Assembly (NCBI GenBank): GCA_905221615.1
Contig: CAJNDT010000982.1
Location: 40,727-104,726, forward strand
Origin: Symbiodinium sp. CCMP2592
Taxonomy: Eukaryota; Sar; Dinophyceae; Suessiales; Symbiodiniaceae
Direction: 5' to 3'
Length of the DNA stretch: 64,000 bases
Shown here: piece by piece, positions 1-64,000 of the stretch
How the letters are laid out: the number at the start of each line of letters is the position of its first letter
Position numbering within the stretch: position 1 is the first letter of the stretch
The notes under the pieces: generated by a model
What the model was told of the DNA's origin: nothing
What the model saw: only the letters and a program-made list of their open reading frames with translations
The model's database searches: none
Position numbers and translations under genes: made by a program

Positions 1-84
1 TCCGAGCATCTCTGCTGGGTCGGGCCTCGCGCAGCTTCTCCAGCAACTTGTGCACCAGAGTTGTCTTGCCCACTCCAGGCTGGC
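1..84 (-). CDS. P-loop NTPase exon, cut by the window edge
   Basis: Read on the minus strand from an AG acceptor at about 85, the exon encodes GQPGVGKTTLVHKLLEKLRE, a clean Walker A (GxPGVGKTT) followed by an amphipathic helix. This is the usual start of a small P-loop NTPase of the THEP1/AAA kind. The rest of the gene lies outside the window, so the family is not certain. The exon begins in phase 2 (GC + codon), so an upstream exon must exist; none is recognised between 85 and 1500. Confidence 0.55.
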
Positions 85-1508
85 CTGGGCGATGATCCAC
101 TCGTATGTTGCATTCCATTAATTGTATGTGATTAGATGCTTATGATTAGATGAGACCACAAGATTCACGAAGAGATTCTCGCTCATGGCATCGCTCGACT
201 TTTGCCCAGCTGCTCGCGATGAAGATGTGCTTAGGCTGCTTCCTGCAAGAGCTTCTGCGTGTCGCCCTTCCGCTACTTGCACACGTGGAAGTCCCAGACG
301 GTCCTGGGCTCCTCTTTGGGGGCCGCCGGGGTCGCTGCTTCTTTGGCCTCCTGGAAGTGTCCCTGAAACCCAAAACCGACCCAGAAGGCCCCAGATCTTT
401 GGCCTCTAGCTTGGCCGGCGCCGTAGTGGCTGCCTGGCTCTTGAGCATCGCAGAAGCTCAGACGACCCGTCACAGTTCCTGCCTGCCTACATACGAGGAT
501 TCAAGCATGATCACAGGATCTGTCGAGTTGAACAGGACCCACCAAAAATCATGAGGATGCAGAGCCGTATTCTGCAAGAACTCGCAACTGATGGGAAGGG
601 CGCCTCTGCCGGAGCCTCCTGCGCTGGTGGCTCCGACGCCAAGGGCTCGAACTCCTCCTCGGAGCTTCGATGCTTGGCTTTCTTGCTTTGGGCTTTGGGG
701 TTCTGTCAACTCGGCATGCGGCGAGCTCACCGTATCCATCCCACCCGTCACCGAGATCTTTTTGCACCGGAAGGTCGTAGTCGTCCTCCCAGTCTTGCAC
801 CTGCATTGCAGATTCAGCTTCTTTCACCCACACGGCCTTTTACAATCCAACCGCATGGAGTGCTGCTTAAAGCTTCGGTACTTGGCGGAGCCCTGCTCGT
901 CTTGTTCTTAGTGCACAAGCTCGTGTTTGGAAAGGATTGGATCTTTGGAAATCGGAATCTTCCCCCGTAGCCCGCCACATAAGCATCAGGATCTCCCCAT
1001 GAGATCTTTTTTGACAGATAGCTTACACATTGTCCGTCCGCCGAACAATACTGTACAGTTCTGAGAATATGGCAGATGCAGATGCAGACGGAGGCTGCGC
1101 TTCCTGGACGTCATGTCAAGCTCGTAACTTTACCGCCTTGAGATTAGCAGATGCGAACCGGAGACCAGTGGCGAGATACACTGAAAAATCCGACCAATTT
1201 TGAAATCTTTTGTCCACAAGCCCTGCAGGCTGTTTGGCCGGGGCTGCTGCTTGTGAAGGGGATGCATCCTCGCCTGATTGCAGCGACGGACAAATTCCAT
1301 GAACATGACTATCATTGCCCCCCCGCCACAAAGCCACAGGGGGCATGACTCGGTGCAGGTTGTGTTGGAAGACTCTCCTCGCGACAAACGAAAGTGCATG
1401 CATCAGATGTTGGCAAGAATGTGAAGTGGCAAGACGTGGGGCAACAACCAAAATACATCACTGCATCCCAACATGGCAAAAAACACCAAAAAAAAAGCAA
1501 CAGAAAAG
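85..1508. other. No identified gene; weak candidate exons only
   Basis: On the minus strand 549-833 gives an acidic segment (VQDWEDDYDLPVQKDLGDGW) followed by an Arg/Ser-rich tail, and 273-470 gives an Ala/Pro/Lys-rich segment. Both have coding-like composition and could be exons of the P-loop gene or of another gene, but neither matches a family I know. From about 834 to 1508 I see no coding signal. Confidence 0.25.
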
Positions 1509-3012
1509 TCTATGCAGCGTGTCCTGCGGCGGTGGCCGCGTGAGCAGTGCGGCCGCGCCGCCCTGCACAAGGCTCGGGCACGACTATCAACTCGAATCTG
1601 CCAAAAAGCTCCCATGAGTGATTGCATCAACGTGCAGCTGTAGCTGAATCCAGTCTAGTCATCTCTGCGGGGCCATTGCAAGCTTCTCTGCAGGCGCCCA
1701 CACTGCACAATCTGTTGCTCATGCCGCTGTAACGTGTGAGAGGTGACCATCAGACTACTCAGTGCAGACTCCACTCAATTCGGGATCCGCCGAAAACCAG
1801 AGCTCTGTTCAAGGGACGAAGGCCAGGAGAGTGGCCCTGGCCTGAGGCGGCGGCCGTGTAAGTAGTGCTGCCGCGCCGCCCTTTGCCAAGAGAGTCCAAG
1901 CCGCGCATCTTGCATGCTGTACTGAAACGAGGCTCCGGTGTCTCTAACATGACTCTTGGCCGACTCAACACAGGCATAGCTCTTCCTCCCGAAAAACACT
2001 GCAGCAGCTCCTGCGGCGGTGGCCGCGTGAGCAGCGCGGCCGCGCCTCCCTGCAGAAAGAGGCAGAAAGAGAAGGCACGGGCACAGACAAAGCTGTCGCC
2101 CGTCTCTTGCATACTGGAATCTGCCAGGAAGCTTTCATCGTCCTATGGTGGGGCATCTCAGTTTTGCTCTGTAGGCGCCCACACTGTTGCTCATGCCACT
2201 GCAACGTGTGAGAGGTGACCATCAGACTACTCAGTGCAGACTCCACTCAATTCGGGATCCGCCGAAAACCAGAGCTCTGTTCAAGGGACGAAGGCCAGGA
2301 GAGTGGCCCTGGCCTGAGGCGGCGGCCGTGTAAGTAGTGCTGCCGCGCCGCCCTTTGCCAAGAGAGTCCAAGCCGCGCATCTTGCATGCTGTACTGAAAC
2401 GAGGCTCCGGTGTCTCTAACATGACTCTTGGCCGACTCAACACAGGCATAGCTCTTCCTCCCGAAAAACACTACAGCAGCTCCTGCGGCGGTGGCCGCGT
2501 GAGCAGCGCGGCCGCGCCTCCCTGCAGAAAGAGAAGGCACGGGCAAAGGCAAAGCTGTCGCCCGTCTCTTGCATACTGGAATCTGCCAGGAAGCTTTCAT
2601 CGTTCCTATGGTGGGGCATCTCAGTTTTGCTCTGTAGGCGCCCACACTGTTGCTCATGCCACTGCAACGTGTGAGAGGTGACCATCAGACTACTCAGTGC
2701 AGACTCCACTCAATTCGGGATCCGCCGAAAACCAGAGCTCTGTTCAAGGGACGAAGGCCAGGAGAGTGGCCCTGGCCTGAGGCGGCGGCCGTGTAAGTAG
2801 TGCTGCCGCGCCGCCCTTTGCCAAGAGAGTCCAAGCCGTGCATCTTGCATGCTGTACTGAAACGAGGCTCCGGTGTCTCTAACATGACTCTTGGCCGACT
2901 CAACACAGGCATAGCTCTTCCTCCCGAAAAACACTACAGTAGCTCCTGCGGCGGTGGCCGCGTGAGCAGCGTGGCCGCGCCTCCCTGCAGAAAGAGAAGG
3001 CACTGGGTTTTC
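1509..3012. repeat. Tandem array, unit about 470 bp, three good copies
   Basis: The landmark TGCGGCGGTGGCCGCGTGAG recurs at about 1524, 2011, 2482 and 2946. A second landmark, GCGGCGGCCGTGTAAGTAGT, recurs at about 1845, 2318 and 2782. The last three copies are nearly identical (a few indels), the first is diverged and the last is cut off near 3012. Each unit contains two GC-rich segments with inverted-repeat character around CGCGGCCGCG. Open frames across the array repeat the same peptide in each copy and are judged a by-product. Confidence 0.85.
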
Positions 3013-4973
3013 TCCCGAATTGAGCCCCTTGAAACTCTCGTCGGTGGGGGCGGGGGAGAGCGCTGAAATGCAAAGCACCTTGCAATGACAGTTTACGAGC
3101 GACGCACTGGGGAGTTGACAAGCCCTGCTGCACACAAGCCGAGACCTGAAGCCCCTCGCAGCAAATGTCGGCGAAATGTGAGCCACTTTGAAAGGCAGGT
3201 GCTAAACAATGACTTTGATGAACTGTTTGCATAGTTGTCGCAGACGGAACAGTGGATTGAGCGAACGACAAAGCAAACGTCCCACTACCCACAGAGCCCA
3301 ATGCAAGTTAAGGAATGATCCTTAGTTGAGATGCATTGGGCTTTCTCGGTAACGTGGCATCGGTCCAATGCGATGATGCTACTGCCTGTTACGCGGCAAT
3401 TCGCGCTCGACACCATATCATGTCATGTCTGTTGCTGATAACTCTATTCTTAGTTGAAAGATTCTGAAGATTCTACAGTACCCGACTCCGGGTTTCCTCT
3501 TCATGGTCTTGAGGCGAAGGAACGGTGCAAACGCGCCATGCAATCCATTGCAAAAAGATCTCCTCTTCTAGTCCATGGTAACAGTTTAAAGCCTATTCCA
3601 TCCCATCCGGCAGTTCCTGTGCAGGCGGCCGTGGTGGAACTGCCACGCCACATTGCGCCGGGTTCTGGCCAGGCCCAGGCATTCTTGGAGGATCAATTTC
3701 TATCTCAGTCTTGGCATTAAAGTCTCGAGTCTTGGCCTCTGTTGAAATGAGCTTGCAAATAGTAAAGCGCTTCACCGCAACAGGATCGCCAACTTAGAGG
3801 CGGGCACAGGCGGCCTGTTGAGTTAACTACAGAACCTTGTATATCTAGAACTCTAGATTGCGTAGGAAGATGTAGGACATGTTTGCAGCAGCTGCAATTC
3901 GATGCTGGCGCCGGGATCTGAAACGCTGCAGGTCCTGTGGGGGCGGTCGTGTCAGCAGGGTCGCTGCACCACCCTCAGCACATTCCGCGGATCATGACCG
4001 TTCAAAACTCTCCGATGGAGAAGTCACAAGCTCGTGAATTACAGGGGCACAGAGTTTTGCGGCTACGCATGCTTGCGAACTGTATTGGGGGTGAGAAGAA
4101 ATATAGCATGAGGCCAGGAGGCGAGGTGTCGGGCATATATTGCATGTTCAGTGCAGGATGCACATAATGCTGGAACCTACCTCCATTCAGTGGCGCATCT
4201 CCGGCACGTTCTGATAGGTTTCTGAATTTCTACGGCTGCGAAGCAAACCAAAGAAATGTCGTTGCAGTCGAGAGGCCTGAGTCATGGCCGCAGAGCACGG
4301 CAAACGGCACAATTCAAATTCGCCGGCTCTTGCGTCTGCTGGTGTGGTCTGGCTGGGATAACGGTCGGCGGTCTCCCATGACGGCGGTGCTATAGCTGCC
4401 TAACACAGCATGCCGAGCCTGAGTCAGGCTTTTGTAGACATGTCGCAAACAATCCCATTGGCACCTAACCTTGTTTGGACAAGACTAACCTCGACTCCTT
4501 AGATTGAGTGATTTCGATGTGTGTTCTATGCTGTCCTCCTGGGCCGGTCAGAGTGCGGCAGGTGGGATGCACACGACAGTCCGCCGTCGTGAATGCTCCT
4601 ATATATGTAGGGAACGATTCGACCGACTTCGGCAGGCTTAAGCCACAGATCCCCAACCCCAATACCACAGTTGGCTCTTATGACTGTGTTGCACAAGCCG
4701 CAAACCCGAAGCCCCACGAAAACTGTGACCCCGCCCGCGAAAGTCATGGCCAAGCAGCTCCGAAGCCACGGCTCCCTCCCATCAGACGCCAGACAAAGCG
4801 TCCGATGCGTCCGAGAAACATGCCTTACCTGTAGCCTGAGCATTTCGTGTTGCAGAACAGACTCCATGAGTCCAGAGACGAGAGATCCCGCGGGAAGGCC
4901 CAAGAAGACCACAACTCAAGCCGTCGGCCCTTTCACCTCTCGCACCCACCTGTCAACCACCGTCAACCTCAGC
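3013..4973. other. Intergenic, no gene recognised
   Basis: No open frame here has a recognisable motif or exon-like splice context. At about 3935-3985 there is one degenerate, isolated copy of the GC-rich core of the tandem array (GGGGCGGTCGTGTCAGCAGG). Confidence 0.5.
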
Positions 4974-6102
4974 TCAGTCTTCCTCCTCCTGGCAGCAAGA
5001 GTCATCGAGTTATGCAGATAATGGATCTTGAAGCTTGCCTCTTCAGCGGCTGCCTGAACAGCCACGGTGTCCAATTCGCGCTGGCCCTCCTGAGAATAAC
5101 TGTCAAACACCTTTGGCCAAATGGCAAACTTGGAAGCACACTTTCGCTGCAATCGTCCTTCGTGATCATTCGGCCGCCCTGCTCGTCGTGCTCTACCAGC
5201 CCCATCTCCTGGCAAGCATGCCTTGCTCATGCTGTGCGTCGTGCCTGTGCACAAGGCGCTCGGCATCGCAGGCATGGGCGAAAACGCGAACATCGCATCC
5301 TCCAGCTGCTGCAGAATGTACCGCGCGATCTTGCCAGAGGATTTGGTCTTAGTCAAGAGGCGATGGTCTCTGATGGTAACCCCCCAGCACCCCCAGAGAC
5401 GAGCCCCGGGCAAAGACATTGGTGCAGGTACCTCGGCGCTTCTGTCCTCCGTACACCTTCTTGAAGGCACCTTGCATATCCAACTCTGATGACTATGATC
5501 TTCTGCTTCTCTGAGCTCTGCCGCGCTGACCTGCTGGCCTCACTGGCCCCAGTGCAGCCGAGCTGCCAACGCCCATGCCCTTGCGAATGTAGATCTTTCG
5601 CACCATGGACGCCGTTCTGACGTACAGCCAATCCGGATCCTCGAAGTGAAACGAAAATCACACTGATGCATGCGATGCCTTCCCTGTCCCTTCTCCTGCA
5701 GCTTGTCAACTGGTCTAAACCCCGAACCCGAAACCCTAAATCCCAAAGCTTGGAACCAGGGCAGTTTCAGATATCCAATAAGTAAAGTCCATCCCCACCT
5801 TAGTGGCAGCCCAGGCACGGAAGGTGGCAGCTCCTTTGCCTTGCTCGTCTTTACCACATCCGCCCACTTCGGCAGCTCAAAGCGGCCTCGAGTTGCACAT
5901 GCCATGTGCAGTGGCGGGCGGTGTCCTTGCCGTGCCTTGGCGCTTGAGGTGCTGGGAGAATGCCTTGATGAACTGCTCAGGCTCAACGTCCTTTACGGTC
6001 ACGATCTTGCGGCCCTCCTGCGGAAGGATGCAGCTCTGCCCGCGCAGAGCTCTTTGCACTTCCGGGCGCCTTGAAGTAGTTGTCAAACACCTCGATGGAC
6101 AT
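4974..6102 (-). CDS. RPS19: 40S ribosomal protein eS19, copy A (nine exons)
   Basis: Small-subunit ribosomal protein eS19, cytosolic. Exons (minus strand): 6058-6102, 5936-6017, 5819-5886, 5564-5639, 5391-5470, 5300-5329, 5158-5208, 5039-5089 and 4974-4988 with the stop. Together they give 498 nt, 165 residues, all phases consistent. Diagnostic eS19 blocks are in order: [23 protein letters not shown], then [68 protein letters not shown] and an acidic EEED end. Introns are 40, 49, 179, 93, 61, 91, 68 and 50 bp; donors are GC, GC, GT, GC, GT, GA, GA and GC. The least certain junction is exon 5 to 6 (an acceptor 18 nt upstream would add six residues). The start was chosen as the first ATG, which lies just inside the duplicated tract. 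Confidence 0.93.
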
Positions 6103-6104
6103 GG
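5155..6104. repeat. 950-bp direct repeat, copy 1 (eS19 exons 1-7)
   Basis: Matches 6638-7587 at a constant offset of 1483 bp with only a handful of differences (for example around 5649-5651, 5690-5703 and 6043). It starts 3 bp inside intron 7 and ends 2 bp upstream of the start codon, so it covers exons 1-7 plus introns 1-6. Intron 3 contains a telomere-like stretch (CCCGAAACCCTAAATCCCAA) in both copies. Confidence 0.95.
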
Positions 6105-6334
6105 CTTGATCTCCACTTTCTCCAGGACTGAGGGGATACGAGAAACGGTGAACTCCGCAGCCAAGCTGCGAGCTGCGGACGAGCAAGCAGATGCGCATCT
6201 TGCTTCACAACAAGCTCAACATGCCATTACTAATGATACAGCTCGGGTCTGGAGTCTGAGCGGGGTAGGTCTTTTGACCGACATCTCGCACACTCTTCCT
6301 GCCGACACAAGCCGTGGGGCTGTTTACCCACAGC
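6105..6334. promoter_or_regulatory. Short spacer between the two eS19 genes
   Basis: Only 230 bp separate the stop codon of copy B from the start codon of copy A. A CCCCTCAG on the minus strand about 30 bp before the copy A ATG is a plausible spliced-leader trans-splice acceptor. No TATA-like element is obvious. Assignment as 5' region is inference from position. Confidence 0.35.
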
Positions 6335-7585
6335 TCAGTCTTCCTCCTCCTGCAAACCAGAATGTGCAATTACCAATCGATGCGGAGGATTGCGGAGGTG
6401 GCATTGTTCCCCAAGCTCTGACGAGACCAGATGAATATCTGATGAATGGCGAAGACTGATGAACAGTGAAGCTCGCTTGCATGGCACTGTTGCCGAAAAC
6501 GTGACAAAGCATCCCACCTCCTCCGCAGCTGCCTGCACTGCAACTGTGTCAAGCTCTCGCTGACCTTCCTTCAAAACAGACATCATCGCACTATGCCGCG
6601 GATCCCAACAAAAACACATGTGGTTGCAGGGCTCGCGGTCCTTCGTGATCATTCGGCCGCCCTGCTCGTCGTGCTCTACCAGCCCCATCTCCTGGCAAGC
6701 ATGCCTTGCTCATGCTGTGCGTCGTGCCTGTGCACAAGGCGCTCGGCATCGCAGGCATGGGCGAAAACGCGAACATCGCATCCTCCAGCTGCTGCAGAAT
6801 GTACCGCGCGATCTTGCCAGAGGATTTGGTCTTAGTCAAGAGGCGATGGTCTCTGATGGTAACCCCCCAGCACCCCCAGAGACGAGCCCCGGGCAAAGAC
6901 ATTGGTGCAGGTACCTCGGCGCTTCTGTCCTCCGTACACCTTCTTGAAGGCACCTTGCATATCCAACTCTGATGACTATGATCTTCTGCTTCTCTGAGCT
7001 CTGCCGCGCTGACCTGCTGGCCTCACTGGCCCCAGTGCAGCCGAGCTGCCAACGCCCATGCCCTTGCGAATGTAGATCTTTCGCACCATGGACGCCGTTC
7101 TGACGTACAGCCAATCCGGATCCTCGAAGTGAAACGATATTCACACTGATGCATGCGATGCCTTCCCTGTCCCTTCCCCTGCACCTTGTCAACTGGTCTA
7201 AACCCTGACCCCGAAACCCTAAATCCCAAAGCTTGGAACCAGGGCAGTTTCAGATATCCAATAAGTAAAGTCCATCCCCACCTTAGTGGCAGCCCAGGCA
7301 CGGAAGGTGGCAGCTCCTTTGCCTTGCTCGTCTTTACCACATCCGCCCACTTCGGCAGCTCAAAGCGGCCTCGAGTTGCACATGCCATGTGCAGTGGCGG
7401 GCGGTGTCCTTGCCGTGCCTTGGCGCTTGAGGTGCTGGGAGAATGCCTTGATGAACTGCTCAGGCTCAACGTCCTTTACGGTCACGATCTTGCGGCCCTC
7501 CTGCGGAAGGATGCAGCTCTGCCCGGGCAGAGCTCTTTGCACTTCCGGGCGCCTTGAAGTAGTTGTCAAACACCTCGATGGACAT
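6335..7585 (-). CDS. RPS19: 40S ribosomal protein eS19, copy B (nine exons)
   Basis: Second eS19 gene, same strand, upstream of copy A. Exons: 7541-7585, 7419-7500, 7302-7369, 7047-7122, 6874-6953, 6783-6812, 6641-6691, 6518-6568 and 6335-6349. The protein is predicted to be the same length as copy A. Exons 1-7 are almost identical in DNA to copy A, but exon 8 differs at 12 of 17 codons, all synonymous (for example GAG GGC CAG CGC in A, GAA GGT CAG CGA in B). Intron 8 here is 168 bp with a GT donor, against 50 bp with a GC donor in A; intron 7 keeps a GA donor but is otherwise unrelated. This indicates that old paralogues were homogenised over the shared tract rather than a fresh whole-gene duplication. 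Confidence 0.93.
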
Positions 7586-7587
7586 GG
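6638..7587. repeat. 950-bp direct repeat, copy 2 (eS19 exons 1-7)
   Basis: Partner of 5155-6104. Sequence similarity stops abruptly on both sides. Confidence 0.95.
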
Positions 7588-9133
7588 TTCGGGAGCAGTG
7601 GCGAATCGAGATATCCGAGAAGTGGTGTCTACCGCAGCCAAGCTTGAACCCCAAAGCAGCACACGTACCTTAACATCCAAGGAGTGCGGCATGACACGGC
7701 AAATGCAAGCGTAGTGCTTTCATTCGGGCAATTGGCTTTTTTCAATATCTTTGGAGCGTATTCGATGTCCCTTACAGGCTTCCCCGTGGACTGCTGCGAT
7801 GACAGACGGCACAAATGTTGATGCACATCGCGATTGTCACTGAAGTTCAACATGGATCACATGCCCTCCATAGGCTCCATAGCCAACATGGGTTGCTCAG
7901 CTTCCGCGAACTGATCTGTGATGTCGATATCCTCTTCAGCCTGCGTCTCCTCCTCCGCCTTCGACAAAGTTAATGCTGGATGACTGGATCTGATTTGGTT
8001 TGATCCGGATTCGATTTTGCTGAGACAAGTACAGCATCAACAATCATCACCGACCTCAGCCAGTTCATGTGATCGTCTTCCTCTCCGATGAAACCCGTCG
8101 GCACATGATGCGGCTTCCGAAAAAGTTCTGGCAACAGCAGGCAGCTGTCGGTCATGAGCCTGTTCTCCTCTTCTGTGCTTGGGGGCCCTGCCTTCGGTTT
8201 AGTTCCCACGGATCCACTGGCGTACCTGTCCCCCATGCAGCGCTGGCACCGTGACTGAGAAAAGCTTTTCGCACAGCTCTTGGGCCTTCCAGCTCGGCCA
8301 TGCGGGTCATCAGCTTGGATTTCGTCCTGGCAGCTTCCTGGTTCGGCTGAAGTGCTCCTTTCGGTCTGCCGAGCCTCCGCTGCATGTCGCGGTTTTTCTC
8401 CATGTAGGCATCTCGCACCTCCGGTGGAGCATCCTGCGCGCAAAAGCTGCCCGAAGCACGAAAGCCTTGAAAGACTGATGCTTTGCAGCTTCACACGACG
8501 CCCTTCCTGAGGGATGCCCTTCCGGACTTTGGTGAACGGGAGCTTGTAGTTCCTATGGCAACAGTCCAATCGAACTGGAGAACCACGAGAACGGTGGAAC
8601 AGGAAGAGACTGAAAGGGCAGAAGCTAAGGCTTTCGACTTCGTAGGCTTTTCGAACGGAGCAAATCCAGCAGGAGACGAGATGGGACAATTGCAGTTGTA
8701 GTATGTTGTAGTTGTCAAACCCTCAGCAGATGGCCTTGGTCTCCACGCGAGCTGCAGACCCTGCGTCAGAAGTCATAAAGGTGGCGACGGAACTGACAAA
8801 GCTGCAGGCAGACGGGCTAGCAGACGAATCAGACGATTGCGAGCCCCGGAGGATCTTGTTTCAATCCATCTGCAACGGAACCGAAATCTGCAGATCCCGT
8901 CTCTTGTTTTCAACGCCTCTGCAAAGTCGGCCGAACATCCGACGGAGGACATTGGGATGAGCTGCGCTGCTGCATACATCGTTCGGAACTTCACCCAACT
9001 TCAATCTCGCCTTGCCGTGCGCTCGATTTCAACTGGCCCGGACCTGTCGCCCCCCATCGCATCCTGCCAACTTGAGCTGCAAGCCCATGGTTGCCTCCTT
9101 CTGCTTGGATTTTCCTGCAGCCACGAGTCGGAA
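7588..9133 (-). other. Mostly intergenic; one candidate exon at about 8152-8410
   Basis: After a CCGGAG acceptor at about 8418 the minus strand encodes a charged helical stretch beginning VRDAYMEKNRDMQRRLGRP and ending near KAFLSHG. A second possible coding stretch (FAPFEKPTKSKALASALSVS) lies at about 8570-8670. Neither matches a family I know. The rest, including 7730-8000 and 8700-9133, shows nothing I can support. Confidence 0.28.
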
Positions 9134-9934
9134 TCACTTGGAGTAAACTTGATGCTTGGTAAGACGGCCCCCAGCGAAGTCGGCCATGAACGCTGCGACC
9201 GAGTCTGCAGACAGTGCCTGCGGACCCTCAGGCCCGATGTAGAAGCTGCCGTTATCCGGCAGGTCTATCAGCAAGAGGCGCGGAACTTGGCTGGGCTTCA
9301 AGCCGCAGACTTGATACAGTTGCTTAGTCAGGACACCCCCACAGCCAACAAAGAGACCATATTCTCCACCGGCTGCCTTGGCTGCCTGTTGGAGCGCCTC
9401 AGCCGCCTGGGGTGCCTCGCTCTCTTCACAGAGGCAGATGAAGGAGGGCGAGTCGTTGAGGCGTTCGGGGTCCGAGACGGCCATATCTTGGCCACTTGGC
9501 TCGGGCCAGGGGTAGTGCTCCCCAGCGGGGTCGTCGACCAGCGCCTCGCGTGCGCCTGTGGTGATGGTCTTGCCCTCGGAGTCCACAAGAGCGAGCGTGG
9601 GGATGCTGCGCACGGCAAAGTGTCTGCCAAGCTCCTGGTTGATAGAGCTGTCCTCGTATGGCAAGGCCAACCAAGGCATGGAGGAGTAGTAGTCCGCAAA
9701 GGAGGCTTCATCTCTGTCCCATGAAATGAGGATGCAGCGCAGCCCCTTTGAATGCAGATGCTGCTTGTAGCTGTCGATAAGAAGTGGCGTGAACCCTCTG
9801 CAAGGTGGGCACCAACTTGCGGAAAAGTAGAACCCCACTGCAGAAGCTCCTCGAAGGGCATCTGCTGTCAGAACCCGAGAGCCATCTGACTTGGAGAGTA
9901 GATGCTTGCCCAACAAGCGAAGAAGCTCGGGCAT
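9134..9934 (-). CDS. Nucleoredoxin/tryparedoxin-like protein
   Basis: A 266-residue thioredoxin-fold oxidoreductase. The redox motif W-C-P-P-C is at residues 41-45, preceded by GFYFSAS and followed by RGFTP, the nucleoredoxin/tryparedoxin pattern. A cis-proline context (RSIPTLALVD) follows further on, and a second, degenerate thioredoxin-like half may occupy the C-terminus. Expected role: thiol-disulphide exchange in cytosol or nucleus. The start MPELLRLLGKHLL was chosen because it is the family-typical beginning; the open frame extends upstream only through Gln/His-rich sequence that overlaps the helicase tail in another frame. Unlike its neighbours the gene has no introns, which fits a retroposed copy. 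It starts 13 bp after the helicase stop codon. Confidence 0.85.
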   Translation of the reverse strand: MPELLRLLGKHLLSKSDGSRVLTADALRGASAVGFYFSASWCPPCRGFTPLLIDSYKQHLHSKGLRCILISWDRDEASFADYYSSMPWLALPYEDSSINQELGRHFAVRSIPTLALVDSEGKTITTGAREALVDDPAGEHYPWPEPSGQDMAVSDPERLNDSPSFICLCEESEAPQAAEALQQAAKAAGGEYGLFVGCGGVLTKQLYQVCGLKPSQVPRLLLIDLPDNGSFYIGPEGPQALSADSVAAFMADFAGGRLTKHQVYSK

Positions 9935-9947
9935 TGCTAGGCACCTG

Positions 9948-12900
9948 CTAGTTTTGTCTTGACATGAGGCGAGCCAAGACAGCTTCAAGCAAAGAACATG
10001 GAATTGCGGCAGGCCCCCTCCGACATTGCTCAGAAACAAGCAAAACCGTCCGTTTAGGTGGGGGTAGTGCCACTGGCGGTGGTTGCGACGATGCTGCTGC
10101 CACTGCTGCTTGTCCAACTGTTGGTGCAATGCGGCGCTGCGGTGCAGGTGCGGGCGCCGGAGCCGACGCGCTTGTATGTGCTGGGGAGCTTAGGCAGCTT
10201 CTCAAGTCGTGCGGTGCCTGAAAGTTGAGCCAGTCGGGAACTTTGTGGCCCTGAGAGAGGACCATGCGTCGCATGGCCTGGCTCATGACTCTGCCAATCT
10301 CACAAGCTGGTGTTGAACAATGCTAAACATGCTCAAGCCTCCGAATTCAGAAACATTCAGCATCTTTGGAATCATGTCAATGTAAAAACATTGCAGCCGA
10401 TAGTCTGCTGCTCTCCGTGGGGCACTGGCCGCTCGGGACTTGCAGCGTACAACGCATGCCGGAAAAGCCCCGAAGATCTTCTCGCGGCCGGTGACGAAAG
10501 TTACGGCGGTGCCCTCGCGACCTATCCTCCCAGTTCCTGAAACGCAAGATGATATGACAGTCAACTTACTCGCGAAAGCACTAGCAAGGCTTCCAGCTCT
10601 GCTAAATCGGTTGAGGCGCTTCCGATGCGATGCACGAACTCATCCAGGACCTAAAAGAAATGAAGAGCTGGAAACGTTCAGGCAGCAGGCCCGCGAGGGG
10701 CGGCAGGGGGCGGTGCCAGCGGTAGCTCGAAGTTGATGACATGGGTGATGCTCTCCACGTCCAAACCCCGCGCCTCGACAGGCATGCGGGAGAGACGAAG
10801 AGCCCTCTGAAGGATCACCTCGAGGCTCGGGCCGCAATGTCCGTGGCGACCAAGATATCAGCGCTTCCTTCCTTCAGTGCCTCCCCGGCAGCAATCCGCA
10901 GCTGACAAGTGTGCAAATAGGTCTCTTTCGAGCACCTTGATAGACTTGCTGCGAAAAGACTGCGTCATGCCACCATGGCAGGTCACCACCTCAACTCGAG
11001 GGTTTAGGGAGCACGAGACCGAAGCCGGATTGCCGAGTAGTGCGCTCCCTCAAACTGCTCCTTCAGGTAGCGGTATACCTCCATCACCTGCTAGCACGCG
11101 AAGGCACCGTTTTTTCTGGAAGATAGCGTGAATACTTTGGGAGTCCGGGGCTGTGCTTCACACCCAAGGCCGCAGCGGTGTCGCGTCTCCTGCAAAAGAC
11201 GATGATCGTGGCCTCGCAGCTGGAGCTGTCTTCTCGAATCGCACATTCAAGTCAACTTCCTGCATGATTTGGGCCTCCTCGAACTCGCGAGCTTCGAGGA
11301 CCCCTCTCAACCTGCCGTATCACGTGCTTCTTTGAGCATCATTAACACAAGTTGCTCTGGGAAACTCGGGAAACGTCGAGCAAGATGGAAAGCTTCATAT
11401 ATCTTTCACCGAGCGCCCAGCGTTTCCAGCTTGCATCGCACACTGGAGTCTGTCCGCAAGCTGGTGTGGTGAAGTCGTCCCTGCGGCATATATTCTCGCA
11501 CACGAGCCAGAGCTGCTACATGGGTGGTTGTCAAAATTGGAATCCCTTTTTTGGGTACCTATTATAAAAAGGAACCATAAGTTTAACAACTACCCAAATG
11601 GGTATAGTATCGTGTTGATTGGGTTGCGCGGAAAGCCTTCAGAAGCATCTTGCGTTGGACCAGATCGCCGTCATCAAACTGCACTCGCCATCGACCTTAG
11701 GCATGGCAGATTCAGGAAAACACACCGTCTTCATACACATGATATGATCTAATCTAACGAGTTTGAGAGCGGAACGCCCAACCTGGAACTCTGCGATACC
11801 GCGCCTGGTCAACAAACTGTCGAAACCGACAGGTAGAGGCAACACTAGAGAAACAAGCAAGGTGGCCTGCCGCCCTTTGTGATCACAGAGTCTCCTGGTT
11901 GAAACCTTGCAAACTCAACGAGATAAGTCCCCAACTGAAAGCACAAACCGCTGAGCTCACGACTCGCGAAGCGCACGATGCGGAGGACGGGCGTCGACGA
12001 AGATGTGAGAGATAGTCGTCGGCTGCAGAGAGGCTAGCGGATGCTTCACTCCATGCCATGCCAAAGATGCATGCTTGTCTGCCTATGCTTTGGAAGGCAT
12101 AACTGAGTTTCGAACCACCGGGTTAGTTTGTCCACCGGTGCAGTCGACCCAAGCCTGCCATCTCAATTGCACAGGCACTTTCCGTCACCAGAATAGCGGC
12201 CCGTCCGACATGTCCCTGGGATCCGAGCACACTGTGTTCCCAGAAAGGCTTCTGCCAATTCTCGCACTGAGAGGGGGATGGTCGCGGACCAGAACTCAGC
12301 ATGCAAGAACGATGTCGGTAAGATAGAAACATGTGAACCCGACTTTGCCGCTCAACTTCGCAGAAGGTACAGCAGATCGCCCTTGCCTCACTCTCGGTGC
12401 TCCAATAACAGCAGCATCAGCAACAGCAGTAGCAGCAAGAGTTTGTACCAGGCAGGCCGGCAATGTGTGCAGCCATTCGCTGCCTGCACACTCCTAGCAT
12501 CGGCAAGTGTTGACTGCCTTCTGCCACTTGAATCTCAGTCCGTTGCAGTCGTTTGTCGACCGCCAAGTTTGCCAGGCCTCCAAGCGCAGGGCTGGGACCG
12601 TGGTATTTCGGCCTCTGCTGGGTTCCCTGCATTGCGCCCTGAGTGACGATCTCCTCAAGCTGACTTCCAAATCCTGGTGCTGGTGGACCAGGTCCAGCAA
12701 CTTTCGACAGAGTCAACCATGTCAACCCGCGCCTAATTCCATCATCCTGTCCACCTCGTCGAGAACGAGAAACTGGACCTGCAGATGGCAAAGGAACTGA
12801 GAAGAGGGCAGCGAAAGCCAGGGGAAGCGTAGCAGGGAAAGGGTGGGGCGACTCGTCAAGCGAATCTATGCCGCACAGCTCTGCGAATCACTTGAGCGTA

Positions 12901-15900
12901 GCGAGTGATGACCACATTATAAGAAAATTGCACAAAACCATTCTAAACATGCCGGACAACGGACCTTCAGGTGGGGGGCATTTGCGCGGTGCAACACTAG
13001 CAGCGATCATTCGTGACCTCGCAGGGCCTCGTCAAGGCGAATCATGCCCTTGTGCAGAGCATCAATCAGACGCCCCGGCGTTGCCACCTTTGTGCGCGCA
13101 GGCTCTCGTAACGTTCCTCTGTGCTTGGAGAATCAGAAAAGTAGCGGTTTCTCCTATTTCTTAAAGACTGCATCCTACTTTCTGTCATGTTATACTATAT
13201 TCCATTCTACTTACATATGTTTATACTATATTGTGTTACACTATATTCGATCATACGATGCAACATTATAGCATGTTACAGTATTGTAGTATTCTATTGG
13301 GCAACTTTCAAGGATCAGAAGAAGGACGAACTTCGACCTCGGCCTGGGCGCGGGGCCAGAAGATCTGCTCCGTGGGCTAAGTCACCTGAAAAGTGCGGAA
13401 ATCCGGCTCCTTCTCCGCTCTTTTCCACAATACGACTTTACATACTAATAAGTCTGATATTAATAGTAATACTGAGAATAATCATACTAAGAATAACAAG
13501 AATGCAAACAATAGTCAGTAGCAATGATAGTAGCAGGGTTCATAATTCCAGGAATACTATTGGTACAAATAATCAGACTAACCTGTTGCCGCCAGAAGGT
13601 GAAAGGCTCTGCAAAACAGAAGGCTCAAAGAATTTCAAGAATTCAGACATCTGCGGATGACAGAGATGCGATGCCTTGCCTTGGATGGTCGCCTTTGTCC
13701 GTCGTGATTCCCACGGCTGCCACTCGAAGCAATAGCAGCCAGAGCGATGAACACGACAGCGACGACCACCAACATCATCGCTACTAGCGGCATGAGCAGC
13801 ATCAGGCCCATCATCATCAGCATCATCATCCTAGTCAACGCGACATGACAACAGTGGTCATCGTCCTGAGCGGTGCCAAGAGCATGTCGAACGATATGAC
13901 AACAGACAGCGATTGAACGGGGCACCAACTCAGGAGATGCTCAGGCGGCCTCTCCCTCCTGTCACTATCCCAGTAGTGCCCGGCGCCACCGTGAAGAAGC
14001 AACAGCCACAAGTGGTCGCAAGCTCCGGCGGAAGTACCCGCGAACAAGCAGCTCGCTGAATGCTACGACATTGAGCAATGCATCCAAGCCGTACACAACT
14101 GGACTCATAAGCCGGGAAGCGCAAGCAAGGCATTCCAAACGAATGAAGTCGCATGACAGGCGAGGCACCAGTTCAAACAGCACGTGTAGAACCCACAATG
14201 AACTCATGAACGGTGGCCTCAGCGATCAAGTGCATCGGCAAACTCATCGCCGATGCTAATGGCTCCAGCCGCAGGGGCAAGTTTTCACATGTTTTCCTCA
14301 TTCGGCCATCAAAATCACGACGGCGTGACATGGTGCAGCATGAAACCAAGTTTGTATCCTGCATGCCTGCCTACCTACCTGCCTACCTCCCTTCCTGCCC
14401 GCCTAGTTGCCTGCCTACTTCATCTACATGCCTCCGTACCCACTTGCATACTTCCATACATACATACTTACAGACTTACCCACCGGCCTACTTACATACA
14501 TAGATATGCATACATGCATGCATACATACATGCTTGCAGAGATAAGCACGTGACTTTAAGTGATAGTCATGTAAATACACATCTACACATACATATACAT
14601 ACACGTACACGTACAGGTGCACATATGTACATGTGTGGATGTGTGTGTATATATATATATATATATATACACATATATACATATATATATATATGTATAT
14701 ACATATATATATATATATATGTATATATATACATATATATATATGTATATACATATATGTGTGTGTATAAATACATATAGCCATGGCTGCAATCCAGCTC
14801 GACATCCTCCACAGTTTCCAGGACGCACGCAGGCTTCAGCGATCAAGTGTTTTTTAAAAGTCATTGCCCAGCTACAGCTCTGCCGCAAGGGGCACCTTCC
14901 ACATGCTCTCCTCATTCAGCCCAAACAAGCCAGCGCAATTCACATACAAGCAACGGTCTGACGTGTCACCAGCACCTCCGCCGAATCGCGCACTGGGCCC
15001 ATACGTCTATGCTGATCTCTATTCGCCGTCGCAGTTCAGCGGCCCAGTTCGAAGTTGGTGAGCACAGAGGCCGTCAGCGACCCGAAACACTAAGTTTCAT
15101 GACATGTCTCAGGATGTCTCGGGATCTTGCGGAACTGCGAACGCAGGTTGCTGTCGCCGTAGATGGCTGCCTGCGTCCCGAGAATGGCATCTCCACATTG
15201 CAAAAACCGCTGAGAATCATACGCAATGCAAACGCATGTATGATGTCTTCATACATATCTTTATATGAATACGGACATGTACGCATGTCGCAGCATATGC
15301 TCTATCATCATACTATCATCATCATGGGCTGTCGTACTTCGCCAGACAGAATGACTGCGAGATATCACGGTATACACCAAAATGTGGTGACATACAAAAG
15401 CTTTGCAGCTCTGCAGACATACAACCGAATCTTAATATCACAGCAATGTGCAATGAGCTGCTTCCGGCGGCAAAGTGCTGGTTGATGCGCAGTAGGTTTA
15501 GTCAGGGAAAGTGCATGTAACATGGCAAGTGGGGGTTTAGTGGATCGACATCTCGTCTGCTGCGGCATAATGACGCCACAAAAAGCCAGATGCACAAAGA
15601 CATGATAACATGTGTCAAAGCTGAAGACCTCTAAGAAATGTAAAGACAGAAGGGTTTATTTGTGCGTGCCCACATTGCGCATTTACACAGCACGTATACA
15701 TAAATAGACAGATAGATCGATCGATAGATCGATAGATAGATAGCGACAGAGAGATAGAGAGATTGAGAGATGGAGAGATGGAGAGATGGAGAGATGGAGA
15801 TAGAAATGGAGACAGAAATCGAGATCGAGACAGACGTAGAGGTAGGAAGATCTTTGCAACATACACGCATATATACATGTACAGATATACACATACACAC

Positions 15901-16159
15901 ATTTCTATATTGTTTATACACATACACACATGTAGCATCGCTCCTCTCACATGTGAGGCCCGGGCACTTCGCAGAGGAGAGTAGTACAGAAACTCTTTGG
16001 CTTCGTTATGCACCTGTACAGGTCCACACGCCCACTTCATCGAACCAAGCGTCCATCCCACCAAGACACCCGCATCACAGCATCGGAAACTGAGTCTGAA
16101 GCCTGCTCGCTAAGCTCCCGCGTAGGCACCAACACAACGGCTTTCGGAACTGCCGGACC
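9948..16159 (-). CDS. DEAD-box ATP-dependent RNA helicase (multi-exon, 5' part not found)
   Basis: RNA helicase core assembled from minus-strand exons. Motif Ia ([13 protein letters not shown]) is at 16103-16159; motif Ib ([20 protein letters not shown]) at 13028-13087; motif II ([20 protein letters not shown] instead of DEAD) at 12733-12778; the following exon starts at 12673. Motif IV ([17 protein letters not shown]) is near 11165-11230, ([10 protein letters not shown]) near 10935-10985, motif V ([11 protein letters not shown]) at 10833-10901 and ([19 protein letters not shown]) at 10717-10773, motif VI ([10 protein letters not shown]) at 10620-10650 then ([19 protein letters not shown]) at 10469-10536. 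The C-terminal exon ([19 protein letters not shown]) runs to a TAG at 9948. Splice phases agree at the junctions I could test; most donors are GC. Motif I (GKT) and the SAT motif exons were not located. The intron 13088-16102 is about 3 kb and full of microsatellites. Likely role is ribosome biogenesis or mRNA metabolism. Confidence 0.9.
13165..13330. repeat. AT-rich low-complexity block in helicase intron
   Basis: Runs of TATACTATATT-like sequence without coding potential. A short CAT/ATC-rich stretch follows at about 13740-13850. Confidence 0.7.
14360..14785. repeat. Tetranucleotide and TA microsatellites
   Basis: CTAC/CTGC repeats (14360-14420) grade into TACA repeats (14455-14540) and then into an almost pure TA/CATATA tract (14650-14765). 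Long open frames across it encode Tyr/Ile/His runs and are not genes. Confidence 0.9.
15690..15925. repeat. GATA/GAGA and ACAC/ATAC microsatellites
   Basis: GATAGATCGATAGATAGATA followed by GAGAGATGGAGAGATGG units, then an ATACACAC-rich stretch. Confidence 0.85.
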
Positions 16160-17658
16160 CTGCCACCTCCTGTCAAAGCCGGGGACGGGCCAGTCTGCCT
16201 TACTAAGATTATGCAGAGATTTCGTCATGCCATACTGCAGCACTTCTTCCAATCATACCTTCCCAGGCTCAGCAACCGTTTACGACGCAAGCTCTGCAAA
16301 GCTGGGTCTCCTCTTCGGCGGAGGTTCTGGCCTTAGCATGCTCTCGCAAACTCTTGGACGGGCCGCTTTCGGGCTGTAGCCAAAACCTACAGCCGTCGTT
16401 CGTCAAGGACTTCTATGCTCGTCTCGCAGTGTGCGCGGATCCTATTTTCAAGCGGGCTGCCGCAGGCTTAACACCCCGGACAAGCTCAAAGAGACGTAAG
16501 TTGTGTGGGAGCCTCCATGCAAAGCCCAACGTCCACATTGAGAGCCCGGCGCTCCGACCACCCATTCGACTGGCACGAGCTGTCGATGCGTCTGTCCAGG
16601 GCGAGCAAAATGCAATTTCGAGCAGGTGCAAGATGGTCCAAGCATTTCCCACGATTTGTCATTTCCCACGATTTGTTGATGCTCAGGTGCTAAAAAGTTC
16701 AACTGCAGAAGCCAAAGACAGCGAAGCGTTGCTAGGACTGCCAGGACCGCCACATCACGAATGAGCTGGTGCCGGTGTGCGGCCGGGAGAGAAAACGTGG
16801 AGATCCCTTTGGGGGATCATTCATACTGGAGGTTCAACGTGTAGCCTAGGGCCTAGGGCCTTGATGTGTTGCACGTAGATGAGATGTGGTTGGGCGACAG
16901 GACCTTCGAGTTGCGGACTGGCATTTGAATGTGTTGGTTTAGCCTCTAGGTCCGCAGCTTTGAGAGGTCATGCCCTTGGTCACCTCCTCGCTTCAGCTTT
17001 GAGCTTGATGCTGACATGGAACAGCTTTGGCTGCCGTGATGTTGAATGTGTTGGCCCGGGCCCCTCCCTTGTCGAGGGTATGTGGTGGCTGCAGTATCGC
17101 ACGGCGAATGCAAAGCCAAGACAAGCGGAAAAGCTGATGAGGGTTTTGGCAGAATGCTGAAGGAAAGGACATTTACGCTGCCTAGCGATGCCTCGAGCGC
17201 ATAGTTGAGCCGTGAGACAATTGCGCTTTTGCACGCGTCGACAACGAGCAGGCCTTGCCCGTTGCAGCTTCGAACTCCAACGCCGCCCGACCATCCTTGA
17301 TTCCTTGGCCAAATGTTCCTAAGACTCATGCGCTGGTGACAGCCAGAGGCATACAGGACGGGGGCCAACGTGAGGACCAGCCGGGAACTGCGAATCCATC
17401 ATACGTATATATTGTGAAACACCTGACGCAGCAGTTTCCATCTGCTTTTTTCTCCAACGCAGGACGCAAGCCTCGTCACTTGCATTGTGCGAGCTTCAGC
17501 TTCTCGAGGCGCTTGCCTGCGTGTCCACGTACCGCGCATGCGCGCATGCCTTGGACCTACGCTTGACGAGGAACAACCCGCGCATATCACACGTACATCG
17601 GCATCTCCTCCGTCATGTCAGCGTGGACCTTGGCAGCAGAGGTCTTAGCGCAAACAAA
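16160..17658. other. No gene confidently recognised
   Basis: Between helicase motif Ia and the end of the gamma-glutamyl hydrolase gene the missing 5' exons of the helicase are expected, but no P-loop motif could be found. Minus-strand 17140-17290 has a coding-like stretch (LLVVDACKSAIVSRLNYALE) without a match. Confidence 0.3.
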
Positions 17659-20600
17659 TCAAAAATGCGTAGATCTGGCCCTGGCCTCGGCAGGTTTTGC
17701 GGCGCTGACCGACTCGAAAAGGTACACCTCTAACTCACGGAGGCACTTCCACTTCCCGGGCTGCTCACACACCAGACACCCAAAGAAACCTAGCCTGATA
17801 GCTGGAGCGTCCCTGCGGCACGAAGTTGTAGATCAGTGCCGACTCTTCCTCCGCTTTTGACTCGAAGTGGTGCGAGTTCTTGCGCGCCTCCGCGACTAAG
17901 AAGTTTGCAAAATACTGCATCGCCTTGCAGGGAGAACTTCTGCAAGTATCCCTCCCCTCTCCCGGCTTGAAAAGAAGATGCAGCTTTGCAGATGCACCTC
18001 GATAGCGTGAGGACCATGATTGATGCCAGACTCGTCAGCACCCCACTCGAAGATTGGCCGTTCCGGGTGCCATTGGACGCCGTAGATTGGGAGGCTCTTG
18101 CCCTCAATGGTGGAGACGAACTCTCGTCCCTTTCCTCACTTGTGGCAGGCTGAGCAACTTCCACCAACTCTACGGGTGTGGCATGCAGCAACATTTTTGT
18201 CCGCAGTTGTCTGCCACCAGGGTCCGTCATTGCACAAGACCGTCCTCTAACTAATAATGTGAAACAACAAACAGGGCAACTTGCCGATTACGATAGCTTA
18301 CGACCAGTCTCATCTCAGCATATTCTTATTTTCACGGGCCGGCGGTGTTGCTTCCGGCCGCATGGATTACCAGTGTTCTTGATGTTACCAGCTCTCTGCA
18401 CAGTGGACATGTTCCAAACTGCTGCGCGCAATCAGCACGGAAGTTCTTGTGTCCACGGTTCAGGACTGTGTCTGCAGCCTCCTTGAAGCAAACGCAACGC
18501 TTCCTCAACTGCTCGGAGGCTTGTGACCATGGTGTCCAGGAGCGTCTTCAGAACTTCAGGGTTTCATCATCCGGCATTACAACCAGCCGTTCCTCTAGAA
18601 CCGCTTTTTCGGCTTCCGAGGAGATGAATGTACGCGGTGCGACGGCCAAGCTTAGCATACTCGTCCAGTGCCCCTGTCGAGTTCCTGCGCCAGCGCCAGT
18701 TTTTCCGCACAGCATCCGTGATCTTCTTTTGCAACAGATCTTCCGCTTCATCCACTGTGGTGCCCACATCCAATACGTCGGAGTCGGAGACCACGGTGCT
18801 TTGCCAACCATCGCGAGACACGCTGTGCCTGCCAAAAGTGTGGCGACAGCGTCGGCACATACTTTTCGCGTTCAAGAAGCACCAGAGGCTGGCGAAGGGG
18901 CTGACCGCTTGACACATTTCACAGTTGCAATGGCAGTCCTATCGCGGCAAGTGTACGTGGACCAGGAGAACATCTCTCGCTCGATCTGCCAGCGGGTAAC
19001 TCGCCGTCTGAGTGGCAGGAGGATGCTTCTGGACACAATTTCTTCACGATGCTGGCCGGCAGCCGTTCAATCTGCACACGTTTGGCATTCAGCCCGGCAA
19101 GTTTTTATGGATGGGACAGGCTTCATGTCATGAACCAACCAGCCCACATGTTGCAACCCCTTCAGATTTTGTCCGAATTTCTTGTGTCATCTCTTCACGG
19201 CCATCATGCGAAAGGCTAACTGTTTGAGGCAGCAGTGATTGCTTGCACGGTGCCGACCGGATTCTCGATGCACTCAAACTTAGGAGTTGGCATGCCTCAC
19301 TGAAGCTCGTGACTGCGAAGTTTGATTTCTTTTGGTCTCCGTGTTGGTGAACACAAGCACAATGTGATCCATGATAGCCCTGGGCATCACTGCAGTGAGC
19401 TGGCAGAAGACGTACTTCATGGTTGCAGTCATCCGAGCTTCCCGGGCACTCGCAACCACCACGACACAGTTGATCGACTGGATCTTGTCCCTCAGGCACG
19501 CGATGATGCGCTGGATGTGTTTTTGTCTTTCATGCAAGCCTCTCGAGTCTCCAAAGCCTGGGGTGTCAATGATCGTGCAGTTGCTGGTTCTGGCGAGCGC
19601 CAGCTGGTAGACTCTGGCATCTGATGTCTTGCTGGCCATCGGGTCCCCCACGGCATTTTTAGCTGTGTCACAACGCCATCCTCGAGGATGTCTCCCCGGT
19701 AGTTGGCGATAAGATTCAGCAAAGACGCATTGCCTCTCCCTGTCTGCCCAAGCAGGAGGATCAAAGAGGCTTCTTTTCGGCTACGTATTCTATCCTGGGA
19801 CACCTGCACGATGGGCTGCGGAGGCCACCGCGATCGGCGGGCTGTCAAACAAACCGTCAAGTCTGTCATGTTTCGAGTGCGGACAAGAAGCTGTCTCGGT
19901 TAGTCGAGAGCACAGAGAAAAGACTGGACAGGCGCTGGTTGATCACGAAGCTGTCGGGGGTCACACCATCGTGATGCAAGTTCGTCGTAAGGTTTTCCTC
20001 AGGCAGTAGATTGCACCGGTGAGCGCAGACATACACTTTAACAAGCAATAGGGCCAGGACTAGTACAATTAGTACAAATAAACAACGGTACTGCCGATAT
20101 AACAAAGAACGACAAGAGCGAACCCGCGCATCCCTCAAATAACTATGCCCGCATAGACCCAAGCGGACAAACAGCACCTACCAGTAGGAGTTCCAGCCCC
20201 ATAATCCGAAGATCTTCAAGAGAAGCCCTGAGGCTCCCCAGCCCACCCCGTGAGCCCAAAATGCATAGCACACGGTAGCGAGAGCACGGTTGCCGCCACC
20301 GAAATATGCGCAGGAATGTAGCGGATGGAGGCGTAAGCACGAAAAGAATTGAAGATCGAAAGAAGCAAGCGACAAGCACTGAATCATACAGGTCAAGAGC
20401 TGAACTGCCTATGCTGACATGGAAAGAGACACGCAAAAAACATGCAAAGCAGCTCAAGTTGCTGTGGTCAGCCAGCGCAGAATGTTTGACGGCACATGTG
20501 GCCCAAGCAGCCTTGACGTCTTTGCATCCTGCGCCAGCTCCAGTGGCAGCGACATGTTCTCCGAGTCGAAAGAGTTGGTCTTCAAGACGGAGCTTGTGCC

Positions 20601-23434
20601 TTTGCAAGTAACACGGAGGATACAAGATCAGATAGCCCCTTCTTTCCTAGCCTGCAGCGACCACTGACAGCGTCTGCAGCCCCATGCAGGTGCCCCAGAG
20701 CGGGACCCAGTCTCCAGCAGAACCAGCTTGCACGGTCAGGTTGAACAGCAGGGAAGCTGCCCGGACATACCTCAAAGACTGTGCGTCGCCGAAGGCTCAG
20801 GCTGCAGAAACAACTGTGGAGGCAACAGCCATTTCTGCTGCAAAGCCGAAGGGCTCCCAGAGGATAGAGCCGTACTGCAGAGAGAGACAGAGAAAGCAAA
20901 AAGGACAGCAAACGCCCACAAGTAGCCCGCGAGATGGAAAGAAGGGGGCAGCGGAAGCACATGTTCAACACGTCGGTTTGCAGCACAAAGGCTGGCAAGT
21001 AAAAGCACCGAAGGGCTTAAACATGTCTGCTCGTACATCCAAGCTGCCGGGCAGCCATGGGTGAGCTGCTGGGGTGCGCGATCTGCACGCCGCCGCCCGT
21101 GAAGAGAACAGCATTGACTGAAGAAAAAGCCTTCCAAAGCTTCACAGGCGGCTTGTGCATGATGCTTTACGGTTGCTTGCGCTGTCAGAATTCTCATACA
21201 AGCAGTTCGTAATGGTGACTGTCATGGTGATGAAGATGCTACTGATGATGGCGGCCGGTGTCATTACTTCTTACTTGCGGCAATCATTACTGCTGCCGTG
21301 CTTGCTTTGCAGGCTCGTCTCTCTCTGCCCCTTATCACATGCTGTAAATTCTTCGATGTGCCCAGACGTCTCTTTCGCCTGTGTGCCGACTCGAGAACTT
21401 GCTCTAAGGCATCGGATCAGCGCGAATCCGTCAGAAGCTCAAACATACACTAGTATGCATTCACGTTCTGAGAACACCTGCGCATGGTCCTGACTCAGTT
21501 CGTGCTGAATGCAGCGTCCCGGAACACTGTGAAGGTTCGTTTCGAATTCAACTTTTGGTGCCTCCATTGTCTTGGCAGGATTAGCTGAGGTACGATTATC
21601 ATACGTAGTAGTATTTTCCGTATATCCGCCGAGGCCAAAGACCTCTAGCCTGTTTTCGACCCCCCGCCCCCCCTCCCCCTCAATTTGTGGCTGATTCTCA
21701 CTCCGAACCAGCTTCCCCCCCTGCCCCCCCCTGCCCCCCCGGGCTGCCCGCCCCCCCAAGCCCACACTACCCCCCCTTTCAAGTCGTTCTTCCTTCCCTT
21801 TTCCTCCTCCACCCCGCTGCTTTCCCCCTCCTTCCCCTTGCACCCCTCCTTCTGCCCCACTTCCTTCTTCTCTTTCTCCATCTTTTGCCACTTTTCCATC
21901 TTCCCGCTGCTTTCCATCTCCCACCCTTCCTTCCTGTCCTTCGCTCGCTTGTTTTTTCCATTGCTTACTTCCCGGCCCACTTCTATTGACTTGCTTTTTG
22001 TTCTACCCTGTCCTGTTCCTTCTTCCTCTCCCACGTTCTTGCCTTTTTCTTCTTTTTCCACCTGTCCGCTGCTTTCCGGCCGCCCGCCCCCACCCCCCCT
22101 CGGCCCCCCTCTCCTTCCCGCACCGGCCCACCCCCCTTCCCGACCGACTTCTCTTGACTTGCCCCCTTCCGCCCGATCCTTCTCCCCCCCCTGCGTCCTT
22201 GCCCTTTTCTCCTTTTTCCACCTTCCCGCTGCTTTCCTGCCCCAAGCTCCCTCCTTCCCCTTGCTCCCCTTCCTTCTGCCCCACTTCCTTCTTTTCGTCC
22301 ACCTTTTTCCACTTTTCCATCTTCCCCCGCCACTTTTCCATCTTCCCGCCTTTTCCATCTTCCCGCTGCTTTTGTTCGAGTGTTTTTTCCATTGCTCTTC
22401 TCCTTCGGTTCTCCTTTCCGCCCTGCCCTGGGCGCCGCTGCTGGCACTACTGGAGCCGCCAGCCGAGGCGGGCCGCATAGCGTTAGAATCCGCCGAGGCC
22501 ACAGGCCCAGGCGTTTTGGTGGTTACCTCAGGTACCCTCCACCTAATCCTCCTCCCTGCAGTCCAAATGTTTGGGGACACCCTGTTTTTGCGCTCGTTTG
22601 CCACCCCCTTGCCCGGCCTCCCCTCATTTTCTTTGATTTGCGGGCCTACCCGCCCCCTCCCAGGCCTCCTCCCCCTCTTTTTTTCCTCCACCGTGCCCCT
22701 CCCCCTCCCCCCTCCCCCCCCCCCCCCCCCCTCCCCCCCCTCCCCCCCCCCCCCCCCACACCCCCCCCTCCCCCCCCCCTCCCCCCCCTCCCCCCCCTTT
22801 TTCTTCCCTCTTTCCTGCTCCCACTTCTTCTCCCCGCCCTCGTTTCGTCTTCCTCGCCCCCGCTTTGGCTTTTGCGTCGTCAATCCACTGCCTGTCTTTC
22901 TTTTCAGGCTCTTTCTCTGTTGTTTTTTCTTGCTCCGGGCGGCATGGCTGGAAGGCCTTTAACCGGTTACAGGCCCAGGCGTCTTGGTGGTTACCTCAGG
23001 TACCCTCCACCTAATCCTCCTCCCTGCAGTCCAAATGTTTGGGGACACCCGTTTTTTGCGCTCATTTGCCACCCCCTTGTCCGGCTCCCCCCCTCCCCGA
23101 CACTCCCGCTTAGCATGCTGTATACAACATCCACTGCCGCCTCGCCCTGCCGCTACAGAGCCGAGGCGGGCGGCGTAGCGTTAAAATTACAACATACTCT
23201 AGTCGACTGTATGTTGCTGTATACGATTGCATACCGTTGTGTATTGTTGCATATTCTTGTTGATGATTGAAACTCATCTTATTGCATATTAAGGCTATAG
23301 TACACTATGGTATAGTATCTAACATGCTTTCGCTTTCTGCCTTGGCCAGCTGCTGGTCATCCCAGTCGTAGAGGATTGGAACAACGCGTCCTCCAGCGGC
23401 CTCTACATATTTGACCTCGTTTACGGGCTTGATG
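17659..23434 (-). CDS. GGH: Gamma-glutamyl hydrolase (eight exons seen, first exon missing)
   Basis: Class-I glutamine-amidotransferase-like peptidase that removes gamma-linked glutamates from folates, normally secreted or lysosomal/vacuolar. Exons, minus strand: 23334-23434 (KYVEAAGGRVVPILYDWDD), 21080-21117 (NAVLFTGGGVQI), 20652-20778 (DWVPLWGTCMGLQTLS, catalytic Cys in GTCMG), 20463-20599 (DSENMSLPLELAQDAKTSRL), 19892-19997 (ENLTTNLHHDGVTPDSF), 17998-18122 (FVSTIEGKSLPIYGVQWHPE, catalytic His), 17795-17923 (FLVAEARKNSHHFESKAEEE) and 17659-17727 with the stop. All joined phases agree. Donors are GC except GT after exon 17998. The exon with the initiator Met and signal peptide was not found above 23434. 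Introns hold a C-rich repeat (21.6-22.9 kb) and a GTPase pseudogene (18.5-19.9 kb). Confidence 0.92.
18545..19870 (-). pseudogene. AIG1/GIMAP-like GTPase pseudogene nested in a GGH intron
   Basis: Minus-strand reading gives a degenerate G1 loop (LLLGQTGRGNASLLNLIANY), a good G3 motif (CTIIDTPGFGDSRG) and a later stretch (IMDHIVLVFTNTE), the layout of AIG1-type or septin-like small GTPases. In G1 the invariant Lys is Asn (codon 19729-19731) and the following Ser/Thr is Ala, so nucleotide binding should be lost. The frame breaks near an A5 run (19656-19660 on the plus strand as T5) and again near 19330; C-terminal helical pieces (SSEAEKAVLEERLVVMPDDE, 18550-18620) sit in yet another frame. Two or more breaks plus the dead P-loop favour a pseudogene over unrecognised introns. 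It lies wholly in the intron 18123-19891 of the gamma-glutamyl hydrolase gene, same strand. Confidence 0.65.
21655..22870. repeat. 1.2-kb polypyrimidine tract with a C-run core
   Basis: Plus strand is almost only C and T. The unit TTTTCCATCTTCCCGCTGCT and the phrase CCTTCTGCCCCACTTCCTTC recur, and two halves about 430 bp apart are similar. At 22690-22800 there are C homopolymers broken by single T or A. Open frames of 412 and 425 codons in it are compositional artefacts. Confidence 0.92.
22489..22621. repeat. Dispersed repeat, copy 1 (GGTACCCTCCACCTAATC family)
   Basis: About 130 bp beginning TCCGCCGAGGC and containing ACCTCAGGTACCCTCCACCT. It shares this with 22968-23100 and 41848-41965. 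Head-only fragments (CCGCCGAGGCCAAAG) occur at about 21628 and 43361. Confidence 0.8.
22968..23100. repeat. Dispersed repeat, copy 2
   Basis: Nearly identical to copy 1 through CAAATGTTTGGGGACACCC and TTGCCACCCCCTTG; the extreme left end is missing. Confidence 0.8.
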
Positions 23435-23716
23435 CTGTGCGCCTAGGGGTTTAGAGGTTGGGTCTAGGGTTATGGACTTTTTACTTTGATATACTTTGAT
23501 CACACATGGAACACTGCATATGCCTACTGAAAGGCTGCCGGAGAACATAGAGAGATGCGAAGCAGCTGCCGCCACTGTTTGCATCGTCTGTCCATCCGTG
23601 CGCCCGAGCCGTTTCGCAACCATGTGCTACGGGAACTGTCAGGACTCCTGACGCCGCAAATGCACCAGATCGCAGAGACTGCCACCGCATTCCAAACTGC
23701 AGGTACAATGTATTTT

Positions 23717-23749
23717 GAGTGAGACATGTACCTGGTACATGTCTCACTC
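23717..23749. repeat. 33-nt near-perfect palindrome
   Basis: Arms of 16 nt (23717-23732 and 23734-23749, GAGTGAGACATGTACC and its exact reverse complement) flank one T at 23733. No gene is adjacent, so it is not an obvious terminator. It lies just beyond the most 5' exon found for gamma-glutamyl hydrolase. Confidence 0.9.
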
Positions 23750-24210
23750 ACAATATGACGACAGAAGAGCTCGTGCCTACAATCGGCGCATCTGCTGCGT
23801 GGCCGCTCAGAGACAGCGCGAAGGCGCACAAAGATGAAAAGCCCAGCATTTTTGCAACAATGGTGCAAGCGTGAGGTGCAAGATTCTTTGCTTCGTTCAA
23901 CCTGTGAGCTGATGACTTGAAGGTCACACCATTACGCTGACTGGCCGGTGATGACCTGAACTCTCGATCTGGAAGGGCCTCCCCCGTAAGACGCTAAACT
24001 CCCTGAGCCTGCATTCCCAATTCCGAAATCTGGGATCTCGTCCTAGCATTGGCGATGTATGATCTCTGGCTCGGAGCTGCGAGAGCCAACAGCGACTCCA
24101 ATGAAATGAGTTAGTTGCATCGCACACCTCGTCACACATGCGCACAGCATTTAAGTTTCGATCGGCAGACCGGTTTCCATTTATACATATGTATCGCGTG
24201 CGTCTGTCTC

Positions 24211-24253
<43 letters not shown>

Positions 24254-26420
24254 AGTTATTTATTCATTTTATCAATGTACGAAAGCATAGCACTGTATAC
24301 CGTGCCTACCGTGCTAAGACATGTGATGGCCCTCCAGCAAACACACATTGTCGGATGTTGTGGGCGCTATGATTGCCTTATTCTTATTGTTACAGGACTT
24401 TCCGTGTCATTGCTATTGACTGCGGCTCTCTGCTGAACACGACAGACTACTGTGCATCTTCATTTCTCTAAACTATCAACTGCTACTAAAAAATGCAGGT
24501 CCATTTGGTGCTCCATCTAGCTGCTTGTCAGTATGTGGTCTATTCATAGTTGCGCTATGCTACTATGTGCCGTTGAGGTCCCTTACATTCCGTTGCAAAC
24601 GCAAGTGAATGTGTCATGTAAGTCCGTGTGCAGCGGCGCCGCACTCTCCGAGACCGGGACCCTTCACCACGCCCAGGCCAGGCTTGGCCTGGGTCGTCCG
24701 ACACGATGACGCTAGCAGTAGTCGCAGTAGCAGCAGTCGTCGCATGTCGTCGTGGTCGTTGTTGCCGTCGCGGTGTTGGTAGCGTCGTCGGTGTTTATGC
24801 TGGTGGTTTGGATGTGTTGGTGGTGGTGCTGGTGGCGGTTCCGGTGGCGGGCCGATGGCGCCGGTGGTGATGGTGTGGTAGGTGGTGGTGGTCGGGAACT
24901 GCAGCCATCATAGTCACAGTACCAGGATGCGGATGCTCACACTCGTGTGTATGCTTGGAAGTGATCAACTCGGCTGTGCTTCCGGCACTGCGACTGTTGT
25001 CCTTGCACTCTTGCATGCATGATCACTAGCAAGATTCGGACAATATGTGGGTCCGTCCTTCGTCTTGTAGTGGCTAGCCACGCTCGTGCCTGGAACCAGC
25101 CTGGATACCTTCAGCCAGTGACGAAGCGACGCTAAGCGCTTCATGTCACATGGAAGCTTTCAAGGTTCACATCACGACATGCCTCGTGCAAACTCTTGAG
25201 GATGGGGAGCAGGTACGCGGCGGTCCTTGCATGGACAAGGCTGAACAACACCAACTTCCCCCTGGCATGCCCTAGGCGCTGGTCGCAGCTACCTCTGGGA
25301 ATCCTGCTTGCCCGAGCCAGTGAATGCAGAGGCAAGAAAGTCGTGTCCACCTGTGCCGGCAGCAGTCGACGACTCGGCAACGCATGAACGGGAGCGACGC
25401 AGGCGGTTGCTGGCCTTTCATCAAGGGCAGGGAGCACTGCTGCACTGGTGTCAAGAAGTAGAATCCACGACGAGCCAGCGCGGCCTCCAGCAGATTGCAA
25501 CTCCAGGGCGTTCAGCTTACACGAGCAAGCGGATTAGCAAGATCAGCAATGGCGGACATATCAGCTTCCCCCCATTCAGGACTCCTGTACAACTTCCGGT
25601 TTCACTTCTTCGTCGTCGGTCGTCGTCATCATCGCCGCCGTCACGACCTTCGTTCCACTCGTCATCCTCACCATCATCATCATCATCATCATCATCATCA
25701 CCATGGCCACTATCCTACTCATGATGAGCATGCTTACCATCCACATCAGTGTTTTCTAGCATCTGGACACATGAAAGCGAAGCACCCGAAAGGGCGGCTT
25801 CGACTGACTTCACGAATTATCCTTATCCACATCCTAATCGTCGTCCTCATCAGCATCATCATCATCATCATCATCGCTGTCGTCGTCCTCATCGTCATCG
25901 CTATCGCCGTATCGCCAACATCGCAACCCTCATCATCATCATCATCACCATCATCACCATGATCATCACCATCATCAAGATCAAATCCATATCTGATATA
26001 TTCACCATCATCATCACCATCATCATGCATCAGCAGCAGCGGAGCATCATAACCGCCACGAGCATGAACCGTGCTTCATGCCAGCATTATCACCATTCTC
26101 CATGCCATACTAGTTTTCATACCTTCGTGATGTAACCATCGCTGTCGTGAGAATTCTAGCCCTGAACTGCGGGAATATTCAACAGTTGTGCTGACACTTC
26201 CATTCATGCTGAGACTGAGAACGAGGAGGAGGCGAAGGCGGAGTCCGAGCAGGAGAGGGCGGTCACGGCTGAGGGACTCAGCCGATGGAAGTACACGCCA
26301 GTAGGACAGGGACGAGGCATACCGGGCATACCGTAATGTTCTGCAGAACATGATGCAGCTCGGACGTCCAAAGCTCGCTCGAGGTTCACGATGATGATGA
26401 TGATGATCGTGATGATGGTT
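23750..26420. other. Repeat-rich intergenic region, no gene recognised
   Basis: Contains a TA tract (24217-24252), GTC/GGT-rich triplets (24700-24890), CAT/ATC triplet repeats (25670-25710 and 25840-26030) and a GAT run (26389-26420). None of the open frames here carries a domain. Confidence 0.6.
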
Positions 26421-26424
26421 ATGA

Positions 26425-29400
26425 TCATGTCATGATGGTGACGAAGGTGATGACTGCTGGCTGCATAAATGTCTTGCAATCGAAAGGACGTCTGCCAATC
26501 CTTGCGGGGTCTCCTGCCTGAAGAAAAGGTGGATATCCAAACTCATTGACCGCCTCTTCAAAGGTGGAGTAGAAGGGAACCTCCAACACGTAGAGAGCCC
26601 TAGGGATCTGCTGAAAGCTTTCCGGTGCCTCGGCCCGCCTCGAGTGGGTTGCCGTCGGAGCCCATGATCGCTGGCTCGGCAGGCCGATAGGCCTTTTCGA
26701 AGCTGGCAGCCTGATCCTCAACATCATCTCCCTCTCCAGGTGCCGGAGGCTCCAGGGAAGGCAGAGGCGATGGAAGAGGCTCCGGTACCTTGTCCCGAGG
26801 CTGATTTTTTAGCCCCGGGGTCGGATGGAGCTGCTCCTCCCAGAAGACCCAAGACCTGAAGAGGCTCAAGGCTCAAGCAAAGGACCGGAAACACGTCTGC
26901 AGCCGGGGAGCTCGTCATCCTCCCTTCTTTGCTTCGGCACGTCTCTCACATCTTCATCTGCTGGCAGATCCTGGCACAGCGCCCAAGGACCCAGACCCCA
27001 CTCTTCGGCTCTAGCGGCTCTAGCGGCCCACGTGGCTCCGCGCCTTGTTCAGCATGGACAGGCCCACCAAGTCCGGATCTCTCGGCTGGGGGCCACGGGT
27101 CTTCGCCGCGAGCGCCAGGCCGGCGCCTGAGGGAACAAACGGCTCTCCGAAAAGCAGAGGGTGCCGCCCTGCGTTCAGGAAGAGGTCCGTGCCTACTCCA
27201 AGCCGCAGCCAGGGCGTTCGAGTCTTTGCACTCCCGGCGATCCTGGAGCTGCTGCCTCGGATCTGTGACGACCCCCAGAGGAATCTTCCCAAAACGGATC
27301 GGTTCGGCAGACTCTCGGTGCAGCCTTGGAGCTGCTGCTTCCGCCACTGCTCCAGACCTCTGGCACCACGGGTTGTGCCGTCCAGCGGCGGCCAAGGCAA
27401 CCGCGGCTCGCGGGTGAGTGCCAGAGGCTCAGGCTGGGAGCCATGGACATGGCGTCCGACAGAGAAGTTAGGACGGTCGAGCTGACGGATGGCCGGATGG
27501 CCGTGTCGTGTTGACTTGCGTCGGTTGTCGTGACCCCTCAATACGGCATTCACGCGGGACATACTATCTCCCGGCAAGAGGTGGCGGCCGCAAGGAAGGA
27601 TGCACAGCTTGTGTGACAACATCATGTTTTGTATTGCCATGAAGCACACGGATCGCCGATCCATGGACCTAAAGACATTCTGACTATCTCTCCTTTTTCC
27701 GCGCGCACACCGCGACACGAACTGTGACGCCGGTTTTCGGATGTGCGTCTTGCAGCTCCAGACGCCTGGACGAGGTGGCTCTTGGAATACCTTTCTCCAC
27801 AGCTCACTTCTTCCTTGCGGTCTGAGAACATTACCAGAGGGCTGCTCAGAACAAGCCGCCTCAAATTTTGCACCTCAGCTGGACTTGGTGTTCATCTTCA
27901 CCGAAAATGGAGCAAATTTCTACGCGTAATGCAGGCTGCTGGCGACTGCTGTTCCAGGTGAGCCATGTACTCCGTGAGCTTCTGCAGCTGGGCCTAGATT
28001 TGTGGCTGCAGGTCAGAGCGGCCATAGAGCCCGAGAACACCTTTATTCATCTTCACGCCTCGCCCATCTGCATCAGATCATCTTCAGGCTTGGCTGAAGA
28101 TGGCGACACGTTGCCCTCTGCGTCAAGGGCCTCAAGAGCCGGCAAAGCTCCGGGCTTCGGCGCAGAAAGCACCAACGAATCATTTGGAATCCTGGGACTC
28201 CCGTCATGTGGCAAAAGGCTTGACAAGCATGCTCGCACTTGAAGCCCCCAAAGATTTTTGGAAAACAACAAAGCGTATAGTTTTGCCTTAGCCTTTAAGT
28301 CGCTAAGCTGTGACTTTGCCGCGGTGCAGACATCTGAGATCCGTTTACAATGATTGCTATGCATGACCTCTGTGGTGAGGTGTTCGTACAACTGTGCCGA
28401 ATGAAGCAAGACAGGGCTGGGGCTGGAACCGAAGAAAGAAGAAACGACAGCAGCTCAACAGCACCGCAACTCCGAGGCTCCCGCCCACCCTCTGCTTTCG
28501 CAGGCTGTTCGCGCCGCAACGGCATCAATGCCCAGCATGGCGGCGACGCATGACAACGACACGACCTGGTCGGAGGCTAATCCGAGGCAAGCACAGCTAC
28601 GAATGTCACACCAGACTGGCACCTTGTATGCCTTACCAATCTTCTCCAAAAGTCCTTCTCGACTTCTAGAGACTACCTGCACAAAGACACAAGTCGCACA
28701 CGGCGGCTGCACTGAGTCGCGAGGATGGCCTCGGCCACTAGGGGCTGCAAGCGGCTGTCCCAAGGAGGACCCGCCTCTCGAGGCGCACTAAATCGCTCGG
28801 GCCATGTTTCAACGCAAAGCACCATGCATGCAGATGTCCGACATTTGCCCCTTGCATCCACGCTCGGGAATCTTGGGATTAGGATGGCCGCCTGGAGCTG
28901 CGCGAAAGCTTCGGCATATTGCCTGTCAGCCACTTCGCTAAATCCTGTCCGCTTTCAAACCAGTGCTTCTCAAACCTCCGCCATCGCGCTGCTAGAACCT
29001 CAGCTAGGCTCACTGCACCAGCACATGCCAAACAGTGAGAACAGACGTACTACAGGCGAGCCTCTGGTAAGCGCTCTGTGACTAGTTACTTTGCGTCCAA
29101 AGTACAGAAACTATAGTCAGCTACCCGTATCCACTGCACAAATGCATGGCTGCAGAAACCAAACTTGTGTTCTGCATGATTGTGACGTGCTAGGGGAAGC
29201 TGTCGTTCTCCGACAGGTGGCCTCTGCCAGTGCTTCGCAACAGGGTGCTGCTACTTTCACCCTCTTGTCGAGATCACAGAGATCAGAGTGAATGACTGAC
29301 TCCACGCAGCCAGGCCACCCGGTGTGCAGCTGCAGCTTGGGGATACTGCTGCACTGCTGCGGGTGTCCTGCAGCGGAGTTGCAATGCATGCCTACATGAC

Positions 29401-30940
29401 GACACTGGTAAATCCATTCTAGCTCCTCTTCCAGAGGAATCGCGCTGAATCCAGCTGGCCTGCACCAACAGCATCTCTGCGACAAATCCGCTGAGGTTCA
29501 GAGGCTGGACAGCCGCTCCCACCTTCTAAAAGATACGCCAGCAAGTGCACGGCACACAGGAGGCCCTGCTGTTCCACCTGCACGGGCTTGGAGTGCCGGT
29601 GTGGGAGTTGCGCCGGTGGCATTGGGGCCTGTTCCGGTGAGGGCGCGGCAGCGCTTGGATCCAGCGATAACGGCGAGAGCTCCAGGTCCTGGCTTCAAGC
29701 ACAGAAGCTCTGCTACCGGCCTGGGCTTGGAGCGCTATTTTCCGCGAAAAGATAACTATCGTGAGTCATCCACCGACCCCCCCTGCATTGTATTGGTCCT
29801 TCTCTTGTCGCAAGCATATTGCAGGCTGGTCATCGAATCTTGAATTGAATACTCGGACTATGCAGGTGAGATCCCTTTGGGTGGCTGAGATTGGGAATGA
29901 AAAGTTGCACGCCATGTGAAATATGCCGTAGCGAGCGCCTGCCTCGCATGCGGACAGGAGCTCTTCGAAGCGCCCCGCTGCCACGAGCTGCAAGACCTGG
30001 CGTGCCCACGGCTCACGGCTCGCTGTCGGCGCTGCGCCAGAACCCTTAAAGCCCACCTCCGCGGCCCTGCTCGCCCCCAAAGCGGCGATCGGCGCCTCCT
30101 GCCAGCGGAAGCCCTACAGACACGAGCAGGCGAAACTCTGCACTTCTGATTCCAGGTTGTGTGTCCCGGTTTCCGGGTCGAGCGAGATCGGTGGCCTTGG
30201 TCCTTAGTGAGCTTCCTTTGAGTTGGGCTTCCCACGGTGGCCCCGCCTCTTCTTCCTGTGATCTTCATTGATTTGTGTCTGCGTCTGTTGTTGATAGCTG
30301 GCAGTGCGGTATCGTTGGGCCATGTACAAGCTTGCGTGCCGTTGGTTCTGTCGACAGGCTTAGGGCTTCGTCTGAAGCAGAATGGCACTGTGTGCCTCGC
30401 TCATTCGGGCCGAGCGCCACGGCGCCGACCTGGCGGAAACAGAGAGCTGACATTCTCCTCTTGCTTGCATGCGTCAGGCCTCGATCCAACGGCTACTACG
30501 CACTGCTCTGAGCCGAAAGGACAGGAGATGCAGAGTGCTCCAGAGTGTCCGAAGCCAGCACTTCAGATGGAAGAGACGAAAAGACGACAACAGCAACAGT
30601 GCCAACTGAAAGCGTTTCTTTCTCGAAATCGATTTCGCTTTACATGCTTGAACAAACATGCATCGTTAACAGCACGACCCAATCGACCTGTTGGGCGGCA
30701 ACTCCACCACGACCACACTTCAGTGCATTCCCGACTGCAGAGGTAACACTTGCACGGTCACTGAAGTGCTCGGTGGTAAGTTGTACGTTAGCTTGCCCAG
30801 GCGATCGCAGGTATCGCAGAGTAGTGAGTTGGGAATAATTGACTGATTGATGACCCTTCCGACTTGCAGCATCTGTTGGTGGTTTGGGGACTCAGCGGCA
30901 GCCTGCGATATTCACAGGGGTGGCTTCATTCGGAGTCCAC
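26425..30940 (-). other. Scattered unrecognised candidate exons
   Basis: Minus-strand stretches with coding-like composition are: about 26525-26620 (ALYVLEVPFYSTFEEAVNEF); 27000-27400, where several frames are open over a GC-rich segment; 28055-28200 (APKPGALPALEALDAEGNVS); 28700-28935 (ADRQYAEAFAQLQAAILIPR); and 29900-30010 (VLQLVAAGRFEELLSACEAG). Some have AG acceptors in reasonable places, but none belongs to a family I recognise and I cannot link them into one gene. From about 30100 to 30900 I see nothing. Confidence 0.25.
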
Positions 30941-32383
30941 CTAATGGGTCCACCTTGTTGGGCGGACTCTGCACATCTTGGTCTTTCTCCTCCTCCTTTT
31001 TCTGCTCCGTCTTGAGTGGGCCTTCAAGCAGCTCCGAGCTGTGAAGGCATCTCTCTACCCTAAAGAGCACAGGCCCTGGCCTGCTCGCAAAGGATCGGCC
31101 AAACTCGGCGCAGATGTCGGTGGCGGTGCCTCCGCGAAGCCGGAAGCCGCTCTGAGCCGGTCCCTCTACGAAGAACCGGAGGCTCTCGCCTTGCTGGGGA
31201 CCGGGAGGGGAGGCCCAGGCGCAGGCCCGCCGGGCTCGCCAAACAAGGAACTCAGACTGCTGCGAGGAGCCGACGACGGCGCGGGCCCCTGCACTCACAT
31301 TTCTCTCCTAGACTTCCGACGTGTATCAAACGAGGCACTTCCTCCGGCCTTTGCCAGAGGGCCCGGCTTGAGGAAGTCGTCATCGTCGTCGTCATCAAAT
31401 ATACTGTTCATTGTTCGACCACTTGGGCCTTTGGTTCCACCGAACAGGCTAGGCCGCTCGCTTGCGACATTGGAAGCCCTTTCTGCTGGGAGGCCGGGGG
31501 AGGGGTCTGGCAGACTCATGGCTGCCTGCTGTACAGGTTCCGCTCTTTCCTCTTGCACGTCCTCCTTTGGTGCAGCAAACTCCCCACGCGGCTCGCTGTC
31601 TTTCCTAGGTGCAGCCGAAGCAGGGAAGCCCGAGTCCTTTGAGGGCTCCGGCAGCGGCCCCGGACCTCCGGCAGGCTCGCCGAAGGGGTCAGACACAGCT
31701 GCGGGCCCCGGGGCCCCGAAGAGACTTGCAGATGCAGCTGCTGGCTTTGTCTTTGGCTTTGGCTCCGGCTCCCATGCAGCGTCGCTGTCAGAACCGGACG
31801 AGCCTGAGGAGATCCGTTGCCGGAGGGCAGCCAAACGACCGGCCGCTGTCGACTTCACCGAGGCTTCGGGAGCTTCAGCTGCCTTCGACACCGTCGGCTC
31901 CGCCACGTTGGCTTCGGCTGTGACAGTCTCGGCAGCTGTAGCTGCGGCCATCGGAGCTCCGGGTGTCACAGACGCCACAGGTTGACTCGCACCCGCACCT
32001 GCCTGATGGCCCGCTGCTGTCGGCTTGGCAGCTAAGAATGATGTCGCCGAGGTCTTTTCATCATCGTCATCGAAGATGGATGCCATCACACTCCTTGCAC
32101 TTCCTCCGAACAAGGAAGGCCGCTCGGCTCCAGCGCCCACAGCGCCCCCAGCGCCCACAGCGCCCCCTGCCGACTCGGGGCTCTGGGCAGGCACGGCAGG
32201 CTTGGCAGGCTTCGCCGCTCGCGTCTCCGAGGAGGGAGCCTGCGACGACGGCTCGGGCGCGTCGAAGAGCGCTGCCACGGCGCTCGCTGCGGAGGGTCCC
32301 GGCCGGATCGGAGCTGGCGGAGGCTTGTTGCCAAACAGGGACGCCGTGCCCGCACCCCCCTGCGGCTCATCACCTGAGGCTTT
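30940..32383 (-). CDS. LF-motif protein, FAM21/WASHC2-tail-like (partial)
   Basis: A large exon at about 31321-32383 (acceptor CTGCAG) encodes a disordered Ala/Pro/Ser/Glu-rich protein with the repeated pattern RPSLFGG followed by SIFDDDD: (AERPSLFGGSARSVMASIFD) and (RPSLFGGTKGPSGRTMNSIF, followed by seven Asp and FL). Further LF units are ASLFGNKPP, AALFDAPEP and ASLFGAPGP. The next exon, about 31175-31292 (acceptor TGCAG), has SSLFGEPGGPAPGPP, and about 30940-31000 has VDPLGGL. Acidic L-F repeats of this kind are characteristic of the C-terminal tail of FAM21 (WASHC2), where they bind retromer. That assignment is inference from motif style only. A second cluster of similar exons at 40.5-43.1 kb may be part of the same gene. 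Confidence 0.45.
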
Positions 32384-33107
32384 CTGCAGCGTCGTCAGCC
32401 ACTCAACAACAAAAACAAAGCTTGCAGCGAAGAGGCCGAAGAGAGAAGCCTCGGCAGCCTGAGCCGCGAAAGCACTGAAAGCAAAACTCTCCTTACCTTG
32501 GCTCCGAAGGACTCCGAGTTCGGAGCCGGTCTGGCTTTTGCGCGAGACGCACTCTGCGGAGGCATGGCGGTGGATCCCACGGCTTTGTCCGAAGATGGCT
32601 CCTGCGACATTCTGTCTCATTCTGGGCCTGGGTGCAAAGCGGTCGCCGGACTTCCTCGAACAGGCTCTCCGCGGCCGTCGGGAGCTTCGCAGGCGCCTTG
32701 CACCCAACAACTCCCAGCAAAGCAAGAACGAAAGGGTAGGAACCAGTTAGAAACCTATATTTTCCGAATTCGAACATGAGGGCCCGTCATCATAGGAAGC
32801 CTAACAAGGATCGGGGGGCTCTTGATCCAGGCTCCTAGGACTACCCCCCCATCGCATGCTCTGCTATGGCCTTTGGCGGCTCTGGCTCGGTCTCCGGCAA
32901 GGCTTTGCGAGGAGGCCTCGCAAAAGCGCAGCGAAGCTAAAGGACAGTGCGGAGCTCTGGCTCCCAACCATAAAATTTACCAGAATATACTATCATAAAG
33001 GGTCAAGGATCAAGCCCCCCAGCAGCGGGGCCGATAGCCAGGGACCCGCAGTGCCTTTAGACAAATGAGCACGCCATGAGCCGCAGCTGAACATATGCAT
33101 CCAGGAG

Positions 33108-33650
33108 TTGGAGCTCCTCTTCAAGATGGGCCACTGCGTAGGAATCCGGAACGGTGTTAAGGGAAAAGTTCCCCCAAGTGACGTGGACTTCGCCACCGAG
33201 GACGTGAGGACTTGCGGACCGTTCACAGCAGCTGCAGCAGAAGACGCAATCAAGAGAGGGTTAAAGCACCTCTATGTCAAGCACTACAGGTTGATGTGCT
33301 TGCTTCATCCGGAGGTTGGTCGCCAAGATGGGCAGCGACTTCCTCCTCGATGGAAGGCACCGAACTGCACGTGGTGGTGGTTGGTGTTGAAAGCACTGGC
33401 TTCGTGGCCCAGGCCAACGTGCTGGGTTTTACGCAAGCTGAAAGGTAGTGGAGTGTTTTGCGCTGCTCGCCGGACGCGACTACACGCTGCTACCAGGTGA
33501 GAGCCATGTAGACACGTCCAGATGGAGGCTATGCTCTCGGGAACGCGGTTTTTCCTCGCTCCGACTGGAGGCTTCAAGGACATTGTGGAAGATGGCGTCA
33601 TCAATCTCGCGCTTGTGGAGCAAGAGCTTTCTCGAAAAGTGAGCCCTGCG
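33108..33650 (+). CDS. Unrecognised plus-strand exons (candidate)
   Basis: Two or three exon-like stretches: 33108-33290 (KGKVPPSDVDFATEDVRTCG), about 33290-33440 (GTELHVVVVGVESTGFVAQA) and about 33520-33638 (MLSGTRFFLAPTGGFKDIVE), the last ending at a GTGAGC donor. The only plus-strand host gene candidate in the window. No family recognised. Confidence 0.3.
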
Positions 33651-34224
33651 AAGAACAGTAAGTTCGGAGGCTTGTGACTTGTTTCTCAGTACATTGTGGA
33701 AATCATCCACTGTGCCAATATGCTTAAACGACCGCGCTACTTGGGTTGAACTGCGGAGCGACAATCGCTGCATTTCCTCGTGAATTGATGCTTTGTTTGT
33801 TGTTTGCTCGGCATGCATATTTGTATATACGCTGTCACTGTACACGGCACGCATGTCGGAGCGGGCATGGTTTATTTAAAGCAACCCTGTGGGGTTTGGT
33901 CTTGCAGTTTGCCTCCCCCGGCCCCCGGAGGAATAGGCTCAGGACTTTGAGTGCTTGGGAGCCGGTCGCTCCTGGTTCTGCTGCCCATAGTAGAACCCTT
34001 GTAGTGCTCTAGCCGATGCTATGTTCCTGAGCTTCGCTTGTTTGAGTTTTGAGCGCCGGAGATACGGCTTTTGGCTCGCGCAGCTGCCAGGTTATAGGCG
34101 CACCCCTCGGGAAGGTCTGATTTCTGCCCAGCTGACGCAAATCGGCGCTGGCGCATACAGACACCCGCGGGCTTCCAGAATTCATTTTTGCATTAGGTGC
34201 GTTCGCATCGAACCCTCAACCTCG

Positions 34225-34430
34225 CAAACAAAGATACTATAAACAACTACAATAAACTATAAGAAACTAAAAGAAACTATCATAAACTATCATAAACTAC
34301 AATAAACTACAATAAACTACAATAAACGATAATAAACTAAAACAAGCTATAATGAACTATAATAAATAAACTAGAGTAAACGATAATATACTATAATATA
34401 CTACTATAATACATTATAATCTACACTAAA
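34225..34430. repeat. Short tandem repeat, CATAAACTA-type
   Basis: About twenty imperfect 10-11-bp units (ATAAACTAC, ATAAACTAT and so on), A/T-rich. Confidence 0.9.
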
Positions 34431-36340
34431 ATCAGGATGGGTTTTTCACCTGAGGCTCCCGCTCGCTCGCCACTGCTGCCAGTAGGCCGACGCCTTCGCA
34501 GGAACGAGGTGCCCAAAAACTTCAGAGCTGTCGCTTCGGCCGGACGACCTTTCCCCGCAGCCAGGAGGGGATCGGTGCCGGAACTCCTGATAAAAGCGAA
34601 GTCCCCAAGCAAGGATAGGGATGGCCGGGATGGAATGGGGCCTATCGGTCAATATGTAGTTGCAAGTCAGGACGGTGCCAGATTGATTCTGATTCGGACG
34701 TGAGCTGCCAAGAGGTCACAAACGACGCATGTGACAAAGTCCAGGGTGGACGTAACATGACGCAACCCTGCGGTTGGCAGCGGTCTCTTGTCTGCCTTGC
34801 GAGCGTGTCTCTCTGAAGTCTGCGCCGGCTTGTGATCACCATCGGTGTGCTCACGCATACCAGCTCTGTGCAGCAACTGGTCGAGAGAAAGCCATACGGC
34901 TACACCAGTGATAACTTGTCTAGCTCTCCGCGAGCTTGAGGTTTCTCTCGACAAAGCTAGTATCTGAGACTTGTGCCGCAGCTTCGAGCATAGTCGACCG
35001 TGCATGACTGTGTCTAACAGTCAATGCCGAGCGGCGTTTATCACAATCTTCAAACCCAAAATTCCATTGCCAGGAGCTTCGGAAGTCGACTGACAGTGTC
35101 TCACATCGAGTAGATGGAATATGTGGATGCAGATAATCCTCAAAGCCAGTCTGTTCAGAAGCCCAGACGGCAAAACCCCTCGATAATATCCAACGTTCAG
35201 TTTTCGCTACAAACTCTGTTCCTTGCCGGCGCGTTTACGTATTGGGACCTGCCAACCATGTACATTTTTTCTACACTTTCGCGACAGATTACGCCAGCGA
35301 AATGCCACCCCTCGTCGCAGCTTTAGAGCTGCAAGTCATGTGCCGAAGGCCCAAAACAGGAAAATCGGAGCAGGACTGGCACAGACCATCCAGAAACCTT
35401 GCGGCCTCTGTTCGATCTCGCTCCAGCCGCCCTTCCGCCCTCTTTCTGTACTTTGCGCAAGATAATGAACAGAAAGCCTTCATTCCCGAGGTTCCTGTGT
35501 CAAGATGCCACCGTATTACAAGAAGCCTTTGATACAGAACAATATACAACATGATATAGCAGCACATACTAGTATATAATCATGCCGACTGCGGGCACAG
35601 GAGTTCTGACTCGCACAAGTGTGGACAAAATGATTCAAAATCTCCTCGGAAGATGTCTACGGGCACTCATGGCTCGGCACCTGGGAAGGGACAGTAGGTA
35701 GAGCTATCGATGGAAGTGACCACACTTTGCCATGATGCGAAGAAGCAAAGCCTGTGCAACACGCTGTATCAGAGCGGCTTCGGTTTCCCTAGTATAGAAC
35801 TGTTTGTTCCATGCTGCATCTACCATCATACGGGGCCAAATACATTCAACAGCTACTTGTCTCCAGCCCTGCCGGCGTGAGCTAAATGCTTGACCATTCG
35901 GGCTTGGTTTGTGACAAGGCCGCAGGTGCACCGCTACCACGCATCATGTTGGCTCTGCTGTCGCCTGTTCAGAACTGCCATGCATTGCCGATCTGTTAGC
36001 TGGGGCGCCAGAGTCCGGAACCGAATGCTCCTTACACTTGATGGAGCTGTCTTGCAGCCTTGCCTTCCAAGCCAGACTCACACAACCTGAGTTTGCCAGC
36101 GAGAAGGCGCCCAAGCCTACTCAGCGACAGGCAGCTTACTGCAACTCGGAACCTCTCCTGACTTTGATTTTGCGCAGCTTGGGGGCTCAAGGAGCGCTTG
36201 GTCGCACTCGAACTTGCAATCCATGCAGAACACGAAGCTTATCAAGCCGCTGAAGGATTCCTCGGTCACATAGCAGACAGAGCAAAAGCAGAAGTTCCAA
36301 AAAACGAAGCGGGCGGTCATTGTCATCGTAAAAGTACTCA
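34431..36340. other. No gene recognised
   Basis: No exon-like segment with a recognisable motif was found on either strand in this stretch. Confidence 0.4.
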
Positions 36341-36374
36341 CAACAGTGAAAATGATGACCCGTAGTAATAGTCG

Positions 36375-36397
36375 TCCTCGTAGTATTGGTAGTATTG

Positions 36398-36464
<67 letters not shown>

Positions 36465-36790
36465 GTAGTAGGTAGTAGGTAGTAGGTAGTAGGTAGTAGG
36501 TAGTAGGTAGTAGGTAGTAGTAGGTAGTAGGTAGTAGTAGGTAGTAGTAGGTAGTAGTAGGTAGTCGTACGTAGTCGTACGTAGTCGTACGTAGTCGTAC
36601 GTAGTCGTACGTAGTCGTACGTAGTCGTACGTAGTCGTACGTAGTCGTACGTAGTCGTACGTAGTAGTACGTAGTCGTACGTAGTAGTACGTAGTATATG
36701 TAGTATGCAGTAGTACGCAGTAGTTCGCAGTAGTACGTAGCAGTATGTAGTAGTGCGTAGTACACAGTAGTACGTAGTTTTACGTAGTAG
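36375..36790. repeat. TAG microsatellite grading into 7- and 10-bp repeats
   Basis: Pure TAG triplets (about 36388-36460) change to GTAGGTA heptamers (36461-36545) and then to ten exact copies of the decamer GTAGTCGTAC (36561-36660), followed by variant copies. A second TAG/CAG-type tract runs 36840-37100. Minus-strand open frames of 190 codons over this region are artefacts. Confidence 0.95.
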
Positions 36791-36953
36791 TACCAGTAGC
36801 AGTAGTAACAGCGGTAGTAGCAGCATTAGCAGTCGTCGTCGCAGTCGTGCTGGTAGCAGCAATTCGTCGTCGTCGTAGTCGTAGTCGTAGTCGTGGTCGT
36901 AGTAGTAGCAGCAGTAGAACAAGCAGTAGTAGTAGTAGTAGCAGCAGCAGCAG

Positions 36954-36998
<45 letters not shown>

Positions 36999-37214
36999 CC
37001 GTACTGGCAACAGTAGTTGTGGCAGCCTCAGAAGCGGTAGTGGTTGTTGTTGTTGCAGTAGTCGAAATTGCAGTAGCAGCAGCAAAAGCAGTGGTGGATG
37101 CAGAGGCAAACCGTTGAGTAAGAGAAGCAACAACAAGTAGTTTCATGAATAGGAGAGTAATTGGTGTCAGCAGTCGGTCGGTGCGTCTGTCAGTGTTTGA
37201 TTGTACGTACGTAA

Positions 37215-38090
37215 TCAGACATCTACATGGCAAACGATGACATGCTGCGAGGCGTGCGAGATTCGCCGCTCGAGACTTACAGGCCATCTAACTAGGCAGT
37301 TGCCCCCCCATATGCCAGTCGGCCCAAACGGTTGCGCGTTGCAGCCACAACTGTACCCTGGGATGGATCCGAGGAGCGAAGGTGAACTCGAAGTAGTGAG
37401 CCACTTGCTCACCCTGTGCACCCGGGAGCCCATTGTAGATCCAGAGCTGCATTATCGCAATAGCCATGGAAATGCAGGTTACCTGGGTCGCGAACGAGCC
37501 AAAAAGTCGTTTCAGGGCTGTGTACCAGAATATGAAACCAAGCAGTGCCCCCTGCATGTACCCTTAGCGATTGGCTGCTGAGCTTCCACAAGATTGAACA
37601 ACATGCTCTCATCCAGAAGCAGCTTGGCTTTCTTTGCCATGCTGTACAAGAACACAAAGTCCACCAGGGCCATGGTGATCTCCTGAAGTCGAACTGCCAT
37701 GCAGATAAGCATGAGTATCATGATACATCGACCGTTAAGGAGGTCACATCAAAGTCACAAGCCTTCAAAGCCCAGGCATACGTAGGTTCGACATATCACC
37801 CTCCCCTGCAGTGTCATCTCACTTTGCCTTCGTCTGGGTTCCGGGTCCCTACTTTTTATGACTATGGATCCACAACAGCGCCACTCCTGTTGCGCTGCAC
37901 TAGGCCTTTTCCTAGCTTCAGCCTGCAGATTTCATCTGAGCGGCATTTACATATTCAATTTCGTGTGCGATGACCTCGAAGCGCTCGAGGCTGGCAGTGA
38001 TCAGCATCGCCGGCACAACTGTAGAAACAATGTTGAGGGCCATGATCAGCTTGACGAGCTTCCTGGGGAGTCCTAGCTGATGTCCTAGAG
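37215..38090 (-). CDS. Candidate multi-pass membrane protein exons
   Basis: Three minus-strand segments in series have transmembrane character: about 37925-38085 (KLVKLIMALNIVSTVVPAML, a helix followed by a charged segment), about 37590-37715 (EITMALVDFVFLYSMAKKAK) and about 37290-37560 (ALLGFIFWYTALKRLFGSFA with a second helix CISMAIAIMQLWIY). Spacing and orientation fit three exons of one polytopic protein. I do not recognise the family and splice sites are not fixed. Confidence 0.4.
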
Positions 38091-38199
38091 CACTCACCTC
38101 CGACATCCCGAGACATCCATGACATCCTTGGCTTATATAACCCCAACAGAAACACGGAGTGACGAGACCAGCAGCCAAAACCGGCTCAATCCTCCCTAA

Positions 38200-38255
38200 C
38201 ACCCCGAGACCTTGAACCCTAAACCCTAAAGTCTGGACCCTAAACTCTCTTAGAT
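38200..38255. repeat. Interstitial telomere-like repeat
   Basis: GAACCCTAAACCCTAAAGTC and a further CCCTAAACTC; the TTTAGGG type known for dinoflagellate telomeres. Similar degenerate stretches sit in eS19 intron 3 and near 23445 and 48360. Confidence 0.6.
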
Positions 38256-38259
38256 CCTT

Positions 38260-40490
38260 TACAGAACCCTCTTTAAAGGAGTCCTTAAATCCCTCAGACT
38301 GCCCCCAAAGAAGAGCCATCTTGCGGCCCAAAGGCGATCTTGAGAAAATGTCCTCAAAGTCCCGGGGGCCGCCTCCGACAATTCACTGAACTCCCCGGAT
38401 TGCGGCTCATGAAACTATACATGACTTACTATGGTTATATAGGATTGAGGGTCAAGGGTAGAATATATTCAAATCTACGAGTACAATAGCTGAATAGCTG
38501 CGTAAAGGGGCTCGAAAGTTTACGTTGTGGGACTGCAACATCCACACGGGGCTCGAGCTCCAACTCGTGCTACCGCTGTGTGTTGCAGGGCGCGTTCTCG
38601 TCAGTCAAGACACTGACCGTCAAGACCACTGTCCGCTGGAGGCGACGAAAGCAGTCGGTGAAATGTTTGGGAAAACGAGGGAAGCAGGGAGGCATCTCGC
38701 CGTATCTGCACAGCCTGCCCCAGGCAGTCGGCGTGTGGCCCGTCTTCGTCAGGCTACGACATCCAGAACGAGCCATCGTGTTGCTTACTCCGCAGTCCGC
38801 AAACCTTCGTCAACACTCTGACTGGCATTGAAATCCCGCCCAGCTGCTCTACACGGTGAGTGGCATTGCTGCGTTTGACAGCTCACCGCTCGCGAAAATC
38901 GATAGCTGTCAAGGGTCAAGGCCGAGGAGGGGAAACCCATGGTAGATATTACGATGTATTGAAAAGTATAGTACTATTGTACAATGATTTCTATGGTATA
39001 CGAAGAAGGCTTGGACGAATGCATGGCTGGACAAGGTAAACTTCGTTCCCGTGTATGTGAAAAATGTCTTGCAGCAACGGTTTGCGCTGCTTCGTAGTCT
39101 TGCTCAGCATGTTTGTGGGTACATGCGCAATCCGTGTTTTTCATCATTCGAACCATCTTGTGGGACGTAGCTTTGTAGTTGGCCTCCCTGTCCCTGGAGA
39201 TAAAGGCTCAGGGCCTTTGAGCCACTCCTATATAGCACTCCTAACTGCAAGGCAACCCAATGCCTGAAATGCAGGGTTTCCTTGTCAAGTCCGGTATGCA
39301 TTTCTGCAACCTTGCATGTGTTGGTCGAGGCACGAACCAACCCTCTGATACCTTAGGAGAATATTACCACTATCATCAAGTGGTCAGACCCAAATGGGAA
39401 GCATCCCTGCGCAGTATTGTTCCAGCGAGCTCGCCTACAAGGGCATAAACCTGGATGAGGGCGAAGCAAAACGTCGCCCAGAACTCAGTCAAGTGGAAGA
39501 ACTGTTCGTGCTCTTCTCCTCAAGTGATGAACCGTTGAGAAGAACTGGCTTTGGAAGCATGGTTTGCCTTGCTTTTTCGACTGCCCTCCCCTGATCAGCA
39601 AGCGAAACAGCAAATCGCGAAAAGTAAGGGCCGGTCGGTACTGAAGATCCATGGAATTCAATATTGTGGTGCAGATGTTGATACCGACATATACCAAGCT
39701 GCAAATAGCCAGCTGCCTCCGCTCGGCAATGTTCCAGCAACTCATCAGGTTCTTTCTCAAGCGGGGGGCTCTACTCCTTCTGGGTCGAAGGGTTTCTTTA
39801 TCAAGTGCACATCTCCGATTTTCAAGCTGAAACATGCATGATTTAACAGCATCGGCCAGGCAAATGTATCGAAGTAGTTCGTTGCAGAGCTCTGGGCATG
39901 TCCGTGCTTGGACTGGCCAAACCAAGCTGCAGATTTGTCCTTGACATCGAACGTAACCGGTGTAGCATCTCCGTCATCATGACTTCCTCCATCCTGGCAA
40001 GTGCGAGCGTGCTCCTTTCTCTCAGCCAGGCTAAGACATGATCAAAACGCAGGGTAGAAGCTGTCCTGGAGGTTCGAGCCATGTTCCAGTTGAGGCTGTT
40101 GATCTTGTCTGTATGCCTGTCTAATCAGTCTAATCTTGTCCGCTCCACGACGGAGAGATGTCCACACACCAGGGCACATGCTACAAGTTCAGCCACGACA
40201 CGCTTGGTATGCTGTGATTGGCTCATCATTCTCAGCGAGAGGAGTGTTCATGGCCATCGCTCACGGGAAGCGACCGTCCGCAAACGCACGTTTGCATATG
40301 CTGGGGTTGAGTGCTCTTTGCTCGTCTTTCGGACGCAAAGCAAGGCTTGTACTTGAGACATGTTAAAGCTGGGATGCATGAAGCTGGGATGCAGCTGCCG
40401 GAGCCCAGGATTCGGAGGAGCGGAGCTTTTGGTGAAATCTCTGCTACTGGTACCAGGATGCACCAGGTAATGCAATGTAGGATCCGGCGC
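38260..40490. other. No gene recognised
   Basis: Several short open frames on both strands but none with a motif or convincing splice context. Confidence 0.4.
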
Positions 40491-40494
40491 TCCT

Positions 40495-43060
40495 GATTGC
40501 AGAGGTATCTGAATCATCAAAGAGGAGGGAAGCAGCTTTCGGCTTCTTCGGTGCGGTCATCCTGAGGCATGTTGATTATGTTGATGCAGATGATGCAGGC
40601 CCATGCTGCGTCAGTTAATCCCTGCCAAGCTCTCGGCGAAGCGGGCAGTGGCGCATCGTCAAAGATGCCCGCGCCCGGCTTCGGCGGGGCCGAGCTCGGG
40701 CCCAGAGGTCCCAGAGCACCAGCTCGGGAAGTTGCTTTCGGTGCGACCTGCAAAGAGGACGTGTGAGAGAGCAAGCTTCGAGGTTCGAGGCCGACCCTCC
40801 ACGCCGGGTATCACAAAACAGCGCGGGAGCGGGGCAGCATCGGCCAATGCCATGTGGACATGACCTAAGCTTGGGCCTCGTCATCGAAGAGCGGATCGTG
40901 AGCACGTGGTACCGGTGGTGCCTGGCATGGTGCTTGGTGACCGAACTAGGCACGTACCCGGCGTAGGATCATCCGACGCCGCCTTCGTGACCACTCTGCT
41001 CGCCTTCAAAGCCGAGGAACAGTGGAGCTACCCCGCGGCTCCAATCATGCTGAGGAGATCGCAGGCACCGGTAGAGGAACATCATCATCGAACAGTGATG
41101 CCGCGCTTTTGGGGACAGGCGCCTCTGCGGGCCAAGGCAATCTCTGCCCCTTCCCCAGCACGACGGGTGGCCTGGGTGGCCTTTGCCTTTGCCGCCGATG
41201 CCGATGGCTCTGCGACCTCAAATCCGGGGCACATGCAGATCACCTGAACGTGTGCTTCTCCAGCTTCCGAGGGTTTCACTTTGGCAGGCACGGGCTGCTC
41301 GGAAAACGGCGATGGCCCTGAGGCTTTCTTCGGGGAGGCCATCACCTGCGCACAGGCAGCGGGTTGCCATGCACGGCACGCATACACTTTTTACTGAGCA
41401 TCTTCAGTGCCGTTTGCGACTGGTACTCAGCTCATGTTGATCGGCCGACAGGAAACCTGCAATTTGCGGAATTGTCCAATTTTGTGCAGTGCAACCTATC
41501 TTTTCTGCGCCACACTTGCAGTACTGACGCATTGTACTTTATTGGGAACCTTGGTACACATCCCGACATTAGGTTCAAGCAGTATATGCGGAGCACCTTC
41601 GTCTTTGCTGCTGGACGTTTTGCAGGTTCATCGTCATCGAAAAGCGACGCCATGCCACTTTTCAATGTGAGAGGCGCCTGCAATCGACAAGTTCATGTCT
41701 TGGCCCTTCTTCAAACAAGAGTGCGCCTTCGGCTGCGAAGCACTGGAGGCGGGCTCGTCATCGAAGAGAGAGGACGCTCCAGCTTTCAAGGTCAATGGAG
41801 CCTGACGGTCCCAAAACTACCCGTTCGCCACAAGGTCGCGACAAGGAGTTATCCGCCGAGGCTGCAGGCCCAGGCGTATTGGGGCTTAACTCAGGTACCC
41901 TCCACCTAATCTTCCTTCCTGCTCCGCTTTTTGCGTTCATTTCCCACCCCCCCGCCCGGCACCCCTTTATTTTACCCGCTTTTCAGCCCTCCCCCCCTTG
42001 TCCCGCTGTTGTTTGGGCTGTTTTTGGTGCGCCGCCCCTTACCGAAAACAGAGTCCCAGGTCCACCTCCCTTGCACGACACTGTACGAGCTTGGCATGGC
42101 GAGGATAGAGTATCCAGCATGGCCGCAGCATTTCGCGAAACTGTCCTTACCGCCGAAGGGCTTTCTGAATCTTCAAACGTTGGATCCCCTTCACAGCTCT
42201 GCTACAAACTGCACAGAGTCACACTGCACACTCTTGCAGTTGCCGCATGCTGCACGAAACCCTACACAATCCAAAAGCTGGTAGGAAATTCCAGGCATTG
42301 CAAAGGCCCTAAAGTCTCCCAAACGTGCAAAGGCAGGAGTCGGTGAGTCGGGGTTCACAGCTCATTGCAATGCCGTCAGCGGAGAACAATCTCCCACCGG
42401 CGAAGGAAGTTAAAGGCACCATCAGCGCAAGTTGAAGCTTTGGGATCGACGTCTGAGGGAATCCGCTGGTCTGTCACTGCAGCTTGAGGTAAACGAAAAA
42501 GCTGGTGCCTTCGCTGGTGATGGTGCATCATCGTCAAACAGCGACGACACTCCGCTTTTCGCAGGCGATGCCTTCGGCAATCGGCAATCTGAAGAGTTCG
42601 TTCTTGCCCAGCTCCGTTGAGGGCCTTCTGTGCTGGTGGGAGAGCAGGCTCATCGTCAAAGAGCGAGGCCATCGGCGGCTTCAACGAAAGCGCCTCCCAA
42701 CGGCAGATGCACTTCATCCAGGCGACAGACGGTCTTCGAATTGCTGGTTTTGCAGTCCTTCGGATCCGCAGCTTTCGCCGGGGCGGCAACCTCCGCTCTG
42801 CTGGTGCCCGGTGGATCACAAAACACCAGTGGCAAGCTCAGGGCTCAGATTGCGGCCGGTGCAGGCATCTCCGGCTCGTCAAAAAGCGAGGATGTTCCAC
42901 TCTTCGCGGGGGATGTCTGGGCCGCCTTGGCTCAAGGCAACTGTCAATGGCCAGACTCCTAGCATTCAGCTCGAGCTTTGCACCTGTGAGCTTGGCACAG
43001 GTAAGCTGCCGCTGTCGTCGAAAAGGCTGTCGGTAGGCCTTGGAAACGAAGCACCGAAGC
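40495..43060 (-). CDS. Cluster of at least ten LF-motif exons (FAM21-tail-like)
   Basis: Successive short minus-strand exons each carry one acidic LF unit: about 43000-43060 (SFPRPTDSLFDDSGS), 42880-42945 (SPAKSGTSSLFDEPEMPAP), 42610-42700 (LKPPMASLFDDEPALPPAQK), 42490-42580 (SPAKSGVSSLFDDDAPSPAK), 41710-41815 (APLTLKAGASSLFDDEPASS), 41600-41690 (APLTLKSGMASLFDDDEPAK), 41244-41345 (SGPSPFSEQPVPAKVKPSEA, 34 codons between a GCGCAG acceptor and a GT donor), about 41070-41110 (SPKSAASLFDDDVPLP), about 40865-40890 (DPLFDDEAQ), 40620-40745 (KPGAGIFDDAPLPASPR) and about 40497-40530 (AASLLFDDSDTS). The regular one-motif-per-exon layout indicates growth by tandem exon duplication. Function by analogy with FAM21 (retromer/CapZ binding) is inference. 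Confidence 0.55.
41848..41965. repeat. Dispersed repeat, copy 3
   Basis: Starts TCCGCCGAGGCTGCAGGCCC and contains AACTCAGGTACCCTCCACCT, as in the copies at 22.5 and 23.0 kb, but is more diverged at its right end. It lies between LF-motif exons, apparently in an intron. Confidence 0.75.
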
Positions 43061-43377
43061 GCACTCCACGTCCGATCCAACCTCTGCGGACCTCGAAGAT
43101 GGTTTCCCACCAGGCTTGCCTTTGCCTTTGCCCTTGCCTTTCGCCTGCCGGGACAAGGTGCAGACCCTGACAGCCTGATTGTTGCTATGAAGCCTTGGGA
43201 ACAGGAACTGGAAGGGGTGGACCGCCGGCAACGGCCGGTCCACCAGCATCCTCTCCCTGACGCACGAGTCGTCGATGCAACGACACTAAACGCGCTCTCA
43301 ATGCTTGATGTTGCGCAACACAGGATCTATGAGAAGAACGCTAGGCTTAATCAAATCCGCCGAGGCCAAAGGCTCAG

Positions 43378-43605
43378 GCTAGTAGTGGTAGTGGTAGCAG
43401 TAGTAGCAATAGTAGCAGTAGTAGCAGTAGCAGTAGAAGTAGCAGAAGCAGCAGCAGCAGTAGCAGTAGCAGTAGCAGTAGCAGTAGCAGTAGCAGTAGC
43501 AGTAGCAGCAGCGGCAGCAGCAGCAGCAGCAGCGGCAGCAGCAGCAGCAGCGGCAGCAGCAGCAGCACCAGCAGCAGCAATAGCAGTAGTAGTAGTTTTA
43601 CCACG
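43378..43605. repeat. AGTAGC/AGC microsatellite
   Basis: AGTAGC hexamers grade into AGC triplets; preceded by a head fragment of the dispersed repeat (CCGCCGAGGCCAAAGG). Poly-Ala and poly-Leu open frames here are not genes. Confidence 0.92.
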
Positions 43606-43639
43606 AATAACAAACGGATGGATCCATCTTCGAAGCAAC

Positions 43640-46600
43640 TTTTGTCCACATTCTAGGCATCTTCGGGCTCTCTTTGGCCCAGCTCAGGCTTCGGATGAAA
43701 TCGATGCAGCGGTTGCACCTTCCACGGCAGAAAACTGCACTCGCGCCGCACTTCTTGCTCTCTTGCGTGCGTCTGTGCCAGAAAAAGACACTTTCGAGAG
43801 CTTTGTCGCGTGCCTGACACCTGGGCCCAAAGGGGCACAGGTCCAGCAATGGCTTTGCATCCGAAGCTGCTCCGCGGCGGCGATCGTGGCCGTTGTCGAT
43901 GGCCTTGCCTAAGTCTGAGCTGAGTCCAAGTCTCATAGCTTTCTTAAGCGTCTTCACAAAGGTCCCTAACGTCCTCTCGTTGTTGGCCAAGGCACGGCAC
44001 AAGCTTTGGAAGGGCTCACGTTGCCTCTCAGCGGATGCCTCCGACGCTGTGTGAGACAGCGGCTGCTATTCCGCACAGGTCCCGGTCCCCAATGCCGCGG
44101 TTCCCTTGACTGGCACAGCTTCTTCTCTCGCCTCCCTCTTCTTATCCTCTTCTGCTTGGTTGGACGGGAGGGAGGCATGCCTATGTAGGCAGCTAGTCAC
44201 TCAGCCTCGGCGTGTGAATCTGATCCAGGACGCCCCCGGAATCTCCAAGGAATCGTACACGCAGGTTGGGAAACCTGATAGGATCTCAGACTGCTCAAAG
44301 CTCTGCAAGAGATGATGCGCGACATCTGCGGCAACATGCCAGGGGCTTCAAAACTCAGGATGTACGCGTTTATGCCGCATTTATGCCGGTGCAATAATCT
44401 TCATGCTCCAAGAGCGTGCCTCGACCTCCACTTCGTCGCGCCCAGATCCCAGCTTCAAGCGACAGACCTCCAAGCCCGATCCGAACCTCAAAACGAGCGC
44501 GGACTATCGGAACCTTTGGGGTCCTGGGCAGCCGAGCTCCAGGCGGTCTCTCTTTGCCCTGCGTGTCGTGCCAGTCGCAGACCCGTTGGAGCAGGGCTCG
44601 CCAGAGCGTGTAAGCCGTGTAGGCATCGATCGTCGCCCCTCTCCATTTTTCATTTCGGGATGCGGGGGAGCAGTGTCGGGACTTTGACAGCCAGGCCTTC
44701 GCTGCTTCCATCGAAATCTCCGTGATCCATATCTGGATCGTGACTCCACACGAGATCCTTGCAGGCAAGGATCCTCACCTAGTCGCTCGTCCTAAGCCTC
44801 TTCGGCACTTCGGCTCGGCCAAAGTTCGCTGGGAGATCCGAAGCTCTTGGTGTAAAGCAGCCCGCGCTCGCTGTACATCCCCCAGTGCATCGCCACGTGC
44901 GCAACGGCCGGCATGGCAAATCCACGCCTTGGCGAATCTTTCCATGACCTCTTCCTAGCTTTCGCCTGTGATAGCCCATTGCCTATTTGCAGTACTATTA
45001 TTTTAATGCTTGCTATCGTTCTTTTCATAAGTACTATCAGCACGATTACTGTTGTTATTATCATTGTATTTATTTTGGTCATTATTATCAATATGACCAT
45101 TACTACCATTAGTACCCATATAAACGTTGTTTTTCACTATTGTCATCATTGTCCTTATGATTCGGTTTCTCCCTATTGCATCTTATTGCCCTTGTCACTC
45201 TTATTATCATTTCTTGTTATTGCTATTGGTTGCACTAATTCTGCTGTGCATCTGAGGAGCAGCGGCTCTATCCTGGCCACCTCGCTCCACCATCGGGAAG
45301 CACATCGCAGCTGCCTCATCTCGAAGCGCTGGTGCTCGGTTGCCTTACTCAGCATCAGAAGCCACAGCAGCAGAGTCTGTGTCTCTACATTGTTGAACTG
45401 TCTTGACATTGAGGCGTGCACACAGCATGAAGCCGCAATCAACTGTCGGAGCTTTGGGTGCTCAAACGTCACCATCGGCCCCATCAACGAGTGCTCGTGC
45501 TGAAGTAATCCTGTCTGAAAGCCTTTTTCGCATTGTCTTACACTTTTCTACGGGGGTGCGAAGAATACGCTGGTAAGTCTCGATAGAGCATGCACAGCGG
45601 CTGTCTTGCACTCGTCGGGCCGAATTGCTCAAGCTTGAGCAGCGAACCGCGCAACAGTGTTTGCTTGAAGTCTAAGTCCTCTGCTCACTTCTCTGGCAGC
45701 CTCGCCTCGAGCGGACCACCTCTGCGCGCGAAGAGTGCGTTCAGGGAAGACACCAAGTCAGGCGCCTGCCGGGATCCAGGCTGTGCACAACTGCCCCCCT
45801 CCCCCCCCGCAAGCTTGAATGATTTTGATGCAGAGTCTGTCACGAAAGCGGGGCCTCCTCCGCAACCGGTTTCGGAGACGCGTCGTCACGGTGCGAGCTC
45901 TCCAGCTCCTCCGGACAGGTGGCACACTTTGCTGCGCTCTGCGAGCACTCAACAACCAAAAGAAGCGCCCGAGGCGGCAGTCAGAGTCAGGTGCACGCCT
46001 CGTGCTCCGCCAGCTCGGCGTGCTCGTCGCCGTGCTCGTCCACCTGCTCCTGGGCAGCCTCGGCCTGGGGCTGAGCCTCCTCGAAACGCGGAGGACTCGG
46101 AGGCTCTTCAGCCAGGAAGTCCTGCCATGAACGCTGGACACAGTGCTTTTTCAACTCACTACAGAGCTGGAATGAGCTTTGACCGACGTGGACGGGTCCG
46201 CCACGGACTGCGGAGCATCCCAGGTGGTATGCCAAGCCTGACGTCATGAGATCACTGATCATGCACGAAGAATCCTAAACACGATGTTTTTGCCAGACTC
46301 GAAACTTCCATGCACCGTCTGCCAAACACCCGGCTCAATCCGCCAGAGCCCTTACCAAATCTTGATGCGGGAGCACGCCTCGCTTCCAACCACCACGGGA
46401 AGGGCCGGCCAGTCCTCGTCTACCTGATTTCTCTCCGTCCAAACCCAAACACAGGCGAAGGCCATGAAGACCAAGACCTTGCCATGCCTTGCCTTCATGT
46501 GGACGAAGTCCTGACCCAGGCTGAAGGCTTGCCGGATTGCCTCGATCTCAGCCTGAAGGCGCAAAAAGGAGACGAGGCCCGGAGCCCGGCCTCACGGCCT

Positions 46601-46990
46601 CCCTGCCTCCGGGGCGGTCTCCACGTCTAAGTTCGACCAGATGTCCTTCGGATTGAGGTCCACAGATTGGGCTTTTTGTTAAGGTGTCATCTCGCAGCGC
46701 CCATGCTGTGCTCCTCCACAGCATCTGCAGAGGCCTGGCGGCGACATGCCGCGACAACACTGCCACTGGGACACGGGACACTGGGAGTCCGAGGCGGGCC
46801 CTGACCTCCAGAACGGTGTCCTCCTCTGTCTCCACTCTGTGCTCCAGGAACTGGCTCTGCGCCTTCGACAAACTTGAACTGGATCAACGGAATACCCAGG
46901 CAGCTGCGCAGCTGCAGCTCCGAGAGCAGCGCCAGGACTTCCAGGCTGCAGGAGGCCATTCGCAGCTTCAGGCCCACAGCCTGACTAAAG
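43640..46990 (-). other. Unrecognised multi-exon gene candidate
   Basis: Minus-strand helical, exon-like pieces in order: 46870-46975 (SCSLEVLALLSELQLRSCLG), about 46740-46862 after a GGCGCAG acceptor (SQFLEHRVETEEDTVLEVRA), 46490-46560 (RLQAEIEAIRQAFSLGQDFV), 46000-46170 (HCVQRSWQDFLAEEPPSPPR), 45240-45480 (VETQTLLLWLLMLSKATEHQ), 44500-44670 (AYTAYTLWRALLQRVCDWHD) and 43860-44000 (NNERTLGTFVKTLKKAMRLG). They could be the 5' part of the LF-motif gene downstream, but I do not recognise a domain. An A/T-rich ATT-repeat stretch occupies 44985-45235. Confidence 0.3.
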
Positions 46991-48922
46991 GGGTTTATGG
47001 CACCTCTGCTCTCTGAGTTGCGGCGCTGGCATTGGTTTCTGACGACGAGTCGAGACTCTCCACCTCGCCTCCGCGCGCCGGGCCGTCTTTTGCAGCCTCT
47101 CCTCCGTGATCTCGGCTCGCCTGGTGAAAGAAGGACCCTCCCTCCATCAAGTTATTTGGACCTACCTCTCCGTCTGCCTTTCTCTGTCTGTCTACCTATC
47201 AAACTATTTTGCTTGCACGCAGCCAAGGGGTCGGTCTCCCTCCCCCGCCCACACTATCTATCTATCTATCTATCTATCTATCCCTCTCTCTCTCTTCTTG
47301 CAAGATGAAAGCTCGAGCCTCCCCCCTCCGCTCGCAAGCGAAATCTCTCTCTCTCTCTCTCTTGCTTGCTTGCTTGCACAGCATGTGAACCACGAGTGAA
47401 ACCCGTACCCCTGCGCTCTCGCGCTACGCTATTGTCTTAGGTCTGTGTCGGCTTGAAACTGAGCGTGGGTTGCCCAGACCAGCTTGTCCCTTATATGACT
47501 GAGGCCTTCTTATGGCCTGTGCATGCCCCACCCAGTCTACGACGCTGGTCTCGGGTCCCACTCGTTGTGTGTTGTAGTTCCGGCTTTGCTGTTATCATCG
47601 GGATCCCATCCCGCAGCAGAAAGGATGTAAGTAAACAGGTAGTTTGGCCTTAGTGTACTGGGGGACCTGTCCTTGGCTCCTGCACCCTTCTGTCCCTTCA
47701 CAGCTACCGAGAGTAGTGGCCAAGAAGCATTATTCCCCAAAGTAGCTGTTAAGCTATCCAGTCGGGGCAGGATGGGTGCTGACTTTCAGTCTTCCGGCTC
47801 CGTGTGTGCTGCCGGCTTGCTCCTTTACTACTTGAGGGTTTGTGGATGTTTGCATGTGGAGGTCAGTCCTGGCTCTCTCTTTCTTGCCCCAGGCTTGAGG
47901 GTTTGTGTTTCTCTTCTTTTCTTTCTGCTGGGCTTATAGGGGTCACGTCGTGACCCTCAAGTCATCGGCCCGCCCAACCACACCATGTTTTTTGATGGAG
48001 TGGCCGGCTTTGGGGTTCTGCTGACTACGGTACTGAGCTGCATGGTATGCTCCAGCCCTCTGAATTGCAACTCTCTCTCTTGCCGTATAACCTCATGCAC
48101 CATACGAAATGATATACCATCATATACTATCGCGTACTGTCACAGAGTGTTATATGTCATCATTCATCATACAAACAAGTACATGTGAACCCCCCAAACC
48201 TGTTCAATTCTATACGCACCTTGGAACCGAGGACAAACCGACATTGCTTGGGAGTCCGAGTCAGAGCTAAAACCGAGGCCTGAGGATCCCGTCTCTGAGG
48301 GATTGCAACGCCCGCAGCAGAAGCTCGTCCTGATGGCATGGCACGGTGGGTTCAGGGCTGCAGGAGCAGGGTTTTCAGGGTTTCGGGTTTTCAGTTTCCG
48401 TAAAGGTTCAGCATAGCTCCTGCACCGCATCCCAACTCGACACCTGGCCATGTAGCTGCTGCAGCCTGGACTGCTGCACAGCACTGCTCTACCTCTGTCA
48501 CAAGTCCAGTGCATGTGGGCACCCGATCTCAGGCCGCCACACTGCAGCGGGGTCACCGGCCATCAACACGGAAGTCGTGTTTTCGGAAGCTCTGGGCTGT
48601 CAGGGCATTCTGCCAACTGAAAAACAGAAATCAACTAGCTGGTGAGTGGTCAACATGCGGCGACATAGCCACGGTTTCCTTGTCATCAACTTTGCACGAC
48701 ACAACACAGGCTCCTGTAATGATGGCGTCACGCATGAAGGGTACAACATGTTGAAGCTAAGATCGCTACGAAAAGCTGCAAGCCACCGCAGCATTATAGC
48801 GGGTGCAGACAAAACAGAAGTTGGAGCATCTTGTGTAGATCGCAGGCCCCGAACCCTTCACTGCCGCCAGAAAACTCCGCCATGAACAGCCCGAAACCAA
48901 GCCAAGACGTGTTGAAGCTGCG
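46991..48922. other. No gene recognised; TATC and CT microsatellites
   Basis: A TATC repeat at 47256-47285 and a CT repeat at 47343-47365. Otherwise nothing I can support up to the retrotransposon. Confidence 0.45.
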
Positions 48923-48927
48923 CTGGC
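48923..48927. repeat. Target-site duplication, left (CTGGC)
   Basis: CTGGC directly abuts the left LTR and recurs exactly at 61343-61347 after the right LTR. Five bp is the usual copia duplication length. Confidence 0.93.
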
Positions 48928-49079
48928 TGAAGTTTCCCAGGCTACCAGCTTGGCACGTCTAGTTACCGGTCAGTCAACCCTTGTGACCTTTTTCCACGGG
49001 GGACTTGGGCCAAGTGCGGTCGCGTAAAGACATAGCTAAGGACCATAGGAATAGCAATGGAGGCAGGGTAAAATCTACA
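48928..49079 (-). repeat. 3' LTR
   Basis: 152 bp, identical base for base to 61191-61342. Unusually short for such a large element. Confidence 0.97.
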
Positions 49080-49090
49080 CCCCCCTCGCC
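49080..49090 (-). promoter_or_regulatory. Polypurine tract
   Basis: Reads GGCGAGGGGGG on the minus strand, immediately before the TGTAGATTTT start of the 3' LTR; expected primer site for plus-strand DNA synthesis. Confidence 0.85.
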
Positions 49091-49228
49091 GTGCTGCTCG
49101 AGCTAAGGCGGATAGTACATGGCTCCAGGTTGCCCTGGGCTTCAACGGATTTGGGAATTTGCCAAAGCGAGCATTTATAAAGCACAACGGGGAAGCCCTG
49201 CAGGTCCGAAGCAAATCAGAATGAGGAC

Positions 49229-52200
49229 TCAGCGCCTATGGGTGCGGTTCCATGCATCCCACTCGGCCTGAGTGTAACCTCCACGACGCTGGCGATAGTA
49301 CTCGTCCCACTGGGCCTGAGTATAGCCTCTGTACATGGGCTCAGGTGCTGTCGTGCGACCACGTCCCTTTTGGGATGGGCGATTCTGGACTGCAGCCTGG
49401 CGATTGCGCTCTGCCAGACGTTCCGTTTGGTCTGTCTGGTCCTGAGCACTACGGAGGCTGTCGGTAAGAATCTGTCCGATCTCAGTTGTGATGCCTTCAA
49501 TTGTGGTAGCCGACACATAGACTTCGCCGTCGAAAGTCAGGATCCTTTTTGCAGCGTCATTCACTGCTGCCACCTCAGCATAGAGTCGCGGAGGGAGGAA
49601 TGCACCGAGGTAGGTCAAGCCGATGGGGACATCCGCGGTATCATCGATAAACCGCAAGTTCCTCAACGGCTCCACTTCGCAGTGGGCATAATAGACCAGC
49701 TTCGCAGGCGGGACATTGCCACCACCATAATGGGAGCCAGCACGCAAGTAGCGCTGCTCCTCACTGCGTCCTGGATCGGGAAGCACAGCGTTCGACAGGT
49801 GATCGAATTTCTGCATGTCCTCAAGGCTGCGGCCCTCTTGCATCATTCTCACGTTGAACTGCGCGTCCTTCTCGAAGCGGTCGGACACGGTGTCAAAGTT
49901 CAACTTGGCGGCCCTGATCTTTCGGTCTTTGGCGTCACGAATGGCGGCGGCCTCCGCGCTCATCTGACCACGTTTCTTTGGTCCCTCGCCCAGGCCTCGA
50001 AGGTCACTCGCAAGGAGATCATCGATGGGCTTCTGGGCTCCAGTCGCAGCGGTGGCAAGAAGGCGCTGGCGGAGTCTCGAATTCTCAAAGACTCGCTTTG
50101 TGATTTTCTTGGAGTCATCCGTCTGGGGAGCCTTGCAACGGAGGCAGAACAGCATGCCATTGGCAACGACTGCTGCGCACTCGCGGCATGGGTGAGAGCC
50201 AAGTGGGTACGGCTCATCCTCACCCGCATCCGTTGTATCGCCTTCATCGACTTCGACCTCAACCTCAACCTTGGTTTCGTCAAGATCGAATGCACCAGCA
50301 GCATCAGCAGGCTCACCCTCGCGGGTGGCTTCATCCAAGTCCATGCTTTCGTCCTTTTCGGCGATTGCGGCGGGCTTGGGAACCACCTTCGGCATCTTCT
50401 TTGAAGCAATCGCTTTGGGAGCGATAGCCGCCTGTTTTGGGGGCGGTGCCGATGATGAGCTTGCTGCTGCGGCCTCCTCATAGTCGCGCTTTGCGCGGAA
50501 AATGCGCTCTGGCTCACCCTCGCGGGCGGCTTCTTTGTGCTCGGCGACGTAGAGCGGGAGGTTCTTTTTGCTGGTGTCGATGGCGGACAGCACGCAATCG
50601 GGAGGCACATTGTCCCGTGTGAGGACGCCGTCGGTCTCCGTGACGAAGAAAACGCATCCAGCGGCGATTGCTCGCTGCGTGTCTATCGTCAGCTCGATCG
50701 GCTGGTTGGAGCGCATTCCACTCTTGTAGTGGGTGTCGTCCAACTTGTACGGGGACAGGTAGTTGTGGGACCTGTCTGACCTCGCGGAGCCGGCGATCAT
50801 TCCATCGCGGAGGATACCCTTCATTCCCTTTTCGTTCGTGCGGTGGAAGAGCTTTGGGGGGGTATCCTCGCGGGAGAGCACAGTGACCCCCCTGACGCTG
50901 CTCTGCAGGTCGGCCTCGTACTCGGGCAATCCGCTGTAGAACCTGGTCGCAAGGAAGAAGTCCGCGTCCGGGTTATTGCCGATGAGCTTGGAGTTATGCC
51001 CTTGGGCCATCCTCACTCTGACAGGGAATAGCGGTTGACCCAGGGTGTCCTTCATTGGGACGTCAATGCCCAAAAGTCTGATCCGTCCCTTATTATCGGC
51101 TTTCGCTGCGCGTAGCAGCTGCCTCACACCCCAGCGTGCGCCTCGTGCCGTGTTGAAGACCTGGAGCAGAGTGTCGACGTCTGTCCAGCACCCACGGTCA
51201 AAGATCAATGCAGGGAAGTCGTCCATTTCATGGCCACGCAGCAGCTTGGTGAGAAACTTCAGGTCTCCGTGTTTGAATGTCACGTGCCTGTCTCCTACAA
51301 TGTCCTCCGGGTTGAAGGGCTTCATCAAGTGCTTCTTGCCATTGTAGAAGTACTCATTTGGAAGCTCTGGCACAGTGGCAGCCCCTTGCGGGGCGCTTTC
51401 ATCGATGAACATGAGCCTTCGCATGGCATCCTCGTCTCGATCAGACTTCTTAGTCTTCTTCGGAGGCGCTGGCTCAACGACACGTCCAATCGATGAGGGG
51501 ATAGGGTCGACCTGGTCGCCCTCGTCCACCAGCTCCACCGTGCCCGGGGTGTTGTAGGACACCTTGCCGTCTGCGTCCTGGGTGACGATGTCATTGACGC
51601 ATTCCGCCACAGCACTGACGTCCGTGGTTGCACCGATCCTTGGCACATCCTTGCGGATGGCTTTATCCATGGGTGGCCCCTCGGAGATCTTATTGACGTC
51701 GATTGCGTCAGCGGCATCTGGGGCTTCCCACATCTTGTCCTCCTGGGTGACCGGCATTGGCTTGGCCTGTTTCGGGTTCATCAGCTGGTCCTTCTCTGTA
51801 CGCCACTGCTTGAAGACATCATCGAGCACTGGATTGTTGGCATCGGAGCCAGTCTCAAAGTGCTCATAGCGAACAAGCAAAGCCCTGACACAGGGTGCCA
51901 TCTTCTGGGCAAGCCATTCGCTCCTGCTTGCATTGATAGTCGCATGCAAGTAGGTCTGGAATAACTCGCGGTTGCGAGGGTCTTCGCTGGCGTGAAAGCT
52001 GTCATACATTTCCAGCTTTTCGACCAAGGAGCTTGCGGTTTGCACTTGCAGACCGCGCTGCCTGAACTCTTCGAACATAGCGGCATTGAAGTCGTTGTAG
52101 GCTGAGTGGAGTTGGAACAAGTCCGCCTCCACCTGCCCAATCACCTTCACAAAACCAATGTCCGGCTCGCCCGCGAGGGCGGCTAAAACATCCGCTGCCC

Positions 52201-55200
52201 TTCTCACTTTCCGTGCGACGGTCTCCGTTGTGACATTGGGATCTCTGTAGGCGAGTCCCGGTCCTAGCCGCGTGGGGATGCAGCCCCACTGGCCGGAGAT
52301 CTCGTTCCCGCACCACCAGCAGATTATGTCGATGGTGTGGTCCGGATAGTTGCTCCTGAGCTCCTTCACATGCTCCTCGACCTGCCAGACAATCCACGCC
52401 AAGGTTTTACCCCAACACATGGTATAGCGAGTCTGTGCCCATCCCAGCGTAAAGCTTGCGATGTTCACTTCCGCATCCAAGTCGGCCTTAACGAACACTC
52501 CCCGCCTGTTCTTCTTGCAAAGTGCAGTGGAGCTGTCTGACACGACTATGATGGCTCGCTTGGCCTTGGGGCTCAACCTTGCGGTTGGCTTCAACTTGGC
52601 GAGTCCCTCGTCACTGAGGTCAGCCATCTGGCGCAGAGCCACACAGGTTGCGTCGGCATGGGTCAAGGATACCCCAGCCGCGCATTGTGTGGATACGCAG
52701 CTGTACGCCGACTCCAAGAGCTGGCTCTCATGATCGGCGCCGAGCGAAATGATATCGTTGTTGAGGGCGGCGGATTGGAGAATGGTTTTCATGGCCTTGG
52801 TAACCCCATTCCTGTCTGCTTCGGAGGTGTTGACCCTGCAGAACTCGTCGCTCACAACGATGGCTGCCATCTTGGGGATCGTAGAAGTCGCTTCGGGCAA
52901 GTCGAGAAGATCAGAACCAGCTGAAATTGCAATGGCAGGCGTGCACATAAAGAAAGCCAAGATTTCATGGTCAAGGCTTGCAGTTTGTTGTGTGTTTGTG
53001 CACTCGAGCGATGTGTGTGCAAACGAATCATTTTCGAAACGAGAACACGGTTTGTTAAGCCTACCCCCCTCATCGAGAGGGGAACCAACACACCTCAAAC
53101 AAACCATTGCCTTCTGAGCTGGGAGCTTCAACTGAGCCGTAGGCAAGAGGAACTGCGCTTGATGTAGGAATTGCTTTTGCTTTTTGTTGAACTTCTGGTA
53201 CCCCCCTGAAGAGTAGGCGATGAAGGAATGTCGTTCGCCAGTGTAGGGTTGTACACCATGTTTTGTCGATGGATGCAACAGAGTGGGCTTGCGGTATGTG
53301 TTGCAATTGTAGCCTTTGTGGTCTTTGCCATGATCATCTGTGTATATTCCCGGTGGTCCCAACTGGCTCGCGCCCTCAATCCACAGTGTCCCCCCTGTAT
53401 AGTTACCGAAGGAGAACGTCAGGTTGTACGATTCTTTCTGATTGTACTTATCCGTGTGGATGCGGGCCTTGCCATTGAAGTTGAACACGAACGAAGTCCA
53501 TGTAAACCCTTTCGGAGATGATTGCTTAACAAATCCATTCACATACCTGCAAATCCATGGATAATGTTTTGTGCGGTTGGTAATACCAAAGCACCCACCA
53601 TGGACCCAAGCGCCGAACACCAAGTATTTGGATAGATTCTCAGAAGCCATAAATGACCGCGTTTTTGCCAATGATGCCTTGAGATTGGTACGAATAAGCC
53701 CAGCTAGCTTTTCGAAGGTCTTGAAGCTGTAATCGTTAGCCTCGAACGATTGTTGAGCGAAGTCCTCGACAACCTTTGATGCATCCGGAGCTGCTGCTAC
53801 CGAAACCTTGTTGTCAACCTCGACCTTCGACTCGGGTTTGCACCCGGCTACGTTCGCGCTGGTTGTATGTCCAATAAGCTTCAAGGCATGCGTCCACTTG
53901 TTCTTTTCAGTGAAAGGCTTCGTGAACACATCCGCCACTTGTTCGGCTGTACCAACATTCAGTAACTTGAAATGCCCGACCTCATATTGCTGCTTTAGCC
54001 ATGAGAAACTCACCCTCTGTGTCCGATCAGTATGTCGTAGAACACCAGCTTGCCCTAGCAACAAAAGAGTGATTGTCGCCTGGTTATCCTCCATATGTCT
54101 AACCTCGAAACTTTCAGGAAGCTGGACACAGAGGCCGTTGATGTCTGCGATTGACAACCCATCCGGTCTAGTGGACCCGTAACGAATTTCGTCAAGTTCA
54201 GGGTCAATGCGTGCAACTATCGAATCCACCCTCTCAGCCCTTGGCTCGGCCTTGCGGCCGGCATCTCCACGCCATAGGAAATACCATAAGCTCAGGCAAG
54301 GTAGACCTTCGGCACGTAAACCGTGATTCGCTGCTACAACTTCGGACTCAGTAGAGCTCATTGTAATAGATGTTTGTTTCTTGCTGAAGGCATTGAGGGG
54401 AAAGTACGTGTTTGGTCCAACCAAAAACATCGCACATCCTGTAGTCGATTTTGAATCGAATTCGCCCGCAAAGTCGGAATCGCTGAACAACCACAGTCTG
54501 CAATCCATTATGCTGTCGCCTATGAAACCGCTCATAGTGACATCAAGCGAAGAGTTTATGTAGCAAACCAACCTGTGAAGTCCCAAGTCGCAATCTGGAC
54601 TCCACTTGGTCACCCTCGACGCTAAAGACTGTGTTGCCCTTAGAAGGTCCCATCTGGCCATGCGAGCAGCGAACAAAATCTTCATTAGTACCTTACTAGC
54701 AATAGGTTGCAAGCGCCCTGCCTTCTCTCCTTCGGAAGCTGTTGGCAAAGCCACACGTAGCTCATGGAAGGGGGTTGCAGCTGGTTTCAGGGTCTTACGC
54801 TCTACCTTAGCAAGCTCGCAGTACCGATCAACGCAAGAGTCGAGAAAGTCCTTCATATCGTACGTGATGCGAGCGACTGGCTTGGTCATTGCGCCGGGCT
54901 TCTCTTTAACGTCTTGCGACAATGTAACGAACTTGCTCTGCTTCGCCTCCTTTTTAGCCTCAGACTTGTTACGAACCGGCTTGCCCTTGCGGGCAGCTGC
55001 AACTGCCAGCTCGAAATCAGACTGTTCCCGGCCTGCGAGGTCGAAGTAGGTTTCGCCGTCCCACCAATCCTGAAGACAGCGATCGCGCATTTGATTGCAA
55101 CTGTCAACAACAACTTCCTCCGACTCACCCTTGCGGGTGGCTTTAGCCACCACAGTGTATCTCCGAGGGCCGATCCCCGGAAACATTCTAGCATCATCCT

Positions 55201-58015
55201 CGTTGGGGACATAAAGTCTTTTGCGAGGATAACGGTGATGTCGGATTGCTATGAGATTCTCGGGGTCAATGTCCCAATAGTCTTCTTTTCTAGCAGGAGT
55301 TGCAGCTGATGATTCGGGCTCAAACACGTGACGAAAAGGGTGTGCTTCCTTGGGCAGCGTGAGGTTGTGTTCTTCCTTGTGCATGCACCCAAAGTATCTA
55401 CCAATGGCTTCCGGAAGATCCATATCAATGACGCTCGAGATCAAGTCCCATCCCTCCTTGATAGAGTTCTTAGGGCCAGCGAGTTTAAAGTCATCGACGT
55501 ATACCACTAAAAGCAGCTTCTTCTTCGGGTGGTAGAATACACTCTTCCAAATGTCAGTCAATACTGCCTCGAACCCGACTTTCTTCAACTCAGCTTCGCA
55601 ATGATGTTCCCAAATCCCCCCTGAATCGGGGTGTCCGTAAAGTGCCAACTTGAGTGGAACAACAGGATCTTTCATGCCCTGCCATGCCTTAGGCCAGCGA
55701 TTGCGAGGCAACCGTACCCAAGTGGCAACCCCTTGGAACAAAGCTTGGGTGTATGCTTGCTTGGCGTCGGCCTGCTGGATGATGTAGCCAGGTTGTGAGC
55801 CAAAGACGTCAAGAATCTTTCCTGCTTCCATAGATGCAGGACTGCTCGACATCTCCGCAAAGAGCGCGTGATCGGCGTTTTCATCAAGTACTTTATTTCC
55901 CTGAAATACCGAACGTCCCTTATACTTACGGTTGGGGTCGCCTTCTTTCAGCTCGGCTCCCTTTAGGGTACCAATCTCAAAAACATTGCCAAAGTGAACC
56001 TTGGTTTGAGATTTCTTAGCTTCGTTGGCAACCGACTCGAACTCCCTGACTTTGCCTTGTACCCAGCAGCCCTTGTCAACCAATTTCTGCCATTCTTTGT
56101 CCATGGCAGCCTGCGCCTTAGGGTTTGTTGCAATCTCCTTAGACGACAGGACCTTGGCGACAACAGCATACATCTCATCTGCGATCTGAAAAAGCTTCTT
56201 GTCATATAGCCCTTTGAGTCGTTCCCGATGTTCCTCGCTACACCCATGTAGGACTGGCATTGCAGGTACCGCCTTTACAGCTTCACGATACAGTGCCTCA
56301 TTCTCCTCATGTAGCTTCTTCTCATGTTCTGCAATTGCTGTTGCTCTTTGTCTTTTCGACATAGCCTTCCATGCAGTATGATCAATAGCGTTAGGGCGGT
56401 TCTTGTTGTTCTTCTTGACCAAACATTCCCCACTCCACGTATAACCATACGGTGGTTCTTGCGCTGCTACTGCTGCGCTGGACTTCAGCTTCTGCTTCAC
56501 AGAGAACGGAACATCATCAAGCAATGCTGCACGGGAATCAGACTTTGACTCACCCTTGCGGGTGGCTTCTTTCGCGTCCTTCGGCGGAGGATCTTTATCA
56601 CGATCAGGACCAAATAGCTCTGGGAACATTTCATCCAGGTCTTCGCTAAGTTGTTCCTGAATTGTGGCTTCATCGTATCCCCCCCCTTCCTCCAGAGGAG
56701 GATGCGGGTTTTGCTCATCAAGGACATTGTGATGTTGTGCATCAAGGCTTGGTGGTTTATCCAAGGCAGGCTCTTGCAACAAAGGAAACTTAAAGTCACC
56801 ATCTGGTAGCTCCAGTCTCTTAGTCCGAAACACACGTAGATCTTCATTTTCCAACGCGGCTTCGATGTTGTGTAGGGGAGCAACAACGTACTCGAGCTTG
56901 AAGATAAAACCAGGTTGGATGTGATACCCAAGGAATATACCTTCAATCCCTGTGCCAGCAAACTTGGATCGTTCAGGCTTGCGTTGCTTCTTCGGGGCCC
57001 AATAGAGAACTTTCGCTCCAAAGGGAATACGCATGCCATTGAACTTTTCACCATACCTGATTTCCCACGGAATCTGACCATTGTCAATCCTCGCAGTGAT
57101 GTTAAGACACATAGCATGATGTTGCGATGCAAGAGGCCAATAGCGATCTGGAAGTCCTGATTGCACTAGATTGGCCCGTGTGCCTTCCAAAATTGTTCTG
57201 ATTTCTCGCTCGATTACGGCCTTGTTTTCGTTCACATACTCTCTAGAAGTGTTGTGACGAGCGCGAAGCTGTCTGGCCGCAAAGTCAAACTCCAACGCAT
57301 TGTCGGAATATATAACCTTTACCTCATCATCTGTACCAAGGAAGTGCAACATGTCTTCGTAGCACTGCTCACCAGACTTTGTCTTGGAAGGGTACACGTA
57401 TCTAAACTTGGAATACACGTCCTTCACAACATGAGCCACGGTTTCATCTTGGAACCCGTAGTCCTTGGCATCAGCGGTCACGATGTGATCTACTGTGATG
57501 TGGTCACCGAACGATTTACTGTAGATTGTAGAGGATCCACCAGATTTACGCGCCTGGGGCGCATACATCTTGGCCCTTTGGCAAATGGGGCAGAACGGAT
57601 TCTTTGGTCTATGGGTAAGTCGATGTTCCAAAGACACAGCCTCAACCCTCAAGGAAGCTTCATCCTTCTTAGACTTTGGCATTGTGTATGGCTCGACATC
57701 GCTGTCGGCTTGCGCCTCAACTTCCCCTTCAGGCAAAGCAAACAATGTGATAGTCGCAATAGTCCCTTCAGGTACTTCCCCATAGATTCCGTCCAATTCA
57801 TCAATGTTGACTGAATCCTCCAACAAAGACCACACGTCATCCTTGAATCCCCAAGTAGTCCGGATTCTATACCTTGGGAACTTAGGAGCCGGTGTTCTAA
57901 ACGTCTTTGGGAAATGTGCCACCTTAGCAGCGGGGCTGCCGTTGATGACAGTCCAACCTGCCTTTAGCAGTTGCTTCGTTTCCACCCCAGGAATGGGAGG
58001 AATGCAATTCGCCAT
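49229..58015 (-). CDS. pol: Pol polyprotein: integrase, RT, RNase H, 2OG dioxygenase, SGNH-like, Tpt1/KptA-like, zinc ribbon
   Basis: A 2928-codon frame from its first Met; the frame is open further upstream to the slippery site, so it is probably made only by -1 frameshifting. Integrase: zinc ligands H131, H135, C142, C145 and acidic triad D176, D238, E269. Reverse transcriptase: first Asp D750 (QQADAKQAY) and YVDD at 839-842. RNase H: D1181 with SSTESE and MEDNQA following, ending in DVFTKPF. Then a double-stranded beta-helix dioxygenase (about 1480-1610: H1520, D1522, H1586, R1595); an SGNH-like segment (about 1815-2000: VVSDSS, CGNEISGQWG); a Tpt1/KptA-like domain (about 2245-2475: KLLR with R2260, AQGHNS with H2340, NVPPDCVLSAI); a zinc ribbon (C2610, C2613, C2624, C2627); and a C-terminal doublet of GYTQA.WD. 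Between domains the chain is acidic and low in complexity. The copia core is certain, the cargo assignments are from motif reading. Confidence 0.93.
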   Translation of the reverse strand: MANCIPPIPGVETKQLLKAGWTVINGSPAAKVAHFPKTFRTPAPKFPRYRIRTTWGFKDDVWSLLEDSVNIDELDGIYGEVPEGTIATITLFALPEGEVEAQADSDVEPYTMPKSKKDEASLRVEAVSLEHRLTHRPKNPFCPICQRAKMYAPQARKSGGSSTIYSKSFGDHITVDHIVTADAKDYGFQDETVAHVVKDVYSKFRYVYPSKTKSGEQCYEDMLHFLGTDDEVKVIYSDNALEFDFAARQLRARHNTSREYVNENKAVIEREIRTILEGTRANLVQSGLPDRYWPLASQHHAMCLNITARIDNGQIPWEIRYGEKFNGMRIPFGAKVLYWAPKKQRKPERSKFAGTGIEGIFLGYHIQPGFIFKLEYVVAPLHNIEAALENEDLRVFRTKRLELPDGDFKFPLLQEPALDKPPSLDAQHHNVLDEQNPHPPLEEGGGYDEATIQEQLSEDLDEMFPELFGPDRDKDPPPKDAKEATRKGESKSDSRAALLDDVPFSVKQKLKSSAAVAAQEPPYGYTWSGECLVKKNNKNRPNAIDHTAWKAMSKRQRATAIAEHEKKLHEENEALYREAVKAVPAMPVLHGCSEEHRERLKGLYDKKLFQIADEMYAVVAKVLSSKEIATNPKAQAAMDKEWQKLVDKGCWVQGKVREFESVANEAKKSQTKVHFGNVFEIGTLKGAELKEGDPNRKYKGRSVFQGNKVLDENADHALFAEMSSSPASMEAGKILDVFGSQPGYIIQQADAKQAYTQALFQGVATWVRLPRNRWPKAWQGMKDPVVPLKLALYGHPDSGGIWEHHCEAELKKVGFEAVLTDIWKSVFYHPKKKLLLVVYVDDFKLAGPKNSIKEGWDLISSVIDMDLPEAIGRYFGCMHKEEHNLTLPKEAHPFRHVFEPESSAATPARKEDYWDIDPENLIAIRHHRYPRKRLYVPNEDDARMFPGIGPRRYTVVAKATRKGESEEVVVDSCNQMRDRCLQDWWDGETYFDLAGREQSDFELAVAAARKGKPVRNKSEAKKEAKQSKFVTLSQDVKEKPGAMTKPVARITYDMKDFLDSCVDRYCELAKVERKTLKPAATPFHELRVALPTASEGEKAGRLQPIASKVLMKILFAARMARWDLLRATQSLASRVTKWSPDCDLGLHRLVCYINSSLDVTMSGFIGDSIMDCRLWLFSDSDFAGEFDSKSTTGCAMFLVGPNTYFPLNAFSKKQTSITMSSTESEVVAANHGLRAEGLPCLSLWYFLWRGDAGRKAEPRAERVDSIVARIDPELDEIRYGSTRPDGLSIADINGLCVQLPESFEVRHMEDNQATITLLLLGQAGVLRHTDRTQRVSFSWLKQQYEVGHFKLLNVGTAEQVADVFTKPFTEKNKWTHALKLIGHTTSANVAGCKPESKVEVDNKVSVAAAPDASKVVEDFAQQSFEANDYSFKTFEKLAGLIRTNLKASLAKTRSFMASENLSKYLVFGAWVHGGCFGITNRTKHYPWICRYVNGFVKQSSPKGFTWTSFVFNFNGKARIHTDKYNQKESYNLTFSFGNYTGGTLWIEGASQLGPPGIYTDDHGKDHKGYNCNTYRKPTLLHPSTKHGVQPYTGERHSFIAYSSGGYQKFNKKQKQFLHQAQFLLPTAQLKLPAQKAMVCLRCVGSPLDEGGRLNKPCSRFENDSFAHTSLECTNTQQTASLDHEILAFFMCTPAIAISAGSDLLDLPEATSTIPKMAAIVVSDEFCRVNTSEADRNGVTKAMKTILQSAALNNDIISLGADHESQLLESAYSCVSTQCAAGVSLTHADATCVALRQMADLSDEGLAKLKPTARLSPKAKRAIIVVSDSSTALCKKNRRGVFVKADLDAEVNIASFTLGWAQTRYTMCWGKTLAWIVWQVEEHVKELRSNYPDHTIDIICWWCGNEISGQWGCIPTRLGPGLAYRDPNVTTETVARKVRRAADVLAALAGEPDIGFVKVIGQVEADLFQLHSAYNDFNAAMFEEFRQRGLQVQTASSLVEKLEMYDSFHASEDPRNRELFQTYLHATINASRSEWLAQKMAPCVRALLVRYEHFETGSDANNPVLDDVFKQWRTEKDQLMNPKQAKPMPVTQEDKMWEAPDAADAIDVNKISEGPPMDKAIRKDVPRIGATTDVSAVAECVNDIVTQDADGKVSYNTPGTVELVDEGDQVDPIPSSIGRVVEPAPPKKTKKSDRDEDAMRRLMFIDESAPQGAATVPELPNEYFYNGKKHLMKPFNPEDIVGDRHVTFKHGDLKFLTKLLRGHEMDDFPALIFDRGCWTDVDTLLQVFNTARGARWGVRQLLRAAKADNKGRIRLLGIDVPMKDTLGQPLFPVRVRMAQGHNSKLIGNNPDADFFLATRFYSGLPEYEADLQSSVRGVTVLSREDTPPKLFHRTNEKGMKGILRDGMIAGSARSDRSHNYLSPYKLDDTHYKSGMRSNQPIELTIDTQRAIAAGCVFFVTETDGVLTRDNVPPDCVLSAIDTSKKNLPLYVAEHKEAAREGEPERIFRAKRDYEEAAAASSSSAPPPKQAAIAPKAIASKKMPKVVPKPAAIAEKDESMDLDEATREGEPADAAGAFDLDETKVEVEVEVDEGDTTDAGEDEPYPLGSHPCRECAAVVANGMLFCLRCKAPQTDDSKKITKRVFENSRLRQRLLATAATGAQKPIDDLLASDLRGLGEGPKKRGQMSAEAAAIRDAKDRKIRAAKLNFDTVSDRFEKDAQFNVRMMQEGRSLEDMQKFDHLSNAVLPDPGRSEEQRYLRAGSHYGGGNVPPAKLVYYAHCEVEPLRNLRFIDDTADVPIGLTYLGAFLPPRLYAEVAAVNDAAKRILTFDGEVYVSATTIEGITTEIGQILTDSLRSAQDQTDQTERLAERNRQAAVQNRPSQKGRGRTTAPEPMYRGYTQAQWDEYYRQRRGGYTQAEWDAWNRTHRR

Positions 58016-60423
58016 CTTTTCGATGGGATCTTCTGCCGCGCCAGCTGGACCTTCAGGTTCATGTTCGTGCTCTCCCCTAGCTGGTGCGGCGTGCCCTTGC
58101 GGGCAGCTGTTTACCGAAAACCCGAACCAGACTTGACAGAGGTCGGTGCAACCTTGCTGCCATCAGATTCTGAGGACTTTGCTGCTAAGCATGCCATCAA
58201 TGGTCCTCGGTCGCCAAATACGGGGACATTGCCTCGGAGTTGGCAAATCATCTTCTGACCGTCTGGGCAAATGAAATATGGCGCCTCACCCGCTGGCCAG
58301 TGGAAAGAGAACCCCTGTTCCATGCACTTCTTTCCTACAGAGCAAACTGCAGGTGTGTTGGGGAGCTCAACGAACTGCAATGGGTTCCTCAATGACTCAA
58401 TGTAGACTTCATGCTTGGTATCAGCGTCTACTGGTCCGTTAGCAGTGATCAAACTCACTGGGTTGGAAGCAACCTTCTTAGCCTTGCCCTTGAAATGGGC
58501 CTCCAAATCAGAGTGACTAATCAGATCTTCCTCGCTACCGGTGTCTGCGATGATTTCGAGGTTCTCACCTGTCACCGCCGCTGCAGCAAGTTGGGGCAGG
58601 GGAATTGCTTCTTTGCAGTGAATGCAGAATCCTTCTCTACCCCGACACCTGTAGTTACACTTGACCCGAACCTTAAGCTTCATCCCGTTCACTGCTGATT
58701 CCAAGTGACGGGCATTCTGCAAAGCTTCTTCGGTGTCCTCTGGAATTGATGGTGGGCATAGCTCCGCAGACTTGTACCTGAATTCGAACTTGTGCTTGTC
58801 TGGTACGAAGCTCCAGCCTTCACCCTCAGGCGGGATGTCAATGATTTCTGGCCTTAGGAACTGGACTTTCCTGCTTCGGGGCTTTCCGGCAGGGCCCTTG
58901 CGGGCTGCTACTGCGTAGGCCTTCACAGCATCGGCCGGTGGCTCACCCGTGAGGGTGGCTGTGAGGGAAAGACAGCAAGCGGCTGGCTTGTCCTCACTCT
59001 TTGGCCTTTTCTTACTGGGTCGCCTGCGCTTGCCGGAGGGCGATCTCTTCCCGTCCTTGCCAGCCTTATCGCCTTTGGCCGGGACAGAGGGAGCGGCATC
59101 CTTGTGCATGAATGGGCAATTCTTACCGTTCTTGCAGGTGCCTTTGGGGTAAAAGATGCAAGGAATCTTGGAGGTATCCTTCTTCTCCCCACCTTTACCG
59201 CCTTTACCTCCACCTTTTCTCGAAGGGGTACGTGGAGGTGTTCTGCCCCTTGTCTGTTCAGGAGTAGGCTTCACATGCTTGTATGGGCACTTATCACCTC
59301 GTGGGCACTTCCCACGCTGGAAAGCGTAGCAGGGCTTGTCCTGGCTTCGGCCGCGAGGGGTGTTCGGGGTATCGGAAGGAGCAGGGGCACCAAATCTGGC
59401 GCCATGAGCTTTGGCGATTGCTGTGCGGTTTTTGCGAGTCCTATCTCTAGCCAACAGCTCTTTCACGCATTTGACCAAGTAGTCATAAGTGCGTTGCTCT
59501 GTTCCTTCCTTAGCCCTGTCGTAAACCTCCAGATCAAACTTGAGCTTGCTAGCATTGCGAAGCTGACGAAGTAGAATATCTCTCAGCGTAGTCTCCTCGG
59601 GTTGGTGATTCAACCCCGCGATGACCGACTCCCAGTTGTGAATGAAAGTGCTAAGGTCATCACCATTCAACTGCACCTTGAGTAGATCTTCTACAGAGTA
59701 GAGGGAGCCTGCTTCTTCGTTGGTCTTAAAGTAGTGTTCGAACATCAGTAGAACCTGTCTACCACGAACGGCCCTACCAGCAGCTGCCTCAGACTCCTTG
59801 TAGTTAATGATCTGTCGTCCAAGATCACCCCTAGCAACCCTCGAGAGCGCCGAAAGGATCTTCGTGTCCAAAGTGAGGAATTTACCCGTGTCCCTCAACT
59901 TCTCCGCATCGGCGTCCCTGGAGTAAACCTCTTGAACCCATTTGAATGCCTCATCGGGTCTGTCCGATGCTGCCCGAACGGCCTCCCTAACTGTGATCTT
60001 CCAGCTCCTATAAGTCTCCGGGTTAGGGAAGTCGGGTAGCTTCACCGTTTCAGCTTCCTTAGCCTTGGGTTTGTCGTCATCAGGCTTCTGGATAACCGAC
60101 TTGAGTGCTTCAGCGAGAAGTACGCTAGGTTCTTTGTTTTCAGTAGATTCTGCCGGTTCTTTGTTATCACTCTGTTCAGCAGCAGATACCGCTACATTGT
60201 GGGCCTTGGTATCCTCAGGCTCTCCAATGTCATACCGTTGGGTCCTTCCCAAAACCGTCCGAAGCGACACAGGAATCTCCCTGGGGTTCGGAAGGGTCGG
60301 AATCCATGAATGGCTAGGACCCTGAACAAGCGGCGCTGCGGCACCACCTTGCGGTGGGCTTGGTTGAAGTTTGGAGCTCTCACTGGGATCGACTTTCACC
60401 GGCACGGCACCACCTTGCGGTGG
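50315..60423 (-). repeat. Family of 14 dispersed GNRA-type hairpins inside the two ORFs
   Basis: Each unit is stem-loop with a 4-5 bp stem and a tetraloop, mostly GCAA or GCGA on the element strand, usually flanked GCC...GAGCC. Positions: 50315-50326, 50516-50527, 51381-51394, 52169-52180, 52575-52586, 54248-54259, 54983-54994, 55127-55138, 56552-56563, 58093-58104, 58894-58905, 58945-58956, 60344-60357, 60410-60423. Stems vary with compensation: ACCC/GGGT, GCCC/GGGC, GGCC/GGCC, AACC/GGTT, CCACC/GGTGG, GCCCC/GGGGC (50516 has one G-T pair). At 52169 and 58945 the loop is reverse-complemented (TCGC, TCAC). Units are read in different frames (AxRKGE, PPQGGA, PTARLSP, LxGEP), so the conserved thing is the nucleic-acid hairpin, not a peptide. 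Confidence 0.85.
58092..58123 (-). promoter_or_regulatory. Programmed -1 frameshift site with downstream hairpin
   Basis: The slippery heptamer G GGT TTT (plus-strand 58117-58123) is in the exact X XXY YYZ phase of ORF1, followed by CGG and the ORF1 stop TAA (58111-58113). Slipping back one base enters the ORF2 frame, which has no stop from here to the ORF2 Met at 58015. Eleven nt after the heptamer lies a 5-bp hairpin TGCCC-GCAA-GGGCA (58092-58105), a member of the dispersed hairpin family and a possible stimulator. Confidence 0.85.
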
Positions 60424-61164
60424 GCTACTCTCCGCTGTCGACAAGACAGTCCTGAGTGAGTCGACCTCAGCTATAAGCTCCGCGTTCCTGTCCTGCAGGT
60501 CATCAACCAAGCTATCGTACTGCTGTGCCTCAGAGGTTAGCCTATGGTAGTACTCGTTTTCTTCCCATTGAAGCTTTTCCTCAAACTCAGACCCTAAAAA
60601 GGCAATCATCTCACTGTGGTTTTCTTCGATACTCGAGCGCAATTCCGCGAAACGGCGTTCATGCTGTCTGTTTTCCGCAGTGAGCGTGCGCGCTGCTGCT
60701 TCCAGCTCGGACCGATGTGCATCAAACTGCATGGCCATAGACCTTTCATCATGACTTTCCCCTTGTGCGCGTGCCAGCTGTGCCTGCAGCTCATTGGCTG
60801 ATTGTCGTTCTGCTCGGGCGATTGTCTCTAGCACTCGTACTTCATTGTGTAGCTGTCCCACCAACAGGTGTGTGGATTGGCTCACAAATGCTAGCTGTTG
60901 ACGATGATTCGCATCCGCTGTTGCCTCTAGGTGTGCAATGTATGCGTTGGCTTCGGCGTACACGTTGTCCAATGCAAATCGATGTCGTTGTTCCGCGCGA
61001 AGCTCCAAGGCACTTTGAATGCGGGGGTCATTCAGGAACAAGTTCACCTGAGTATTCTCCTGCAACAAATGCAAGAAGTACTGGTTCGCTTCCTGCTCCG
61101 TCCTACCACCAATACCACCGTCATCGTTGTTGCCCGCGGCCGTTACAAACGGCACGATGTCCAT
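58111..61164 (-). CDS. gag: Gag-protease protein (ORF1, 1017 residues)
   Basis: Residues about 20-250 are a long heptad-like, Ala/Glu/Arg-rich coiled coil. Residues about 370-570 look like a copia Gag region (LPDFPNPETYRSWKITVREA start, ending near LARDRTRKNRT). Two CCCH zinc fingers of the C-x7-C-x5-C-x3-H type follow, C612/C620/C626/H630 and C669/C677/C683/H687, each in a Lys/Gly-rich linker; most Gags have CCHC knuckles instead. An aspartic-protease motif (IADTGSEEDLI, D874) is near the C-terminus, so protease is made with Gag and not with Pol. The chosen Met is the first in the frame, 26 bp after the 5' LTR, and ends at the TAA next to the slippery site. Expected role: virus-like particle assembly, RNA packaging and polyprotein processing. 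Confidence 0.93.
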   Translation of the reverse strand: MDIVPFVTAAGNNDDGGIGGRTEQEANQYFLHLLQENTQVNLFLNDPRIQSALELRAEQRHRFALDNVYAEANAYIAHLEATADANHRQQLAFVSQSTHLLVGQLHNEVRVLETIARAERQSANELQAQLARAQGESHDERSMAMQFDAHRSELEAAARTLTAENRQHERRFAELRSSIEENHSEMIAFLGSEFEEKLQWEENEYYHRLTSEAQQYDSLVDDLQDRNAELIAEVDSLRTVLSTAESSPPQGGAVPVKVDPSESSKLQPSPPQGGAAAPLVQGPSHSWIPTLPNPREIPVSLRTVLGRTQRYDIGEPEDTKAHNVAVSAAEQSDNKEPAESTENKEPSVLLAEALKSVIQKPDDDKPKAKEAETVKLPDFPNPETYRSWKITVREAVRAASDRPDEAFKWVQEVYSRDADAEKLRDTGKFLTLDTKILSALSRVARGDLGRQIINYKESEAAAGRAVRGRQVLLMFEHYFKTNEEAGSLYSVEDLLKVQLNGDDLSTFIHNWESVIAGLNHQPEETTLRDILLRQLRNASKLKFDLEVYDRAKEGTEQRTYDYLVKCVKELLARDRTRKNRTAIAKAHGARFGAPAPSDTPNTPRGRSQDKPCYAFQRGKCPRGDKCPYKHVKPTPEQTRGRTPPRTPSRKGGGKGGKGGEKKDTSKIPCIFYPKGTCKNGKNCPFMHKDAAPSVPAKGDKAGKDGKRSPSGKRRRPSKKRPKSEDKPAACCLSLTATLTGEPPADAVKAYAVAARKGPAGKPRSRKVQFLRPEIIDIPPEGEGWSFVPDKHKFEFRYKSAELCPPSIPEDTEEALQNARHLESAVNGMKLKVRVKCNYRCRGREGFCIHCKEAIPLPQLAAAAVTGENLEIIADTGSEEDLISHSDLEAHFKGKAKKVASNPVSLITANGPVDADTKHEVYIESLRNPLQFVELPNTPAVCSVGKKCMEQGFSFHWPAGEAPYFICPDGQKMICQLRGNVPVFGDRGPLMACLAAKSSESDGSKVAPTSVKSGSGFR

Positions 61165-61173
61165 TACGGAGCT

Positions 61174-61190
61174 AACTACGGCTGATAACC
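61174..61190 (-). promoter_or_regulatory. Primer-binding site
   Basis: Directly after the 5' LTR the minus strand reads GGTTATCAGCCGTAGTTAG. GGTTATCAGCC is complementary to an anticodon arm (GGCTGATAACC) and not to a tRNA 3' end. It resembles the copia PBS (GGTTATGGGC...), which pairs with an internal part of initiator tRNA-Met, with one difference from an initiator anticodon arm (GGCTCATAACC). Confidence 0.6.
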
Positions 61191-61342
61191 TGAAGTTTCC
61201 CAGGCTACCAGCTTGGCACGTCTAGTTACCGGTCAGTCAACCCTTGTGACCTTTTTCCACGGGGGACTTGGGCCAAGTGCGGTCGCGTAAAGACATAGCT
61301 AAGGACCATAGGAATAGCAATGGAGGCAGGGTAAAATCTACA
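61191..61342 (-). repeat. 5' LTR
   Basis: 152 bp, identical to 48928-49079. On the minus strand it starts TGTAGATTTTACCCTGCC and ends GGGAAACTTCA. Confidence 0.97.
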
Positions 61343-61347
61343 CTGGC
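61343..61347. repeat. Target-site duplication, right (CTGGC)
   Basis: Exact partner of 48923-48927. Confidence 0.93.
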
Positions 61348-61789
61348 GCCCAGACCTCCGCGGCCGAAAATCGGCTCGGCAGGCGTTCGAGAGGTCGCAA
61401 ACCCCGTGAGTTATGTGCAAGCAGGCGCGAGCGTTCCTCTCGAAAGCCTGCCCGCCGGGAAAATGTGAAAGTGAGACGATCTGTGCTGGAGTGCTCTGTA
61501 CATGCTCTAACTTTGGAGCTCTCTATCCAAACACGCCGCGACGATTCACGCTGTACCAACCCTGACCCTCGGCAGTTGCAAACATGAACGGCAGGGTCGC
61601 AATGAAAATCCCCGATTACTACCGCGATGGTACCCAACCGAGGCAGGGGCCGTTCTGATGATCCGGATCTGGGCAGGAATGGGTCACATGTCGCATCAAA
61701 GCCGCAAGAAGAACATGCCTAAATCTCACGAGGAACCCTGTCGGATCGATTACTTAGCCCTCACTCATGTGAAGGATTGTGCAGGCCAC

Positions 61790-61838
61790 CTCCTCATCCA
61801 TGTACAAAATCTCAAACTTGCCGAAGGGTGCCGAAAGC
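61790..61838 (-). CDS. Possible PAP/fibrillin-like exon
   Basis: After a GACTCAG acceptor the minus strand encodes LSAPFGKFEILYMDEE and reaches a GT donor. The FxILYMDEE pattern resembles the C-terminal end of plastid-lipid-associated PAP/fibrillin domains. No neighbouring exon of the same gene was found, so this is tentative. The remaining sequence between 61348 and 62334 shows no recognisable gene. Confidence 0.3.
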
Positions 61839-62334
61839 CTGAGTCGCCGATTCTGCTTTCATCGTCGCAGAGTTCATTGCAAGCCCGTGTCAAGGGCGAG
61901 CTCTGCAGAGACCCGGGGCCCGGCGGACCGCGGAGGTTCACCTTGAATGCCTGGCACATGTCACCAGACCGATACCGATATCGCTGCGTGCACTCTAAGA
62001 TGTCTGAATGAGATCCAGCTTAAGCACCAGCGATTTTTTTGCACTGCTCCGGTTTCGGGCGGCATCGCAGCCTCGCCTTACATGACCATCAATGCACAGA
62101 CGGGAACGTACGTGGAAGAGCGCACCCTAACCATGTTCGAGGGTTTGGACATGCCAACCACACCATGCAAACTTCTTCTGTCCAGAGGTCTGGCTTCTTC
62201 CTCCGCCCTCCTTTGTCGCTCCTGCTTCTCTTCCCATGTCCTTAGGCACTTTGTGCACACCAATTGCGACCTCATACGAATACCCGCCCACTGTGCCAAG
62301 TGTCAGCCTGGGCTTCGACGGGCTCTCGGTCAAA

Positions 62335-63804
62335 TGAGAGAGTGCAAACTGCATGGCGATCCTCCCATGCCGACGCGATACTCGAGCACATAAGAGCTAT
62401 TGAGCCATCTCTGGGCATGCGTGCAGCCAGGAATCGCATATCGCGTCCCGGAAGTCAACTCCTCCACACCGTGGTACAAGCCGCTGCGGAAAACGACAAC
62501 ATCGCCCTTGAAAAGCTCCTGTCAGGTCTCACAGGCGAGAGGAGACTCGAAAGCACCCCAAAGCGGCTCCTGGCAGTGCCGGCGATCCACATTCCTCTTT
62601 CCGGGTTGAACGAAAAACCGTCCACCCTCGTAGTCCTCGCCTACGAGCAGCTCAGAAGACTGCATTGGCATCGGAACGGAGAACTGTAAGCAGCTCCGGC
62701 CTGGATCGCTCAGTGGACACATGACCTGGAACGGGAACATTACCGTGCCCTGAAGGTCGCGGTGTGGCTCCATGAAGCCGCCCGGGCAGTACCTCAGCAC
62801 GTGCAGTTTCTCTACATCTACACAGCTCTCCTTCTGCTGCTGCACCGCCTGAGCGCGATCGAGGTGGGCAACCCCTGTGGGGGAGTTGCTGCCCTGCAAA
62901 TTTCCCAGAGATCAGAGATCCTGAGCAACGTGGCCACTGCAGTGCAGAACGAGGATGCTGCTGCCACGATTTGCGTGCACAATCTGTTCGCAGGCACAAG
63001 GACTCATTGATCCGACAGGCTGCACACTGCATGCGGGTGCATTGTCCAAGGAGCTTTGGGGGATAGGCCTCCAAAGCAAGCGGCTTCGTAGAAGTCTCTG
63101 CTCTGAACATTTCAATCCTTGTTGCCACTCTCACGTTCCATTCAAAGCCAGCTGCTCCACATCTGCAACACTCTTCGCAGACAGGGATCTGTGCAGTCGC
63201 CACTGGGGCAAGTGCCGTGTACAAGGCCTCACGTAGGGCATTTAGCGGCGATGGCAGTGGCTCCCGCAGGTAGGCAAACTTTCCTCAACGTGAGGATGGG
63301 AAGCCGGGCGAGTGATAGGGCTCACAAAAATGACGAGGGGCCGTAGCCAAAGTTCATCGCCCTCCTTCGACGAGAGACAGCTCCCCCAAATCCAGTTCAC
63401 ATGACGACAGTTCCTACAACTGGCTCGGCCAGAAGTAACCAGATCACGCCTAGCTGGCTCTCTATCTCCGCTGCAGCCGAGTCGCAGGTCGACGATGCGC
63501 ATCGCTGGCAGATCGTCGGGCTTCGCGGGTGTGCAATCGACAAGGCCGTCAGGCCACAAGCTGTCCAAATCGCCCTCCACCTCCGTCGAGAGGCAAGGTG
63601 TCTGCGCGCATAGAGTCACAGAGTAGAAAGCTTTCAGGTACTCAGGAAGGTCTGGGGCCCCCTTGACGCATTGAGCCAAGTGGCCATCTCACGCAGCCGC
63701 TCGATGGTGTCCTGAAGGATGGAATAGGTCCAGGCCGAGGCTCGCAAGCGTCTACGGCACAGCCAGGGCGCCGGATCGAGGAGCTTCTCCAGCACCAAGA
63801 AGCC
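62335..63804 (-). CDS. 2OG-Fe(II) oxygenase, prolyl-hydroxylase-like (host gene, several exons)
   Basis: Minus-strand exons: 63660-63804 (acceptor TTTTCAG; KLLDPAPWLCRRRLRASAWT), about 63440-63590 after a GCGCAG acceptor (TEVEGDLDSLWPDGLVDCTP), 62790-62900 (acceptor TTTGCAG) continuing to about 62600 with HVLRYCPGGFMEPHRD, whose HRD (His at 62762-62764) is the iron-binding HxD, and YEGGRFFVQ, then 62518 down to about 62430 (acceptor CTGACAG; GDVVVFRSGLYHGVEELTSG), with the distal iron His at 62471-62473 and the 2OG-binding Arg in GTRYAI. The order HxD, GG, H, R is that of a prolyl-4-hydroxylase-type double-stranded beta-helix. Substrate unkn own. Exact junctions between 62530 and 62650 and the 3' end are not fixed; one donor there appears to be GA. 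Confidence 0.75.
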
Positions 63805-64000
63805 CTGAAAAGAGGGAACGAGACGGGCACTGCCAAGCCTAGGCCGCTCATGCCCGGGCCTCGGAGTCCAGCGTCCGGCGCCCTTCTGCGATTCGCTTTT
63901 CCGCGTCGGAGCAGATCGCCTCTTCGAGCCTCAAAAAGATAAGACGGATAGGATTTCAAGCTGATGCCAAGGGGGGGAGGGGGGGCACCTCTTCGTCGCA
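63805..64000. other. Window edge, no feature recognised
   Basis: Probably intron or 5' sequence of the oxygenase gene; contains a G-run near 63970-63985. Confidence 0.3.

Follow-up and report, generated by a model that had tools for sequence, protein, structure and literature searches.

A predicted TET/JBP-like dioxygenase domain in the pol frame of a Copia-type LTR retrotransposon from Symbiodinium

In a 64,000-nucleotide stretch of DNA from Symbiodinium sp. CCMP2592 (the window), we found that the pol frame of a young and intact Copia-type retrotransposon continues past its RNase H into a predicted 2-oxoglutarate (2OG)/Fe(II) dioxygenase domain whose nearest solved fold is that of the TET enzymes. 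We give a probability of about 0.5 to the reading that this pol holds a functional TET/JBP-like dioxygenase that oxidises base methyl groups, on 5-methylcytosine (5mC) or thymine, so that copies of the element escape or reshape silencing. The reading builds on the fold, on the ligand residues for Fe and 2OG, on purifying selection and on the place of the domain behind RNase H, each documented below; from these we infer the oxidation of bases.

The element and its pol frame

A single complete LTR retrotransposon lies at positions 48927-61343 of the window on the minus strand, delimited by an identical LTR pair and a target duplication. The 3' LTR (48927..49080, minus strand; 48928-49079 for the 152 nt of the LTR proper) begins TGTAGATT, finishes AAACTTCA and is one copy of a 154-nt direct repeat of 100% identity. 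The 5' LTR (61190..61343, minus strand; 61191-61342 for the LTR proper) has the same GCCAG on its outer flank as the 3' LTR. The two LTRs are identical at 152/152 nt and have TG...CA termini, the 5-bp duplication GCCAG is found on both outer sides of the element, and a purine-rich tract, GGCGAGGGGGG, precedes the 3' LTR. The element is young and intact, as indicated by the identical LTRs, their ends and the duplication; an earlier sequence-only reading of this DNA had described it so, and the open pol frame agrees with that description. Directly after the 5' LTR stands GGTTATCAGCC, which may resemble an anticodon stem-loop, and the region after the 5' LTR at 61160-61190 (minus strand; GGTTATCAGCCGTAG) might be a primer site of the half-tRNA type. 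No tRNA genes were found in the window by aragorn, and Rfam returned nothing there at gathering scores. The window also contains two direct duplications, one of 5155-6104 and 6638-7587 (99.3% over 950 nt) and one of 1712-2543 and 2184-3007 (97.6%).

The gag frame (58111..61164, minus strand; 1017 aa) encodes, by Pfam, a pair of CCCH zinc fingers, where CCHC zinc fingers would be usual for a Copia gag, and its residues 862-926 give a weak aspartic-protease-like match. The pol polyprotein is an open frame of 2928 aa (49229..58015, minus strand). In the reverse transcriptase and RNase H region of pol, Pfam called only the reverse transcriptase RVT_2 at residues 695-875 (55391..55933, minus strand; PF07727, 33.3 bits against a cut-off of 31.6); we read RNase H by eye from DVFTKPF at residues 1362-1368. 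For a possible integrase upstream of the reverse transcriptase, the sole indication is an SH3_retrovirus match at residues 331-365, below the Pfam cut-off. RVT_2, the LTRs and the short target duplication identify a Copia-type LTR retrotransposon.

Toward the end of pol, residues 2253-2467 (50615..51259, minus strand) match the RNA 2'-phosphotransferase Tpt1/KptA (PF01885, 44.6 bits, cut-off 26), a domain on which the sequence-only reading was silent. When this domain was cut out and searched alone, it scored 52.1 bits against PF01885 and matched PDB 7kw8 (E 1.8e-5) and PHROG 5470. The putative catalytic region contains R, G and H (RGHE), and later Arg residues are kept in the 3 rows of alignment A3; we take the Tpt1/KptA catalytic set to be R-H...R...R, with RGHE standing at the RH position. 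Tpt1 is also present in the two further element families described below, at 32.3 bits in family 2 and 37.5 bits in family 3 (one locus scanned per family). To our knowledge, Tpt1/KptA is unusual in a retrotransposon. Residues ~1816-2050 (51836..52573, minus strand) form another region, conserved in alignments A3 and A7, in which SGNH-hydrolase-like motifs (SDSS, GNE and YDxFH) can be seen by eye; Pfam and PDB sequence searches gave no support for an SGNH hydrolase, which we treat as a lead only.

Fold, ligands and relatives of the dioxygenase domain

The conserved dioxygenase core spans pol residues ~1463-1605 (53201..53629, minus strand), in the same frame as RNase H, which precedes it, and the Tpt1 domain, which comes later. 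The sequence-only reading had proposed a domain at 53140..53580; the domain stands, although it starts a little earlier, and the claim that it follows RNase H in one frame holds with RNase H as read by eye. The motifs are HTDKY (1520-1524), GNYTGGTLW (1537-1545) and KHGVQPYTGERHSF (1585-1598). The four proposed iron and 2OG ligands were found where that reading had placed them, H1520 at 53456-53458, D1522 at 53450-53452, H1586 at 53258-53260 and R1595 at 53231-53233. Conservation of these residues in related elements, which had been named beforehand as one of the points on which the proposal depended, is complete: all four are invariant in 14/14 rows of alignment A6, at identities to the window domain down to 31%, and the HxD...H triad and distal Arg are also retained in element families 2 and 3. 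Because the ligands are invariant in A6 and the core is free of stops in 14 sampled genomic copies, the motifs are more than a chance occurrence.

Relatives were collected by protein searches, which returned 12 long polyproteins, 13 short proteins and, with an alignment as query, 52 proteins. The 14 rows of A6 were hand-picked for coverage of the domain among 65 retrieved proteins (P0003-P0014, P0015-P0027 and P0028-P0066), with truncated proteins excluded. Five of the 12 long relatives (P0009-P0013) stop about halfway through the dioxygenase, P0014 is without the domain core, and several of the 13 short relatives are broken pieces. P0009-P0013 are public gene models that end or change sequence within the domain, which may be splicing introduced by gene prediction. 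P0059 and P0056 are distant relatives in a different context; in P0059 the dioxygenase is followed downstream by a match to an integrase core (PF00665; at 24.1 bits it stays below the cut-off), a second arrangement. The window domain received no match in Pfam, NCBIfam or PHROGs, PDB sequence searches with the domain and with alignments A4 and A6 gave unrelated weak matches only, and no relative was found in IMG/VR scans or by tblastn against phages.

Structure prediction for residues 1430-1640 (53096..53728, minus strand) with the 14 rows of A6 gave an AlphaFold model of a double-stranded beta-helix with a pLDDT of 72.2. An earlier model from 8 close rows was unusable (pLDDT 35.2) and was set aside. 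When the dioxygenase model was compared with the PDB, ranks 1-12 in Foldseek were CcTet chains, with a P. putida P4H also matched (E 3e-4), and VIA-align placed NgTet1 at ranks 1-3 with AlkB tied within 1 Z. The beta-helix that the sequence-only reading had proposed is thus the predicted fold, a jelly roll that matches 2OG enzymes best among solved structures, with TETs at the top. On the modelled fold together with the HxD...H triad and distal Arg, the domain belongs to the 2OG/Fe(II) dioxygenase superfamily, and its nearest solved fold is predicted to be TET (CcTet by Foldseek; NgTet1, with AlkB tied, by VIA-align).

To compare families by profile, we used small control alignments of 7 rows each for phage Tet_JBP (A8), PKHD (A9) and AlkB (A10), whose sequences came from phages, plasmids and E. 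coli. For A8, the Tet_JBP label rests on a sub-cut-off Pfam match, the product name of one record and the mention of Cooper gp2 in the legend to a figure in PMC12730594 (Nigel being a Coopervirus). With default hhalign, A6 matched PKHD at a probability of 58.2 (E 9.8e-5), TET at 41.6 (E 2.7e-4) and AlkB at 3.9 (E 0.011). Without context pseudocounts, the scores were 37.2 for TET, 31.0 for PKHD and 21.8 for AlkB, against maxima of 22.0, 23.0 and 23.2 respectively in 100 column shuffles each, so that AlkB falls within its null. When families 2 and 3 were added, default hhalign gave 37.6 for TET, 41.3 for PKHD and 22.5 for AlkB, and hhalign without context gave 41.1, 35.5 and 19.3; the corresponding PKHD E values were 1.9e-5 and 1.6e-4, from tiny target sets. 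In hmmsearch with the family profile, 7/7 TET controls (9.2-13.4 bits) scored above the best PKHD (3.8) and AlkB (-0.8) controls. At the level of sequence profiles, the ranking therefore appears split, with default hhalign putting PKHD slightly ahead and both hhalign without context and hmmsearch putting TET ahead. The window domain has no match to PF12851 (Tet_JBP), and the phage control Nigel gp2 is itself under the cut-off (26.5 against 34.9 bits). Since no PF12851 score exceeds the cut-off, we name the domain TET/JBP-like and do not file it as a Pfam member; TET/JBP membership is likely, not proven.

A search of the host genome with PF12851 (best 150 of 155 candidates) gave four matches with E values of 2.2e-4 to 3.0e-4 (29.2-29.6 bits, cut-off 34.9), and the same search gave 0/14 in control genomes. 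The matching open frames are 1231-1283 aa long. All four match the dioxygenase family profile at 59-77 bits (tiny target set), and by BLASTP they match window pol residues ~1466-1622 at 24-25% identity (E 1e-10 to 1e-14, five subjects only). In two 709-aa stretches that were scanned, no Pfam family other than Tet_JBP reached an E value of 1 or better; a full 1283-aa frame has an extra weak RVT_1 match. By these sequence matches, the window dioxygenase family is homologous to proteins for which Tet_JBP is the best curated match, though still a sub-cut-off one.

Copies and selection in the host genome

We searched the host genome (1.098 Gb, 5383 contigs) and found at least 151 matches to the dioxygenase domain (best 150 of 4205 candidates scored), with stops in three rows among the matches listed. 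Family 1, to which the window element belongs, has at least 45 stop-free rows over the full 211 residues, 89-100% identical. Family 2, whose open frames measure 3187 aa, is ~39-41% identical to the window domain; family 3, whose open frames measure 3166 aa, is ~35-37% identical to it. We read six loci of families 2 and 3, three per family, and pol similarity continues through the dioxygenase in each: similarity to the window pol is ~54% over residues 3-1627 in family 2 and ~50% over residues 10-1651 in family 3, and drops to ~24-25% downstream. Counting family 1, at least three element families of this genome have the dioxygenase in the same place behind RNase H. The search for this arrangement in other elements, which the sequence-only reading had suggested, turned up families 2 and 3 at ~40% and ~36% identity.

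To look at selection, we hand-picked 14 family-1 copies (L030-L043) across 89-99% identity from the 45 full-length rows among the matches listed and compared each with the window copy. Pooled pN/pS was lowest for RNase H (0.02), followed by the dioxygenase core (0.14), the linker that precedes the core (0.29) and the part downstream of it (0.62), in a list that favours good domains and in pairs that all share the window copy and are not independent. The core changes comprise 158 synonymous, 79 nonsynonymous and 0 stop changes. The core is also 78.3% identical to both P0007 and P0008, against 57 and 53% for the flanks in P0007 and 57 and 33% in P0008. The dioxygenase is under purifying selection as part of the element.

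Pocket residues, substrate and known systems

In CcTet, the cofactors are contacted by H326, D328, H376 and R385 (PMC11040006). Relative to this Asp and Arg, the D+3 position is Gly331 in CcTet, Asn1387 in hTet2, Asp234 in NgTet1 and Asp350 in CMD1; R+6 is Phe391 (CcTet) or Tyr1902 (hTet2); base O2 is contacted from R+8 by Arg393 (CcTet), His1904 (hTet2) or His297 (NgTet1); and four residues past D+3 stand Ser238 in NgTet1 and Thr354 in CMD1 (as described in PMC11040006). In the window domain, N1525 (D+3) and Y1601 (R+6) are as at the hTet2 base-contact positions N1387 and Y1902, with Asn at D+3 in 13/14 A6 rows and Tyr at R+6 in 13/13 A6 rows with a letter; family 3 has Phe at R+6, as does CcTet. 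S1529, four past N1525, is Ser as in NgTet1, and the spacing from H to R is 9, equal to CcTet. His or Arg at R+8 was not found in A6 (Ser in 10, Ile in 1, Val in 1 and a gap in 2 of the 14 rows; S1603 in the window), a contact that varies among TETs and does not strictly define them. CcTet and NgTet1 are the best structural matches. In common with the window domain they have HxD...H...R, and TETs resemble it in Asn or Asp at D+3 (Asp in NgTet1, though Gly in CcTet) and in an aromatic at R+6 (Phe in CcTet, Tyr in hTet2); the window domain is smaller, is 13-16% identical to them and has neither His nor Arg at R+8.

In the mechanism that we propose, the dioxygenase would be made as part of pol and would oxidise the methyl group on a nucleic-acid base, the likeliest target being 5mC (or thymine) in element DNA, and new or resident copies could thereby escape or reshape host silencing based on DNA modification. 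In Symbiodinium DNA, CG methylation stands at ~70%, and transposons are enriched in CH methylation, which the few active copies mostly lack (PMC5890265, in part); this gives an element reason to carry a 5mC oxidase. CpG content did not differ between the element and its flanks, a comparison that leaves no footprint of methylation escape either way.

Dinoflagellate DNA is known for 5-hydroxymethyluracil (5hmU), and the enzyme might instead be a JBP-like thymine hydroxylase that makes 5hmU in element or genomic DNA and so marks or shields copies. The enrichment of 5hmU over most repeats of Breviolum minutum, another of the Symbiodiniaceae (PMC11071213, in part), is the reason to consider thymine; the Asn at D+3 could face C or T, and the modelled fold serves this reading equally. 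We regard it as rather unlikely, since CcTet and NgTet1, the nearest among solved structures, act on 5mC; our own results fit T and 5mC alike. A protein hydroxylase of PKHD/P4H type, acting on Gag, Pol or a host protein, has in its favour the slightly better default hhalign E values (9.8e-5 and 1.9e-5), the P. putida P4H among the Foldseek matches and an in-register alignment of the P0059 domain with the PKHD hydroxylase 3dkq (E 0.29). The GxYxGGxL and HGVxPxxGxR signatures, which the sequence-only reading had taken to recall TET/JBP, are present but are not specific to it, as YxGGxL and HxV...GxR are invariant in A9 too. The 12 CcTet chains lead in Foldseek, however, and TET leads in hhalign without context; the family profile gives PKHD controls at most 3.8 bits against 9.2-13.4 for TET, R+6 is Tyr or Phe and not Trp, and 2OG-FeII_Oxy_3 and PKHD_C gave no match at Pfam E up to 10, where the E. 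coli YbiX control matches both. The WTSxV...HxDxxN block has identical spacing in the dioxygenase family and 6/7 phage Tet_JBP rows and was not seen in the PKHD rows inspected. We therefore hold a protein hydroxylase to be unlikely and prefer TET/JBP over PKHD, without proof.

An AlkB-like RNA or DNA demethylase (of m6A, for example), as in orchid Ty3/Gypsy elements, is strongly disfavoured: the AlkB motif RxxxxxR (PMC9289625) is missing, with Tyr at R+6 in every A6 row with a letter, the hhalign score of 21.8 lies inside the column-shuffle null (maximum 23.2), and Pfam 2OG-FeII_Oxy_2 was not found in the window domain. We accordingly reject AlkB membership, on motif and profile scores; the comparison with TET/JBP, AlkB and P4H families that had been proposed thus came out against AlkB and split between TET/JBP and PKHD. 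A catalytically dead fold, retained for binding or for its structure, would fit the truncation of some copies and gene models within the domain, whose activity is so far a prediction from sequence, but the four cofactor ligands are invariant in 14/14 rows, at identities as low as 31%, and families 2 and 3 have them too; we think it even less probable. Returning to the TET/JBP-like reading, known Tpt1/KptA enzymes act on RNA, and with such a neighbour in pol the dioxygenase could have an RNA substrate.

Fungal DNA transposons (Kyakuja, Dileera, Zisupton, Helitron and others) carry TET/JBP dioxygenases (Kojima 2025, PMC12730594). Like the window domain, these are 2OG/Fe(II) dioxygenases of transposable elements, thought to counter silencing by DNA methylation, but they are separate genes of DNA transposons and Helitrons, and the window domain is fused into the pol of a dinoflagellate LTR element; this 2025 survey of transposon-borne TET/JBP genes, in the portion available to us, reports none in retrotransposons. 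Orchid Ty3/Gypsy elements are LTR retrotransposons that, like the window element, have their own 2OG/Fe(II) nucleic-acid oxygenase, an ALKBH5-like m6A demethylase active in vitro; it is of AlkB type with RxxxxxR and a separate ORF in Gypsy, whereas ours is TET-like and lies within a Copia pol after RNase H (PMC9289625, in part). SymbioLINE-Dnmt and SymbioDIRS-Dnmt3 are Symbiodinium retrotransposons that likewise carry a DNA-modification enzyme, but these are methyltransferases in LINE and DIRS elements and not a dioxygenase in Copia; in the available portion of that paper, the Copia superfamily is without any DNMT domain and the word dioxygenase is absent (PMC5890265). Searches of titles and abstracts in the open PMC literature turned up no LTR retrotransposon pol with a fused TET-like domain. 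By these searches, the TET-like domain in LTR pol appears to be new; transposon-borne TET/JBP, AlkB in Gypsy and DNMT in LINE and DIRS were already known.

If the TET/JBP-like reading is true, base oxidation has been acquired by retrotransposons as well, through an enzyme that a single dinoflagellate genome keeps under selection in three or more element families, and the domain is a testable candidate for the origin of modified bases on dinoflagellate repeats, where 5hmU is enriched (PMC11071213, in part). Our data suggest that the element may edit chemical marks on nucleic acid for its own benefit. A broader version, in which high-copy dinoflagellate retrotransposons carry the genome's base oxygenases, hydroxymethylate T or 5mC and so write part of the 5hmU or oxidised-5mC landscape of dinoflagellate DNA, which has long lacked an explanation, seems to us quite doubtful; the TET/JBP-like enzyme would there be one fused to pol beside an RNA 2'-phosphotransferase.

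The repeats with a sub-cut-off Tet_JBP match elsewhere in the genome are L050-L053 and L054:3911-7759. Homologous repeats among them scored 26.7 (L050), 26.4 (L053) and 25.7 bits (L054) against PF12851, all below 34.9. Pfam gave no DNA_methylase match in these repeats. L054 has weak RVT_1 matches in addition, and past the Tet_JBP match of L050, motifs like those of C5-methyltransferases (VEVFSG, PPC and ENP) can be read by eye; a single retroelement may here encode both a writer and an oxidiser.
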